This document shows, one piece after another, positions 1-55,177 of a stretch of 55,177 nucleotides of DNA. Origin of the DNA: Candidatus Hydrogenedentota bacterium (lineage in GTDB: Bacteria > Hydrogenedentota > Hydrogenedentia > Hydrogenedentales > CAITNO01). The notes under the pieces were generated by a model. The model was not told the DNA's origin. It saw only the letters and a program-made list of their open reading frames with translations, and searched no databases. The translations under genes were made by a program, and so were the position numbers. Position 1 is the stretch's first letter. Every line of letters starts with the position of its first letter. The DNA lies in assembly GCA_012730045.1 (NCBI GenBank), contig JAAYBR010000042.1, forward strand, positions 1-55,177, given 5' to 3'.

Positions 1-2
1 AG

Positions 3-395
3 ATCTACACCGTCCTGCCGGAGAAGCAGGTCCGGCAAATGCGCTCGCTGGACCGTATCCGCTTCGCCCTGGGCTGGCGGCCGGTGCAAAACTTTCTCAA
101 GCGGTGGGTGGAGAAGCACGTCGAGGGGCCGGACGCGGAGGAGCGCGGCGCGGACAACACGGAACTCTACGGGGACGCCACGGAGGCCGGCGTGCGCCGC
201 GTGGCCATGGCCATGCAGACGCCCAACGGCTACAGCCTCACCTTTGACGCCGCCGTGAGCGCGACGGCGCGGCTGCTCGCGGAGAACACGCCCCCCGGCG
301 CGCAAACTCCCTCCACGGCCTTTGGCAGCCGTTTCGTGCTGGGCCTGCGCGGCGTGCGCTGCACCCAGCCCGTCGCGGTGCCCCTGCGCGATTAG
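3..395 (+). CDS. Saccharopine-dehydrogenase-like oxidoreductase, C-terminal part
   Basis: The reading frame is open from the left window edge to the TAG at 393-395, giving about 130 C-terminal residues. The end of the protein (TPNGYSLTFDAAVS, then PPGAQTPSTAFG and FVLGL) resembles the C-terminal segment of the saccharopine dehydrogenase / trans-acting enoyl reductase family, whose N-terminal NAD(P)-binding Rossmann domain would lie outside the window. The family includes lysine-pathway dehydrogenases and membrane-associated reductases, and the visible part cannot tell these apart. An internal ATG at 39 is not a credible start, because similarity continues upstream of it. Substrate unknown. 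Confidence 0.6.
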   Translation: MYTVLPEKQVRQMRSLDRIRFALGWRPVQNFLKRWVEKHVEGPDAEERGADNTELYGDATEAGVRRVAMAMQTPNGYSLTFDAAVSATARLLAENTPPGAQTPSTAFGSRFVLGLRGVRCTQPVAVPLRD

Positions 396-445
396 CCGGG
401 GCGCGGCGGGCCCTCGTCCGCAGATGCCGCTCCGCCGGTCTCCGG

Positions 446-604
446 TCAGGAGATGAGCGGAATGAAGAAGCCGAACGCCGCGGCGGCGAATCCGGAAATG
501 GCGATGATTCCGCCGATGCTCTGATCATAAAGCACGGCGACAAACGCCCCGACTGTCATGGCCAAGAAACCAACCAGTCCGACAATGGAAGCGGCCGTTC
601 CCAT
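446..604 (-). CDS. Small two-helix membrane protein (52 aa)
   Basis: An ATG at 604 is preceded seven bases upstream by a perfect AGGAGG ribosome-binding site, so translation is likely despite the short length. The product is almost entirely hydrophobic. A first helix (residues about 5-25) and a second (about 31-50) are separated by a short LYDQS turn. There is no signal peptide cleavage site and no recognisable domain. It sits between two unrelated genes and may have its own promoter (TATACT on the minus strand at 692-697). The general form resembles small membrane proteins that modulate a larger membrane complex, but no partner can be named. Confidence 0.65.
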   Translation of the reverse strand: MGTAASIVGLVGFLAMTVGAFVAVLYDQSIGGIIAISGFAAAAFGFFIPLIS

Positions 605-663
605 CAGTTTTCCTCCTGCATAAACACCGTGCCACCGGCGCGGCCTCACGCTGACGCCCCGCC

Positions 664-697
664 GCCGGCGCGTTTCGCGCCGGCATCCGCAAGTATA
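664..697 (-). promoter_or_regulatory. Perfect hairpin and candidate -10 box upstream of the small membrane protein
   Basis: Bases 664-672 and 676-684 form a perfect 9-bp stem with a 3-nt loop. On the minus strand a TATACT hexamer (692-697) lies just upstream, so the hairpin would fall at the 5' end of a transcript leading to the 52-residue protein. No good -35 is visible (TTCGAA at 19-bp spacing is the best). There is no T-run after the stem, so a role as terminator for the Fe-S gene ending at 756 is possible but weak. Confidence 0.3.
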
Positions 698-755
698 GAC
701 GTTTGCGGAGGCCGGATTCGAACTGCGCGCCCCGGCGGGCCGACGGCGGGTGCCG

Positions 756-1490
756 CTATCCGATGAAGAGCCCTTCCAGGCGGACCTGCCACCCGTCGGG
801 GACGCGGTTGAGATAGTTGAGCAGCCCGCTGTGCCGCCATTGGAGCATGCACAGCCGCGGCTGGAAGTGGTACCGCATGCCGACGCGCAGCTCGCCGCGC
901 GCGCCGGTGACCAGGCCCTCGTAGGCCTCCGCAATGTAGTACCCGATGTCCTTGCATCCCCGCTCCCTGGGAATGAGCGGGCCGGTGACGCACCAGGTGA
1001 TGACGCCCGTCCGCAGTTCAACGGACCTCACCACGCCGCAGTGCGTGATGGGGCAGCCGCAGGACATGCCCAGGGGCCGCCCCATGAGAACGTCCCCCTC
1101 GGCGATCTCCATTTCGCGCGTGATCATCGGGTTGTGGGGGAGAATCACCTCCCGGGGACCCGGGTCTTCCGGGAAGTGCTCGAGGTAGAAATCAAAATCG
1201 CGCCCAAGGCTGTCGCGCCATTCGGCGGGGGAGGGGTCGGCGGGCACGCCCGCCGCCGAGCACCCCGCGCACAGCGGGCCGCACTCGACGGCGCACGCGG
1301 GCTTCGCACCCGCGCCGACGCCGGCGTCGGGGGCCGGCATGACGTCGCCGGACAGGTGAATGCACCGTTTGAGGAGCTCCGGCTCTGTTTGGACCCGGGC
1401 GGCCAGCTCCGCGCAGGTGCGAAACCCGCACACGCCGCAGTTCAGCCCCGGCAGCGCGATGTCCGCCTGCGGTTTCATCGTCTCAGTCAT
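756..1490 (-). CDS. Cysteine-rich Fe-S cluster protein
   Basis: This 244-residue protein opens with LNCGVCGFRTCAEL and a fourth cysteine at LLKRC. The spacing (C-x2-C-x4-C-x~16-C) is that of the 4Fe-4S 'FeS' domain found in corrinoid Fe-S proteins, AcsC-like proteins and RnfB. Two further cysteine clusters follow: CAVECGPLCAGC at about 66-77, and MSCGCPITHCGV near the middle. The C-terminal half, with many aromatic residues, is not recognised. It is the last gene of a minus-strand operon, four bases after the GTPase gene, with GGGGAGAG upstream of the ATG. It has no signal peptide, so it is probably cytoplasmic. A role as cluster carrier or as substrate of the neighbouring nucleotide-driven proteins is inferred. 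Confidence 0.65.
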   Translation of the reverse strand: MTETMKPQADIALPGLNCGVCGFRTCAELAARVQTEPELLKRCIHLSGDVMPAPDAGVGAGAKPACAVECGPLCAGCSAAGVPADPSPAEWRDSLGRDFDFYLEHFPEDPGPREVILPHNPMITREMEIAEGDVLMGRPLGMSCGCPITHCGVVRSVELRTGVITWCVTGPLIPRERGCKDIGYYIAEAYEGLVTGARGELRVGMRYHFQPRLCMLQWRHSGLLNYLNRVPDGWQVRLEGLFIG

Positions 1491-1494
1491 TCTC

Positions 1495-2196
1495 TCACTC
1501 TCCCCGGTAGAAGTTTTGGTTGTTCAGCGCCCGCACGACGCCGAAATGGGACTGCCAGCCGATCTCTTTCTTCCCCACGCAGATGGTGCACGTGCCCACC
1601 GGCGGGTTCCCCCGCAGCATCAACCGCGGCGGCGCGTCGGGCGTCTGAAGGACATGGGCCACCAGCGGGTCAATGCCGATGCCCTGAAGCGCGTTGACCT
1701 CGCGCACGCGGACGGCCGGGGCGGCCTCGGCGATGCGCGCCCGGAGCACCTCGCGCTCCGCCTGCGAGACCAGGTCTATCTTGGTCACCACCGCGATGTC
1801 GGCCAGCGACAGCATGGGGCCGACCTTGCGGGGCAGGTTCATGCCGCTGGTCGCCTCCATGACCATGATGCCCAGGCCGCCGTCGGCGTAGGGGGCGCAC
1901 CGGAGGCAGAGGCCCGCCGTCTCGACCAGCAGGATGTCGGCCGCGGCGTTTTCCGCCCATTTCAGGGCGTCCCCCAGCACCAGCACGCTGCAGTGGTCCG
2001 GACACAGCTCCCCCGAGTACACCGTTTTCGCGGGAATCCCAAACTCCCCCGCGAACAGCTCCTCCTCGTCCGCGAACTGGACGTCAATTTTCAGAAAGGC
2101 CAGGCGGCTTCCCGAGGCCGCCAGTCTCCGGGCCATGTGGCGCAGCACGGCGGTCTTTCCCGTGGTGGCCGGACCCGCGCAGATGACAAGTTTCAT
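1495..2196 (-). CDS. P-loop GTPase, G3E/CooC-like, with paired cysteines
   Basis: The 233-residue protein begins with a P-loop (GPATTGKT, residues 8-15). It has a switch-like ILLVETAG and a TKID motif equivalent to the guanine-specifying NKxD, a layout typical of the SIMIBI/G3E metallochaperone GTPases (HypB, UreG, CobW) and CooC-like maturation factors. Three cysteine pairs are visible: ELCPDHC, GLCLRC and GTCTIC. The last lies near the C-terminus, just before VGKKEIGW. These suggest metal or Fe-S binding. The gene overlaps the upstream ATPase by four bases (ATGA), implying translational coupling. GTP-driven metal or cluster insertion into a partner is the likely role; the metal is unknown. 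Confidence 0.7.
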   Translation of the reverse strand: MKLVICAGPATTGKTAVLRHMARRLAASGSRLAFLKIDVQFADEEELFAGEFGIPAKTVYSGELCPDHCSVLVLGDALKWAENAAADILLVETAGLCLRCAPYADGGLGIMVMEATSGMNLPRKVGPMLSLADIAVVTKIDLVSQAEREVLRARIAEAAPAVRVREVNALQGIGIDPLVAHVLQTPDAPPRLMLRGNPPVGTCTICVGKKEIGWQSHFGVVRALNNQNFYRGE

Positions 2197-3011
2197 TGGA
2201 GGCCCCCTTCCGGCGCCGCGGCAAACGCGGTCAGTTCGGCGAAGTCCCCGTCCCCCAGCTGTCCGCCCATGCGGATGGTTTCGCGCAGGCGGGAAAGGGC
2301 GTCGTCAAGCCGGCTCACCGTCCGCGCGAAGCCGCGCTCCGCCGCGTCCGTGCGGATCACCCGGGTCACGCGGCCGCCCTGCATCACGATGCGGAAGTCG
2401 GAGAGCAGCGCGATCCGCGGATCGTGGGTCACGAAGATGAAGATCTTGCGCCGCTGCCGCAGCAGCTCCAGCGCCCGCGCCCGGTGAATGCCCGCGTTCT
2501 CCACCTCGTCCAGCAGGACAATCGGCGTGTCGCACACCACCGTTGCGTCCGCTATCAGCAGCGCCCGCGTCTGGCCGCCCGACAGCTCCGTCATCCGGCT
2601 CTCCGGGATGATGGGCTCGCCCGTCAGCTGGTTGGCGAAATCCAGCGTCTGGGCCACCAGGCTCTCCGCCCGCGAACTGTCGGCGCACCGTATCCCCGCA
2701 TGGGTGCCCAGGAAAAGGCGCACCGGCATGTCCGACAGGAAATTTGTGTGCTGCGTGATCAGCGCGATCGGGTTGCGGGCCGGGTCGTCGCGGTAGACGG
2801 CCGGCGGCCGCACGCCGTTGATCAGCACCCGCCGTCCCGTCGGGGTGTCATTGTCGGCGAACAGTTCAATGTCATTGATCAGGGTTGTCTTTCCCGACCC
2901 CGTCGGGCCCACGATGCTCACGACATCCCCCATGTTCAGGTCAATGCGCCGGACCGGTTCCGGCACCTCCTGCTTTCCCCTGCCTCCGAGAATGGTGATG
3001 GTTTCGATCAT
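2193..3011 (-). CDS. Stand-alone ABC-type ATPase
   Basis: A complete ABC nucleotide-binding domain of 272 residues: Walker A GPTGSGKT, Q-loop region ITQHTNF, signature LSGGQ, Walker B IVLLDEVE and switch histidine THDP. No transmembrane domain or permease gene is nearby, so it is probably not a conventional transporter. Soluble ABC ATPases also serve in Fe-S assembly (SufC) and in activating methyl-coenzyme M reductase (A2 component). The chosen start is the ATG at 3011, preceded by AAAGGTG. An in-frame TTG 33 bases upstream is possible. The gene overlaps the GTPase gene downstream and lies 70 bases after the Rrf2 gene. Confidence 0.75.
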   Translation of the reverse strand: MIETITILGGRGKQEVPEPVRRIDLNMGDVVSIVGPTGSGKTTLINDIELFADNDTPTGRRVLINGVRPPAVYRDDPARNPIALITQHTNFLSDMPVRLFLGTHAGIRCADSSRAESLVAQTLDFANQLTGEPIIPESRMTELSGGQTRALLIADATVVCDTPIVLLDEVENAGIHRARALELLRQRRKIFIFVTHDPRIALLSDFRIVMQGGRVTRVIRTDAAERGFARTVSRLDDALSRLRETIRMGGQLGDGDFAELTAFAAAPEGGLQ

Positions 3012-3081
3012 AACGGCACCTTTCGCAGTTGTAAACGTTAGCAAATCGCATTAGTCTTGTTAGAGGGCAAAAAAAAGGGGC
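3012..3081 (-). promoter_or_regulatory. Rrf2-ATPase intergenic leader with repeated GTTAG motifs
   Basis: This 70-base gap between the regulator and the ATPase gene is AT-richer than its surroundings. It carries two GTTAG copies around a TTAGTCTTG core (about 3038-3062) and a run of eight A (T on the minus strand) just after the regulator. ACAAGACT here resembles ACAAGTCT in the regulator's own promoter region near 3491-3500, so both could be operator sites for the Rrf2 protein. This is pattern matching only. Confidence 0.3.
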
Positions 3082-3483
3082 TTAGAGCACATCCGCCAGG
3101 GTGGTCTTCTCCAGTTTTTCCGCCACATGGTCCCGAATCTCGCGAAACACGTTCAGCAGCCCTTCCTCCCGTTCAATGGGCGTGGACTCGTAGAAGTACT
3201 TGCTGACCGACTCCGTGGGGGCGAGGGCCCCGTCAAAGAGCCGCACGATCTCGGCCAGGGAAATCTCGCCGGGTTGCCGGGCGAGGCGGTATCCGCCGTG
3301 CTGGCCCTTGGAACTGTGCACATACCGCGACCGCTTCAGCGCAAGCAGAATCTGCTGCAGGAACTTGGGGGGGATGCCCTGTTCCTGCGCGATCGTCTCG
3401 CCGCTGAGGAACGTCTCCGTCGTGTGGCGTGCCAGGCAGAGGAGGGCGAGCAGCGCGTATTCACTTCGGCTTGTCAGTTTCAT
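3082..3483 (-). CDS. Rrf2-family transcriptional regulator
   Basis: At 133 residues this has the usual Rrf2/IscR length. It starts MKLTSRSEYAL and carries the winged helix-turn-helix signature (IAQEQGIPPKFLQQIL, then KGQHGGYRLAR). The region that in IscR, NsrR and RsrR holds three cluster-binding cysteines (after residue 90) here reads ALAPTESVSKYFYESTP and contains none. The only cysteine is near residue 17. It may sense a ligand other than a bound Fe-S cluster, or act as a plain repressor. It leads the operon ending with the Fe-S protein and has a good sigma-70 promoter at 3509-3537. Confidence 0.85.
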   Translation of the reverse strand: MKLTSRSEYALLALLCLARHTTETFLSGETIAQEQGIPPKFLQQILLALKRSRYVHSSKGQHGGYRLARQPGEISLAEIVRLFDGALAPTESVSKYFYESTPIEREEGLLNVFREIRDHVAEKLEKTTLADVL

Positions 3484-3508
3484 GGGTCAATCCAGACTTG
3501 TGCAATAG

Positions 3509-3537
3509 ACTATATCATGTTCCGGAGGGCGGCGCAA
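3509..3537 (-). promoter_or_regulatory. Sigma-70-type promoter for the Rrf2 operon
   Basis: On the minus strand TTGCGC (3537-3532) and TATAGT (3514-3509) are separated by exactly 17 bases, about 25-30 bases upstream of the Rrf2 start codon. AGTCT repeats flanking TTGCACA overlap the -10 and start region and could be an autoregulatory operator. Confidence 0.55.
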
Positions 3538-3598
3538 CTGTTTTCTGCGCTCGTCTTGGACCCTCCGGTTCCGGGTGCCGAAGAAGGCGGGAAGGAAA

Positions 3599-3676
3599 TG
3601 GTCGGGGCGGCCGGATTCGAACCGGCGACTTCCTGCTCCCAAAGCAGGCGCGCTAACCGGACTGCGCCACGCCCCG
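3599..3676 (-). tRNA. tRNA-Pro (UGG)
   Basis: The minus strand folds into a full cloverleaf. The acceptor stem CGGGGCG pairs with CGCCCCG, followed by discriminator A and an encoded CCA. The anticodon stem CCTGC/GCAGG encloses the loop TTTGGGA with anticodon TGG. The T-arm loop is TTCGAAT closed by GCCGG/CCGGC. A 5' cytosine at position 1 is typical of bacterial proline tRNA. No other tRNA gene is seen nearby. Confidence 0.95.
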
Positions 3677-3879
3677 ACGGGGAAAGGGGCTGTCATGCGG
3701 CCCCGCGCGCGGGGCCGAACAGCGGCCACCCGCTCCGGCAGGCGCATTGTAGCACAGGCCCCGGCAAGGTTTCCCCGGGATCCGCAGCAAGGCTGACCGC
3801 GGGCTGGAGCAGAAAAAAAGACGGACCAGAAACGCATTTCTTCGAGCGCGCTGACACCAGACGCCCAATCCACTCCGCC

Positions 3880-4030
3880 GCCTTCTCCGGCGATCTCCTT
3901 CTGGCACCCCATGGCGCACAGGGTCACAATGCAGCCCCTGAGGTGCGGGATGTCCAGCAGTTCGGGGACGGCCTTGAGCTCGTTGGAGGTGCCGCCGACC
4001 TGCACCCGGCCCAGGGCGAGGCGGGGGCGT
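3880..4030 (-). pseudogene. ISAs1-family transposase remnant
   Basis: On the minus strand about 45 codons read LALGRVQVGG, then NELKAVPELLDIPHLRG and CIVTLCAMGCQKEIA. This closely follows the conserved ISAs1 (DDE) transposase core, where the usual sequence is VTIDAMGCQ. The catalytic aspartate is replaced by cysteine here (TLCAMG). Similarity stops on both sides, and no terminal inverted repeats or rest of the transposase are visible, so this is a decayed fragment. It lies in the gap between tRNA-Pro and the next plus-strand gene (3677-4108), which otherwise shows no gene. Confidence 0.7.
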
Positions 4031-4108
4031 CTTCCATGCCCAGTCTCCTTGTCCCCCTTGTTTGCGCCGGGGGGGCCGGGGGTACAATCCCTTCTCGGAG
4101 GTGTCGCC

Positions 4109-5431
4109 ATGACATGCGTTTCAGTGTTCCGCGCTGTGTTTCTTGGCGCGTTTGCCTTGGGCGCGGCGTTCTGTCCGCGCGTCGCATTCGCGGCGGAGGT
4201 TGCCGCTCCGGAGGTTGCCGCTCCGGAGGCGGTGCTGGCGCCCGGGTGGGTGCTGGAGCGGGTCGGCACCGTGGACCAGAGCTACGCCGGCTGGGACGTG
4301 GAAATCGGCGACGCGGACAACGACGGGGCCAATGAAATCCTGACCACGGGCTGTCCGGACAGCCGCCTGTATCTTTTCAAGAAGACGGGGGCGGGCTGGG
4401 AGACGAGGCCGCTGGCGGAGAATCTGGCGGAGCAGCGGCCGGGGATGGGGCTGGCGGTGCGGGTGGCCGACCTGAACGGCGACGGCCGCAACGAGTTGCT
4501 GCTGGGCACGGGCCAGGAGGGGGGAGGCACGGCCTTCCTCCACCTGCTGGAGACGGACGGCCAAGGGGTCACGCGAAAACTGTCCTGCCGTCCGGAGGAC
4601 CTCAACCGGAGCAGTTTCACGCACAACATTGCCCTGCACGACCTCGACGGCGACGGCGTGCTGGAGGCGGTGTCGGCCTACTGCGGCTATGGCGAGGTGC
4701 TCCGCTACGACTTCGACCCCGCGCTGAAGACCATCACGCCCCGCAAGATTCACCAGCTGTCCGGTTCGGGCGAGGAGTCCCTCATCGCGGACGTGGACAA
4801 CGACGGGCGCGTGGAGTACCTGACTTCCAACGGGTTCCGCGCGGGCAAGGCCCGGCTGGAGATCTTCGAGTTTGACGACGCCGGGGAGCTGGCCCCCGCC
4901 CCGCGGGTGACGCTGGACGGTCCGGACGGCGCCCCCGCCTTCTATGTCTCCCTCATCACCGGGGACCTGGACAACGACGGGCGGACCGAGCTGGTGGCGG
5001 GGTGGAAGCGCGAGCAGACGGTGAACCGCACGACGCTCGCAGCCTACCGGGTGGGGGAGACGGCGGAGGTGCTGGCGGTCCTCGACCGGGAGACGGCGGA
5101 CCTGGACATGGCCTACTTCGAGAAGATGATGGCCGTGGCCGACGCCGACAACGACGGGAAGAACGAGCTGGTCATTGGCACCCGCGGCGATGCGGCGTCG
5201 GAGAACATCACGAGCGGGCGGCTCGGCCGCGTGTACCGGTATGCCCTGTCCGCCGATGGCTCGGTGGAGAAGACCCTGCTGGCCGACTTCGCCCCCGAAG
5301 AGGCCGAGTCCCTCTGGCTCACCGTCGGCGACGCGGACAACGACGGGAAAAACGAGATCGTCCTCGCCACCGGCGCCGGCGACCGCACCCAGCCGGGCAG
5401 GTCGCACGTGTTGCTGCTGCGGCGGCCCTAG
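4109..5431 (+). CDS. Exported FG-GAP/VCBS-repeat beta-propeller protein
   Basis: A 440-residue protein with an N-terminal signal peptide (hydrophobic stretch to about residue 28, AFA/AE cleavage likely). Seven calcium-loop repeats follow: GDADNDGANE, DLNGDGRNE, DLDGDGVLE, DVDNDGRVE, DLDNDGRTE, DADNDGKNE and DADNDGKNE. Seven repeats fit one closed seven-bladed propeller of the integrin-alpha/FG-GAP type, with DxDxDG calcium sites. The start ATG has GGAGGTG five bases upstream, and earlier in-frame starts lack this. A duplicated 15-bp unit encodes EVAAPEVAAPE right after the signal. There is no anchor, so it is probably periplasmic or secreted. Binding partner unknown. Confidence 0.85.
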   Translation: MTCVSVFRAVFLGAFALGAAFCPRVAFAAEVAAPEVAAPEAVLAPGWVLERVGTVDQSYAGWDVEIGDADNDGANEILTTGCPDSRLYLFKKTGAGWETRPLAENLAEQRPGMGLAVRVADLNGDGRNELLLGTGQEGGGTAFLHLLETDGQGVTRKLSCRPEDLNRSSFTHNIALHDLDGDGVLEAVSAYCGYGEVLRYDFDPALKTITPRKIHQLSGSGEESLIADVDNDGRVEYLTSNGFRAGKARLEIFEFDDAGELAPAPRVTLDGPDGAPAFYVSLITGDLDNDGRTELVAGWKREQTVNRTTLAAYRVGETAEVLAVLDRETADLDMAYFEKMMAVADADNDGKNELVIGTRGDAASENITSGRLGRVYRYALSADGSVEKTLLADFAPEEAESLWLTVGDADNDGKNEIVLATGAGDRTQPGRSHVLLLRRP

Positions 5432-5572
5432 CCGGTCGGGCGGCTTTTTCGGGAAATGGGAAGTACGGGTGTCGGCGCCCAGATTCATGGTTGAGTGCCG
5501 TTTTCTCTCGATTGAGGATGGCATCCCATGACTCCCATCTCCTTCCTGCCCGCCCCGGCCCGCGCGCGCCCC

Positions 5573-5601
5573 TTGACTTTCCAGCCCACCGTCCCCATAC
5601 T
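5573..5601 (+). promoter_or_regulatory. Sigma-70-type promoter for the PKD esterase gene
   Basis: TTGACT (5573-5578) and CATACT (5596-5601) are spaced by 17 bases. They lie about 75 bases upstream of the start codon at 5675, in the otherwise empty 5432-5674 gap. Confidence 0.5.
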
Positions 5602-5674
5602 GGAACCGGAAACCTGAGCGCCGCGCCGGGAGTATGCGGGGCGCTGCAAGGGGAAAAACGGAGGGGTTGGTCCC

Positions 5675-7348
5675 ATGACACGGATTCTTGGCGCGTCCGC
5701 GCGCGTGTGCTGTCTTGTTTCGCTGGTGACCCTCTTTGGGGCGGGCTGGTGCGCGCCTGCGGCGGCGCTGGACAAGGCCGCCTATGACAATCCCAATGGA
5801 AACACCCGCGTGGTCTGCCAGGCCGACCCCTCGCAGAGCTACGAGTTGTACATCCCTCCCACGGCGCCCGCCACGGGGCCGGCGCCCATCTGCTACGGCT
5901 TTGACCCGGGCGGCAACGGCAAGGCGACACTGCTCCAGCTTGCCCCGGCCGCGCTGGAAAACGGCTGGATTCTGGCCGTGTCGAACAACTCCAAGAACGG
6001 CCCCTGGGCGGACATTTTCATCGCGCAGGACGCCGTGCTGCTGGACACGGAAACCCGCCTCACCCTTTCGCCGACCCGGCGCTTCGCCGGAGGCATGTCC
6101 GGCGGCGCGCGGGCCTCGCTGGCGCTGGCCTTCCGCTACCCTGCCAAAATCTGCGGGACGCTGCTGGTTGCCGCGGGGGGGCCGTCCGGAACGTCCCTGG
6201 CACCGTCCAACGAGGGGCTGGTTGTCCACATTCTCATCGGCACAGAGGACAGCAATTACCTTTACGACGTTCCGGAGACCCAGGGCGGGCTGGTGGACGC
6301 GGGCGTCCGGTGCGTGGTCACCCCCTTTGCCGGGGGGCATGTCTGGCCGTCGGGGCAGCTCGTGCTGTCAGGGTGCCGGTGGCTCAACGACAACGCGGAG
6401 AAGGACCCCAACAGCGGGCTGACCCCGCCGGCCTGCCGCCCGTCCAGCCTGTTCTGCCAGGCTCCCCCGCCGCCGGGGGGGGCTTGGGGCGCCAAGGTCG
6501 CCGATTCGGAATACGGGTGGACCGCTTTCGAGCGCTTCAACGGGGCGGTGCTGCCCGTGGCCGCCGTGGAATGGTGGGGCATCAGCGCCGTATGGAACAG
6601 CAATGTCGGCTACTGGCTGCCCTCCGACCCCGGCGCCCGTACCTTCCGCGTCAGCCTGCACCCGGACAATGGGGGAGAGCCCGGCCCCTCGGTGCATGCG
6701 GAGCTGTTGACGGCGTCCCGCGAGGACTTTCCCCACCTGTACAGCCGGAACTACGCCCTGCGCCGTTTCCGCGCCCTGTTGTCCGCGCCCGTGAACCTCC
6801 CCTCGGGGTGGGTGGGCATCCAGCATGTGCGCACGGGGGACACCCTGGAACTGCTGATGGCGTCGTATGAGGGGGACGGGCAGTACCTCCATCACGAGAG
6901 CGACTACGGCACCTACGCTCCGGAGGCGGATGACCTCGCCATCGCCGTCGGAACCGAGGAAATGGAGGTGGAGATTTTCGCGTCCCCGAATCTGGGCCGT
7001 CCCCCGCTCGCGGTCCACTTCACCGGGGCGGTCTCCGGAAACGTGGGGCCCGTCGTCAACTGGCGGTGGGACTTCGGGGACGGCGACATCCTGGAGGGCG
7101 TCGAGCCCTCCCCTTCACACGTCTACACGGACCCGGGTGTCTATACCGTGGCGCTCACCGTGTCCACCAACATCAGCAGCGCTCTTGTGGAGCGCCACGG
7201 CCTCATCGCGGTCAGCGAGGCCCTTCCCCTGGCCGGCCCCGCCGGACTGGTGGCGTTGCTGGCGGTGTGCCTGGCTCTGGGCGCGGCGCACCTTCGGCGT
7301 TCCCGCGTCCGCAACGGCGCTTTTTCACGCTCCCACATCGGCGATTAG
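5675..7348 (+). CDS. Exported alpha/beta-hydrolase with PKD domain and C-terminal membrane anchor
   Basis: 557 residues. A signal peptide (to about 33) is followed by an esterase domain of the PHB-depolymerase/feruloyl-esterase type (about 45-250) with nucleophile elbow GGMSGGA (Ser142) and a likely catalytic histidine in FAGGHVW. A middle region (about 270-430) has no clear family. A PKD domain follows (about 435-512, with WRWDFGDGD, HVYTDPGVYTVALTV). The end is a hydrophobic helix (LAGPAGLVALLAVCLALG) and an arginine-rich tail (HLRRSRVR), as in PEP-CTERM-like sorting signals. GGAGGGG precedes the ATG. It probably acts at the cell surface on an ester-linked polymer; the substrate is unknown. 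Confidence 0.75.
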   Translation: MTRILGASARVCCLVSLVTLFGAGWCAPAAALDKAAYDNPNGNTRVVCQADPSQSYELYIPPTAPATGPAPICYGFDPGGNGKATLLQLAPAALENGWILAVSNNSKNGPWADIFIAQDAVLLDTETRLTLSPTRRFAGGMSGGARASLALAFRYPAKICGTLLVAAGGPSGTSLAPSNEGLVVHILIGTEDSNYLYDVPETQGGLVDAGVRCVVTPFAGGHVWPSGQLVLSGCRWLNDNAEKDPNSGLTPPACRPSSLFCQAPPPPGGAWGAKVADSEYGWTAFERFNGAVLPVAAVEWWGISAVWNSNVGYWLPSDPGARTFRVSLHPDNGGEPGPSVHAELLTASREDFPHLYSRNYALRRFRALLSAPVNLPSGWVGIQHVRTGDTLELLMASYEGDGQYLHHESDYGTYAPEADDLAIAVGTEEMEVEIFASPNLGRPPLAVHFTGAVSGNVGPVVNWRWDFGDGDILEGVEPSPSHVYTDPGVYTVALTVSTNISSALVERHGLIAVSEALPLAGPAGLVALLAVCLALGAAHLRRSRVRNGAFSRSHIGD

Positions 7349-7364
7349 GGGCATTTCCGCCGCC

Positions 7365-7393
7365 TTGAGAAACGCCCTTTCGACTGGTATACT
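7365..7393 (+). promoter_or_regulatory. Sigma-70-type promoter for the PfkB-LptD operon
   Basis: TTGAGA (7365-7370) and TATACT (7388-7393) are spaced by 17 bases. Transcription from here would give a leader of nearly 200 bases before the PfkB start at 7598. I see no recognisable riboswitch in that leader. Confidence 0.6.
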
Positions 7394-7597
7394 TTCCCCG
7401 TCGTGAGTCGTTGTTCCCGGCGAAAACCCAGGGTTCTCCAAAGGACGCGGGCTGCGTTCTTTGGCGTGGAAGCCGGGCTGGAAAAGGCGTGTTTTCGGGC
7501 TGGTGTGGCGTCGGATGCAGGGAGTGCCCCGTCCAGGGGCGTCAGGCTCCCGCAACGGACCCCTTTCCCCCGTAAAGCTGATGGAAGGAACTGCGGG

Positions 7598-8539
7598 ATG
7601 GGTGTTGATCTTGTCACGGTGGGCGTGGTGTGTGCGGACGTCATGGTGCGCCCGGTGGACCACATCCCGCCGCGGGGCACCCTGGGGCTGGTTCCCTCGC
7701 TCAACATGCATTTCGGGGGGCTGGCCGGCGTCACGGCCATTGTGTGCTCGCGCCTGGGCGGGTCGTCCGCCTTTGTGGGCCGGCTGGGCCGCGACAGTTT
7801 CGGCGATTTCCTCCTTTCCAAGCTTTCCGAGAACCGCGTGGATGTGTCCGGCGTGCGCCGGGTGGACGACTGCCACTCTTCGGCCACGGTGGTCCTCATC
7901 AGCGAGGACGGCGAGCGCACGTTCCTGCACCACATGGGCACCAACGCCGAGACCTGCGAGGAGGACATGGACTTCGGCGTGGTGGGCGGTGCGCGCGTGC
8001 TGCACTGGGGCGGCCCGGCCATCACGCCCAAACTCGACGGCGCGCCCATGGGGCGCGTGTTCGAGAAGGCCCGCAGCCTCGGCGTGGCCACGAGCATGGA
8101 CACCTGCTACGACGGGGCGGGGCGGTGGCTTCCCCTGATCGAGCCGTCGCTGCCGCACCTCGACATCGTCTTCTCCAGCCTGGAGGAGGCCCGGAACTAC
8201 ACCGGCAGGGACGCCGTCGAGGACATCGCCGGATTCTACCTTTCCTACGGCGTGAAGACCGCCGTGATCAAGCTCGGCGGCGACGGTGTCTATGCGCGCA
8301 CCGCGGAGGGCCTCGAAGTGCGGCTGCCCGCGCACAGGGTGCCCGTGGTGGACACGACCGGCGCGGGAGACGCCTCCTGCGGCGGCTTTCTCTACGGCTT
8401 CCTCCAGGGATGGAATCTGGAGAAATGCGCCCGCCTCGCCAACGCCGTGGGCGGGCTCACGGTCCAGCGCATGGGCGGCGCGGAAGCCGTCGAGTCCCTG
8501 GAGGCGACCCTGAAATTCGCGGAGACTCTTGATGTATAG
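7598..8539 (+). CDS. PfkB-family sugar/nucleoside kinase
   Basis: A 313-residue ribokinase-fold kinase. It shows the N-terminal PfkB signature region (MHFGGLAGVTAIVCSRLGG, then GRLGRDSFG) and the C-terminal signature DTTGAGDASCGGFLYG, with catalytic base Asp258 in the anion-hole motif GAGD. The family phosphorylates sugars, nucleosides or related alcohols with ATP, and the exact substrate cannot be read from sequence. The ATG at 7598 is chosen because GGAAGGA lies eight bases upstream. The frame is open much further 5', but that part is unlike the family. It is the first gene of an operon with an LptD-like gene, so a link to cell-surface sugar metabolism is plausible. Confidence 0.85.
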   Translation: MGVDLVTVGVVCADVMVRPVDHIPPRGTLGLVPSLNMHFGGLAGVTAIVCSRLGGSSAFVGRLGRDSFGDFLLSKLSENRVDVSGVRRVDDCHSSATVVLISEDGERTFLHHMGTNAETCEEDMDFGVVGGARVLHWGGPAITPKLDGAPMGRVFEKARSLGVATSMDTCYDGAGRWLPLIEPSLPHLDIVFSSLEEARNYTGRDAVEDIAGFYLSYGVKTAVIKLGGDGVYARTAEGLEVRLPAHRVPVVDTTGAGDASCGGFLYGFLQGWNLEKCARLANAVGGLTVQRMGGAEAVESLEATLKFAETLDV

Positions 8540-8978
8540 CGCGGTGCTCGCGCTGGCCGCCGGGATGCTTGCCCTGGCCCAGGCGCAGGAGTCCATCTCC
8601 GCCAGGGAGCTCGCGCCGCCCCCGGGCCTGGGCGCGGCCCCTGCAGCCCCCGCGACCCCGCCCGCCGGGGAGCTTCGCGAGATCGGAAGCCCCCCGGAAA
8701 CGGCCGTCCCAACCGCCGCACAGCCCACGACGCCGGCCCCGTCCGCCGTGCAGCCCACGACTCCGTCCCCCGTCACGGTGGAGGAGGCCGCCCCGGCGGA
8801 GGAGAAGAAGACCGTTCCCAAACCGCCGGAGACGCAGAGCAGACCGCAGCCGGCGCCCCGGAAGCCCGAGGCGGACACGCCGTCCCCGAAGGAGGTGGAG
8901 AAGAGGGAGCCCGTCCCGCAGCAGAAGGCGGGGGGACGCCGGGTCGCCGCGTTCTGGGTTATTTTGCCGCCCCGTTAG
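8532..8978 (+). CDS. Exported Pro/Ala-rich low-complexity protein
   Basis: 148 residues. A short signal peptide (MYSAVLALAAGMLALAQAQ) is followed by a disordered stretch dominated by proline, alanine, threonine and glutamate, including the repeated phrase AQPTTPAPS / VQPTTPSPV. The end is more basic and hydrophobic (RRVAAFWVILPP). The start overlaps the end of the PfkB gene by eight bases, and the stop is 21 bases before the LptD start, so translation is probably coupled. No family is recognised. It could be a periplasm-spanning linker or a partner of LptD, whose own linker has similar composition. Confidence 0.65.
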   Translation: MYSAVLALAAGMLALAQAQESISARELAPPPGLGAAPAAPATPPAGELREIGSPPETAVPTAAQPTTPAPSAVQPTTPSPVTVEEAAPAEEKKTVPKPPETQSRPQPAPRKPEADTPSPKEVEKREPVPQQKAGGRRVAAFWVILPPR

Positions 8979-8999
8979 AAACAACAGGAGCAACCACAG

Positions 9000-11900
9000 G
9001 TGAATTCAGCGCGCGCCGCAGGAATTATGACAAGCATTCTTCTCGCCCTGTGTCCGGCCTTTGCGCAGAGCCCATGGGTGCCCATAACCCCCGGCGGCGT
9101 CTACCGGGACGCGGTTCTGGACCCCCGCCCGGCGGACGGGCCTGAAAACAGGGTGCTGCTGGCCGACTACGCGCGGAGCCGGGTCATTCAGGTGGACCCC
9201 GCCACCGGTGGGTCAACGGAGGCCCTTGCCCTGAGCATGACCGGATCCGTTCCCCGGCCAACCGCCCTGCTGACAAATCAAGGCGGATTGACCCCCTTTG
9301 TCGCCTGCGTGGGGGGGCAGCACAGTGCCGTGTCCGGCGAGGAAATGCCCTGCTTCCTGCATGTTCAACAGTACCCCGCCCCCGGCGTTGCCGCGCACAC
9401 TTCCCTGGTCAACAGCAAAACGCTTTTGTCGGCCGTCATGACAGGGGACAACAGCCTCCTCCTTGCCGATCCCTTCGGGGACTGCATTCTCCGGATCAAC
9501 CCCCTTGGCGACCTTGCCGGCAATCCGGAGACCCTCCTGCAAGGCGCGGGGCGTCCCTTCCGTGTGGCCGTCACGGACAATGGCAGCGAGGCAAACTGGG
9601 TGGCCTGGGTCGGACTTTCCTCCAACGCCCTCACGACCATGAATCTCTCCGACAAGAACGGCAGACTGACCGCGTGCGCGCTTCCCGGGAAGCCTCTGGC
9701 GCTGGTGTGGCTCGCCGGGGAGGTCTTCGCGGTCGCCACTCCTTCAGGCATCCTCTTGTGCCGGGCGGGCGGCATTGAGCCCTGCGCGGAGAAGGCGCTG
9801 CCTGTCACGGACATGGCGAAGGACGGGGAGGGGCTGGTGGTCCTCAGCGGCGGCGATGTGGTCATGCTGGATGGGGAACTCAACGAAACCGGCCGCGTGC
9901 CGCTGGAGATGCCCGCGAGGCTCATCCGGGCCTGCGGACCGGTGCTTGTCGCCATGGCCCCGCAGGAGGGGCAGCAGCGGGCGGTCGTCTGGAACCGCAA
10001 ACCGCAGGCCGCCGCAGAAACAGCCCCGGCCGAAAGCGGGCCGGAGGCCGTTGAGCCCCCCGAAGCCGTCGCGTCTGAAAACGGCGTTGAGATCGTTGAG
10101 GCGGCCGCCGCGGCGCCCTCCCCTGAACCCGCCCCTGCGCCCGGGGAACAGGTCCCCGAGACGGCCCCCGTTGCGGCGCCGCCCGCGCAGGAACCCGAGG
10201 CCCCCGAAAGCCCCGCGGCAGTCCCGGCCCCGGAAGTCGGCGTTCCCGCGGAAGAAGCCGCGCCTGCCGAAGAGACGGCGGCCGCCCCCGCCGCCCCCGC
10301 AGAGAAGCCCCAGGGGCGGTACCGCAGCTTCCCCATGTTCACCAGTTCCCTGCGCGCTCCGTCGCTGAACACGGCCACGCACAAGCTGATCGGGGGCGGG
10401 GAGCAGAAGGGGCTGCGGGACGCCCTGACACGGCCCATGGAGTTTGGCGAGCCCGGGCTGGGCTTCACGCCCCCCGACTGGACCGAGCCCCTGCGCGATC
10501 TGGAGGCCGACTCCATGACCACGGACCTGACCACGGGCAAGACCGTGATGCGCGACAATGTCCGGCTGCGCCTGGGCGAGATGGCCTTCCGCAGCGACCA
10601 GTTCTCCTATTCCGACGAGCAGGGCAGCTACAGCGCGGAGGGGCATGTGGAGGTGAGCCAGCACGCGTCCTCCCTCACCGCCGACTACCTGTCCTACGCG
10701 ACGCCGGACGCGGCGGTGGTGGAGCGCTCCTTTGTCCTGGAGCCCCGCGACGAGCAGAACATGGCGAAGAAGCGGCTCTCCATGGGGCGCATCACGGGGC
10801 GCAACTTCCATATGAACGAGCCGACGCGCGAGTTGCTGGTGGAGGAGGTGGACTACGACTTCGCGGCGCAGAAGGGCACGCTCACCAACGCCCGCGGCCG
10901 CGCCGCCTACTTCTATTACTCCGCCGAGAAACTGCACATTCTGGGTCCGGAGGAGTTCATCGCAGAGAACGCGTGGTTCACCACCTGTCCGGGCGACCCG
11001 CCGGGTTACCGGATCATGGTCAAGGAACTCCACGTGGAGAAGGGGGAGGTTGTCACGGGCAAGGGGGCGCGTCTTGCCCTGGGCAACGTCAAGGCCCCCT
11101 TCCTCCTCCCCATCTGGGGCAGCACCGCGGGCCCCTACCCCTGGTCGGTGGACTTTGACTCGGGACGCTACGCGGAGACGGGCTACTATCTCAACCTGGG
11201 CCAGCAGTTCCAGGTTTCCAAGGAGCTTTCCCTCGGCCCGCGGATCATGCCGACGGAGAAAGAGGGGGTCGGGCTGGGCGGCGACATCTACTACGACCAC
11301 ATGGAGACCCCCTCGTCGCGCCTGTACCGGACCGCCGGCGAGTTCCACGGCCTCCAGACCACCGAAAACCGGGGATACCTGGCCTGGTACAACCGCTTTG
11401 AGCCGAACAGGGACCTCGTGCTGCGGATGCAGGCCGAGCAGTGGTCCGACGAGGAGTTTTTCAAGGACTTCTTCTACGAGCAGTACCGCCACCGGAGCGA
11501 CCCGCGCACCTTCGCCAACCTGACCCTCCGCAAGGAGGAATTCATCGCCACGGGCACCGCGCGGATCAACACGCACTCCTGGGCCGGCGAGACCGAGCGC
11601 CTGCCGGAGGCCACCTTCCATCTGGTCGAGCGGCCCCTGGTGGACCGGCTGATGTTCTCCTTTGACACGGTGAACGGCTACAACGACCGGAACCCCGGCC
11701 GCGAGTACGGCACCCGGTCCGTCAACATTGCGCGGATGTCCTACGACTGGGATCCGGCGTCCTGGCTCTCTGTGACCCCCTTCTACGAATTGGAGGGGGC
11801 CTGGTACCAGCGCGAGCGGACCAGTGAGGACAGCGCGACCCGCGTGTCCAATCTGGCGGGGGTGACCCTGCAAACCCGCCTGCACCGCGAGTTCCCCGGA

Positions 11901-12689
11901 TTCTGGGGCTTCTCCGCCTTCAAGCACGTCATCCTCCCCTCGGTCACCTACTCCTACCGGCCGGAACCCACCCTTGCGGCGGAGGACGCCCCGCGCTTTG
12001 ACGCCCTGGACAACGTGTACGGGCGCAGCCGCCTGGAGACCAAGCTGACCAACGTCATTTACGGGCGGGACGCCGAGACCAACGATGTGTGGCAGGCCGC
12101 CCGCCTGACCCTGTACCAGGGCAACGACTTCTGGAACGAAACCCGCAAGGCGGACGACTACGAGGCCGAACTGGACCTGCGACCCCGGCCCTGGTGGGGC
12201 ATGCAGCTGGCCGGCGAGCGCCATGACACGCGCCGGCCGGAGTCGCTGCTGGAGGAGAACTACCTCGAGAGCCGTTTCTACAAGGCCTACGAGCGGGCCA
12301 CCGGAAAGGTGCTCAACGAGCGCGCCGCCGACCTCAACCTGCGCTACGCCGACTACTCCCGGATTCTGACGCAGCTCTATTACGACAACACGGTGGTCGG
12401 CGGGCGCTTCAACACGCGCATCGGCTTCGCGTATTCGGACACGGACGGCAACATCTACAACCGCGACGTGCTGTACGGTCTGGGATACCGCCTCTCGGAG
12501 AACTGGGGCGTGAGTTTCGAGCACATCTACGACCTGAACGGCGACGAGATGCGCAGCCAGACCTACGAGATCCGCCGCAGTTTCAAGTGCTGGGAGACGG
12601 CCCTCCGCTTCCGCGACCGGCAGAGCGGCTTCGACGTGAACATGGAAATCAGCCTCACCGCCTTCCCGGACACGGCGATCGAGTTCTGA
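9000..12689 (+). CDS. lptD: LptD-like outer-membrane LPS-assembly protein with long N-terminal extension
   Basis: 1229 residues, well above the usual 750-800 for LptD. After a signal peptide (cleavage near AFA/QS) comes an extension of roughly 300 residues with repeated short strand-like stretches, possibly a propeller. Next is a Pro/Ala/Glu-rich linker (about 340-440), then the OstA/LptA-like jellyroll (about 497-620; LEADSMTTDLTTGKTVMRDN). The LptD barrel region runs to the C-terminus and includes the family motif TTCPGDPPGYRI and many alternating strands. LptD inserts lipopolysaccharide into the outer leaflet with LptE. The GTG at 9000 with AGGAG upstream is chosen; ATG at 9027 is an alternative. 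The stop lies four bases from a convergent gene. Confidence 0.8.
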   Translation: MNSARAAGIMTSILLALCPAFAQSPWVPITPGGVYRDAVLDPRPADGPENRVLLADYARSRVIQVDPATGGSTEALALSMTGSVPRPTALLTNQGGLTPFVACVGGQHSAVSGEEMPCFLHVQQYPAPGVAAHTSLVNSKTLLSAVMTGDNSLLLADPFGDCILRINPLGDLAGNPETLLQGAGRPFRVAVTDNGSEANWVAWVGLSSNALTTMNLSDKNGRLTACALPGKPLALVWLAGEVFAVATPSGILLCRAGGIEPCAEKALPVTDMAKDGEGLVVLSGGDVVMLDGELNETGRVPLEMPARLIRACGPVLVAMAPQEGQQRAVVWNRKPQAAAETAPAESGPEAVEPPEAVASENGVEIVEAAAAAPSPEPAPAPGEQVPETAPVAAPPAQEPEAPESPAAVPAPEVGVPAEEAAPAEETAAAPAAPAEKPQGRYRSFPMFTSSLRAPSLNTATHKLIGGGEQKGLRDALTRPMEFGEPGLGFTPPDWTEPLRDLEADSMTTDLTTGKTVMRDNVRLRLGEMAFRSDQFSYSDEQGSYSAEGHVEVSQHASSLTADYLSYATPDAAVVERSFVLEPRDEQNMAKKRLSMGRITGRNFHMNEPTRELLVEEVDYDFAAQKGTLTNARGRAAYFYYSAEKLHILGPEEFIAENAWFTTCPGDPPGYRIMVKELHVEKGEVVTGKGARLALGNVKAPFLLPIWGSTAGPYPWSVDFDSGRYAETGYYLNLGQQFQVSKELSLGPRIMPTEKEGVGLGGDIYYDHMETPSSRLYRTAGEFHGLQTTENRGYLAWYNRFEPNRDLVLRMQAEQWSDEEFFKDFFYEQYRHRSDPRTFANLTLRKEEFIATGTARINTHSWAGETERLPEATFHLVERPLVDRLMFSFDTVNGYNDRNPGREYGTRSVNIARMSYDWDPASWLSVTPFYELEGAWYQRERTSEDSATRVSNLAGVTLQTRLHREFPGFWGFSAFKHVILPSVTYSYRPEPTLAAEDAPRFDALDNVYGRSRLETKLTNVIYGRDAETNDVWQAARLTLYQGNDFWNETRKADDYEAELDLRPRPWWGMQLAGERHDTRRPESLLEENYLESRFYKAYERATGKVLNERAADLNLRYADYSRILTQLYYDNTVVGGRFNTRIGFAYSDTDGNIYNRDVLYGLGYRLSENWGVSFEHIYDLNGDEMRSQTYEIRRSFKCWETALRFRDRQSGFDVNMEISLTAFPDTAIEF

Positions 12690-12693
12690 CCCC

Positions 12694-14001
12694 TCAGACC
12701 GCCGGACCAAACACCCAGCGGCAGGTCCATTCGTGGCACACCCCCCACGGCGCCTGCAGGCATTCCCATGAGGACCACAGGGACACGGCGCACAGCAGCG
12801 CCACTGTCCCCCAGAAGCGCCAGCCCCGGGGCCGCGCCAGCGCCGGCGCGGCCGCCAGCAGCAGCGCGGGCACGGCGCACAGATGCCAGCGGAACCCGTA
12901 ACTCGCCCCGCCGTAGTTGTTCGTGGAGGTGACGTAGTAGGCCGTCAGCGCGGCGAAGGCGGCCATGCACGCCCAGACAAAGGCGGGGCGGCCCCTTCCG
13001 CGCAGGGACGCCGCGGCCCCGCACAGTCCGAGCAGCGTCACCGGAAACAGCGAGAACAGGCCGAACCGGCCCGCCACCGCGTGAAACAGATACACCGCGC
13101 GCGGCTCGTTCAACCCGTCAATGCCCAGGGGATGCCGCCAGAGCGACGCCTCAAACATATAGGCCTCCGGGCGCGTCTGGACCGGCATCAGGCTGCCCGT
13201 GGCCGCCAGCATCATGCCGAAATGCGCCGCCAGGGGCGGTGCCAGCCCCATCCCCGTCCAAACCGCCGCGCGCATTCCGCCCCGGAGCAGAAGAAAGGGC
13301 AGAAGCATCGCGGGGAAGACGGCAGAGGGAAGGTCAAGGGCGAAGGCAAGCCCCCAGCAGAACCCGAAGAGAAGGTAATGCGGCCCCGCCGGGAGGATGC
13401 CCCCCGTGACAACCCCGGCGGCCACATAGAAGCACGCGCACAGCGCGGCCACCGCCGGGACATGGTTGTTCAACTGGGCCGCGTACCCAAACAACGGCGT
13501 CGCGAAGGCGAAGACCGCGACAAGAAACAGCCAGGAAACCCGGTCGGGCAGGAAAAAGCGCAGGGCCATGGCGAACAGCACCACCGCCGCCGCGAAGGGC
13601 AGCTGGCAGAGCGAGAAGATCACCAGCAGGAGAAAGGGCTTGAGGGTGTCCGGGTCCGCCAGATCCCACCCGGCCAGCGCCCGCAGGACGGCGTATTCGG
13701 CGGTCATCAGCGCGGGCAGCAACGGCGGCTTGCTGGAGAGGATTCTTCCGTCCACGCGCACCCGGTCCACCGTCTGCTCGAAGGGGTTGGGCGGTGATTC
13801 CGGCGGGCGGTCAATCCTCCAGGAGTGGTCGTGCACCAGGGCGTACACCGTGGCGAGGCGGCTGTTCACCGTCTCCCCGGCGAAAACCCCCGGTCTCAGG
13901 GCGCACTGGGCCGCCAGGGCAGACACCGCCAGCAGTACGGCGGCGGCCAGATGCCCCCGTGCCGGCCCCTGCCCCGTTCCGCACGCCGCGCCGTCCGCCA
14001 C
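12694..14001 (-). CDS. Polytopic membrane protein, possibly GT-C glycosyltransferase-like
   Basis: 435 residues from the GTG at 14001, four bases after the upstream lipoprotein stop. An in-frame ATG at 14076 would overlap that gene by 71 bases and is less likely. There are about ten hydrophobic helices. An early extracytoplasmic loop carries AGETVNSRL and then DGRILSSKPPLLPALMTAEY. The KPPLLP phrase is often found in GT-C fold transferases (ArnT/PMT/GT39 type) that use polyprenyl-phosphate sugars. The typical acidic catalytic pair is not clear, so the assignment is tentative. Its pairing with a lipoprotein suggests envelope glycan work. Confidence 0.55.
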   Translation of the reverse strand: MADGAACGTGQGPARGHLAAAVLLAVSALAAQCALRPGVFAGETVNSRLATVYALVHDHSWRIDRPPESPPNPFEQTVDRVRVDGRILSSKPPLLPALMTAEYAVLRALAGWDLADPDTLKPFLLLVIFSLCQLPFAAAVVLFAMALRFFLPDRVSWLFLVAVFAFATPLFGYAAQLNNHVPAVAALCACFYVAAGVVTGGILPAGPHYLLFGFCWGLAFALDLPSAVFPAMLLPFLLLRGGMRAAVWTGMGLAPPLAAHFGMMLAATGSLMPVQTRPEAYMFEASLWRHPLGIDGLNEPRAVYLFHAVAGRFGLFSLFPVTLLGLCGAAASLRGRGRPAFVWACMAAFAALTAYYVTSTNNYGGASYGFRWHLCAVPALLLAAAPALARPRGWRFWGTVALLCAVSLWSSWECLQAPWGVCHEWTCRWVFGPAV

Positions 14002-14005
14002 CGGG

Positions 14006-14629
14006 CTATTCCGTGTCCCGGCCGGTGATCTTGGAAAGCGTCCGGGAAAACCATCCGGGCTGCGCCTCCGGGGCAACGCGCTTCTCCTCCTCGCGGCGCG
14101 CGACCCATTCCCCGTTCAGGAACTCCTCGGTCTTGTCGGCGACGAACAGGCTTCCGACCCGGCGCCAGCGCCCGTTGCGCAGCTCGTAGTTCAGGATTTC
14201 GGTGCCCGTGTCGCGGAAGAAGTTCGCGTCCTCCTCCGCCTCGCCCCGGCTGCGGTGCATGCGGGTGCTGTGCCGCACCTTCGCCACGCGAACCTCGCCG
14301 GAGAGCGGCCGGATGCGGGAGTCATTGTCCCGCAGCACGATTTCCATGCTTTCCGCACCGTCCGGATACGCCACATACTCGCGGAAGTAATAGGGGCGGC
14401 GGCGCACCAGGTCGGGGCTTCCGCTGGCCCCTCTGGAAGCCTCCGCGCGCAAATGCTTCCCGACAAGCCCGCGCAGCGCCGTCTCCGCCTCTTCCCTGGA
14501 CGCGCCGGACACCGCCTCGGCGGAGGGGTCGTCCTGCACAAGGCCCCGTCCGCCTCCAAAGCACGCCGAAAGCACGACGGCCATCGTCACAGCCAGCAAT
14601 CCCGCCGCAGCACGAAAACCCATTGCCAT
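14006..14629 (-). CDS. Lipoprotein of unknown function
   Basis: 207 residues with a clear lipobox, VVLSAC (Cys23), after a short positively charged start and a hydrophobic core. It should therefore be lipid-anchored. The mature part is charged, with a region of probable beta strands (YFREYVAYPDGAESMEIVLRDND, read in two parts) and a basic C-terminus. No family is recognised. AAAGGA lies just before the ATG at 14629; a second ATG six bases later is possible. It is followed after four bases by the membrane protein gene, so the two are probably cotranscribed. A CATAAT box near 14693-14698 on the minus strand may be its promoter. Confidence 0.6.
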   Translation of the reverse strand: MAMGFRAAAGLLAVTMAVVLSACFGGGRGLVQDDPSAEAVSGASREEAETALRGLVGKHLRAEASRGASGSPDLVRRRPYYFREYVAYPDGAESMEIVLRDNDSRIRPLSGEVRVAKVRHSTRMHRSRGEAEEDANFFRDTGTEILNYELRNGRWRRVGSLFVADKTEEFLNGEWVARREEEKRVAPEAQPGWFSRTLSKITGRDTE

Positions 14630-14767
14630 TCATCCTTTCCCGGGCATGGCCCGAAAACCGCCCTTGTCTGTCCGGTCACCCACGGCCGACATTATGACAG
14701 AAACGGTGGATAGTTTGAAAAACACGCCCCCCTCCCCGGCGCGGCGGCCCCGGAAACGCGGAACCCC

Positions 14768-15862
14768 TCACATGCTGCCGACCGGGGACATCTTGCGCGC
14801 CATCAGGGCGCGCGGCGCGCCGTTCTCCGAGGCGACCTTGGTGTCCTCCAGGCGGACGAAGGTGGAGCCGACCTTCTTCACGAGGAAGCGGTCCTGCAGC
14901 AGCTCGCCCTCGGCGACGGTCTGCTCCTTTTCCGAAAGGTAGGAGTTGTTCAGGCGGAAGACCGCCTTCCCGCCCTCGCCCTCCGTGCTCACGAGCACGA
15001 ACTTGAAGTAGGCCAGCTCGCGGTTGACCCGGTCAAGGAGCTCGGTGGTCTTCGTGTCCGAGTCCTTCATCCCCACACGGTTGATGAGGGCGGAGGCCTT
15101 GTCGAGCTTCTCCTGCGCAAACGGCACGCAGCTCAGCCCGGCCTCCACCTCGCTGATCACCTGAAGCCGCACCTTTTCCAGGATGGCGCGGTTTTCCGGG
15201 GTGTCGTTGTGCCGGACCGCGGTCAGGGCCTCCTCGATGCAGTCGGCCGACGGCGTCCCCGCGGCCAGCATCTCCATCGCCTTGTTGGGGTACACAAACC
15301 CCTCCGGCGTGTTCCGCGCGCGCATCTCCTTGATGCGGGCCACGGCGAAGTTTGTGCCGAGAAACAGGAGCACCAGGCCCGCAGTGATGGCGCCAAAGAG
15401 GAATATCTTCCGTCCGATTTCGCGCGAGCGCGCGGCGGCCTGCCTGCGCGCCTTGATCTGCGACGGGGTGGAGGGGCGGGCGCCCAGATCGGCGAGGTTG
15501 CTGTGCGCGGGGTCCAGCGGGGGCAGTCCGGACTCCTCCGGCGCGGTCTCCTGGCCGGACCGCCTTCGTCCGAGCCACGAGGCCTTCCGGGCATCCTCCT
15601 CCTCGCGGGCCTTGTCCGTCGCGGCCTGCTCCTCCGTCATGAAGCTCTTGAGGGCCTCCATGACGTTTCCGGAAACGGTGTAGGTGGAGGCGTCATCCCC
15701 CCCAAGATCCTGCACCGTCAGCGTTTCCACCTCCTTGCGGGGTTTGCCGACCGCCGCCCCGCAGAACCGGCACCGGTTGGCCAGGATGCTGATGGGCATG
15801 CGGCACTCGGGACACAGCCGCAGGGGATCCTTCTCGCTCAGCCGCTCGTGCTCACCCGTCAT
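14768..15862 (-). CDS. Zinc-ribbon, single-helix membrane protein
   Basis: 364 residues. The N-terminus has a two-knuckle zinc ribbon (C17-x2-C20 ... C31-x2-C34). A charged, probably disordered cytoplasmic stretch follows, then one transmembrane helix (about 152-175, IFLFGAITAGLVLLFLG). A mostly helical C-terminal domain lies on the other side. The C-terminal domain is not recognised. The arrangement (cytoplasmic zinc ribbon, one helix, external domain) resembles regulatory or scaffold membrane proteins. GGGAG precedes the ATG by six bases, and a strong promoter lies at 15969-15997, so it is probably its own transcription unit. Confidence 0.65.
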   Translation of the reverse strand: MTGEHERLSEKDPLRLCPECRMPISILANRCRFCGAAVGKPRKEVETLTVQDLGGDDASTYTVSGNVMEALKSFMTEEQAATDKAREEEDARKASWLGRRRSGQETAPEESGLPPLDPAHSNLADLGARPSTPSQIKARRQAAARSREIGRKIFLFGAITAGLVLLFLGTNFAVARIKEMRARNTPEGFVYPNKAMEMLAAGTPSADCIEEALTAVRHNDTPENRAILEKVRLQVISEVEAGLSCVPFAQEKLDKASALINRVGMKDSDTKTTELLDRVNRELAYFKFVLVSTEGEGGKAVFRLNNSYLSEKEQTVAEGELLQDRFLVKKVGSTFVRLEDTKVASENGAPRALMARKMSPVGSM

Positions 15863-15968
15863 ACTTCACTCCCTCTCGTCTTCCTCTGCCGAGTGCCGGA
15901 CATCCCCGCGAAGCGCTTCAGCGGAGTGCTGTCCGCCGGCGCGCGTCCACTTTGTCCGCCGCACTTTT

Positions 15969-15997
15969 AGCATACCCGTTCTAGGAAAGAAATGCAA
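15969..15997 (-). promoter_or_regulatory. Sigma-70-type promoter for the zinc-ribbon protein gene
   Basis: On the minus strand TTGCAT (15997-15992) and TATGCT (15974-15969) are separated by 17 bases. They lie in the 140-base gap after the upstream glycosidase-like gene ends at 16003. Confidence 0.55.
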
Positions 15998-16002
15998 CCC
16001 TT

Positions 16003-18258
16003 TCACCGCGGGGGCGCCGCCGCCCCCATGGGTTTCAGGGAAAACACCCGTGTTTCCCCGGTGCGCAGGGGCAGGACGAACTCGTCTTTCTGCGTCCATC
16101 CCGCCGAAGGGTCAAACAGATCCTGAACGTCGCAGTAGTCTGGAAGGACCACCGCGCGCTTGCCCGGCTCCGTGGCGTGCAGCGCCAGCAGGCCCCGCCC
16201 CGCGTACACCGGGTCAAAATAGTTCGTCTCCCCGGGGGCGACGAACAGGGGCTCTTCCAGGATGCGCAGAATCTCCGCCAGCAGGCCCGGCGTCACGCCG
16301 GGCTCGGCAACATAGATGGAGGTCCACTCCCCGTTTATGGACTTGACGGCCAGGCTCGTCTTGCCGCTGTCGGCGTAGCGCGCGAGCGCGTCCGCCCCGG
16401 CATCCTCGATGTGGAAGACGGGGCTCCACATGCCCGCCGCGCCGAAGGGCGCGTCCTGCGCCAGGAACTGGCCGGACAGGCTGAAGAGCGATCCCGCGGC
16501 GGCGGGGCCGTCAAAGGCGCGCACCTCCATTCCCGTGACGGCGGAGATATTCTCCGCCGACGCCGTGTCCCCGTCGAAATATCCCGGCGCATAGAGCCAG
16601 ACCACGCTGGCGCGCTCCCGCGCGAAGCGGTCGTGCAGCCGTTCCCGGGCGTCGGCGTCCAGCCGGAAGGCGTTCAGGAAGAGCCAGGTCCGCGACGGCC
16701 CCACGCGCTCCTCCAGCACATCCTGCAGGAGGACAAAACGGGTGCGGACGCCCGCCCGCAGGGCCGCGTCGCGCCCGCCGGAAACCAGCAGCGCGTTCAG
16801 CGGCCCGGCGCAGCGCTGCACCGCGCGGGCGGCCTCGTCCACCACCACGGTCAGCCCCGGCGCGGCGTTCTCCTCCGGCGACGCGCCGCCTTCCTCGGCG
16901 CGGGCGGCGTAAATCTCGCGCATTTTGCCGAACAGCCGCCACTGGTCGCCGTCCAGCAGCCAGCCGTCGCCCAGCGGGTCCGCCCAGGCCAGCCCCAGGC
17001 CGTCCACGAGGGCGGAGGCGAAATTCCGCTTCTGCACCTCGAAGATGTCCTCCGCGCGGACGCCGCGCATCCGGGCGACCGTTCCCGCGGCCGGGTCGCG
17101 CTCCATGCCCGTGCGGGTGTCGTCCAGCACCGTCCAGGTCTTTCCCCGGGCGAGCAGGGAATGCACCGGCCCCGCATAGCCCCCGGCGCCCCCCAGCCCC
17201 CGGTCTGTCTGCGAGACGGGGCTGACCACGCCGCTCAGGTCGCTTTCGAGCAGGTTGCCCAGGGCGAAATGGCCCGAGGCGTTCCCGGCCATCTCCAGGC
17301 TGAACCCGTAGGGGGCCAGGATTTTCGGGGAAATCATGGAAACTTCCGCCAGATGCGCCGTGAACGCCGCCAGCGCGTCCGCGGTGCTTTCCGACGTGTA
17401 CCGCAGGTAGTCCGACAGGGGCCGTTCCTCCGGGAACCGGACAAAGACCTGCCCGGTGTCATTGAAGTCCGGCAGCTCCGGAAGCGTCACCTCGTCGGCC
17501 GACATGCCGGGACGTCCCCAAGCCTCCCCCAGCGCCGCCTCGCTCTGGTAATGCCGCACCAGCCAGTCGCGGAAGCCCTGCCGGTTGGTCTCCGAGCGGT
17601 CCCCCGCCTCCGGAAGCATCCAGTGCCCGCCTTCCATGGCGCAGAGGATATACCCCTCAATCCGTCGGCTGACCTCCCCGCCCTCCACCGAGGCCAGCAG
17701 TTTTCGCAGGGCCGCCCGCCCGTCCTCGATCCACTGCTGGGAGGCGGCGGACGGCAGGGGCCCGGCGGAGCCGTTCACGAGCATCATCTCGCTTTCGTGC
17801 GCCTTGGCCCAGGCGGCGGGCGGGTTCATGTCCACCTGGAGCAGAAACGAGGCGCGGGGGTTCGCCGCCATGTACTGTTTCAGCCGCGCGGTCACATCGT
17901 CCGGCGGGTCCTCGTCCGACCATGCGGGCGCCACCGGCACAATATGGCGGGTGATTCCCGCTTCGGCCGCCAGGGCGGCCTCCTCCATCACGGTTTTCCA
18001 GTCCTCCGGCGCGTCGGGCCGCGCGGAGAAATAGAGCGGCGGCCCGTCCGTGTCCGGCTCGCCCTCCGCGCCCTCGGCGGCGGCCTGGGGGCCGTTTGCC
18101 CCGGCCCCGGGCGCCGGCGCGAGCGCGGGCGCCGTCTCGCCGGGCACCGACCACTTGCCCACCCAGAGCCCCGCCGCCGCGGCAAGCGCCATGACGGCGG
18201 CAAGCCCCAGCAGCCGCAGGTAGAGGCCTGTGTTCTTAACTTTTCCGGGTTCTGACAT
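16003..18258 (-). CDS. Membrane-anchored glycoside-hydrolase-like protein
   Basis: 751 residues with one N-terminal transmembrane helix (about 12-34) and no cleavage site, then an Ala/Pro/Gly linker and a large external region. Residues about 75-480 look like a TIM-barrel glycosidase of the beta-galactosidase/GH42 type, with conserved-looking stretches YILCAMEGGHW, ILAPYGFSLEM and GLGLAWADPLGDGWLL. A probable trimerisation-like alpha/beta domain follows (NALLVSGGRDAAL, AFRLDADAR), then a beta C-terminus. Catalytic acids are not certain. The start overlaps the end of the prenyl synthase gene by 23 bases, so it belongs to that operon. Confidence 0.55.
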   Translation of the reverse strand: MSEPGKVKNTGLYLRLLGLAAVMALAAAAGLWVGKWSVPGETAPALAPAPGAGANGPQAAAEGAEGEPDTDGPPLYFSARPDAPEDWKTVMEEAALAAEAGITRHIVPVAPAWSDEDPPDDVTARLKQYMAANPRASFLLQVDMNPPAAWAKAHESEMMLVNGSAGPLPSAASQQWIEDGRAALRKLLASVEGGEVSRRIEGYILCAMEGGHWMLPEAGDRSETNRQGFRDWLVRHYQSEAALGEAWGRPGMSADEVTLPELPDFNDTGQVFVRFPEERPLSDYLRYTSESTADALAAFTAHLAEVSMISPKILAPYGFSLEMAGNASGHFALGNLLESDLSGVVSPVSQTDRGLGGAGGYAGPVHSLLARGKTWTVLDDTRTGMERDPAAGTVARMRGVRAEDIFEVQKRNFASALVDGLGLAWADPLGDGWLLDGDQWRLFGKMREIYAARAEEGGASPEENAAPGLTVVVDEAARAVQRCAGPLNALLVSGGRDAALRAGVRTRFVLLQDVLEERVGPSRTWLFLNAFRLDADARERLHDRFARERASVVWLYAPGYFDGDTASAENISAVTGMEVRAFDGPAAAGSLFSLSGQFLAQDAPFGAAGMWSPVFHIEDAGADALARYADSGKTSLAVKSINGEWTSIYVAEPGVTPGLLAEILRILEEPLFVAPGETNYFDPVYAGRGLLALHATEPGKRAVVLPDYCDVQDLFDPSAGWTQKDEFVLPLRTGETRVFSLKPMGAAAPPR

Positions 18259-19096
18259 ACTCAGCCATTCCTGTCAGCGTTCGGGCGGCGTCGCCCCACG
18301 GGGCCAGACAGTCCTTCGCCGCGGCCACGAGCCGCGCCTTTTCCTCCGCCGCGCGCGTTCCGCCGAGGCCGGCAAAACTGCTGCCGCCGTCCCCGTCCGC
18401 GGGGCGCGCCGCGTCAATGAGATCGTCCGAAATCTGGAACGCGAGGCCAAGGGCCTCGGCGTACCGCTCCAGACGGCCGCAGACATCCTCCGGCTCTCCG
18501 AGCAGCACGGCCGGCAGCACGGCGGCCGCGACAAACAGCGCCCCGGACTTCTCCCTATGTATGCGCAGAAGGTGCTCCGCGGTTTCCGGCCCTGCCGTTC
18601 CCGCGTGCAGGTCGAGGTACTGTCCGCCGCAGAGGCCGCCCACCCCGAGGGCGCAGCGCAGCCGTGCGACGGCGGCGGGGGCGGCCTGGGGCTGTCCCGC
18701 CGTCTCGGCGTTTCGCGCCGTCAGGTGGAAGGCCTCCGCAAGGAGCGACACGGCGGCCAGCAGCGCCGTGGCCTCGCCGAAGGCGCGGTGGACGGGGGGG
18801 TGGCCGCGCCGTTCCTCGGCATCGTCCATGCAGGGGAGGTCGTCCAGAATGAGCGACGCGGCGTGGGCCATTTCCACGGCGCAGGCGGCGTCAAGCACGC
18901 GCTCCGGGGGATGGCCGAGCATCTCCGCAACCGCCAGCGCCAGCAGGGGGCGCAGCCGCTTCCCGCCCGGGAACACGGCGGCGCGCAGGGCTGCGCACAG
19001 GGCGTCCGGCCCCCCGGCGGGGATCCGTTCGGCGAGGGCGGCGTCCACCCGCGCGCGCGCGCCCGTCCACCGCTCATTGTCCAGAAACGTGCCCAC
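18236..19096 (-). CDS. Polyprenyl diphosphate synthase (farnesyl/geranylgeranyl type)
   Basis: 286 residues, a typical length for short-chain trans-prenyl synthases. It has GGKRLRP (44-50) and the first aspartate-rich motif DDLPCMDD (85-92) followed by the arginine pair ERRG. The second aspartate motif is FQISDDLID. It condenses isopentenyl diphosphate with an allylic primer using magnesium. The four-residue insertion between the aspartates of the first motif is characteristic of bacterial FPP/GGPP synthases such as IspA. It starts with GTG three bases after the glycosyltransferase stop and overlaps the next gene. Product chain length cannot be fixed. Confidence 0.88.
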   Translation of the reverse strand: MGTFLDNERWTGARARVDAALAERIPAGGPDALCAALRAAVFPGGKRLRPLLALAVAEMLGHPPERVLDAACAVEMAHAASLILDDLPCMDDAEERRGHPPVHRAFGEATALLAAVSLLAEAFHLTARNAETAGQPQAAPAAVARLRCALGVGGLCGGQYLDLHAGTAGPETAEHLLRIHREKSGALFVAAAVLPAVLLGEPEDVCGRLERYAEALGLAFQISDDLIDAARPADGDGGSSFAGLGGTRAAEEKARLVAAAKDCLAPWGDAARTLTGMAEYVRTRKS

Positions 19097-19099
19097 TGT

Positions 19100-20452
19100 T
19101 CAGGGGGTGTCCTTTTCACGGGGTTGCTCTGTCTCTTCGGGAACGACGGCGATCCATCCCCCAAAGTCGGCGGCCTCGCCCGTCTCCTCCGCCATGAAGA
19201 GGCGCTCCGCTTCAAACTCCAGCCGTCCCTCCGTCGAAAATATCCGCGTCTCGGCCCGGAGCGGCGCCTCCAGCACAACGGGGCCGCCCCCGCCCGCGGA
19301 AATGCGGACCCGTGACGGCCCGCACGAAGGATAGCAATTCACGGAAATGACCCGCAACCATCCCGGCGCGACATGCAGCCGGGCGCGCGCGGCCAGGGGG
19401 CGCACTTCAATGCCGTCGGCGGTCTGCGGCGGATACCATCCGTCCTCGGGGAGCGTCACGGCGGCGCAGAAAAGCCGCTCCGCGAAAAAACGGCGGGCCA
19501 GGGTGCGGGGCGGCGCGCCTGCGCGGGTCCGCTCCGCGCGGTGCCGCCGGGCGGCGGGAAGATATGCCAGCGCCCCGGCCCACGCCCGCAGGTGCGCCGC
19601 CACACGCCACCCCTCTCCGTCGAGGCAGGCGCGCCCCACGGCGCGGGCCTCGCCCAGGATCACCCACGGCAGCACCCGCAGAAACTGCCCGGGGGACAGG
19701 TTGCGCAGGAGCAGGCGGAAGCGGTTGCGCGTGGCGAGGAAGTACTTGCGCCGGGCGCGGTCCCCCGCGCCCATGGAGGCACTGAACTTGTGCTCCACCA
19801 CCGCCTCCGGACACGGCACCACCGAGTATCCGGCATCCCACGCGCGCACGCACAGGTCCACATCGTCCAGGTAGATGTCAAACTCCTCCGGCAGGAGCCC
19901 CGCGCGGCGCAGGGTCTCCGCGCGGATCAGACAGGCCCCGCCGCAGGCGGCCAGCACCGGCGCCGTCCCGTTCCAGCGGGGGCCGTCCGCGCGCCCCGCG
20001 CCCAGGTCCCAGCAGGCCCCGGCGCGGCTGCACACCACCCCCACGGAGTTCAGGACAAAGGGCTGGTCGAACAAGACCATCTTCGGCGCGACCACGCCAA
20101 TTTTCGGGTCGGATTCGGCGAGATCCAGGCAGCGGTCGAAAACGTCCGGGCGCACCCGCGTGTCGTTGTTCAGCAGAAAGACATAGTCCGCGCCGGTGTC
20201 CAGCGCGCGGCGGATGCCCGCATTGTTGCCCCCGCTCCAGCCCCGGTTCCGTTCCAACGTCAGAAACTCCACCCGTTGGTCCGCGCCGAACCGGTCGCGC
20301 ACGAAGTCCACCGATCCGTCGGCACTGGCGTTGTCCACCAGCACGAACCGGAGATGGTCCCCCGGACATGCGGTCAGGGAACGGAAACTGTCCTCCAGAT
20401 GGGCGAGGCCGTTCCAGTTGATGACCAGCACATGGGTGAGGGGGCGTGTCAT
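19100..20452 (-). CDS. Family 2 glycosyltransferase
   Basis: 450 residues. The N-terminal 250 form a GT-A fold. HVLVINWNG opens it, LVDNASADGS and NNAGIRRAL follow, NNDTR is the DxD-type nucleotide-sugar metal site, and IYLDDVDLCVRAWDAGY carries the acceptor-side acidic residues. This is the rhamnosyl/galactosyl-transferase-like GT2 subgroup (WcaA/GlfT-like). The C-terminal 150 residues, rich in beta-like segments, are not recognised. The ATG at 20452 begins the conserved fold; an upstream in-frame extension does not match. There is no clear ribosome-binding site. First gene of the operon with the prenyl synthase, suggesting a polyprenyl-linked glycan route. Confidence 0.8.
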   Translation of the reverse strand: MTRPLTHVLVINWNGLAHLEDSFRSLTACPGDHLRFVLVDNASADGSVDFVRDRFGADQRVEFLTLERNRGWSGGNNAGIRRALDTGADYVFLLNNDTRVRPDVFDRCLDLAESDPKIGVVAPKMVLFDQPFVLNSVGVVCSRAGACWDLGAGRADGPRWNGTAPVLAACGGACLIRAETLRRAGLLPEEFDIYLDDVDLCVRAWDAGYSVVPCPEAVVEHKFSASMGAGDRARRKYFLATRNRFRLLLRNLSPGQFLRVLPWVILGEARAVGRACLDGEGWRVAAHLRAWAGALAYLPAARRHRAERTRAGAPPRTLARRFFAERLFCAAVTLPEDGWYPPQTADGIEVRPLAARARLHVAPGWLRVISVNCYPSCGPSRVRISAGGGGPVVLEAPLRAETRIFSTEGRLEFEAERLFMAEETGEAADFGGWIAVVPEETEQPREKDTP

Positions 20453-20540
20453 GGGCACAGGGTACCGCAACCCGGCGGCGGCGCGCGAATCTTGCCGCGC
20501 CGCGCCGCCGGTGAATACACTAGGCTGCGGGCGCACTCCA

Positions 20541-20666
20541 GGTCCCCCCTTGAGGGGGGTGGCCGCGTCTTCGCGGCCGGGGGATGTTCTTCCCCCCGGT
20601 CGTCAAGGCGGAATCCGGAACATCCCCCGGTTCGCTCCCGCGAACCACCCCCCTCAAGGGGGGACC
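20541..20666. repeat. 126-bp hairpin element with 22-bp perfect inverted ends
   Basis: Bases 20541-20562 and 20645-20666 are perfect reverse complements, and each arm is itself nearly palindromic (CCCCCCTTGAGGGGGG). Inside are two small hairpins (20561-20578 and 20629-20646) and an 11-bp inverted pair (20579-20589 with 20618-20628). The single strand could fold into a cloverleaf. The element fills the gap between the divergent GT2 and hemL genes and has no coding capacity. It resembles a REP/MITE-type mobile repeat. Confidence 0.8.
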
Positions 20667-20763
20667 AAGAGTGCCGGCCACCGCAGGCCCAAATGCCATG
20701 CCCCGTCGTGGGTGGTTTGACGGGTCACCGCAAGAACATCACGCCAAACGGAAGGACGACACG

Positions 20764-22041
20764 ATGATGCACACGCGATCGGAAGAGTTGTGGCGCAGGG
20801 CGCAGCAGGTGCTGGTGGGCGGGGTGAACAGCCCCGTGCGCGCGTTCAAGGCCGTGGGCGGCTCGCCGTTCTTCGCGAAGTCGGGGAAGGGCGCGCTGGT
20901 GGTGGATGAGGACGGCAACGAGTATGTGGACTATGTGCTCTCCTGGGGGCCGCTGGTGCTGGGGCACGCCCATCCGCGGGTGGTCGAGGCGGTGCACCGC
21001 GCGATGGAGGCCGGGTCCTCCTTCGGCATTCCCACGGAGGCGGAAATTCTGCTGGCGGAGAAAATCCGGACGCACTACCCCGTCATGGAGAAGGTGCGGC
21101 TGGTGAACAGCGGCACCGAGGCCGCCATGAGCGTGCTGCGCCTCGCGCGCGGCGTCACGGGGCGCAACCGGATTGTCAAGATGGACGGCTGCTACCACGG
21201 CCATGTGGACAGCCTGCTGGTGTCGGCGGGCAGCGGCGTCGCCACGCTGGGCATCCAGGACAGCCCCGGCATTCCGGCATCTTTTGCCGCCCTCACGCAC
21301 ACGGTGCCCTACAACGATCTGGAGGCGGTCCGCGCGTTGTTCGACACCCATGGCGCGGAGATCGCCTGCCTCATTGTGGAGCCCGTGCCGGGGAACATGG
21401 GCGTCGTGCTCCCCGAACCGGGGTATTTGGAGGGGCTGCGGGAAATCACCGCGCGCCACGGCGCGCTGCTGGTGTTCGACGAGGTGATGTCGGGGTTCCG
21501 CGTGTCCCTGGGCGGGGCGCAGGGACGGTATGGCGTGCGGCCCGACCTGGTCATGCTGGGCAAGGTCATCGGCGGCGGGCTGCCCGTGGGGGCCTACGGC
21601 GGCCCGGCGGCCCTGATGGACCATCTGGCCCCGCTGGGCCCCGTCTATCAGGCGGGCACGCTGGCGGGGAATCCCCTGGCCACCGCCGCCGGGCTCGCCA
21701 CGCTGGAGGAGCTGGAGCGGCCCGGCGTGGCGGAGGGCATGGAGGCCGCGCTGGCGCGGCTGGGCGCGGGGCTGGCGGAGATCGCGCGCGAACGGGGCAT
21801 TCCCGTGACAGTCACGCAGGCGGGGTCCATGGGTTGCCTGTTCTTCAACGAAGGCCCCGTCCGCAATTACGCGGACGCCAGGAAATCCGACACGGCCCTG
21901 CACGCGCGGTTCTTCCGCGGCATGCTGGAGCGGGGTGTCTACTTCGCGCCCTCGCAGTTCGAGGCCTGCTTCATGAGCGCGGCGCACGGGGACGTCCACC
22001 TGGACCGGACCCTGGAGGCCGCGCGGCAGGCGCTGTCCTGA
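20764..22041 (+). CDS. hemL: Glutamate-1-semialdehyde 2,1-aminomutase
   Basis: 425 residues, the normal HemL length. It starts with the family hallmark VGGVNSPVRAFKAVGG. It has the cofactor-binding region VNSGTEAAMSVLRLARG, the aspartate in LLVFDEVMSGFR, and the pyridoxal-phosphate lysine Lys267 in LGKVIGGGLPVGAYGG. It converts glutamate-1-semialdehyde to 5-aminolevulinate, so the organism makes tetrapyrroles by the C5 pathway. The ATG at 20764 has GGAAGGA seven bases upstream. No other heme gene is in the window, so it is monocistronic here. Confidence 0.96.
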   Translation: MMHTRSEELWRRAQQVLVGGVNSPVRAFKAVGGSPFFAKSGKGALVVDEDGNEYVDYVLSWGPLVLGHAHPRVVEAVHRAMEAGSSFGIPTEAEILLAEKIRTHYPVMEKVRLVNSGTEAAMSVLRLARGVTGRNRIVKMDGCYHGHVDSLLVSAGSGVATLGIQDSPGIPASFAALTHTVPYNDLEAVRALFDTHGAEIACLIVEPVPGNMGVVLPEPGYLEGLREITARHGALLVFDEVMSGFRVSLGGAQGRYGVRPDLVMLGKVIGGGLPVGAYGGPAALMDHLAPLGPVYQAGTLAGNPLATAAGLATLEELERPGVAEGMEAALARLGAGLAEIARERGIPVTVTQAGSMGCLFFNEGPVRNYADARKSDTALHARFFRGMLERGVYFAPSQFEACFMSAAHGDVHLDRTLEAARQALS

Positions 22042-22091
22042 CCGGCCCGCCGGATAAGGCGTTGTGAGAACCGAAGCCGTGGCGGGCACGA

Positions 22092-22206
22092 GGTCGCCGC
22101 AGTCGCTGCGCTCCTTCGCGATGACGCGCATTTCCACCGTCACTGCAATGATGTGTGTTTTCGCGGTCATTGCGAGGAGGCCGTCCCGGCCGACGCGGCA
22201 ATCTCC
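22092..22206. repeat. Two facing copies of a TCATTGCGAGGA-type intergenic repeat
   Basis: Around 22162-22206 the plus strand reads GGTCATTGCGAGGAGG, a spacer, then GACGCGGCAATCTCC. Around 22092-22127 the minus strand carries a related copy (GCGTCATCGCGAAGGAGCGC, then GACTGCGGCGACCTC). This is the form of a short palindromic intergenic repeat seen in many bacterial genomes. A third, more diverged copy is at about 33628-33668. The rest of the 22042-22445 gap holds only the kinase promoter. Confidence 0.6.
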
Positions 22207-22353
22207 TGTCGGAAAGCCCCAGGTCTCCACATCTCGCGGGTGAAGGGGCCCCTTTGGCGCCGCCGACACTTTCGGAGCATGTTCACAGGACGGCCGTTCC
22301 CAGCACGCATCCACGGATTCTCTTACCCGGCGATCAGGAAAGACAGAAAACAC

Positions 22354-22382
22354 TTGACGTTTTTGCTGCGATGAACGATAAT
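22354..22382 (+). promoter_or_regulatory. Strong sigma-70-type promoter for the hybrid kinase operon
   Basis: TTGACG (22354-22359) and GATAAT (22377-22382) are exactly 17 bases apart, the best promoter match in the window. Transcription would begin near 22389. This rules out the in-frame ATG at 22371 and supports the kinase start at 22446. Confidence 0.7.
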
Positions 22383-22445
22383 GGCGGCGGGGGCGATGTT
22401 GGTGCGGTGCCGAACGTGTGCGGGTTCTGTCCGGCAGGAGCGGCG

Positions 22446-25400
22446 ATGAGCGAGCTTTACTCCTCTCAGAGCAGTCTGACCCCCGATATTGCGGAGGAGG
22501 TCGGCGGCCTTTCCTTGTCCAGCGTCATGCCCATGCTGCTTCTTTTGGCGGGCACCTGCGCGGTGGGTTTCTGGGGGGCCCACATCCGGGTGCAGGAGCG
22601 CGACGCCGAGATGCGCGCGGCGCTTTTGGAGCAGGCCACCACGCTGGCGGGAAACATCAACCCCCACCTCGCCGCGCAGCTCACCTTCACCGAAGACGAC
22701 GCGGATTCCCCGGCGTACCGCCGTGTCCGCCAAGTCATGACGGCCTTCGGGCGCAACATCCCGAACCGGGGCATCTACAGCATGGCGCAGCGGGAGGGCA
22801 AGCTGTACTTCGGCCCCGAGAACTATCCCCCCGAAGATCCGATGGCCAGCCCCCCGGGGACCGAATATCTGGAGCCGGCGCCGGCAGACTTCGCCGTCTA
22901 CATCACAGGCACCCCCTTCGTCGTGGGCCCCACTACGGACGAGTACGGCACCTTCGTCACCGCCGAAGCGCCGGTGATGGACCCCATCTCCAATCAGGTG
23001 CTGATGGTGGTGGCGATAGACATCCTGGCAGAGGACTGGGACAAGAGCGTCAACAGCGCCCGGCTGGCCCCCTTCCTGCTCACGGTGGGGCTCCTGCTTT
23101 CCTTTGTTGCGGGCTTTGTCCTGCTGCAGCGGAATGGCCGCCGGGGCGGCGGGGGCCGGAGCGGCGTGGACCTGCGCCGATGGGTGAGCGTCCCCCTTGG
23201 GGTGCTCTTCTTCTGCGGGCTGGCCGTGTTGACGGCGCATCAGGCGAGTGAGTACCGGAAGACGCGCCTGACGGAGGGCCGGTGGGTGGCGCAGACCACC
23301 CTGCTCGACTGGAACCACACGGTGGCGACGGAGGCCCAGGTGCTGGATGTGTGGGCGCACCGGGTGCGGGAAAACGCAGAGGTCATGGACGCGTGGCGGG
23401 CGGGGGACCGTGAACGCCTTCTGGCCGTTGCCGGGCCGATATTCACCCACATGCGGCAGACGCAGAGCATGGCCATTCTGCATTTCGTCGGTCCAGACAA
23501 GACGAATTTCCTCCGCGCCCATCTTCCCGGGGTGCACGGGGATCCCCTGTCCTGGGCCTCCCTCGAAGCGGCCGCCGAAACGGGGATACCACAGTGGGGG
23601 CTTGATCTCGGACGCTGGGGCAATTTCTCGGTGCGGTATTGCATGCCCGTCCTTGACCAGGATGCGTTGCTGGGCTATCTCGTTGTGGGAAAGGATATCG
23701 GCGCGATTCTGCCCCGCTTTTCCAGAAACCTCCGGGGAAACATCGCGGCCGTGGTGCCAAAACGGCTGGTTTCCCGGGAGGCCTATGAGACGGGCAGGCA
23801 AATGTTTCAATACCCCGGGAACTGGGAGGACCTTTCCCAGTACATCCTGGTCAGCCAGACCGCCGCATCTCTTCCCGGCGGGGTAAGGGACTGGCTGGAA
23901 AAGCCCCATTCCTCCTTTGAGGCGTCCTCGGTGACGATGTTCTGGGAGGAGGGCCGGAGGTTTCTCCTGCTGCCCATCCATCTGGCGGACGGCCAGGGGG
24001 AGAACATGGCCTCCCTGGTGTTCTTCCAGGATGTCACGGACCGGTACTGGGCCACGATTAATTCCCTCGTCTTGCAGGGCGGACTGGCCTTGGTGCTCTT
24101 CTTCGCGGCCGTTGCCCTGATCCACAGCATCACCCGCCGCGCCGAACGGCTGATCGCGGCCGCCTTCGCCCGGATGCGCGCGCGGGAGAAGGACCTGGAA
24201 CTGACGCTGTACTCCATCGGTGACGCCGTCATCACCACGGACCGGGAGGGGGCCGTCGCGCGGATGAACCCCGTCGCCGAGAACCTGACCGGATGGACGG
24301 CGGAGGAGGCGGCGGGCTTCCCCCTGGAGCGGGCGTTCCGCATTGTCAACGCTGAGACGCGCCAGCCCGAGCCCAGCCCCGCGCGCCGGGTGATGGAGAC
24401 GCGGGCCGTGGTGGGGCTGGAAAACCACACGATCCTCATCGCCCGCGGCGGCCTGGAGCGCCAGATCGCGGACAGCGCGGCCCCCATCACCGACGCGGGC
24501 GGGCGCCTCCGCGGCGTGATCATCGTTTTCCGCGATGTCACCGAGCAATACCGCGTCCGCCGGGAACTGGAGGAGAGCCGGGCGCGGCTCGCCGCCCTCA
24601 TGGACGCCGCCGGCGACGCCATCCTCATGATGAACCCCTCCGGCAAAATCACCTTCTGGAACCCCGCCGCGGTGCGGATGTTCGGATACACGCGCGAAGA
24701 GGCGCTGGGAGGCGACCTCCACAAGCTTATCGCCCCGGACCGCTACCATGCCGCGCACAAGGCGGCCTTCCCCCATTTTTTGCAGACCGGCCGGGGCAAT
24801 GCCGTCGGCAAGACGCTGGAACTGGAGGCCCGGAGAAAGGACGGGTCGGAGTTTCCCGTCTCCCTCGCGCTTTCCGCCGTGCGCATGCAGGACGGATGGC
24901 ACGGCGTGGGCATCGTCCGGGACATCACCGAAAGCCGGCGCATGGCCGTGGAGCTGAGGGAGAGCCTGCGCCGCCTCCAGCGGATTCTCGACGCCGAGGA
25001 CGTGGGGGTGGTCATCGCGGACTGGGAAACACACCAGGTGCGGTTCGCCAACAAGAAGGCCCTTGACCTGGCCGGGGTGTCCGAGGGGGACATGACCGCG
25101 CTCCGATGCTGGGACCTGTTTTCCGCCGCCGAGGAGGGGAAGTGTCCGATCAAGGACCTCGGGCTGCCCGGGGAGACCAAAGACTGCGACCTGCTCACGG
25201 CGGATGGCGGGCGCATTCCGATCCACAAGACCGTGGCACCGATCATGTTCCATGGGACGAAGTGCCTCATTGAGACGTTCACCGACATCACGGAGCTGCG
25301 CCGGGCGCAGGAGACCCTGGCCGCCAGCGAGGCCCAGTTGCGCCTGATCCTCGACAGCGCCAACGTGGGCGTGATCATTGTGGACCGCAAAACGCACCTC

Positions 25401-28400
25401 ATCGAGTTTGCCAACCTGACAGCCCTTTCGCTCTTCGGGGGACCGGAGGAGGAGGTCTGCGGAAAACTCTGCCATGAGTTCGTCTGCCCGGCGCAGCGCG
25501 GCCAGTGTCCCATCACCGACCTGGGCATGGAGATTGAGTCCGCCGAGCGGGTACTGCTCACCAAGGACGGAAGCCGCGTGCCCATCCTGAAGACGGTCAG
25601 CTCCATTCCCTTCGGGGGCAAGGAATGCCTGCTTGAGTCCTTTGTGGACATCAGCCGGCTGAAGGCCGCCGAGGCGGCGGTGCGCGAGAACGAGGAGCGC
25701 TTCATGGAGGTGCTCTACGCCTCCGACGACCCCGTCCTGCTCATTGCCGACGGGGCCTTCGTGGACTGCAACGACTCCGCCGCGCGGCTCTTCGGCCGCG
25801 TTTCGCGGGGGGAGCTGCTCCAGACGTACCCTGCCGATCTTTCCCCGCCCGTCCAGCCGGACGGGCAGTCGTCCAAGGAGAAGTCCAACGCCATGATAAC
25901 GGCGGCGCTGAAGCAGGGATTCCACCGCTTCGAGTGGGTACACCTCAGGAAGGACGGGGGGGAGGTCTTCGTGGAGGTGTCCCTGCTGCGCATCGTTCAT
26001 CAGGGGAGGACGATGCTTCACGCGGTGTGCCGCGACATCACGGAGCAGAAGCGCGCCGAGGAGGAGCTGGAACGGAACCGCGAGCGCCTTGTGGTCGCCA
26101 CGAAGGGCATGGGGACGGGCATCTGGGAGCACTTCCTCGAAGACAACTCCCTGTACTGGGACGAGCAGATGCTGGTGGTCTACGACGTGGCGCCCGAGGA
26201 GCTCACCCGGCATATCTCCGACTGGGCGCGCCGCGTGGCCCCGGAGGCCCGCGAAACGGTCGAGCAGGAGCTTGAGCGGCAGATCGCCCAGGGCAACGGC
26301 ATCTACCTGGAATATCCCATAGTGGACCGCGGCGGCGGCATCCGCCACATTGCGGCCAAGGGGATCATCTTCACCGACGGGACCGGCCGCCCCATTCGCA
26401 CCATGGGCGTCTGCTACGACATCACGGCGCGCAAGAACGCGGAGCAGGCCCTGCGCAAGAGCGAGCAGCGCATGAACGAGCTCGCGGAGCAGGGGCGCAC
26501 CGTGGTCTGGGAGGTGGACGCGGAGGGGATGTTCACTTACGTCAGCCCGGTGTCCGTTCTGGTCTACGGCTATCAGCCCGGCGAGATCGCGGGCCGCATG
26601 CACTTCGAGGCCCTGCACCCCGAGGAGGGCCGCGCTGAGTTTGCCGAACTCATCCGCGACATTTTCAGGTGCAAGGAGCCCATGCAGGGCATCGAAAACC
26701 TCATCCTGAAGAAGGACGGGAGTGTGATTTGGGTGTCCACCAGCGGCATACCCGTGCTGGACGGGGACGGGAATCTTACGGGATACCAGGGCAGCGACAC
26801 AGACATCACGGAGCGGCGGCAGGCCCACGAGAGTCTGGAGCGGGTGAACCGCGACCTGGCCGCCGCCATCGCCCGGGCAAACGCCCTGGCCCGGGAGGCG
26901 CAGGCCGCCTCCCTCGCGAAAAGCCTGTTCCTGGCGAACATGAGCCACGAAATCCGCACGCCCATGAACGGCGTCATCGGCATGACGGGCGTGCTGCTGG
27001 ACACGGAGCTGAACGCCGAACAGCGCCGGTACGCGGAGGTCATCCACCGCAGCGGCGAGGCCCTGCTGGCGCTGATCAACGACATTCTGGACTTTTCCAA
27101 GATCGAGGCGGAGAAACTGGAGCTGGAGGCGATTGACTTCGACCTGCGCGCCGCCGTGGAGGACGTTGCGGAGCTGCTCGGCCTGCGCGCGCAGGAAAAG
27201 GGGCTGGAGTTCATCTGCCGCATCGCCCCGGGCACGCCGACCCTCCTCCGGGGGGATCCCGGCCGCATCCGCCAAATCCTGAACAACCTCGGCGGCAACG
27301 CCGTCAAGTTCACCGACACCGGGGAGGTGAGTCTGACCTTCTCCGGCGTGGAGCTTCCCGACGGAACGGTCCGCCTGCGGGCGGAGGTGCGCGACACGGG
27401 CATCGGCATTCCGGAGGAGAAGGCCGGAAGCATCTTCAACGTTTTCGAGCAGGCCGACGCCTCGACCACGCGCCGTTTCGGCGGCACCGGTCTCGGCCTG
27501 GCCATCAGCCGCCGCCTGGTGGAGCTGATGGGCGGGGAAATCGGGGTGGAGTCCGCCCCGGGGACCGGGTCCCTCTTCTGGTTTACTGTCATGCTGGGGC
27601 GGCAGGCGGGGGACGCCGCGTCCGCGCTGACTTCCGCGGAGGTCCGGGGCACCCATGTGCTGGTGCTGGATGACAACCGGACCAACCGGATCGTCCTGTC
27701 CGAACAACTGGAGGCGTGGGGGGTGCGCCACGAGGAGGTGGCCGACGCCCAAACCGCCCTCGACCGGCTGCGCGGGGCCGCTTCCTCCGGAGACCCCTTC
27801 AGCCTGGTGATCACGGACATGCAGATGCCCGCCATGAACGGGGAGCAGTTTGGTGAGGCCGTCAAGGCGGTCCCCGAACTCCGGGAAACCCGGCTCATCA
27901 TGATGACCTCCATCGGGCAGCGCGGCGACGCGCGGCGGCTCCGGAAATCGGGCTTCTCCGCCTACCTCACCAAGCCCGTCAAGCAGTCGGACCTCTACGA
28001 CTGCCTGGCCTCCGTGCTCGGAACGCCGGGCGGCGGGGAGAATGCCCCCCTGATCACCCGGCACCGCCTCAGCGAGGCCCGCCGCGGGCGGGCGCGCATC
28101 CTCGCGGCGGAGGACAACCCCGTCAACCAGCTCGTCATCCAGCGCGTGCTGGAGAAGCTGGGGTTCCACGCCGACGTTGTCTCGAACGGAAGGGAGGCCG
28201 TGGACGCCCTTGCCGGCGAACCCTACGACCTCGTTCTCATGGATTTGCAGATGCCGGAACTCGACGGGCTGGAGGCGACCCGCATTATCCGCTCGGGGGA
28301 GTCCGGCGTGCCCAACCCGGGCCTGCCCATCATCGCCATGACCGCCCACGCCCTGAAGGGCGACCGGGACCGCTGCCTGGGGGCAGGCATGGACGACTAT

Positions 28401-28895
28401 GTGACCAAGCCCATAGACCCGGCGCTGCTCCTGGAGGTGCTGGAGAAGTGGCTGTCGCCCGAGCCCGCCGTCGGACTGTCCCCCCCGCCCGCGCCGGCCG
28501 CCCCGGCCGCCCCGGCGGCGGAGACCGTTCCGGCCCAGGCCCCCGGCGAATCCCCCGATCTGCCGGCCTTCGTCCGTGAACGGCTGCTCGACATGCTGTC
28601 GGGCGACGGGGACGCGGTGCGCGAGGTGCTGGGCCAGTATCTCGAAAGCGCCCCGGAGCAGCTCGCCCGCATTGCGGACTGCATGGCCCGCGGGGACGCC
28701 GCGCAGGCCGGGCGCGAGGCCCACACCCTCAAGGGGGCCTCGGCCAATGTGGGCGCGGAGGCCCTCGCCGAGGCGGCCCGCGCCCTGGAGGCCGCGGGGC
28801 GCGATGGGGATTTGGACGCCGTGGCCCGGCTGCTCCCCGCCGCCGAGCAGGAGTTTTCGCGCTTGAAGGCGCTTTTGCAGGAGGACGGTGCATGA
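22446..28895 (+). CDS. Multi-PAS hybrid sensor histidine kinase with two receivers and HPt
   Basis: 2149 residues. Helices at about 28-48 and 207-228 bracket one extracytoplasmic sensor; helices at 246-266 and 540-562 bracket a second, double-Cache-like one. Seven PAS-type domains follow (starting near 580, 715, 842, 958, 1082, 1212, 1338). Then come HisKA (His1501 in MSHEIRTPMN), the HATPase (N-box near 1615, DTGIGIP near 1650, GGTGLGL near 1680), receiver 1 (Asp1791), receiver 2 (Asp1933) and a C-terminal HPt (His2093 in AHTLKG). All phosphorelay residues are present. The ATG at 22446 has CAGGAG upstream and fits the promoter. Two PAS domains carry conserved cysteines. The stop overlaps the diguanylate cyclase start (ATGA). 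Confidence 0.93.
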   Translation: MSELYSSQSSLTPDIAEEVGGLSLSSVMPMLLLLAGTCAVGFWGAHIRVQERDAEMRAALLEQATTLAGNINPHLAAQLTFTEDDADSPAYRRVRQVMTAFGRNIPNRGIYSMAQREGKLYFGPENYPPEDPMASPPGTEYLEPAPADFAVYITGTPFVVGPTTDEYGTFVTAEAPVMDPISNQVLMVVAIDILAEDWDKSVNSARLAPFLLTVGLLLSFVAGFVLLQRNGRRGGGGRSGVDLRRWVSVPLGVLFFCGLAVLTAHQASEYRKTRLTEGRWVAQTTLLDWNHTVATEAQVLDVWAHRVRENAEVMDAWRAGDRERLLAVAGPIFTHMRQTQSMAILHFVGPDKTNFLRAHLPGVHGDPLSWASLEAAAETGIPQWGLDLGRWGNFSVRYCMPVLDQDALLGYLVVGKDIGAILPRFSRNLRGNIAAVVPKRLVSREAYETGRQMFQYPGNWEDLSQYILVSQTAASLPGGVRDWLEKPHSSFEASSVTMFWEEGRRFLLLPIHLADGQGENMASLVFFQDVTDRYWATINSLVLQGGLALVLFFAAVALIHSITRRAERLIAAAFARMRAREKDLELTLYSIGDAVITTDREGAVARMNPVAENLTGWTAEEAAGFPLERAFRIVNAETRQPEPSPARRVMETRAVVGLENHTILIARGGLERQIADSAAPITDAGGRLRGVIIVFRDVTEQYRVRRELEESRARLAALMDAAGDAILMMNPSGKITFWNPAAVRMFGYTREEALGGDLHKLIAPDRYHAAHKAAFPHFLQTGRGNAVGKTLELEARRKDGSEFPVSLALSAVRMQDGWHGVGIVRDITESRRMAVELRESLRRLQRILDAEDVGVVIADWETHQVRFANKKALDLAGVSEGDMTALRCWDLFSAAEEGKCPIKDLGLPGETKDCDLLTADGGRIPIHKTVAPIMFHGTKCLIETFTDITELRRAQETLAASEAQLRLILDSANVGVIIVDRKTHLIEFANLTALSLFGGPEEEVCGKLCHEFVCPAQRGQCPITDLGMEIESAERVLLTKDGSRVPILKTVSSIPFGGKECLLESFVDISRLKAAEAAVRENEERFMEVLYASDDPVLLIADGAFVDCNDSAARLFGRVSRGELLQTYPADLSPPVQPDGQSSKEKSNAMITAALKQGFHRFEWVHLRKDGGEVFVEVSLLRIVHQGRTMLHAVCRDITEQKRAEEELERNRERLVVATKGMGTGIWEHFLEDNSLYWDEQMLVVYDVAPEELTRHISDWARRVAPEARETVEQELERQIAQGNGIYLEYPIVDRGGGIRHIAAKGIIFTDGTGRPIRTMGVCYDITARKNAEQALRKSEQRMNELAEQGRTVVWEVDAEGMFTYVSPVSVLVYGYQPGEIAGRMHFEALHPEEGRAEFAELIRDIFRCKEPMQGIENLILKKDGSVIWVSTSGIPVLDGDGNLTGYQGSDTDITERRQAHESLERVNRDLAAAIARANALAREAQAASLAKSLFLANMSHEIRTPMNGVIGMTGVLLDTELNAEQRRYAEVIHRSGEALLALINDILDFSKIEAEKLELEAIDFDLRAAVEDVAELLGLRAQEKGLEFICRIAPGTPTLLRGDPGRIRQILNNLGGNAVKFTDTGEVSLTFSGVELPDGTVRLRAEVRDTGIGIPEEKAGSIFNVFEQADASTTRRFGGTGLGLAISRRLVELMGGEIGVESAPGTGSLFWFTVMLGRQAGDAASALTSAEVRGTHVLVLDDNRTNRIVLSEQLEAWGVRHEEVADAQTALDRLRGAASSGDPFSLVITDMQMPAMNGEQFGEAVKAVPELRETRLIMMTSIGQRGDARRLRKSGFSAYLTKPVKQSDLYDCLASVLGTPGGGENAPLITRHRLSEARRGRARILAAEDNPVNQLVIQRVLEKLGFHADVVSNGREAVDALAGEPYDLVLMDLQMPELDGLEATRIIRSGESGVPNPGLPIIAMTAHALKGDRDRCLGAGMDDYVTKPIDPALLLEVLEKWLSPEPAVGLSPPPAPAAPAAPAAETVPAQAPGESPDLPAFVRERLLDMLSGDGDAVREVLGQYLESAPEQLARIADCMARGDAAQAGREAHTLKGASANVGAEALAEAARALEAAGRDGDLDAVARLLPAAEQEFSRLKALLQEDGA

Positions 28896-29800
28896 GGGTG
28901 CTGGTTGCCGAGGATGATCCCACCTCGCGGGTGCTGCTCGCGTCCATGCTGAAGAAATGGGGGCATGAGCCCGTCTGCGTCGCCGACGGCCTGGAGGCTT
29001 GGGACGTGCTGCGTCAGGCCGACGCCCCCCGGCTCGTGCTGCTGGACTGGGTCATGCCCGGGCTGGACGGTCCGGAGGTCTGCCGGCGCCTGCGCGCCGT
29101 TGAGACCTCCGATCCGCCCTTCGTCATCATGCTCACCGGGCGCGCGGAAAAGGGGGACATCATCCTCGGCCTGGACGCCGGGGCGAACGACTATCTTTCC
29201 AAGCCCTACGACCCGGACGAGCTGCGGGCGCGCCTGCGTGTCGCCTGCCGCATGCTGGACCTTCAGCAGGGGCTCGTGGAGGCCCGCGACGCCCTGCACC
29301 ATCTCGCCGTGCATGACTCCCTGACGGGGGTGTTCAACCGCCGCGCCATCCTGGAGCGTCTCGAGCAGGAAGTCGCCCGCGCCGCCCGTGAGGGGGGAAG
29401 GCTCTTTGTCGGGATGTGCGACCTGGACCATTTCAAGGGGATAAACGACACTCTGGGGCATCAGGCCGGGGACGACGTGCTGGCGGTGTTCACACGGCGG
29501 ATTACCGCGAAGCTCCGGGTCTACGACAGTGTCGGCCGCTACGGGGGGGAGGAGTTTCTGGTCATCACCCCGGCCGGGGGAAAGCCCGACCCCAGATGCA
29601 TCTATGAGCGCCTGCGCGCCGAAGTGGAGCGCGCGCCCATTCCCACCCGCGCCGGGGACGTGAGTCTCACCGTCAGCATCGGCGTGGCGGACGGGTCGGG
29701 AAAAAGCACCGTGGACGGACTGGTCGAGGCCGCCGACCGCGCCCTGTACCGGGCGAAAGCGCAGGGAAGAAACCGCGTGATTCTCGCCCCGGAGGAATAG
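28892..29800 (+). CDS. PleD-like response regulator / diguanylate cyclase
   Basis: 302 residues: a receiver domain (1-120, phospho-acceptor Asp52 in LLDWVMPGLDG, lysine in LSKPYD) joined by a helix to a GGDEF domain (about 140-302). The active site is the functional variant GGEEF (218-222). The allosteric I-site RxxD is intact (RVYD, five residues ahead of the active site), so product inhibition by c-di-GMP is expected. The ATG overlaps the kinase stop by four bases, so this is the probable output of that phosphorelay. It makes c-di-GMP from two GTP, typically promoting attachment or biofilm. Confidence 0.93.
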   Translation: MRVLVAEDDPTSRVLLASMLKKWGHEPVCVADGLEAWDVLRQADAPRLVLLDWVMPGLDGPEVCRRLRAVETSDPPFVIMLTGRAEKGDIILGLDAGANDYLSKPYDPDELRARLRVACRMLDLQQGLVEARDALHHLAVHDSLTGVFNRRAILERLEQEVARAAREGGRLFVGMCDLDHFKGINDTLGHQAGDDVLAVFTRRITAKLRVYDSVGRYGGEEFLVITPAGGKPDPRCIYERLRAEVERAPIPTRAGDVSLTVSIGVADGSGKSTVDGLVEAADRALYRAKAQGRNRVILAPEE

Positions 29801-29954
29801 CGCGCCCCCGGCGTCTCAGCCTTGAAACGCTCCAGAGCAGGCAAAGAAGAACTGCGGCCGACTTCGCGTCCCATTAGAAGGCTCGGGGGCACGGTTTCGG
29901 TGCTTATCGGTGAGGCGTTCCGGGCAGGCGTCCCCGCAGGGGACAAATGTGAGT

Positions 29955-30132
29955 AGCCGGAGGTGACCGAAGGGAACCTCCGGTAGGCGGGCACTGACAG
30001 AACTCAACCCCGAAGGGGGTTGAATGTGAACGAGTTCGCGGACAGGTATGCCGGGAGCGCACATTCAACCCCCTTCGGGGTTGGTTTTCTCTGGGGCCTC
30101 TGTCCGGAGGTTCCCTTCGGTCACCTCCGGCT
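29955..30132. repeat. Nested inverted-repeat element
   Basis: Outer arms 29955-29983 and 30104-30132 (29 bp) are perfect reverse complements (core GGAGGTGACCGAAGGGAACC). Inner arms 30006-30028 and 30060-30082 (23 bp) are also perfect (core AACCCCGAAGGGGGTTGAAT). Each arm contains its own small hairpin. The element lies between the convergent ends of the cyclase and mannose-1-phosphate guanylyltransferase genes and could terminate transcription from both sides. The rest of the 29801-30202 gap shows nothing else. Confidence 0.8.
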
Positions 30133-30202
30133 ATTCACGTTCATCCCCTCCGGGGAAGTACCACCCGCACACAGGAGCGGATTCGCTTCATTGGGAAATG
30201 TT

Positions 30203-31291
30203 CTAAAGCTGTTTTGCGCCGCGCTTCCGGAGCTGCTCGATGACCGTGCGGAGTTCCTCGGCGCGGTCCTTGGGCATGACGAGGACGGCGTCGGGCGTGA
30301 CGACCACCACGAGGTCTTTCGCGCCGAGAACGGCCACGGCCCGGTCGTCCCCCCCGGCCTCGTGGTAGACAACGCAGTCCTTGCAGTCCGCCAGCAGCGG
30401 GTCGCCCTGGGTGACGTTGCCGTGCTTGTCCGCGCCGCGCAGGCGGGCCAGTGCGGGCCAGGACCCGACGTCGTCCCAGTCGAAGGCGGCGAGGATCATG
30501 GACACCCTGCGGGTCTTCTCCATGAGCGCGTAGTCAATGGAGATGGAGGGGAGCCGGGAGAAGAGCTCGGCGGCGGTGTTGCGGTCGTTCTGGCGGAGGG
30601 CGGCGGCCATCTCGCGGACGGCGCGGGCGTGCTCCGGCGCGGCGGCCTCCAGCTCGCGCAGGAACACGTCGAGCCGCCAGAAAAACATGCCGCTGTTCCA
30701 GAAATACCCCCCGGCGGTGATGTAGCGCTCCGCCGTGGGGAGGTCGGGTTTCTCGTGGAAGGCCAGCACCCGGGCCGTGCTCAGCTGCCCCGGCTTGGTG
30801 TCCGTCTGGATGTAGCCGTAGCCGGTGGACGGGTGGGTCGGCGGGATGCCGATGGTCACGAGGGTGTCGGTGCCCTCGGCGGCCTTGACGGCCGCGGCGA
30901 GGGTGCGCCGGAAACCGTCGGCGTCGCGCACGGCGTGGTCCGCCGTGAGCACCGCCATCACCAGCTGGTCCGGCGGCGCGGCGTGGCGCGCGAGGAGCGA
31001 GGCCGCCGCATAGCAGAGACACCCGGCGGTGTTCCGGCGGCAGGGCTCCACAAGGATGTTGTCCGGCGGAAGCTCGGGGGTTTCGCGGCGGATGGCGTCG
31101 GCCAGCTCGCCGCTCGTCTGCACATAGACCTGCCGCGGCGGGATGAGCGGCGTGACGTGGTCCAGCGCCTCCTGGAGCATGGACCGGTCCGGGTTGACCA
31201 GCCGCAGGAGCTGCTTGGGCCGGTTCGCGCGCGACACGGGCCAGAAGCGCTCGCCCGAGCCGCCCGCCATGATGACCGCGACATGCAGCAT
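30203..31291 (-). CDS. manC: Mannose-1-phosphate guanylyltransferase
   Basis: 362 residues, the single-domain form without the fused isomerase. The nucleotidyltransferase signature GGSGERFWPVSRANRPKQ is at 10-27. FHEKPD corresponds to the conserved FVEKPD motif, and SIDYALMEK and WDDVGSW match the family's C-terminal core. It makes GDP-mannose from mannose-1-phosphate and GTP, feeding polysaccharide, lipopolysaccharide or glycoprotein mannose and fucose. GGGAG lies ten bases before the ATG. It sits five bases after the esterase gene and is probably its operon partner. Confidence 0.92.
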   Translation of the reverse strand: MLHVAVIMAGGSGERFWPVSRANRPKQLLRLVNPDRSMLQEALDHVTPLIPPRQVYVQTSGELADAIRRETPELPPDNILVEPCRRNTAGCLCYAAASLLARHAAPPDQLVMAVLTADHAVRDADGFRRTLAAAVKAAEGTDTLVTIGIPPTHPSTGYGYIQTDTKPGQLSTARVLAFHEKPDLPTAERYITAGGYFWNSGMFFWRLDVFLRELEAAAPEHARAVREMAAALRQNDRNTAAELFSRLPSISIDYALMEKTRRVSMILAAFDWDDVGSWPALARLRGADKHGNVTQGDPLLADCKDCVVYHEAGGDDRAVAVLGAKDLVVVVTPDAVLVMPKDRAEELRTVIEQLRKRGAKQL

Positions 31292-31296
31292 GCGTG

Positions 31297-33498
31297 TCAG
31301 TCTCCCTTCTTGCCGGTTTTCGCGCCCGAGAACGGCGCCATGGCCTCCAGCAGGACCTGCTGGGTGTCCTCGTCGAACTGATTATAGGTGTCCGGCTCCG
31401 CCACGACAAACCGGTCCCCGGCGTTTGCCGCGGCATAGGCGCCCGCAACGGTCTTGCGGAAGGCGGCGAAGGGCGCTGCCGGGGCGAAGCGGTCGAAGAC
31501 GGGATGCAGCACCACCAGCGGTTTCGGCGCGAAGGCCGCGCAGATTTGGTCGAGGTCGTAGGGCACCGTTTGCTCCGCGCCGGCGTACAGCCCGAGACGC
31601 GGCAGCAGCAGGCTCTCCTGCGCCCACCGGCGGACCCCGCCCGTCTCCATCTCATCCGTGTCGAGGCGGAAGGGGAGGGGGGGCGCGGCCAGGGCCAGCC
31701 CGGCGATGCGGTTGTCGAGGGCGGCCACATGCAGGGCCAGCAGCGCGCCCTGCGCGTAGCCGACGGCCCACACGTTGCCCGTGTCAATGTAGGGAATTTC
31801 CGCCATCGCGTCGAGCGCCGCCCGCGCGTCGCGCGCCATCTTGCCCAGGAGCGACCAGCCCGGGTGGCGGTCGTAGAAGCCCTCAATCTCCAGCACCCGC
31901 GCGCCCGTGCCGACGGCATCGAAGCAGCACACCGCGTAGCCCGCGCGGGCGAGGTTTTTGTGGGGCGGCTCGCCCCGGCGGTACGACGGGTTGTAGCCGC
32001 CGGGGATGGCGTGCGGCCCGAGCCACAGAATCGCCGGAATCTTCTTCCCCGCCTTCACCGTGCCCTTCGGCGCGTAGATGTCGAGATTGATGTACTCGCC
32101 GAAGACGACGGTTTCCTTCTCCACCCCGGGGATCAGGTCGCCCCGGTTGAACAGCGCCTGCACGTGCGGCGCCTGCACGCCGTAGGTCATGTTCGCCGTG
32201 GACGCCTGCGGCGGCGCTTCGCCCATCATTCCCTCCACGGCGGCGCGCAGGGCGGGCATGCCCGCCCCGTCGTCGGCCGTCGGAATCTCCGGCAGGCCGC
32301 CCGCGTTCGCGCGCCAGCCGTCCCAGTCCCACGGGAAGGGGAGCCGTTCGGGCACCGGCGCGCCCCTTCCGCGCAGGTGGTAGTCGCACCAGTCGAGGTA
32401 CTTCTCGATGACGGCGGGCGCCGTCTCGTGGCCGGCCTCGCGCCACAGGATGGACACGTTCCCCGGCGCGCCCAGCAGTTCGTAGACCGGCTTTACGGCG
32501 CGGTACGTGTGCTGCATGGCCCAGCCGTGCTCCACGTCGTCGCTGAACGCGATGCTCAGGAGGCAGGGCCGTGGCGCGGACATCGCCACGAGGTGGTGCA
32601 GGTCCGCCGGGGCCTTGTGCTCGCGCCCGGCGAAGAAGCGCCAGCGCGGGTGGAACCAGTCTATGAAGGCGCGCGTGATGTTCTCGATGCCCTCGGCGAA
32701 CTGGTGCTCGCCGCACAGGCGCGACGGCATGCACCCGCCGACGCCCGAGCTGCTCGAGATGACCGCCGCGAACCGCTCGTCCAGCGCGGAGCCCATGAGC
32801 GACGACTTGCCGTTGCGCGAGTGCCCCGTGAGCACCGCCTTCTTCGCGTCCGCCTCCGGCACCGTTTCCAGGTAGTCCAGGCAGCGTCCGGCCGCCCAGC
32901 CGCGCCGGCACAGCTTCGAGAAGTCATATTCCGGCCACGCCTCCAGGAAACTCGCCGTGTCGTCCCGCGAGTCCGCCCCCGCGTACACGCAGGCGAGGTA
33001 TCCCCGGCGCACGGCGATGAGCGCCCAGCCGTTGTGGTTGTCCTGCGTCATGAACACCGGGAACGGCCCCGGCCCCGGCGGAAGGTACAGCTTCGCCCAC
33101 AGGTGGGCCTTGTGCTCCGGGCCGAAGCGCAGGTTCACCTCGCGCACCCGCACCCCCGACGGCTCCGTGGACTCCGAGAGCACCTCCGCCTCCAGGTTGT
33201 CCGGCGCCGGCGGCACGCTCCCCAGAATCCAGTGCTGGAGCAGGCCCATCATCCGCGCCCGCTCCGCGCGCCACGCCTCCGGCGTCGTGATGTCCCGGCG
33301 CGCGCCGTCCACCAGCGGGTGCAGCGGCAGCGGCAGCGGCGCCTCCGACGGCATTGCGTCAAAATCCGGCACCGGCTCCCCCGACGCCTTCAGATACTCC
33401 GCAAACGGCTCGTGCTTCAGCAGCAGCGGCGGCAGCGCCGCCTCCGGGGCCGCGAACAACGCGCACCCCGCCGTGAACACCATCGCGGAAAACAGCAT
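31297..33498 (-). CDS. Two-domain exported alpha/beta-hydrolase, CE15-like, second domain lacking the serine
   Basis: 733 residues with a signal peptide (a weak lipobox TAGC is possible). Domain 1 (about 60-390) resembles glucuronoyl esterases (CE15). The nucleophile elbow is GHSRNGKSSL (Ser227), with the arginine that follows the serine in this family, and the likely catalytic histidine is in EAGHETAP. Domain 2 (about 430-733) is a second alpha/beta-hydrolase of the acetyl-xylan-esterase/dipeptidyl-peptidase kind, but its elbow reads GYAQG, with alanine (582) where serine is expected. CE15 enzymes cleave lignin-glucuronoxylan esters; here a plant or algal polymer is inferred. GGAGG is seven bases before the ATG. 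Confidence 0.75.
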   Translation of the reverse strand: MLFSAMVFTAGCALFAAPEAALPPLLLKHEPFAEYLKASGEPVPDFDAMPSEAPLPLPLHPLVDGARRDITTPEAWRAERARMMGLLQHWILGSVPPAPDNLEAEVLSESTEPSGVRVREVNLRFGPEHKAHLWAKLYLPPGPGPFPVFMTQDNHNGWALIAVRRGYLACVYAGADSRDDTASFLEAWPEYDFSKLCRRGWAAGRCLDYLETVPEADAKKAVLTGHSRNGKSSLMGSALDERFAAVISSSSGVGGCMPSRLCGEHQFAEGIENITRAFIDWFHPRWRFFAGREHKAPADLHHLVAMSAPRPCLLSIAFSDDVEHGWAMQHTYRAVKPVYELLGAPGNVSILWREAGHETAPAVIEKYLDWCDYHLRGRGAPVPERLPFPWDWDGWRANAGGLPEIPTADDGAGMPALRAAVEGMMGEAPPQASTANMTYGVQAPHVQALFNRGDLIPGVEKETVVFGEYINLDIYAPKGTVKAGKKIPAILWLGPHAIPGGYNPSYRRGEPPHKNLARAGYAVCCFDAVGTGARVLEIEGFYDRHPGWSLLGKMARDARAALDAMAEIPYIDTGNVWAVGYAQGALLALHVAALDNRIAGLALAAPPLPFRLDTDEMETGGVRRWAQESLLLPRLGLYAGAEQTVPYDLDQICAAFAPKPLVVLHPVFDRFAPAAPFAAFRKTVAGAYAAANAGDRFVVAEPDTYNQFDEDTQQVLLEAMAPFSGAKTGKKGD

Positions 33499-33619
33499 GT
33501 CAAATCCTCCAGGCAGGCACTCGGTTTACAGGGACAGCATACGTCACCCGCCCCGCAGGGGTCCAGCGGGCGCCGGGCCTCTGATCGAAGGGCAAGACGC
33601 CATGAGATCCGTAGTTGGG

Positions 33620-33672
33620 GCGAGAACGAGATGGCTTCAGGCGCTGTGCGCCTTCGCCATGACGCGAAAAGG
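33620..33672 (-). repeat. Diverged copy of the TCATTGCGAGGA-type intergenic repeat
   Basis: On the minus strand the segment reads GCGTCATGGCGAAGGCGC, a spacer, then GAAGCCATCTCG, the same layout as the copies near 22100 and 22180. It lies in the 33499-34156 gap, which has no gene and also holds the 33777-33963 inverted repeat. Confidence 0.45.
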
Positions 33673-33776
33673 CGCGTCACGGCGAGCCCCTGACCGCCCG
33701 GGGGCGGGAATTGTGCCCATGAAGCTATACGGATACGGGTGTCCTCTTCCTCTTCACCCCGGAGGGGTGAGGGCGA

Positions 33777-33963
33777 TTAGCCGGTGGTTGAGCGAAGCGA
33801 CACCACCGGGAGCGGGATCCTCCCCCTTTTTTCGGCACCCCGGAAGGGGTGCGGGACTCCGGGGTCAGCGGGAACCGATGCGTCCTGAACCCCTGCCGGG
33901 GTTCTCAAAGAAGGGAGGATGTCCTGCTGTCCGGTGGTGTCGCTGCGCTCAACCACCGGCTAA
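33777..33963. repeat. Inverted-repeat element with 33-bp near-perfect arms
   Basis: Arms 33777-33809 and 33931-33963 are reverse complements with a single mismatch over 33 bases (core GGTGGTTGAGCGAAGCGACA). Between them lie further hairpins built on CACCCCGGAAGGGGTG and AACCCCTGCCGGGGTT. More small hairpins flank the element (near 33755-33772 and 33970-33990). No coding capacity is visible. The plan matches the 29955 element: long outer arms, each containing hairpins, around a hairpin-rich core. Confidence 0.75.
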
Positions 33964-34156
33964 TGTCCTGCATCCCTCCGGGATGCTCAAGACTTCCGCT
34001 TTCGGCCGTTTCCATGTTTGGGATTCGGGGGCGCGGGCGACCGGCACCCTTTGTCGCGGAAGAATACGTCTGCTTCATTAGCAGCGCAGCGCGGCCATCC
34101 CGTGCCCGGCGCGCCTTAGGTTCTCACGGCATCCTGTCCGGCGATTACCGGGGCGC

Positions 34157-35494
34157 CTATTCCGAAGAGGGGGAGGTGTTGCGCAGGAACACGGCCAGCG
34201 GCGCGGTGACGCTGGTGAGGTAGACGGGGTTCTGGCGGTGGTTGTCCTCGGGGTGGCGGCATTCCCAGGGGGCGCCGAAGGCGTCGCCCTTGCGGAAGTC
34301 GTCGGCGCGAAGCTGGCGGAGGTAGTCGCGCACGAGGGCGGCGGCGGCCTCCGGGTCCGCCTGGGCGGCGGCATGGGCCACCCAGCCGACGGGGGTGTCC
34401 CAGTAGGCGCCGTTCTGGTAGCGGTTGCGCGCGGCGAGGCACTTCTCCCAGACGGCCTTCTCGGAGTAGTCCAGGTCCTGGGGCACATGGCGGATGCCGC
34501 CCTCCCACGCGATGGTGCCGTCGCGGAGGGCTTTAGCCAGGGCCGCGCAGGCGCGTTGGGCCGGTTCCCCGGTCACCGCGCCGGTCCATACCGAGAACGC
34601 GGTGCCCCAGACATCCGGCTGGGCGCTGGTGCCGGTGCTGGCGGCGAACCATCCGTCGAGCCGCTGGAAGACCCTTGGGAGGGCTTCGGCAATGCGGGCG
34701 GCGTCGGCGCGGTAGAATGCCTCGCGGTCGGGCTGTCCGGCGGGACCGGCCATGTCGGCCATCTCCCCGGCGGCGCGGTGCTTGAGGACGGAGCAGAAGA
34801 GCAGGTCGCCCGTGTGCGTGACCGTGTCGAAGAAGCCGAAGTTCACGCCCCGGTTCTCCGCGCCCACACGGACCAGCCCCGTGCCGGGGTCGGAGGGGGG
34901 CATGGCGTAGGCGGCCTCCAGCCGCGCGAAGAGCGTCTTTCCCCGGTGCTCCTGCCGCAGGAAGGCATCCTCCCGGGCGGCGCGCTGGAACTGTCGCGCC
35001 ATGTGGATGAAGAAGTATTGGTCGTCAAGGCAGGGGAGGATGCCCCATTGCTCGCCGCCCTGCTTCCCGTAGTCCTCCAGGATGCCGGGGAAGTAGATGG
35101 GCACCCCGCCGAAGGAGATATGGTCCGGGATGGACCCGGCGGGCAGGCGGCTGCCCGTGGGCAGGACGGTCTCACCGTCCACCTGGTGCGCGGCGGCCAC
35201 AGTCAGGGCGTGGCGCTGCTCCTCCAGCGGGACCCCGCCGGACTCGAGAGACATGGCGTAGTCCCGAATCCAGTAGGCGGGGTAGGCGTTGCGCCCGCCG
35301 GGGCGGATCAGGGTGCCGCCGGAAGTGTTTGGCCCGATCCCCGCGACCGTCTCCCCGGGCCGCACCCGCGACGCCTCCAGCGTGGCGTCGGCCAGTTCCC
35401 GGAGGAAGGCCACATCCTCCGGAGCGATGAGGGGCGTTTCAGCGTGCGCGGTGCAGCCCGCCGCGAGGAAGAGGGGAATGAGCAGGGCGCGCAT
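34157..35494 (-). CDS. Exported six-hairpin glycosidase-like protein
   Basis: 445 residues. A signal peptide (MRALLIPLFLAAGCTAHA) may be processed as a lipoprotein at Cys14 or by signal peptidase I after AHA. The mature sequence has the aromatic- and acid-rich pattern of (alpha/alpha)6-barrel glycosidases (PAYWIRDYAMSLESGG, CLDDQYFFIHMAR, YWDTPVGWVAHAA, WECRHPEDNHRQNPVYLTS). Such folds occur in trehalases, alpha-rhamnosidases and glucoamylases. The exact family is not clear, and no catalytic pair is assigned. GGGAGGT is six bases upstream of the chosen ATG at 35494, four bases after the amidase stop, so the pair is an operon. Confidence 0.65.
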   Translation of the reverse strand: MRALLIPLFLAAGCTAHAETPLIAPEDVAFLRELADATLEASRVRPGETVAGIGPNTSGGTLIRPGGRNAYPAYWIRDYAMSLESGGVPLEEQRHALTVAAAHQVDGETVLPTGSRLPAGSIPDHISFGGVPIYFPGILEDYGKQGGEQWGILPCLDDQYFFIHMARQFQRAAREDAFLRQEHRGKTLFARLEAAYAMPPSDPGTGLVRVGAENRGVNFGFFDTVTHTGDLLFCSVLKHRAAGEMADMAGPAGQPDREAFYRADAARIAEALPRVFQRLDGWFAASTGTSAQPDVWGTAFSVWTGAVTGEPAQRACAALAKALRDGTIAWEGGIRHVPQDLDYSEKAVWEKCLAARNRYQNGAYWDTPVGWVAHAAAQADPEAAAALVRDYLRQLRADDFRKGDAFGAPWECRHPEDNHRQNPVYLTSVTAPLAVFLRNTSPSSE

Positions 35495-35498
35495 GGGG

Positions 35499-36602
35499 CT
35501 ACCTCCCGGCGGGTTCGGTTTCGCCGCAGGTGGTGTACATTTCGGGATAGAGCGGTAGCAGGAGGGAGGCCACGCGCTTGTACGGGCGCAGAAACTTGAC
35601 CCCGTCGAAGGCGGCGAGGACGAGCTGCTGGTTGGCCTGGGGGGTGTAGTCCGTGAAGGCCCCCGTGACGTCTCCCCTCGCCGGGGCGTTGACGTCCAGC
35701 ATTTGCACCGGCGAAGCGCAGGCGTAGTCGAAGGCCTTCGCGTCCACCGTGCGGATGTCCTCGCGCGACAGGGTCCGGTAGTGGATGCGGCGTGACGGGA
35801 TGTCGTACACGATCCGCCACTGTGTGGTATCCTGGGCCACATCGTCCAGGATGCGGAAGGCGCCTGCCACGGCGTGGTCGGCGTTGCCGGACTGATATTT
35901 TGCCACGCCATCGGCGGCGCGCACAAAACGCGCCTTGGACCCCTCGCCCCCGGGCAGGGTGTCCCTGCCGCCGAACAGGCTGTACCCGCCCAGGTCCTCC
36001 AGATGCTCGCGGTAGCCGTTGTTCGCCAGCACTTTGTGCGGCAGCCCCGCGCCGTGGTGGCAGACTGTCTTTCCGTCCACCACCTCCACCGCCGCGGCGT
36101 TGCCGGAGGCGTCCGCCACGAGATAGTGCAGGTCCGTGCCCACCTCGTTGAAGATGGCGGCGTCCTGCGCGTGCGCGATGACCTCGGCCACGGTGGCGTG
36201 GCAGTCCAGCTGCTGCTGGATCCACTGGAGGTTGCCCACGGCGGGCCGCCCGCCGGGGTCCGAGTGCGCCGGCTGGTCCGTCACCATCACCTCCACCACC
36301 AGCCCCGCCTCGTTCATGCCGCCGCAGGGGAACTCCCGGGCGATCTGGTTGAACGTTACGCTGCCGTATTTGGAGGTCCACTCGGCGGGCGGCGCGGACA
36401 CGGGGTTCAGCAGCACCGCCGTCTTGCGCACCCCCCGCTTGTTCACAAAGAGCGCCGCGCTCTCCACGCTCCAGTCGTAGTTCCGGCCGAAAACCGGCGC
36501 GCCGCCGTTCTCCAGCACGAAGGTGGTGCAGGGGTGGGCGGCGGACGCCGCCAGCAGCACCGCCAGCAGGGCGGCGGTCGCGCCCCGTATACTCACACGC
36601 AT
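35499..36602 (-). CDS. Exported choloylglycine-hydrolase-family amidase (Ntn hydrolase)
   Basis: 367 residues. A signal sequence ends near Ala-Ala-His-Pro, and the next residue is Cys25, the expected N-terminal nucleophile. CTTFVLENGGAPVFGRNYDW carries the cysteine together with the family's Arg and Asp. FPCGGMNEAGLVVE holds the following conserved stretch, with further conserved Asn and Arg downstream. The family (PF02275) includes bile-salt hydrolases, penicillin V acylases and other linear amide C-N hydrolases. An environmental exported member probably cleaves acyl amides such as lipid or peptide conjugates rather than bile salts. CGGAGGA precedes the ATG. Confidence 0.82.
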   Translation of the reverse strand: MRVSIRGATAALLAVLLAASAAHPCTTFVLENGGAPVFGRNYDWSVESAALFVNKRGVRKTAVLLNPVSAPPAEWTSKYGSVTFNQIAREFPCGGMNEAGLVVEVMVTDQPAHSDPGGRPAVGNLQWIQQQLDCHATVAEVIAHAQDAAIFNEVGTDLHYLVADASGNAAAVEVVDGKTVCHHGAGLPHKVLANNGYREHLEDLGGYSLFGGRDTLPGGEGSKARFVRAADGVAKYQSGNADHAVAGAFRILDDVAQDTTQWRIVYDIPSRRIHYRTLSREDIRTVDAKAFDYACASPVQMLDVNAPARGDVTGAFTDYTPQANQQLVLAAFDGVKFLRPYKRVASLLLPLYPEMYTTCGETEPAGR

Positions 36603-36640
36603 TCGGGAATCCTCCGTTCCGTTTGGGCAAGCATAGCATG

Positions 36641-36680
36641 AAAAACGCCCCCGGCGGCTGGAGGAGGACCGCCGGGGGCG
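36641..36680 (-). terminator. Rho-independent terminator after the 44-residue peptide gene
   Basis: A perfect 12-bp GC-rich stem (36646-36657 with 36669-36680, 11-nt loop) is followed on the minus strand by five T (36645-36641). It directly follows the small ORF ending at 36694, which supports that ORF as a discrete expressed gene. It would also insulate the amidase gene downstream. Confidence 0.8.
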
Positions 36681-36693
36681 CGCATGGGGGGGA

Positions 36694-36828
36694 CTACTTG
36701 CCGCCGTTCAGGCCCAGCATCAGAATCCAGACAAACATAGTCGCCCAAATCTGGATGAAAAGGGCGCCCGCGTCATCATCGGCCCGGGCCACGCGGACCG
36801 GTTTGCTGTGGGGTGTGAGGTGCTTCAT
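36694..36828 (-). CDS. Small single-helix membrane peptide (44 aa)
   Basis: The ORF has AAAGGAG six bases before its ATG and a strong terminator just after its stop, so it is very probably real. The first 20 residues are polar and basic, ending in an acidic run (RADDDAG). Residues about 22-41 form one hydrophobic helix (ALFIQIWATMFVWILMLGL), and the tail is NGGK. By the positive-inside rule the N-terminus is probably cytoplasmic. No family is recognised. The separate terminator suggests an independent small transcript rather than an operon member. Confidence 0.65.
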   Translation of the reverse strand: MKHLTPHSKPVRVARADDDAGALFIQIWATMFVWILMLGLNGGK

Positions 36829-36939
36829 GTCCGGCTCCTTTCCCGTTTCGCCTATTGGTTCATCCAATCGCTCTGCCCATAGATACCGTCAGAATCGAGA
36901 AGTGTTACCACATTGAAGGGAACCATGAAGCAAGCCGCA

Positions 36940-38922
36940 CTATTTCTCCGGCCATGCCCGCAGGAGCATCACGCCGTGGCGGGGAAGGGTGCCCGCCGCG
37001 AAGGACCCCTCGAATGTGCCCAGGTCCTTCTGCCGCCAGAGGTCGCGCAGGCGGTATTTGCCCGCGAGCCCCGCCTCTTCCCAGGAAAAGGCCATGTCCT
37101 GCGCCATCTCGCCGGCATTGAACAGGCCAATGGCAACGGATCCGTCCTCCAGGGGTTTGGTCCACACCTCCCGTTCCCCGTCCACATGGACGGGGTATCC
37201 CTGCTTCCCGAGGACATCCTGGTCAATCTCGATGACTTCGGGGTTGCAGAGCACATTGAGGGTGAATGCGTCCAGCTGGGTCATGTCGCCGCTGTAGAAG
37301 AGGGGGGCGGCCATGAGACACCAGAGGGACATGTAAGAGTACTGCTCGCTGGGGGTCAGCGGACAGGGCGTCGGCTCGCCGTTCTGGCGCGCATCGCCCA
37401 CCCAGCCGATCTGGAGGTAGTCCGGGTCGTTCCACGCGCCGGGCCGGGCGTACTGGTGGTGCTCGGCGTTGCGCCGGGCGACGGCGTGGTAAACGTTCAG
37501 TTCAAAGCCCAGGTCGCCCGCCGTGCGCCAGCAGTGGCCGCCGACCTCCCCGCCCCAGGTCCACACGTTGCCCATGCCGTACTGGCAGAGGTTGAACACG
37601 ATGTCCCGCTCCTGTTCGCGCAGGAGGGCGGACATTTGGCGGTAGGGTATCTTCAGCTTTTCGGCCTCGTCCCCCTTCTCCTTTCGGGCGATGTCGCCGT
37701 AGGAGCACCAGTCGTACTTCAGGAAGTCGAAGCCCCAGTCGGAGAAGGTTTTCGCGTCTTGGGCCTCGTGCTGGTAACTTCCGGTGAACCCGGCGCAGGT
37801 GAGCGGCCCGGGGGAGATGTAGGTGCCCGCGCGGAGCCCCTTGGCGTGGATGTAGTCCGTGAGGCCGCGCATGTCCGGGAAGTGGGCGTTGGCGAGGAGG
37901 ACGCCGTTCTCGTCTCGCGCCGGGCCGACCCGCAGGGGGTCCCTGTGTTTCGGGGCGTTCATCCAGCAGTCGTCAATGTTCACATACATGTAGCCGGCGT
38001 CGGCCATGCCCGTGGCCACCAGGATGTCCGCCGCCTCGCGCATCATGGCGTCTGTAATGCGGTCGTAATGGGCGTACCAGTGGTTCCAGCCCATGGGCGG
38101 CGTCAGGGCCAGGGTGTCGCCCACAACAAGGCGGAAGGGGCGCTCCGCCTTTCCCTTCGCGTTCTCCGCCCGGAGCGTCATGTCCCAGGGGCGCTTTTCC
38201 TCCGAGGCGACCGTTCCCGTGATAATGCCCGTGTCGGCGTCCAGCGCAAGGCCCTCCGGCAGGCCGTCGGCGGCGAAGCGCATGGGCCGCCCGCCCGTGG
38301 CCGGAATCCGGTAGAGGAACGGCGCGCCCGGCGTCACGCCGAAGACGCGCGGACCGTTGATGCGCGGCTCCGCGGGCGGCGGCGGCGTCAGGAGGTAGGG
38401 CTCCTCCGGGGGCCGGGGCACCACCTTAGGGGACTCTCCCTCCGTCTCGAAGAACGCGTCGGCGAGGTCGAGGTGGTCGAAAGTGTTCTTGTCCCCGGCA
38501 TCACCCATGGAGAAGGTCATGGAGCGCACGCCGGACAGAGGGAAGTCTATTTTCATGGGCGCCCCGCCCCCGCGCATCACGCCGCTGTCGAACACCCTCG
38601 CGCCGTCGGCGAAGATGGTCAGGGTCACCGTGCCCCGGTCGCCGACCCCGCCGTCCACGCCCGTCAGTGCGGAGAACCGCGAGGCGCTTCCATCCAGTTC
38701 GATAAAGAAGGTTCCCGGAGTGTGCAGCCCGACACCGCGCTCATATGTCTTGCCGCCGAGGGTAAGCGGCTTCTTGGCGACGGACTGTCTCGCCTGGGGT
38801 TCCCCCCATCCCTGCCGGATGGGCGACAGGTCGAGTTCGTCCATGAATATCCGGTTGGGGGCCGCGGCGGCGCACAAGCCCGTGAGGCACAACAGGGCCA
38901 GACCTGTGAGAAAAGGCTTCAT
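36940..38922 (-). CDS. Exported GH27 alpha-galactosidase with NPCBM domain
   Basis: 660 residues. A signal peptide (to about 20) is followed by an NPCBM-type carbohydrate-binding domain (about 25-160; YERGVGLHTPG, FDHLDLADAFF). Next comes an Ig/Put-like linker domain (about 185-265), then the GH27 TIM barrel (TPPMGWNHWYAHYD, IDDCWM, FLKYDWC, WRTAGDLG, AWNDPDYLQIGW) and a small beta domain at the end. The nucleophile is Asp404 (KYDWC), and the acid/base is probably Asp470 (WRTAGD). It removes terminal alpha-galactose from galactomannan-like glycans; alpha-N-acetylgalactosaminidase activity is the alternative. AAGGAG is six bases before the ATG. Confidence 0.93.
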   Translation of the reverse strand: MKPFLTGLALLCLTGLCAAAAPNRIFMDELDLSPIRQGWGEPQARQSVAKKPLTLGGKTYERGVGLHTPGTFFIELDGSASRFSALTGVDGGVGDRGTVTLTIFADGARVFDSGVMRGGGAPMKIDFPLSGVRSMTFSMGDAGDKNTFDHLDLADAFFETEGESPKVVPRPPEEPYLLTPPPPAEPRINGPRVFGVTPGAPFLYRIPATGGRPMRFAADGLPEGLALDADTGIITGTVASEEKRPWDMTLRAENAKGKAERPFRLVVGDTLALTPPMGWNHWYAHYDRITDAMMREAADILVATGMADAGYMYVNIDDCWMNAPKHRDPLRVGPARDENGVLLANAHFPDMRGLTDYIHAKGLRAGTYISPGPLTCAGFTGSYQHEAQDAKTFSDWGFDFLKYDWCSYGDIARKEKGDEAEKLKIPYRQMSALLREQERDIVFNLCQYGMGNVWTWGGEVGGHCWRTAGDLGFELNVYHAVARRNAEHHQYARPGAWNDPDYLQIGWVGDARQNGEPTPCPLTPSEQYSYMSLWCLMAAPLFYSGDMTQLDAFTLNVLCNPEVIEIDQDVLGKQGYPVHVDGEREVWTKPLEDGSVAIGLFNAGEMAQDMAFSWEEAGLAGKYRLRDLWRQKDLGTFEGSFAAGTLPRHGVMLLRAWPEK

Positions 38923-39019
38923 TCAGCGCTCCTTCCTGGTTTGGCGGCGGGGGCGCGCCCCCTGCGGCACGGCCGCATTTTCGCAGAGCGGCATATCCAA
39001 TGCAAGCGGCCCGCGCCTT

Positions 39020-39049
39020 TTGACCCCCGGCCGGGGATTTCGGTATAGT
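39020..39049 (+). promoter_or_regulatory. Sigma-70-type promoter for the PAP2 gene
   Basis: TTGACC (39020-39025) and TATAGT (39044-39049) are 18 bases apart, about 78 bases upstream of the start codon at 39127 and divergent from the GH27 gene. Confidence 0.55.
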
Positions 39050-39126
39050 CATGCTTCCCGAAACCGGTGTCTTGCGCCGTGAGAGGGCGGTCGCCGCGTC
39101 AAACCCCAGATTCGCCGGAGAGCCCC

Positions 39127-40353
39127 ATGTCCGTTCTAATGAAAACCATTGTCGATTTCAAAATCCGCTGGGCCTTTTTCCCCCTGTTTTACGCACTGCT
39201 GCTGCTGTCGGCGTGGGTGATGGGGGTGTTCGCGGAGGGCGAATGGTATCCCTGGCTGCTGCTCTTCGCTGTCGCCGCGTCGGTCGACCGCAACACCGGC
39301 ACCGTCGGCGGGATGTTCCGCCGCGTCGGGGCGCTGGTCACCCTGTATGCCCTGCTGTGCGTCGTGGTCGGGGTGATGTCGTTCTTCATCGAGGTCAAAT
39401 GGACGGTGGGGCTTTTCCTGTTGACGGCGGCGACGATTGTCGAACGCGAGACGGACTGCGCCAAAGACGTTCTTTTCCGCTGGGGGCTCTTTCTGGGGCT
39501 TTTCGGGCTTCTTTACCAGTTCACCTACACCATGGGTGTTTTCGTGGACGCCCCGTGGGACATTCAGGTGCTGCTGTGGGGCAATCCCGACCGGTACATT
39601 CCCGTGCTGGACGAACTGGTGATTCTCTGCACCGATTTCGACACCTATCTGGTCGTGCTGGTGCTGCTCTGCTGGCAGATCGGGTATTACATCTGCCGGG
39701 GGCGGGCGGGGCGCCAGGCCGTCCTGGCGAAGGTCTTCCACGGGCTGGGAATTGCCGCCGGCTTATGGCACCTGGCGGGCCTCTTTCTTCACAAGAAGGC
39801 CATTTTCTGGTGGCCGGAGTACGAGTACACCCTGGTGTTCATCCCGCTGGCCGCCGCCTTCTACGCGGCTTTCTACTTCATGGGGCGGCTCTATGTCCGC
39901 ATGCGGGACGAGGACCAGCGCCTGCTGGCGCGCGCCTTCTGGCTCGTCCTGCTCGCCGTGGTGTTCACGAACGTCATCGGCGAGGACAACATTAAGGCCA
40001 CGGTGCAGCGGCACCGTCCGCTGCATGACACCTACTCGGAATGGAACGGCGCGGTGCGCGTCATGAACGATGAGATCGTGCGGGGCAGCTATTCCTACAT
40101 CTCCGGGCACGCGTCGTCGTTCTTCACCATGCTTGCGGTGTACTTCTGGGCGCTGCGCTCGCGGAAACTCGGCGCCGCGCTGCTGGCCTGGGCGGCCTTC
40201 CACGCCTTCACCCGCATCTACACGGCGGCGCATTTCCCCTACTGCACCCTCATGGGCTCCCTCTTCGGCTTCACCGTGGCCACCATGATCTGGTTTATCC
40301 TCGTCAAAGACCGGCGGAGGATTGGGGGCGGTGACCAGAACGCATCAGTCTGA
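39127..40353 (+). CDS. Polytopic PAP2-family phosphatase
   Basis: 408 residues with about ten hydrophobic helices. The C-terminal third carries all three PAP2 motifs: KATVQRHRP (Lys290), SGHASS (Ser326, His328) and RIYTAAH (Arg363, His369). The family dephosphorylates lipid phosphates such as phosphatidate or undecaprenyl diphosphate on the external membrane face. The N-terminal helical part (1-270) is an unusual extra for this family and is not recognised. GGAGA lies six bases before the ATG at 39127. The last nine bases overlap the convergent methyltransferase gene. Confidence 0.8.
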   Translation: MSVLMKTIVDFKIRWAFFPLFYALLLLSAWVMGVFAEGEWYPWLLLFAVAASVDRNTGTVGGMFRRVGALVTLYALLCVVVGVMSFFIEVKWTVGLFLLTAATIVERETDCAKDVLFRWGLFLGLFGLLYQFTYTMGVFVDAPWDIQVLLWGNPDRYIPVLDELVILCTDFDTYLVVLVLLCWQIGYYICRGRAGRQAVLAKVFHGLGIAAGLWHLAGLFLHKKAIFWWPEYEYTLVFIPLAAAFYAAFYFMGRLYVRMRDEDQRLLARAFWLVLLAVVFTNVIGEDNIKATVQRHRPLHDTYSEWNGAVRVMNDEIVRGSYSYISGHASSFFTMLAVYFWALRSRKLGAALLAWAAFHAFTRIYTAAHFPYCTLMGSLFGFTVATMIWFILVKDRRRIGGGDQNASV

Positions 40354-41136
40354 CCGTTTTGCGGCGCTCCGGACGCGTTCCAGCACGGAATCCATTCGTC
40401 CAGCTGCCGCGTCCGGCACCCCTTTCACCGCCAGGAAGTCGGCGCGTTCAGTCTGCCCGTTGGGTTTCCCCCAGCCGTGGGCGTCGAAGACGCCGAGCGG
40501 GGTGAGCCCCGCGGCCTCGACCTCCTTTGCCAGCCAGTCCAGGGGATAGGCGCGTTCCTGGGTGATCTGGCCGTCCCGTCCATCGCCGAAACAGATGCGC
40601 GTGGTGCACATCCGGGTGGCGGGGTCGTAGTCGTTTTCCCAGGTGACGCCCAGACCGTCCGCATCGTCGGTCCAGGTCTTGCCGGCGTAGTACTCCGTCA
40701 TCATGAACTCGGTGACCACGTCGAAATAGACCATTCCACCGGGGCGGAGGGCCGCCGTGAACGAGGCGAGAGCCGCCCGCACGTCCTCCGGCGCCAGCAG
40801 GAAGTTCAGGGAGTCGAACAGGCAGGTGATCATGCCGACGGATCCGTGGAAGGGCAGGCGGCGCATGTCGGCGACGGCGAGGGGGAAGGGCCCCCGGGCG
40901 GCGCGCCCCTCGCGGAGCATGGCGGGGGAGAGGTCCACGCCCACGATGGGCCAGCCGGCCCCGTCGAGCATTTCCATCAGCACGCCCGTGCCGCAGCCGA
41001 CGTCCAGGTGGACGAAGGGGCGCGGGATGAGGACGGCGAGCTCCCGGACGGTTTTGGTCCAGCGGGTGTAGCAGACGTGCTCCATCATGGCGTCGTAGTG
41101 CGGGGCGATGACGGCCAGCGGGTCCGGGATGCTCAT
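40345..41136 (-). CDS. Class I SAM-dependent methyltransferase
   Basis: 263 residues. The SAM-binding motif is HLDVGCGTGVLMEML (motif I), GVDLSPAMLREGR supplies the acidic ribose contact, and ADMRRLPF and CLFDSLNFLL follow. The C-terminal part resembles the Methyltransf_25/11 small-molecule methyltransferases; substrate unknown. The ATG at 41136 overlaps the yqeK stop by four bases (ATGA), so this is the last gene of the obgE-proBA-nadD-yqeK operon. In many bacteria this place is taken by rsfS, which is absent here. Confidence 0.82.
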   Translation of the reverse strand: MSIPDPLAVIAPHYDAMMEHVCYTRWTKTVRELAVLIPRPFVHLDVGCGTGVLMEMLDGAGWPIVGVDLSPAMLREGRAARGPFPLAVADMRRLPFHGSVGMITCLFDSLNFLLAPEDVRAALASFTAALRPGGMVYFDVVTEFMMTEYYAGKTWTDDADGLGVTWENDYDPATRMCTTRICFGDGRDGQITQERAYPLDWLAKEVEAAGLTPLGVFDAHGWGKPNGQTERADFLAVKGVPDAAAGRMDSVLERVRSAAKRSD

Positions 41137-41717
41137 GCCGGGGGGTGTCCCCTCAGCCAGAAAAGGGTGGCGGCGGTGTTGGGGTCCGTCACCTCCTTTG
41201 CCCGGCCGAATTCGACCTTTTTCCCGAACACATAGAGCACGGCGGGGCCAAATCCGGATTTCCGAAGGATGTCGCGGGCCTCGGCGGCCTCGGGGTAGTC
41301 GCGGGAGGGCTCGGAGAAGTCCGCAACGCACAGTCCCTGCGCCAGCCGGCCCATGCCCGGGCGGCCGGTGGTGTGCCAGCAGATGGCCTCGTGCACGTCG
41401 TCGGAGACGCCGAACTCCTCGCGGCAGATTTCGGCCGCGACGGGGCCGTGCAGCAGGAGGGGCTTTGCGAGCTGCGCCTCGCCCATCGGGATCCGCCGGG
41501 CGCGTGCCTCGGCCAGCAGCTCCTCCTTTTCCATGCCCCGCGCCAGGTCGTGCAGCAGGCCCGCGGCCACGGCCTCGTCGTGGTCAAGTCCGGCGCTTTC
41601 GGCGAAACTGGAGAAGTACTCGGCCACAAAGACCGAGTGCATGACCCGCTTCTCCCCGAGGGTTTGGCGGATCCGGGCCAGAAACTCGCGGGAGCGCTCA
41701 GCCTTGGCCACGGGCAT
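41133..41717 (-). CDS. yqeK: YqeK-like HD-domain Ap4A hydrolase
   Basis: 194 residues with the HD phosphohydrolase pattern: RVMHSVFVAEY (His27), GLLHDLARG (His56-Asp57), LLLHGPVAA, and WHTTGR with a following GLCVADFSEPSRDY. This matches YqeK, a symmetrical diadenosine-tetraphosphate hydrolase that cleaves Ap4A to two ADP with an iron centre. YqeK usually follows nadD, as here, with a 20-base overlap. The C-terminal 40 residues (YVFGKKVEFGRAKEVTDP onward) are an extra not typical of short YqeK proteins. Confidence 0.85.
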   Translation of the reverse strand: MPVAKAERSREFLARIRQTLGEKRVMHSVFVAEYFSSFAESAGLDHDEAVAAGLLHDLARGMEKEELLAEARARRIPMGEAQLAKPLLLHGPVAAEICREEFGVSDDVHEAICWHTTGRPGMGRLAQGLCVADFSEPSRDYPEAAEARDILRKSGFGPAVLYVFGKKVEFGRAKEVTDPNTAATLFWLRGHPPA

Positions 41718-42300
41718 GATAGAGGCCTTTCTCGCGGATGACGCGCAGCGCGCCGGGGGGCACCAGTCCGGAGACGTCGTCCCCCGCGGCGAGGCGCTCG
41801 CGGACTTCTGTGGAGGACAGCGGGTCCTCCTCGAAGGGGAGCAGCGTGGCGCGGCCGCACAGGAGCGGCGGCAGGGGGCGCCCGCAGCGGGGGCGGCACA
41901 CCACCAGCAGCCGCGCCAGATCCAGGATCACGCCGGGTTCCCGCCACTTGGGCAGGTCCAGCGCGGAGTCGTAGCCGAGGATCAGAAAGAGCGCCGCCTC
42001 CGGGTGCCGGGCATGCAGGGCGCGCAGGGTGTCGGCCGTGTACGACGGGCCGGAACGGTCCATCTCCAGGCGGCTCGCCTCAAACCCCGGCTCGTCCGCG
42101 ACGGCTGCCGCCACCATTTCCAGGCGGTCCTCCGCACACGCGGCCACCTCGCCGGACTTGTGCGGGGGCACGTTGGCCACCATGAACAGGACACGGTCGA
42201 GCCCGGCGGTGTCGCGGGCGGCGCGGGCGACGCGCAGGTGCACCGCGTGCACGGGGTCGAAGGTGCCGCCGAACACGCCGATGTTCGGCGGACTAGCCAC
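41698..42300 (-). CDS. nadD: Nicotinate-nucleotide adenylyltransferase
   Basis: 200 residues, the usual NadD size. The nucleotidyltransferase motif GGTFDPVH (11-18, histidine of the HxGH-type site) opens the protein. LFLILGYDSALDLPKW and the C-terminal SSTEVRERL (ISSTxIR motif) complete the signature. It forms deamido-NAD from nicotinate mononucleotide and ATP. It overlaps proA by eight bases at its start and yqeK at its end. With the nadX gene at 46778-47617, two steps of NAD synthesis are coded nearby. Confidence 0.94.
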   Translation of the reverse strand: MASPPNIGVFGGTFDPVHAVHLRVARAARDTAGLDRVLFMVANVPPHKSGEVAACAEDRLEMVAAAVADEPGFEASRLEMDRSGPSYTADTLRALHARHPEAALFLILGYDSALDLPKWREPGVILDLARLLVVCRPRCGRPLPPLLCGRATLLPFEEDPLSSTEVRERLAAGDDVSGLVPPGALRVIREKGLYHARGQG

Positions 42301-43546
42301 GGATCTGGCCCGTTCCGCGGCAGACGAACTTCAGGGAGGTGAGGCCCTCCAGGGCCATCGGGCCGCGGCAGTGCAGCTTGCTGGTGCTGATGCCGATCTC
42401 GGCGCCCATGCCGAACTCGAAGCCGTCCGTGAACCGCGTGGAGGCGTTCACGTACACCGTGGCGCTGTCCACCTCGTCCAGGAAGCGCTCCGCCGCCGCG
42501 TAGCTTTCGGTCACGATGGCGTCGGAGTGGTGCGACCCGTACCCGTTGATGTGCGCGATTGCCTCGTCCAGCGAGGACACCACGCGGATGGAGAGAATCT
42601 TGTCCAGATACTCCGTGGTCCAGTCCTTCTCCGCGGCCGGCGCGCAGTCAATGAGCTGGGCGGTCCGCTCGCAGCCCCGCAGCTCGCAGCCGCCTTCGCG
42701 CAGTGCCCGGGCCAGTTCCGGCAGGAGCATGGGCGCCGCCGCCTCGTGGACCAGCAGGGTCTCCATGGCGTTGCACACGCCGGGCCGCTGGAGTTTGGCG
42801 TTCATGACGATGCGGAGCGCCATTTCGGGGTCGGCGTCCTCGTGGAGGTAGGTGTGGCACACGCCGTCCAGGTGCGCCACCACGGGGATCCGGGACTCCT
42901 CGTAGATGCGCGCGATGAGGCTCTTGCCGCCGCGCGGGATGATCACGTCAATGTGCCGGTCGAGCTGGAGCATTTCGCCCACCGCCGCCCGGTCCGTGGT
43001 GCCGATGATCTGCACCGCATCCTCCGGCGCGCCCGCCTCCCGCACGCCCTCGCGGAAGAGTTCGGCGATGACCACGTTGGAGTGGATGGCCTCGGAGCCG
43101 CCGCGCAGGATGGTCGCGTTGCCGGACTTCAGGCAGAGCGCCGCCGCGTCGGCGGTCACGTTGGGCCGGCTCTCGTAGATGATGCCGACCACGCCCAGGG
43201 GCTGGCGGATCTGCGCGATGCGCAGGCCGTTGGGGTGGACGTACTGGTGGACGATGTCGCCCACGGGGTCAGGCAGGGCCGCGACGATGTCCAGCCCCTC
43301 CGCCATGGCCCCGATCCGCTGGTCCGTCAGCTCCAGCCGGTCGAGCATGGCGGCCGAGAGGCCCTTGGCGCGCCCGGCCTCGAGGTCCTTCGCGTTCTCC
43401 GCCTGGATGCGGGCCTTTCCGGCGCGCAGGCGCGCGGCGGCGCGGCGCAGCGCGTCGTCCTTCACGGCGCGCGACAGGGACCGCAGGGTGTCCGCCGCCC
43501 CGCGGGCGTTGCGCCCGATGCTCTCCAGCTCCTCACGCAATGTCAT
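42293..43546 (-). CDS. proA: Gamma-glutamyl phosphate reductase
   Basis: 417 residues, the standard ProA length, with an aldehyde-dehydrogenase-like fold. The catalytic cysteine is Cys258 in RPGVCNAMETLLVHE. LGVVGIIYESRPNVTADAAALCLKSGN and DVIIPRGGKSLI are typical of the family. It reduces gamma-glutamyl phosphate with NADPH to the semialdehyde that cyclises towards proline. It lies 24 bases after proB and overlaps nadD. Confidence 0.97.
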   Translation of the reverse strand: MTLREELESIGRNARGAADTLRSLSRAVKDDALRRAAARLRAGKARIQAENAKDLEAGRAKGLSAAMLDRLELTDQRIGAMAEGLDIVAALPDPVGDIVHQYVHPNGLRIAQIRQPLGVVGIIYESRPNVTADAAALCLKSGNATILRGGSEAIHSNVVIAELFREGVREAGAPEDAVQIIGTTDRAAVGEMLQLDRHIDVIIPRGGKSLIARIYEESRIPVVAHLDGVCHTYLHEDADPEMALRIVMNAKLQRPGVCNAMETLLVHEAAAPMLLPELARALREGGCELRGCERTAQLIDCAPAAEKDWTTEYLDKILSIRVVSSLDEAIAHINGYGSHHSDAIVTESYAAAERFLDEVDSATVYVNASTRFTDGFEFGMGAEIGISTSKLHCRGPMALEGLTSLKFVCRGTGQIRG

Positions 43547-43570
43547 GGCGTGTCTCCCGTGCTTTGCGGC

Positions 43571-44710
43571 CTAGAGGAGGACCAGGTTGTCCCGGTGGAC
43601 CACCTCGTCAAAGTCCTTGTGTCCCAGAATCTCGGCGATGTCGCCGCTCCTGTGGTGCATGATCTGCCGGATGTCCGCGCTTCCGTAGTTGGTCAGCCCG
43701 TGGGCGATGAGCGCGCCCGACGGGTCGAGGATGCGCACCGCCGCCCCGGCGTCAAAGTTTCCCTCCACGGCGGTCACGCCCGCGGGGAGCAGGCTGCGGC
43801 CCCTTCCGAGCAGGGCCTCGCGCGCGCCCTCGTCCACCTGCAGCGCGCCCCGGGCGCTGCGCCCGAAGGCGATCCACCGCTTGCGCTGCGAAAGGGCGCT
43901 CTTCGAGGGGAGGAAACGGGTGGCCGGAACGGCCCCTGTCAGGACGCCGTGCAGGATGTTCTCGCGGGTGCCGTTGGCGATGATGCAGGTGACCCCGGCG
44001 GCGGTGGCGATCTTCGCCGCGTCCAGCTTGGTGCGCATGCCGCCGGTGGAGGCGACGCTGCCCGCCCCGCCCGCGCAGGCGAGGAGTTCGGGGGTGATCC
44101 GCTCCACAGTCTCAATGAGGCGGGCACCCTTGCAGGTGGCGGGGTTGCCGTCGTGCAGGCCGTCCACATCCGTGAGGATGACCAGCGTGTCCGCGTCTAT
44201 CTTCGCGGCGATCTTGGCGGCCAGCGTGTCGTTGTCGCCGAAGCGCAGCTCCTCGGTGGCCGTCGTGTCGTTCTCGTTGATGATGGGGATGACCCGCCTC
44301 ATGGCGAAGAGGGACGTGAGGGTGTTGCGGATGTTGAGGTAGCGGCGCCGGTCGTCCAGGTCGGACTGCGTCAGCAGGATCTGGGCGGTGGTCAGCTCCG
44401 GGTTGAAGGTCTGCGTGAGCACCTCGTAGTAGTGCATGAGCCGGGCCTGGCCCACCGCGGCGACGGCCTGCTTCTGGGGCAGGAGGGAGGGGCGCCGCTC
44501 CATGCCCAGCACGTTCATGCCGCAGCCGACGGCGCCGCTGCTCACGACGACGATGTCGAGGTCGTGGTTGGCCTTGAGGTCGCAGAGCTCCCGGACCATG
44601 GCCTCCATGAAGTGGCCCTCGAAGGCCTGCCTCCCCGTCAGGAGGTTGGTGCCGATCTTCACGACCAGCCGCTTGAGTGTGCCTTTGGGTATTTCCATGC
44701 GCTCATCCAC
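43571..44710 (-). CDS. proB: Glutamate 5-kinase
   Basis: 379 residues: an amino-acid-kinase domain (about 10-265; VVKIGTNLL, VVSSGAVGCGM, NENDTTATEELRFGDNDTLAA, STGGMRTKLDAAKIA) and a C-terminal PUA domain (about 285-370; RGALQVDEGA, AVRILDPSGALIAHGLTNY). It phosphorylates glutamate, the first and proline-inhibited step of proline synthesis, and acts with ProA, coded directly downstream. The ATG at 44710 is taken as start; ATG at 44698, where similarity begins, is an equal candidate. Confidence 0.96.
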   Translation of the reverse strand: MDERMEIPKGTLKRLVVKIGTNLLTGRQAFEGHFMEAMVRELCDLKANHDLDIVVVSSGAVGCGMNVLGMERRPSLLPQKQAVAAVGQARLMHYYEVLTQTFNPELTTAQILLTQSDLDDRRRYLNIRNTLTSLFAMRRVIPIINENDTTATEELRFGDNDTLAAKIAAKIDADTLVILTDVDGLHDGNPATCKGARLIETVERITPELLACAGGAGSVASTGGMRTKLDAAKIATAAGVTCIIANGTRENILHGVLTGAVPATRFLPSKSALSQRKRWIAFGRSARGALQVDEGAREALLGRGRSLLPAGVTAVEGNFDAGAAVRILDPSGALIAHGLTNYGSADIRQIMHHRSGDIAEILGHKDFDEVVHRDNLVLL

Positions 44711-44728
44711 CCCCGGCCGCGCGCCGGA

Positions 44729-45988
44729 TCAGTCCGGCCGGTATTCCAAGTCCACCCCGCCGATGCGGACGATCTGCCCCTCGGCGGCGCCCATGCGCTT
44801 GAGGGCGCTCAGCACGCCCAGCTTCTTCAGCCGGCGGTGGAGGTGCTCCACGGCCTCGTCGTTCGAGAACTCCGTCATGTTCACCGCCCGCACCGGGCCC
44901 TCCCCCGTCACCTCGAATCCCTGCGGGATCCGCTGGACGGAGAACGGCGCCTGGTAAGTATATTCCCGGACGGGCACCGATGCATCCTCCTCCGCTTCAT
45001 CGTCCACCCGGCGCGCGGCCTCCACCTCTTTCCAGACCACCTCGAGGAGTTCGTCCACCCCCTGCCGGGCCGCGCCGGAGAGCAGCAGGGCGCCGGGGAC
45101 CTTCTTGGCGAGTTTGGGGTACCGCTCGCGGTTCTCCGTAACGTCCGCCTTGTTGAAGGCGATGAGGAAGGGCTTTTCGGACAGCGGGACGCTGTGGGCG
45201 CGCAGCTCCGCCTTGAGGATGCTCAGGGTCTCCAGGGGGGCCGGGTCGCCCAGGTCCACGAGGAAGAGCAGCACCCGGGTGCGCTCGATGTGGCGCAGGA
45301 AGTCGAGTCCCAGCCCCTTGCCCTCCGACGCGCCCTCGATGATGCCCGGAATGTCCGCCACGGTCATGACCCGGTGGTCGGACAGCGCCACCACGCCCAG
45401 GTTTGGCGTGAGGGTGGTGAAGGGGTAGTCGGCGATTTTCGGCCGCGCCGCCGAGATCACAGAGAGCAGGGTGGACTTGCCCGCGTTGGGCAGGCCGACC
45501 AGCCCGACATCGGCGATGAGCTTCAGCTCCAGCAGGTACTCCCGCTTCTCCCCCGGGGCGCCCTTCTCCGCGAAGTGCGGCGCACGGTTGGTCGGGGTCG
45601 CGAAGCGCGCGTTGCCCCGGCCGCCGCCGCCGCCGCGCGCGGCGAGGAACTGGGCGCCCTCCTCGGTCAGGTCGGCGAGGATCTCCCCGGTGGCGAATTC
45701 GCGCACCACGGTCCCGCAGGGCACCTGGACGTGGATGTCCTCGCCCTTTTTGCCGTGGCGGTCCTTTCCCTGGCCGTGGCCGCCGCTGTTGCCCACCCAG
45801 TGCGCGTGGTAGCGCAGGTCCAGCAGCGTGTTGAGCCGTCCGGTCGCGGTGAACCAGACATGGCCGCCGTCGCCGCCGTCGCCGCCGTTGGGGCCACCCA
45901 GGGGCACGAAGGCCTCGCGGCGGAAGCTCATGCAGCCGTTTCCGCCGTCGCCCGCCGTGGCTCTGGCTCTCACATGGTCTACAAACAC
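44729..45988 (-). CDS. obgE: Obg-family GTPase
   Basis: 419 residues in three parts. The glycine-rich Obg domain (1-158) has GDGGNGCMSFRRE and GGPNGGDGGDGG. The GTPase domain (about 160-330) has GLPNAGKST, TLTPNLGVV, DIPGIIEGASEGKGLG, NKAD and a SGAA G5 motif. A C-terminal OCT domain (about 345-419) ends VDLEYRPD. Obg binds 50S particles and links ribosome assembly to growth and ppGpp. It follows rpmA, the usual order. It starts with GTG at 45988 with AAAGG seven bases upstream. A terminator-like hairpin separates it from rpmA. Confidence 0.97.
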   Translation of the reverse strand: MFVDHVRARATAGDGGNGCMSFRREAFVPLGGPNGGDGGDGGHVWFTATGRLNTLLDLRYHAHWVGNSGGHGQGKDRHGKKGEDIHVQVPCGTVVREFATGEILADLTEEGAQFLAARGGGGGRGNARFATPTNRAPHFAEKGAPGEKREYLLELKLIADVGLVGLPNAGKSTLLSVISAARPKIADYPFTTLTPNLGVVALSDHRVMTVADIPGIIEGASEGKGLGLDFLRHIERTRVLLFLVDLGDPAPLETLSILKAELRAHSVPLSEKPFLIAFNKADVTENRERYPKLAKKVPGALLLSGAARQGVDELLEVVWKEVEAARRVDDEAEEDASVPVREYTYQAPFSVQRIPQGFEVTGEGPVRAVNMTEFSNDEAVEHLHRRLKKLGVLSALKRMGAAEGQIVRIGGVDLEYRPD

Positions 45989-46043
45989 AGGGAAACCTTT
46001 CCCGCCCCGCCGCCGCGCGCCTGCGCCGCGGAAAGGCGTGATG

Positions 46044-46080
46044 CTAAAACAAGGACACCCTCAAGGGGCTGAGGGTGTCC
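46044..46080 (-). terminator. Hairpin terminator between rpmA and obgE
   Basis: A perfect 11-bp stem (46053-46063 with 46070-46080, 6-nt loop) is followed on the minus strand by TTGTTTTA. It would end or attenuate the rplU-rpmA transcript 56 bases before the obgE start, tuning obgE relative to the ribosomal genes. Confidence 0.7.
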
Positions 46081-46128
46081 GGAAGCGTCTTCATTTTCCA
46101 AACGGTGCGGAGCGCGCCCCGCGCCCGG

Positions 46129-46392
46129 TCACTCGGCTGCGGGGACGACGATGTCCACGCACTGGCGGCCCTTCTTGTAGAAGCGGAACCGCACAACGCC
46201 GTCGGCCGTGGCGAAAAGGGTGTGGTCCTTGCCCACGCCGCAGTTCTCGCCGGGGTGGACGCGCGTGCCGCGCTGCCGGATGATGATGTTGCCCGCGACC
46301 ACCTTCTGGCCGCCGTACTTCTTGACCCCGAGCCGCTGCGCGTTGCTGTCGCGGCCGTTACGGGAGCTTCCGCCCGCCTTCTTGTGTGCCAT
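46129..46392 (-). CDS. rpmA: 50S ribosomal protein L27
   Basis: 87 residues. The start [20 protein letters not shown] is the universal L27 N-terminus that reaches the peptidyl-transferase centre. There is no Firmicutes-type cleavable extension. [28 protein letters not shown] and a basic strand RFRFYKKGR follow. It comes 12 bases after rplU in the conserved order rplU-rpmA-obgE. Confidence 0.98.
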
Positions 46393-46404
46393 GTCGTCTC
46401 TCCT

Positions 46405-46716
46405 TTATCGCTGGATTTTCTGGATGAGCAGCTCGGTGTACATCTGGCGGTGGCCCTGCGTGCGCTCGTAGCCTTTCCGCTTCTTGTACTTGTACACCCG
46501 GATCTTCTTGGCCAGGCCGTGGCCCGCCACCTGCGCGACCACCTTCGCGGAGGCCAGCGCGTCCGCGCCGGCCGTGACGGCGCCGGCGTCGGCGACCAGG
46601 GTCACCTCGTCCAGCTCCACCAGGTCGCCCACGGGCTTGTCAATCTTTTCCACGCGGATGAGGTCGCCCTCGTCCACCTTGTACTGTTTTCCGCCGGTCT
46701 TCACCACTGCATACAT
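46405..46716 (-). CDS. rplU: 50S ribosomal protein L21
   Basis: 103 residues. It starts MYAVVKTGGKQYKVDEGD, has a central EVTLVAD strand and ends with the family signature KYKKRKGYERTQGHRQMYT. It binds 23S rRNA domain VI as part of the large subunit. GGAGA lies eight bases before the ATG. The gap from nadX is only 61 bases with no clear promoter, so rplU may be read from nadX or from a promoter inside it. Confidence 0.98.
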   Translation of the reverse strand: MYAVVKTGGKQYKVDEGDLIRVEKIDKPVGDLVELDEVTLVADAGAVTAGADALASAKVVAQVAGHGLAKKIRVYKYKKRKGYERTQGHRQMYTELLIQKIQR

Positions 46717-46777
46717 GGTTCGTGTCTCCGCTTGTCATTTCACCGCGGCCGCCCCCCGGGGCGCCGCGCAAAGGCCG

Positions 46778-47617
46778 CTATTCCGTCCGCCGGGCGTGCG
46801 CCGCGGCATGTCGCGCCGCCGCCCAGGCAAGAGCCTCCATTTTCAACTCGTACACCGCCGACAGCGACGCCAGCCAGCTCGACCGCGGGTTGTCCGGCGA
46901 CGGCCGGTTCGCCGTGATCGCCGTCAGCTCGCCAAACGCGCCCCGCGCGTGGATCTCGTGCGAGTTCGTCGTCGCCGCGGGGTCCGCAATCACCCGCACC
47001 GTCGTCCGCTCGGGGCCGATCCCCGCCAGACTCAGCGCCGCCGCCACGTTCACATTCGCCGGAAACGCCTTCACCGCGTCCAGCGCGCTGCCCTCAAACA
47101 CAATGTACGGCTCCGTGAGCCCGTCCAGCGTGATGCCGTGCTCCACCAGGAAGGGCGCGCCCGCCAGCCCGCGCGGCGGCTTCCGCGTCGTCAGCGTCAC
47201 CTCGTCCACCCCCGCCTGCATCGCCGCGCGGACCCCGTCCAGGCCGCAGATCGCGCCCGACGGCATCCGCACGATGATGTTCGCGTCCCGCGCGTCCTCC
47301 AGCACCTCCAGGTTCAGCATCAGCCCGGACACGCTCATCACCAGGCAGTTGCGCCGGTGCTTCGCGGACAGGCGCACCACGTCCGGAACCGCCGCCGCCA
47401 CGGCGCTCTCGACCACAAAGTCGGCGCCGGCGACCGCATCTTCCAGCGTCATCACCTCGGCATTCAACTTGAACCGTTCGCGCAGACCCTCCGCGCGTTG
47501 CGCGTCGCAGTCATGCAATGTCACAATCTCGGCGGCAATGCCGCCGCCGCACACCGCCCGGCAAAGCTCGGAGGCGATATTGCCGCATCCGACGATGCCG
47601 ACTCGCATCTTGGTCAT
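46778..47617 (-). CDS. nadX: L-aspartate dehydrogenase
   Basis: 279 residues. It has an N-terminal Rossmann motif RVGIVGCGNIA, an ESAVAAAVPDVV segment, and VMSVSGLML and MPSGAICGLDGVRAA, which match the NadX family. The C-terminal NVNVAAALSLAGIGPERTTVRVIADP region contains the conserved asparagines of the active-site domain. It oxidises aspartate to iminoaspartate with NAD(P), an oxygen-independent alternative to NadB that starts NAD synthesis with NadA. Start ATG at 47617 with GGAGGA close upstream; a second ATG nine bases on is possible. Promoter at 47748-47777. Confidence 0.88.
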   Translation of the reverse strand: MTKMRVGIVGCGNIASELCRAVCGGGIAAEIVTLHDCDAQRAEGLRERFKLNAEVMTLEDAVAGADFVVESAVAAAVPDVVRLSAKHRRNCLVMSVSGLMLNLEVLEDARDANIIVRMPSGAICGLDGVRAAMQAGVDEVTLTTRKPPRGLAGAPFLVEHGITLDGLTEPYIVFEGSALDAVKAFPANVNVAAALSLAGIGPERTTVRVIADPAATTNSHEIHARGAFGELTAITANRPSPDNPRSSWLASLSAVYELKMEALAWAAARHAAAHARRTE

Positions 47618-47747
47618 GGTTCCTCCGGAACCGCGTGCGCCGCAGGTACTTCCCAGCGCTAAAAAACAGGCAACCGCCTCCTCGATGGGGAGCGGCCGCC
47701 AATACCACCGGGTAAAAAAGACGCCATTCAGGCGCATCGGGAACGAA

Positions 47748-47777
47748 AGAATACCATACGCCCCCGGAGTGTGTCAA
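47748..47777 (-). promoter_or_regulatory. Sigma-70-type promoter for nadX
   Basis: On the minus strand a consensus TTGACA (47777-47772) and TATTCT (47753-47748) are 18 bases apart. The leader to the nadX ATG is about 120 bases. The -35 box lies just beyond the repeat element at 47829-47901. Confidence 0.6.
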
Positions 47778-47828
47778 AAAGAATCCCCCGCGGCGGACCG
47801 CGACACGCGGCGGCTTCATGCCCACGAA

Positions 47829-47901
47829 GGGCGCGGCAAGCGGCGCCCCTACATGCCCGCGCCCTGGGTATCCGCACGTGGGGGCGCCGCTTGCCGCGCC
47901 C
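47829..47901. repeat. 21-bp perfect inverted repeat in a hairpin-rich intergenic block
   Basis: Arms 47829-47849 and 47881-47901 are perfect reverse complements (core GGCGCGGCAAGCGGCGCCC) around a 31-nt spacer. The block continues to about 48066 with further palindromes built on GCCGGCGAGACGCCGGC and CCGCGCCTTCCAGGCGCG. No gene is visible in 47902-48066. It directly abuts the truncated Tat-signal gene. Confidence 0.75.
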
Positions 47902-48066
47902 TCTTCCACCCAGCGGCCCACACCCGTGGGACGCCGCTGGCCGCGTCGGCCGGAGCCTTGGCGGGCACGCGATGGCGTCGCAGGATGCTTTTGTGCCGCC
48001 GGCGTCTCGCCGGCCTTGTCTTTGGGTGCCCGCCACCGCCCCGAAGAACGCGCCTGGAAGGCGCGG

Positions 48067-48147
48067 CTACGTTTCCGCCGCCGCCAGCCCCCCCGCCACA
48101 CCCCCCAGAAACCCCCGCCGACTCAGTCGGTCAAGGTCACCCTGCAT
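48067..48147 (-). pseudogene. Truncated Tat-exported protein gene (signal peptide only)
   Basis: An ATG at 48147 is preceded by GAGGAG at ideal spacing and begins 26 codons ending at a TAG (48067-48069). The peptide is a textbook twin-arginine signal: DRLSRRGFLGGVAGGLAAAE, with SRRGFL matching the consensus S-R-R-x-F-L and then a glycine/alanine-rich h-region. The coding sequence stops immediately after the signal. The following sequence is the hairpin-rich repeat block (47829-48066). This looks like a gene start whose body was replaced by the repeat; the original product cannot be identified. Confidence 0.6.
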
Positions 48148-48250
48148 GGTCAAGCTCCTCATCGGTTGCGGTCGCTCCAAGCATTAATTAAGGACACTCC
48201 GCACCCCCGGGATATTTCACGCGGGCCCGCGACGCACCAAGCCGCCCCCC

Positions 48251-48340
48251 CCCTGGGAACGCCGATCCCCCGATCGGCCCTTCCTGCCCTTCTCCGTGGG
48301 TTCCGTGGCTCCGTGGTGAAAGACCGGCCTTCCCCTCTCC
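48251..48340. repeat. Intergenic repeat unit, copy 1 (downstream of NERD gene)
   Basis: CCTGGGAACGCCGATCCC continuing through GATCGGCC (48252-48279) matches the arm of the inverted repeat at 49601-49669 with a few, mostly compensating, changes. It is followed by CTCCGTGGGTTCCGTGGC and TCCGTGGTGAAA (48291-48321), which recurs at 49697-49725. The unit sits just beyond the stop of the NERD-domain gene. The remaining part of 48148-48250 shows nothing recognisable. Confidence 0.6.
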
Positions 48341-48359
48341 GCCGCTGGGCCGCTGCTCG

Positions 48360-49136
48360 TCAGCCCTTTACTTTAAACCGGCACCCGTTGACCTTGAAGT
48401 TGCTGCATGCCGTGAACGTGCCGTAGCGCCCCGTCTTTGCCACGAGTTGCCCGCCGCACTTCGGGCAGACGCCCTGCGCGATGGCGTCGGCAGTTTCCTG
48501 CTCCCGGGCGGCGACGCGGCGTTTCACTGAGCCCACGTGCGCCTTGCGGCGAACCGGGTCGGTGATGTTCGCGGCCTCGATGCGGCGGCTGATCTCGTCG
48601 CGGGTCTGCGGGCTCATCATGGGGGTCGCCTTGGTCATGACGGTCTGGACAAGCTCGGAGGTCATGACCACCAGACCGGGCGGCACGTCCACCTTGAGCG
48701 TGGCCGTCCGCATGAAGACCACCAGGGGGAACATCGGCGCCTCGCCGAGGTTGCCGAGGGCCGTGCGCAGCGCCTGGACATGCCCGTAGTTTTGGCGCAG
48801 CGGGTTATGCAGGGGGTATTTCTGTCCGTGGTTGTAGATGGTCCACTGCGGCGCGTTCTCCCTGCCGTAGATTTTCCCGCTGATGTTCTTCGTCTCGAGC
48901 ACGAACACGCCGAACCGCGACACAACCACATGGTCAATCTGCGTCGTGCCGTCCCGGGACTCCAGCATCAGGTCGTGGAACACCCGGTACTCCTGCGGGT
49001 CCAGCCCCTCCAGCAGTATCCGGACGCGCCGTTCGCCGAAGTGCCCGAAGGCCCGGGCCTGGTAGACCGACATCAGCTTCATCAGCACGGCGGAGACGAC
49101 TATCACGACGATGGACAGGCCAATCACGAGGTTCAT
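48360..49136 (-). CDS. Membrane-anchored NERD-domain protein with C-terminal zinc ribbon
   Basis: 258 residues. One N-terminal helix (about 2-20) is followed by a NERD (nuclease-related) domain. The pattern TQIDHVVVSRFGVFVLETKN supplies the D and E-x-K residues of a PD-(D/E)xK-like site, and the preceding GERRV glutamate is the usual first acid. The C-terminus has a topoisomerase-type zinc finger (CPKCGGQLVAKTGRYGTF, then CSNF and GCRF). NERD proteins are suspected of DNA processing or defence roles. AGGTGA precedes the ATG. It lies in a recombining region beside a restriction-modification gene and a minisatellite. Confidence 0.82.
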   Translation of the reverse strand: MNLVIGLSIVVIVVSAVLMKLMSVYQARAFGHFGERRVRILLEGLDPQEYRVFHDLMLESRDGTTQIDHVVVSRFGVFVLETKNISGKIYGRENAPQWTIYNHGQKYPLHNPLRQNYGHVQALRTALGNLGEAPMFPLVVFMRTATLKVDVPPGLVVMTSELVQTVMTKATPMMSPQTRDEISRRIEAANITDPVRRKAHVGSVKRRVAAREQETADAIAQGVCPKCGGQLVAKTGRYGTFTACSNFKVNGCRFKVKG

Positions 49137-49226
49137 CCGTCACCTTTCCCTTTGGCGCCCCTTTTTCCCGGCTGACCGGGGCGGTCTTTGCCCCTGTCTG
49201 CCGGGAAATGACGGCGTAATCTGCCA

Positions 49227-49498
49227 CGGATGAAGCATCAAATGCCACAAATGAAGCTTCAAACGCGGCATATGAAGCTTCATCTGCCGCGAATGACCGT
49301 CATTTGTCCCGGATGAAACGTCATCTGAGGCAAATGAAGCCTCATCTGTCCCGGATGAAGCATCATCTACGGCATATGAAGCCTCATCTGTCCCGGATGA
49401 AACGTCATCTACGGCATATGAAGCCTCATCTGTCCCGGATGAAACGTCATCTACGGCAAATGAAGCATCATTTGCCTTGGATGATGCATCAGATGCGG
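49227..49498. repeat. 21-bp tandem repeat, 13 units
   Basis: Thirteen consecutive units follow the pattern nnnATGAAnnnTCATCTnnnn, all 21 bp except unit 4 (49290-49309), which lacks one base. Units 5-12 alternate in pairs, giving a 42-bp higher-order period. Each unit has an imperfect palindrome (ATGA...TCAT). The array lies just upstream of the NERD gene start (49136, minus strand), so it could serve as a binding-site array or as translated heptads, but no start codon with a ribosome-binding site supports translation. It is not a CRISPR: there are no unique spacers. Confidence 0.85.
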
Positions 49499-49600
49499 CG
49501 TTTGAAGGAGGGGATGCGCCGTTTTACCCGGGGGAAACGGGAAAGGAGGACCCGCCGGGGCCGATTCGGGCGGGGGGTGTTTCCGGGGAAATGGCCCCCT

Positions 49601-49735
49601 CCTGGGAACGCCAATCTCCCGATTGGCCCCTCCAAGCAAACGGCCAATCGGGAGATTGGCGTTCCCAGGGGGAAGACGGCCGCCGTTCCCGGTTTTCTCC
49701 GTGGCCTCCGCGGCTCCGTGGTGAAAACAGTCTTC
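49601..49735. repeat. 28-bp perfect inverted repeat plus CCGTGG tail, copy 2
   Basis: Arms 49601-49628 and 49642-49669 are perfect reverse complements (core GGGAACGCCAATCTCCCGAT) with a 13-nt spacer. After them comes TTCTCCGTGGCCTCCGCGG, then CTCCGTGGTGAAAACAG (49694-49730), the same tail as copy 1. The unit abuts the stop of the restriction-modification gene and could act as its terminator. Confidence 0.75.
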
Positions 49736-49740
49736 CCCTG

Positions 49741-52700
49741 CTACTTCGTCTCCGCCTCGACCAGGGCGATCTCCTCCGCCGTCAGGCCGTAGAGGCCGTA
49801 GACCAGCCGGTTGATCTCCGCGTCCGTTGCCGCGATCTGGCGTTCCACCACCGTCCGCTGCGCCTCCGAGACCGCCGCCGCAAGCTGCTGGTGAAGCGTC
49901 AGCATGGAGGTCACCAGCGTGACCATCCGGTCATGAGATTGCCTTTCGGCCTTATTCTCAAGAGAGACTCTCCGGATTGGGATTTTCTCAAGGAACTGTG
50001 TCCAGAAACGGACGTAACCGCCCCGAAGGAATGTTCCGACTTGCCCGAGATACCAGAACAACAGTTTGGAGTTGAGGAGTCCGAGAAGGTAGAGCTGGTT
50101 CATTTGGGGATCAAGAGGGATGATGCCGTAACCTGTCTTGTAGAAATGCCCTGACACATCGTGGCAGTAGGACGCAACGTTATTAAAGTCTGGTGCGATG
50201 ATCTTGGCCTTTGAAAACAGATGCATGCTCTTTGGATAAGCGAAGCCATACCAACCAGCCCCTCGAAAGCGACCTTTCTCCCGCTTTTCAAGAAAGGCCC
50301 GGCACATCTCCAAGTAATGCCAAGCCTCCGGGTAATGCCCTTTCAACTCGTTTGGATCGAGAAGGCGGCAAGTGTCAGTCTTGATGTCGTAGGGAGAAAT
50401 CAGGCACGCCTCTCCGCGTGGGGTGACATAACGCCGAATGTCCTTTCCGCGAAGAAAAGGAACAACGATGCCCGCTTCTACCGTCACCTCAGTCGAAAGC
50501 GCTTTCGAGAAACCCGTGATGGTGCCCCCATCCTTGCGAACCCTCTCCAGCACGAACACCTCATCTGCGCTTGTCTGGGTTCCAACAAAGATGTTGGCAA
50601 TACTTGCCAGTTTCTCCGGCATGGCCGAAAGTCGATCAAGCAGGACGTTGCCACCTCCCACATGAAAGTTCCATTCCTGAGCCAAGACGCTTGATGCCGA
50701 CACATTGCCCTCAATGCCCCATGAGTCCTCAATGCTGCCATGTTCATTTCCGAGGATGTTTGCCCGCCACCCTTTTGCGTTGCTTACCTCCACATAGCGG
50801 CATTCTGGAGCGGGGGCCTTGTCGAGGAAGAGGAGGCAGGTGTAGGTGGTGGCGCCGTCGAAGATTTGCTGGTCTCCGAAGTGGACGACGTGGGCGAGGT
50901 GCTGTCCTTCGGCGATGAGCTGTCGGACGGGGGCGCCGTATTTGGCGTTGAAGAACTTGTGGGGGCAGATGAAGCCGAGCCTTCCGGCGGGATTGAGGAG
51001 GCGGAGTCCCTGCTCGATGATGACGACGTAGATGTCGTAGTTGCCCTGCTGGGCGGCGCGGTAGAGGCGCTTGTAGATTTCGACTTCGAGGGGGGCCCAC
51101 TCTTTCATGGTCTGGATGCGGATGTAGGGCGGGTTCCCGATGACGCAGTCGAAGCCGCCGTCTTTCATGGCCTGTGGGAACGCGGCGGCCCAGTCGAAGG
51201 GGTTGACGCGGCGCATCTCCCCGGGTTCGGGGAGGAGGTCGGCGGTGAAGTAGTCGGGGCCGATGAGGGAGTTGCCGCACTGGATGTTGGCGGCGAGGTT
51301 GGGCAGGACGCGCTCGTGGACGAGCATGCCCTGGCTGGAGAGGGAGCTGTTGTCTTCGCCTTCGAGGGCCTTGAGGAGGAGGGAGAGCTTGGAGACTTCG
51401 ACGGCCTGGAGGTCAATGTCCACACCGAAGAGGTGGGTGGTGAGGATGCGTTTCTTCTCGCCGATGGTGAGGCGCCACGCGCCGGTGCGGGGGTCTTGGT
51501 GGACGGCCCTGGGGTGTTTCCCGGGGCTGTTTTCCTGATACCAGCGGAGGCAGTGGTCGAGGAGGCACTGGTAGGCGCCGAGGAGGAAGGAGCCGCTGCC
51601 GCAGGCCATGTCGAGGACGCGGAGGGGGGCTTTCCCTTTTCCCCCGGCGAGCTGGGCGGGGCTCTTTCCGGCGATGCGGACGCCGACGGTGTTGCGGACG
51701 ATGTAGTCCACGATGTAGGCGGGGGTGTAGTAGACGCCGCCGGCCTTGCGGACTTCGGGCTTCTCCTCGACCTTGGCCTGGTGTCCGGCGGTGAGGCGGA
51801 TGACCTTGCCGAGGAAGCGCTCGTAGACCGTGCCGAGAATCTCGACGGGGAGGATGCCGAAGTGGTAGGGGGAGCCGTGGGCGAAGTAGAGGCTCTGGAG
51901 GATGGGCTTGAAGACCTTGTCGTCGAGGACGAGTCCGGGGGTGATCCTGTCGGGGGGCTCGGGGGTCTCTTTCTCGGCGGTGAAGTGGAAGATGCCGGAG
52001 TTGTACTTGTCGTCGGCCTCGAGGCAGAGGGAGTGAATGAAGTGGTGGTAGATGTCGGGCTTCTTGGAGAGGTTCAGGAGCCGCTCGTAGGGCTCGAGGC
52101 CGCGGTCTTCGGCCATGCGCAGGAAGATGACGCGGTCAATGGTGCGCTGGACGGCGGCGTTGAGGTCGTCGGAGGAGAGGGCGGGGTTGCGCAGGGCGAG
52201 GTTGCGGGCGAGGCTTTCGCGCCATCCCTCGATCTCGCGGAGGAACTCGGTGTCCACCTCGGAGGTGCCGCGCTTGCGCTTGGAGGCGGTGTACTGGTCG
52301 AAGGCGCCGGACCAGACGGCGTCGCGGGAGAAGATGTCCCACAGCTCGCGCCAGCGGTCGGGGTACTGGTCGCAGGTGAGGTAGAGGGTGCGCGCGGCGG
52401 AGGCTTTGTCGCCGGGGCGGGGCCGGGTGGTGCAGTCGTAGACGGCGAACTCCTCGAAGTCCGTGAGGATGGAGACGGGGACCTTGCCGCTCCACCCGTA
52501 GCGGCGGAGCTGGAAGGCGGGGGCGGGGTCGGCGGCGAGGTTGACGCCGCATTTCTTGGCCTCGACGTAGAACTTGGGCGTGGTGCCGACGCGGAAGGCG
52601 TAGTCGGGGGCGCGCTGCTGGCCCTCGACGTCGAGGCTGTCCTCCGTGACGACCTCGCGGTACTGCGGGGCGACGAGGGCGGTGTTGCGCAGGTCCCAGC

Positions 52701-52845
52701 CGAGGGCCTCGAAGAGGGGGTCAATGAGGGCCTGACGGACGTGGGCCTCCTTGGTGCCCGGCCCGCGGTAGGTGTCGCGGTGCTGGGCGAAGAACTGGCA
52801 AATCTTCGCGGCCTCGTCGCGGCCCTGTTCAAAAGTCTTTCCCAT
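49741..52845 (-). CDS. Type IIG-like restriction-modification enzyme (fused nuclease-methyltransferase)
   Basis: 1034 residues. An N-terminal PD-(D/E)xK nuclease is followed by a helical linker (about 180-390). PDYAF and FYVEAKK supply Asp81, Glu95 and Lys97. The amino-methyltransferase domain (about 395-660) has motif I DMACGSGSF (412-420) and motif IV NPPY (571-574), so it should make N6-methyladenine. A target-recognition domain (about 680-970) and a C-terminal helical part follow. This is the Eco57I-like single-chain layout. The ATG at 52845 has GGGAGG six bases upstream. The recognition domain has clearly lower GC than the rest. No separate specificity gene is present. Confidence 0.9.
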   Translation of the reverse strand: MGKTFEQGRDEAAKICQFFAQHRDTYRGPGTKEAHVRQALIDPLFEALGWDLRNTALVAPQYREVVTEDSLDVEGQQRAPDYAFRVGTTPKFYVEAKKCGVNLAADPAPAFQLRRYGWSGKVPVSILTDFEEFAVYDCTTRPRPGDKASAARTLYLTCDQYPDRWRELWDIFSRDAVWSGAFDQYTASKRKRGTSEVDTEFLREIEGWRESLARNLALRNPALSSDDLNAAVQRTIDRVIFLRMAEDRGLEPYERLLNLSKKPDIYHHFIHSLCLEADDKYNSGIFHFTAEKETPEPPDRITPGLVLDDKVFKPILQSLYFAHGSPYHFGILPVEILGTVYERFLGKVIRLTAGHQAKVEEKPEVRKAGGVYYTPAYIVDYIVRNTVGVRIAGKSPAQLAGGKGKAPLRVLDMACGSGSFLLGAYQCLLDHCLRWYQENSPGKHPRAVHQDPRTGAWRLTIGEKKRILTTHLFGVDIDLQAVEVSKLSLLLKALEGEDNSSLSSQGMLVHERVLPNLAANIQCGNSLIGPDYFTADLLPEPGEMRRVNPFDWAAAFPQAMKDGGFDCVIGNPPYIRIQTMKEWAPLEVEIYKRLYRAAQQGNYDIYVVIIEQGLRLLNPAGRLGFICPHKFFNAKYGAPVRQLIAEGQHLAHVVHFGDQQIFDGATTYTCLLFLDKAPAPECRYVEVSNAKGWRANILGNEHGSIEDSWGIEGNVSASSVLAQEWNFHVGGGNVLLDRLSAMPEKLASIANIFVGTQTSADEVFVLERVRKDGGTITGFSKALSTEVTVEAGIVVPFLRGKDIRRYVTPRGEACLISPYDIKTDTCRLLDPNELKGHYPEAWHYLEMCRAFLEKREKGRFRGAGWYGFAYPKSMHLFSKAKIIAPDFNNVASYCHDVSGHFYKTGYGIIPLDPQMNQLYLLGLLNSKLLFWYLGQVGTFLRGGYVRFWTQFLEKIPIRRVSLENKAERQSHDRMVTLVTSMLTLHQQLAAAVSEAQRTVVERQIAATDAEINRLVYGLYGLTAEEIALVEAETK

Positions 52846-52910
52846 GCGGCGCCTCCCTTGTCCGTTCGGGGTCCCCGTGATTGACGTGGGGCGATTATAA
52901 CGGCCCCCGC

Positions 52911-52937
52911 GCGGCGGGGGAAACTTTTCCCCGCCGC
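52911..52937. other. Hairpin at the junction of the restriction and RHS genes
   Basis: A 9-bp stem GCGGCGGGG/CCCCGCCGC encloses GAAACTTTT, in which AAA and TTT can pair further. It lies in the 93-base gap between the divergent restriction-modification start and the first RHS codons, exactly where the RHS similarity begins. It may mark the recombination joint. Confidence 0.5.
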
Positions 52938-52938
52938 C

Positions 52939-55177
52939 GTGGTTGCCTATGCCCACGACGCCAACGGCCGCCTGGTCTCGGTGACGGACCCCAACGGGAA
53001 TGTGACGGGCAGGGCGTATGACCGGTTTGACCGCCTGGTCCGGGTCGCCTTTGCGGACGGACAGGAGGAGACCTTCGCCTATGACGCGGTGGGCAATGTG
53101 ACGGCCCACCGCGCCCCCGGCGGCATGGCCACCGCCACGGCGTATGACGGCATGGGCCGCCCCACGGCGCGGACGGTCACCCAGCTTTCGGGGCGGGCGT
53201 ATCCCGGCACGGCGTCGTTCCGCTATGACGCCCTGGGGCGGCTGGTGGAGGCGCGAGACGACGACAGCACCGTCACGCGGACCTATGACACCCTCGGCAA
53301 TCCGGTGGAGGAGTCGGTCCAGGCGGGCGGCGCGTCCGCCACGCGGCTGCGCCGCACCTATGACTCCCGGGGCCGGCTCGCCAAGCTGGACCCCCCCGGA
53401 AGCAACAACACGCTGTCTTGCGTTCGCAACGACGACGGCCTGGTCACGGGGATATCCAGACACACCACCGCCCTCGCCGCCTACGGCTATCTCGGGCCGC
53501 GCCCCGTCCTGCGGACGCTGACAAACGGCGCTGCGGCCGTGGGCGAAACGGTCATCGGGTACGAGGCGACGGGCGACCGGCCCGCCGCCATTTCCCATGC
53601 GGACGCCGCCAGTGCGACGGTGGACGCGCGAACCTACACCTGGGACAAGGCGGACAACTTGACCGGCTGGCAGATCACCGGCTGGACGCCCCCCACGGCC
53701 TCGGCGACCCTGACCTATGACGGCCTGAATCGTTTGGCGCCCGCCAGCATCGGCGCGGGCTGGACGCTGGACGGCGCGGGCAACCGTAGCGGCGGCGGCT
53801 ATTCCTTCACGGGCAGCGATGAGGCCATGCACCGCTACACGAGCGTGGCCAGCCTGCCGCAGTACCACGACGCGCAGGGGGCGTTGGTGAGGGTCGCCGT
53901 GGACGCGGACACGGTCAAGGAATACCACTACGACGTGAACGACCGCCTCGCCCACTACCGTGAGGTGACGCTGGCGGGCGGCACGGGCTTCGCCCCGCTC
54001 GACATCGGCGACTGGACCCAGATCAACGGTGCCTGGTCGGTCAGCACGGGCGGGCCGGAGGGCGACTATCTCGAAGAGACAACCTCGGCCATCGGGGCCA
54101 TCCTCTACACGCCGATCCCCTACCCGGACAACGGCTTCACCTTCCGCTACCGCTCGGCGCACGCGCCTGCGAACCCGGACGGCAACGGCACGCCGGGGCA
54201 GTTCAGTTCCAGCGACTACCCGGCGAAGTACTACGCGCAGGCGCTGTTGGCAGTGGACACCAGCGGCGGCGCGCCCTATCCCTACGCCGCCTTGCGCATC
54301 GAGCCGGACCGCCTGAGCGTCGTCTTCTTCGACGGTGTTGACCTCCACGAATTGGACAGCGCCGCCGTCACGACGGAGGCGGACGTCTGGTACACCGTGC
54401 AACTGCGCATCGTGGCGGGCGGCCCGGAAGGTGCCATGCTCTCCGTCGAGCGCGCGAGCGAGACGCCGGGCGAGCCCTTGTCCGCGCTGATGCAGTCCGT
54501 GCCGGTGGGCGACTTGCCCAACATAGAGGGCGACGCCGTCGGCTTCACCGTCGGCGAACTGGCGGACTACGACTTCCAGTTGGTGGAGTACGCGGCGGGC
54601 CCGGACCTGACTGCGACCTTCGTGGACTGGGCCTGCGACGCCTACGGGCGCAAGGTGGCCGAGACGGTCTACGACAGCACCAACACCGTCACCTCGCAGA
54701 CCTTGTATGTGTGGGACGGGTGGCGGCTGGTGGCGGAGCTGGACGCGCGCGAGAACAACCGGGTGGTCGCGGAGTACGTGCCGGGGCCGGGCTATGTGGA
54801 CGAGACCGTCGCGGTCCGGCGCGACCTGAACCGCGACGGCGATTTCGCCGATGCGAACGAGGGCTTCCTCTACCCGCTGGCCGACCAGCAGCACTCGACC
54901 GTGGCCCTGCTCAACGCGTCGGGGGCCATTGTCGAGCGCTACGGCTACGACGCCTTCGGGACCCCGTCGTTCTACGACGGTGCGGGCACCGCGCTGGCCG
55001 GGGGCAGCGCCGTGGGCAACACCACGCTCTACACGGGCCGCACCTGGCTCCCCGCGCTGGGCCTCTACGACTACCGCCAGCGCCTCTACGACCCCGCCAC
55101 GGGCCGCTTCCTCACCCCCGACCCCGCCCAGGACCCCGCCAACCTCGGCAACCCCTACACCTACACCGCCAACAACC
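52939..55177 (+). CDS. RHS/YD-repeat protein, 5'-truncated and running off the window
   Basis: An uninterrupted frame of at least 746 codons reaches the right edge. It begins mid-repeat (YAHDANGRLVSVTDPNGN) with no signal peptide or ribosome-binding site. GTG at 52939 is only nominal, and the frame is closed by a stop at 52882-52884. YD repeats continue (FAYDAVGNVT, RYDALGRLVEA, YDTLGNPVEE). About residues 350-560 are an inserted concanavalin/LamG-like domain (IGDWTQINGAW, ALLAVDTSG, WYTVQLRIV). The RHS core hallmark then appears: LGLYDYRQRLYDPATGRFLTPDP. RHS shells encapsulate C-terminal toxins; that variable end lies outside the window. Confidence 0.85.
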   Translation, partial: MVAYAHDANGRLVSVTDPNGNVTGRAYDRFDRLVRVAFADGQEETFAYDAVGNVTAHRAPGGMATATAYDGMGRPTARTVTQLSGRAYPGTASFRYDALGRLVEARDDDSTVTRTYDTLGNPVEESVQAGGASATRLRRTYDSRGRLAKLDPPGSNNTLSCVRNDDGLVTGISRHTTALAAYGYLGPRPVLRTLTNGAAAVGETVIGYEATGDRPAAISHADAASATVDARTYTWDKADNLTGWQITGWTPPTASATLTYDGLNRLAPASIGAGWTLDGAGNRSGGGYSFTGSDEAMHRYTSVASLPQYHDAQGALVRVAVDADTVKEYHYDVNDRLAHYREVTLAGGTGFAPLDIGDWTQINGAWSVSTGGPEGDYLEETTSAIGAILYTPIPYPDNGFTFRYRSAHAPANPDGNGTPGQFSSSDYPAKYYAQALLAVDTSGGAPYPYAALRIEPDRLSVVFFDGVDLHELDSAAVTTEADVWYTVQLRIVAGGPEGAMLSVERASETPGEPLSALMQSVPVGDLPNIEGDAVGFTVGELADYDFQLVEYAAGPDLTATFVDWACDAYGRKVAETVYDSTNTVTSQTLYVWDGWRLVAELDARENNRVVAEYVPGPGYVDETVAVRRDLNRDGDFADANEGFLYPLADQQHSTVALLNASGAIVERYGYDAFGTPSFYDGAGTALAGGSAVGNTTLYTGRTWLPALGLYDYRQRLYDPATGRFLTPDPAQDPANLGNPYTYTANN

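What the first reader, a model, noticed from the sequence alone, without database searches (positions are those of the whole stretch)
756..3537. Rrf2 / lone ABC ATPase / cysteine-rich GTPase / Fe-S protein operon
Four genes are tightly linked: ATGA overlap, 4-bp and 70-bp gaps, one good promoter. Two different nucleotide-driven machines (ABC and G3E-type) sit with a multi-cysteine Fe-S protein, and there is no permease, hydrogenase, urease or CO dehydrogenase gene beside them. SufC, HypB/CooC and the methyl-CoM-reductase A2 component are known examples of each class acting on metallocentres. The inference is a dedicated metallocluster assembly or reactivation module whose client enzyme is coded elsewhere.
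Basis: partly seen in the sequence, partly recalled or inferred. Interest (0 to 1): 0.7.

Follow-up and report, generated by a model that had tools for sequence, protein, structure and literature searches.

The report
Two-NTPase metal-cluster helper operon
A compact bacterial operon pairs two energy-using proteins (a membrane-free ABC ATPase and a UreG-like GTPase) with an iron-sulfur protein, recurs across at least a dozen phyla, often with a sulfur-supplying enzyme, and probably builds or repairs a metal-sulfur cofactor in an enzyme not yet identified.

Summary
The module is real. 72 loci in about 15-18 phyla encode the GTPase, nearly always with the ABC gene directly upstream and the Fe-S gene downstream; I saw no permease gene in the operon. 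Cysteine/methionine genes lie nearby in about 15 loci. An IscR-like operator precedes both rrf2 and the ABC gene; at up to one mismatch its pattern matches the window's whole genome only at this operon. Two sister clades of the ABC-GTPase pair exist; one, with a solute-binding-protein-like partner, lies beside hybrid-cluster protein in Clostridia and beside vnf/nifE genes in purple bacteria. Cys/His residues of GTPase and Fe-S protein are invariant. Best reading: an ATP- and GTP-driven metallocluster assembly or repair module fed by cysteine sulfur. No client was found: nitrogenase-like enzymes, both hydrogenases and HcyBio are excluded as obligatory clients; Hcp/CODH and sulfite reductase show no association. 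Mechanism is inferred, not shown.

The parts
3082..3483 (-). Rrf2-family regulator, 133 aa; no conserved cysteines in the family, so probably without an Fe-S cluster (nearest NCBIfam equivalog CymR, 71 of 195 bits needed)
3492..3514 (+). IscR/Rrf2-like operator CCAGACTTGTGCAATAGACTATA overlapping the rrf2 promoter
   Evidence: 15.8 bits, 12.0 with no Hydrogenedentes sites in training; second best of the 55-kb window both times
3037..3059 (-). second operator CAAGACTAATGCGATTTGCTAAC in the rrf2-ABC gap
   Evidence: 16.3 bits, 12.7 left-out; best of the 55-kb window; only match to the Hydrogenedentes pattern in the whole G000 genome at up to 1 mismatch
3007..3035 (-). sigma-70-like promoter match TTTACA-17-TATGAT before the ABC gene
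   Evidence: consensus match only
2193..3011 (-). soluble ABC ATPase, 272 aa: Walker A GPTGSGKT, Q87, LSGGQ, Walker B LLDE, D-loop ENAG, H196; no transmembrane partner
1495..2196 (-). G3E-type GTPase, 233 aa: P-loop GPATTGKT, G3 ETAG, G4 TKID, UreG-like CPDH (C65-H68), C97/C100, C203/C206, H217
756..1490 (-). Fe-S protein, 244 aa: PF04060 domain (C18, C21, C26, C43) plus a C-terminal domain with invariant C144, C146, C151, H119, H150 and near-invariant C167, C214, H220

Best explanation
The operon encodes a soluble metallocluster assembly or repair machine. The ABC ATPase and the metal-binding G3E GTPase form the conserved two-NTPase core; the Fe-S protein is the partner that holds, carries or reduces the cluster or its precursor; cysteine desulfurase (in the operon in many genomes, presumably elsewhere in Hydrogenedentes) supplies sulfur. 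GTP-gated metal handling by the GTPase and ATP-driven conformational change by the ABC dimer would let the cluster be loaded onto or restored in an apo-enzyme coded elsewhere. The Rrf2 protein represses its own promoter and the operon through two IscR-like sites and is probably tuned to cysteine/sulfur status rather than to its own Fe-S cluster. Shown: gene order, conservation, motifs, operator sequences, neighbours. Inferred: cluster handling, complex formation, direction of regulation. Unknown: client enzyme, metal.
For: Fixed ABC-GTPase-FeS order: ABC directly upstream in 61 of 63 testable loci, 45 with a 4-bp overlap; FeS within 1.7 kb downstream in 50 of 51. NifS-like gene in 41 of 72 loci (best NCBIfam match NifS 494.8 bits). 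GTPase Cys/His invariant in 68/68 and CPDH aligned with UreG CPH. FeS Cys invariant in 63/63. Sister modules of the same ABC-GTPase pair (sister clades) sit beside Hcp (6 loci; 34 and 55 bp downstream in L185 and L184) and near VnfD and NifE genes, all enzymes or scaffolds of complex Fe-S clusters. Operators.
Against: No client found: 7 of 7 operon-bearing Hydrogenedentes lack nitrogenase-like genes; NiFe-hydrogenase missing from G000, G003, G013, G016; FeFe-hydrogenase missing from six operon-bearing genomes of other groups; Hcp/CODH 5 of 7 against 43 of 53 without the operon; sulfite reductase 3 of 7 against 37 of 53; HcyBio 0 of 60. G000 also has a full SUF system, so the module is not its general Fe-S machinery. 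Neighbours of the window's type point to cysteine/methionine metabolism rather than to one metalloenzyme. The Fe-S protein model matches no solved fold significantly.
Confidence: 0.5

Rival explanations
1. Sulfur-trafficking module: cysteine-derived sulfur, not a finished metal cluster, is moved by the NTPases and Fe-S protein into a sulfur-assimilation or thiolation reaction when cysteine is limiting.
For: NifS-like gene in 41/72 loci; cysK in 11, metY in 7, cysE, metX/metW and sat neighbours, about 15 of 72 loci together against 1 of 37 sister-module loci; Rrf2 without cluster cysteines and nearest to CymR; sulfonate-type ABC genes and Mar genes nearby in some loci.
Against: A metal-binding GTPase is not obviously needed for sulfur transfer; Hydrogenedentes versions lack the desulfurase and sulfur neighbours; sister modules sit with Hcp and nitrogenase genes, not sulfur genes. 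The control loci come from other organisms, so the enrichment is only indicative.
Confidence: 0.2
2. Metal homeostasis or single-metal (Ni, Co, Zn) delivery, like UreG/HypB or COG0523 proteins, with the ABC ATPase as accessory.
For: UreG-like CPDH motif and G3E features.
Against: NiFe-hydrogenase absent in the window genome; no CxCC motif of COG0523; no ABC ATPase is part of known UreG/HypB systems (own knowledge and passages of PMC9164220). Urease was not searched in the genomes.
Confidence: 0.14
3. Maturation of a nitrogenase-like methylthio-alkane reductase (Mar) or other nitrogenase relative.
For: Operon lies among two nitrogenase-like D/K pairs, MetY and an MtaA-like gene in Heliobacterium mobile (L076) and near Mar-like D/K genes in Pararhodospirillum (L064); heliobacterial MarDK reported in PMC9147875.
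Against: No PF00148 gene in any of the 7 operon-bearing Hydrogenedentes, window genome included; the two relatives with PF00148 genes over the cut-off lack the operon. Only 2 of 72 loci have such genes in reach.
Confidence: 0.04
4. Ordinary transporter whose ABC ATPase works with a permease coded elsewhere.
For: NCBIfam best hits of the ABC protein are transporter ATPases.
Against: All those hits shown are far below the cut-offs (51 of 245 bits for the best); no permease seen in the operon in any of the 72 loci; fixed overlap with a GTPase gene.
Confidence: 0.03

Closest known systems
SUF Fe-S assembly system (SufC with SufB/D and SufS)
   Same: Soluble ABC ATPase, cysteine desulfurase, Rrf2-type regulator, no permease
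   Different: No SufB/SufD-type scaffold in the operon, has a G3E GTPase and a PF04060 protein; G000 has a separate SUF system
UreG / HypB G3E metallochaperone GTPases
   Same: G3E motifs and a UreG-like Cys-Pro-His-type metal motif; profile match to UreG (4hi0, E 6e-6)
   Different: CPDH instead of CPH, extra C97/C100 and C203/C206 pairs, a separate clade, below UreG/HypB model cut-offs, no urease or hydrogenase genes beside it
Methyl-coenzyme M reductase activation complex (ABC ATPase A2 with partner proteins; PMC12176620, abstract only)
   Same: ATP-driven work on a metallocofactor by a soluble ABC ATPase with Fe-S partners (own knowledge)
   Different: No G3E GTPase there as far as I know; the module occurs in bacteria; no direct sequence comparison was made
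Sister ABC-GTPase modules found here (Hcp-linked and nitrogenase-linked with SBP_bac_6-like partner; and a shorter Fe-S type)
   Same: Homologous ABC and GTPase pair (about 35-53% identical to the window proteins), no permease in the module
   Different: Third component is a solute-binding-protein-like protein (with DUF1858 in Fusobacterium) or a short Fe-S protein; no adjacent Rrf2 or NifS match
IscR/CymR Rrf2 regulators
   Same: Rrf2 fold, IscR-like palindromic operators, cysteine/sulfur context
   Different: No cluster-ligand cysteines; appears to regulate one operon here

Membership tests
G3E GTPase family (UreG/HypB/CobW/MeaB) | P-loop, G3 motif with Glu (ExxG), G4 N/TKxD | tested here: met
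   GPATTGKT, ETAG, TKID; PF02492 43.5 bits over 20.7
G3E GTPase family (UreG/HypB/CobW/MeaB) | Metal-binding motif of the UreG CPH kind | tested here: met
   Variant C65-P-D-H68, invariant in 68/68, aligned with UreG CPH; metal binding itself not tested
UreG or HypB proper | NCBIfam equivalog cut-off and a matching Ni enzyme | tested here: not met
   44.3 of 121.2 bits (HypB), 29.7 of 204.2 (UreG); NiFe-hydrogenase absent from G000; urease genes not searched
COG0523 | CxCC motif | tested here: not met
   No CxCC in the sequence
SUF system | SufB/SufD scaffold (PF01458) with the ABC ATPase | tested here: not met
   No such gene in the operon; G000 SufB/D lie on another contig, C114
ABC transporter | Transmembrane partner | tested here: not met
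   None seen in the operon in 72 loci; a distant permease cannot be excluded
ABC ATPase superfamily | Walker A/B, Q-loop, LSGGQ, H-loop | tested here: met
   All present and conserved
PF04060 Fe-S domain proteins | Four-cysteine 4Fe-4S motif | tested here: met
   34.5 bits over 23; C18 C21 C26 C43 in 63/63; cluster content not testable here
IscR-type Fe-S Rrf2 regulator | Three cluster-ligand cysteines | tested here: not met
   Only C16 in the window protein; no cysteine column conserved in 36 sequences
Nitrogenase-like (Mar) maturation | Co-occurrence with PF00148 proteins | tested here: not met
   0 of 7 operon-bearing Hydrogenedentes

The most novel reading that the evidence does not exclude
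A previously undescribed class of metallocluster machine, built on a permanent pair of ABC ATPase and G3E GTPase, with exchangeable third partners (Fe-S protein or solute-binding-protein-like protein) that fit it to different clients: hybrid cluster protein in Clostridia/Fusobacteria, nitrogenases in purple bacteria, and an unknown sulfur-related enzyme for the window's type.
Probability: 0.3. Interest if true: 0.85.

Novelty: new variant of a known kind. Interest (0 to 1): 0.6.

Why it matters
How complex Fe-S cofactors such as the hybrid cluster of Hcp are made is, to my knowledge, largely unknown. A widespread, genetically compact module with two NTPases, invariant metal-binding residues and sister copies beside Hcp and nitrogenase genes gives a directly testable candidate, with cultivated hosts (Heliobacterium mobile, Rhodoblastus sphagnicola, Pararhodospirillum oryzae, Geotalea toluenoxydans). 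It would also add an example of an ABC ATPase and a G3E GTPase working together in a soluble system, which the passages of the review I could read do not describe.

Tried and rejected
Nitrogenase/Mar as client: suggested by H. mobile and Pararhodospirillum neighbours, rejected by PF00148 absence in all operon-bearing Hydrogenedentes. NiFe- and FeFe-hydrogenase rejected as obligatory clients; HcyBio absent from all 60 genomes. Hcp/CODH and sulfite reductase: no association. SUF replacement: G000 has full SufB/D. Hidden regulon: pattern search of four genomes for the operator gave only the operons themselves plus hits at control level; the one site shared by G013 and G016 lies inside the end of a coding frame. 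Small ORF 446-604 (-) downstream of the Fe-S gene: no match in loci L021-L099. Structure of the Fe-S protein: good C-terminal confidence but no significant fold match. Literature searches for the module found nothing matching. Plasmid search gave one distant hit, a Fusobacterium record that led to the sister type. One intended outgroup (L135) in the GTPase tree was mistranslated and its place in that tree should be ignored.
Full report
WHAT IS THERE. The window is a contig (C42) of a 4.46-Mb genome whose nearest module relatives are Candidatus Hydrogenedentota. All four pass Pfam cut-offs. Among the matches shown, none passes an NCBIfam cut-off except the general Rrf2 superfamily model, so current naming libraries would give these proteins only generic names.

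CONSERVATION. The same operon genes, about 61-87% identical, are found in six more of 60 related genomes; the ABC and Fe-S orthologues occur in exactly the same seven genomes. Distribution is patchy, also within a genus. In the public genome collection 72 loci encode the GTPase at 64-87% identity, from Hydrogenedentota, Chloroflexota, Acidobacteriota, Planctomycetota, Omnitrophota, Pseudomonadota, Myxococcota, Thermodesulfobacteriota, Actinomycetota, Bacillota (Heliobacterium mobile), Verrucomicrobia (Opitutia), Bdellovibrionota, Melainabacteria, Methanoregulaceae, Freyarchaeota and others. Where the contig allows the test, the ABC gene is directly upstream in 61 of 63 (45 with a 4-bp overlap; one locus, L091, has the reverse order) and the Fe-S gene within 1.7 kb downstream in 50 of 51. 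The GTPase tree makes the window's type one clade (98/95) whose branching mixes phyla, which suggests transfer between lineages.

A MISSED MEMBER. In many loci about 1.17 kb between the GTPase and Fe-S genes encodes a NifS-like cysteine desulfurase; homologues are present in 41 of 72 loci, strictly between the two genes in at least 25 of 51 (a lower bound because several start codons were over-extended). rrf2 is present in 36-37 loci. Neighbours recur only for sulfur amino acid metabolism: cysK in 11 loci, metY in 7, cysE 3, metX/metW 3, sat 1, against 1 cysK/metY locus among 37 sister-module loci. The comparison loci come from other organisms, so this is an indication, not a test of significance.

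MOTIFS. The ABC protein has every ATPase motif. The GTPase has the P-loop, the G3E glutamate (ETAG) and TKID. Its CPDH motif aligns with the CPH of UreG. C65, H68, C97, C100, C203, C206 and H217 are invariant in 68 sequences; the Fe-S protein keeps C18, C21, C26, C43, C144, C146, C151, H119 and H150 in 63 of 63. The AlphaFold model of the Fe-S protein is confident in its beta-rich C-terminal domain, yet no solved structure matches at E <= 0.001. The Rrf2 family here has no conserved cysteines, so an IscR-like cluster is unlikely.

REGULATION. A 23-bp IscR-like motif (consensus TCCGACTAATCCGATAGGATAAG) was found before rrf2 and before the ABC gene in 70 of 105 regions above 9 bits; the 95th percentile of shuffled regions is 9.2 and the 99th 13.0, so scores near 9 are weak. 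In the window the two best sites of 55 kb are 3037-3059 and 3492-3514, at the two expected places, also when no Hydrogenedentes site was used for training (12.7 and 12.0 against 10.4 for the next). A pattern drawn from the Hydrogenedentes sites, at up to one mismatch, has a single match in the whole G000 genome: the operon itself. The regulator therefore seems local, and it does not reveal a client. Autorepression is inferred from the overlap of one site with the promoter.

SISTER MODULES. Homologous ABC-GTPase pairs form two further groups. One (H. mobile L137 and Bacillota) has a shorter Fe-S partner, about 30% identical; neighbours vary (IscU-like, Mrp/ApbC-like, FeoB, oxidoreductases, named by eye). 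The other has an SBP_bac_6-like partner, in Fusobacterium with a DUF1858 domain. In six Bacillota loci of this type a hybrid-cluster protein gene is near (837 bits to the hydroxylamine reductase model in L180; 34 and 55 bp downstream of the ABC gene in L185 and L184). In Rhodoblastus and Pararhodospirillum it lies near vnfD, and a second Pararhodospirillum copy near nifE. Sequence, not experiment, links these modules to enzymes with complex Fe-S clusters.

CLIENT TESTS. In the 60 relatives, nitrogenase-like genes (PF00148) occur in none of the 7 operon-bearing genomes; two without the operon have matches over the cut-off and a third a sub-threshold one. Hcp/CODH: 5 of 7 versus 43 of 53. HcyBio: 0 of 60. 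SufB/D: full in G000, G015, G031, G036; weak or fragmentary in G003, G013, G016. Sulfite/nitrite reductase: 3 of 7 versus 37 of 53. NiFe-hydrogenase is missing from G000, G003, G013 and G016; FeFe-hydrogenase is present in all seven but missing from six operon-bearing genomes elsewhere. No family tested behaves as an obligatory client. Several genomes are incomplete (G013 82%, G016 88%), so single absences are soft; the agreement of G000 (97%) and G003 (98%) is firmer.

INTERPRETATION. The most economical reading is a soluble, ATP- and GTP-driven machine that builds, inserts or repairs a metal-sulfur cofactor, fed with cysteine sulfur. The steps shown are genetic and by sequence only; cluster handling, the complex and the client are inferred. 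The sulfur neighbourhood keeps a sulfur-trafficking rival open. Nitrogenase-like reductase maturation, which the H. mobile neighbourhood suggested and which would fit published work on heliobacterial MarDK (PMC9147875) and methyl-sulfur gene clusters (PMC10418091), is excluded as the general function. I found no paper in the held library that describes the module, and a review of NTPase metallochaperones shows no such combination in the passages I read (PMC9164220); subscription literature was not searchable.

Noticed in passing
L137 7720-9875 (Heliobacterium mobile) and L170-L179, L199-L201: A second, paralogous ABC-GTPase-short Fe-S protein module in Bacillota, with no fixed neighbours; two copies sit near IscU-like genes.
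   Followed up: partly
L180-L185 (Bacillota), L118 (Fusobacterium vincentii): SBP_bac_6-like protein, GTPase and ABC ATPase genes without permease; in L180-L185 beside hybrid-cluster protein, in most of them with a Crp/Fnr-like regulator. Candidate Hcp maturation genes.
   Followed up: partly
L138, L139, L140 (Rhodoblastus, Pararhodospirillum): The SBP-GTPase-ABC type lies near vnfD (two genomes) and nifE (one copy).
   Followed up: partly
L186, L190, L191, L195 (Bacillota): Further variants of the SBP-like/GTPase/ABC module with class I methyltransferases; several also beside ABC importers of the iron/cobalamin type (by eye). Function unknown.
   Followed up: no
L064 1093-2781 (Pararhodospirillum oryzae): Family 2A encapsulin cargo cysteine desulfurase beside Mar-like nitrogenase-like genes and the type-A operon.
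   Followed up: no
window 3599-3676 (-): tRNA-Pro (TGG) just upstream of the rrf2 promoter.
   Followed up: no
window 446-604 (-): Possible 52-aa hydrophobic protein downstream of the Fe-S gene; no match in the related loci.
   Followed up: yes
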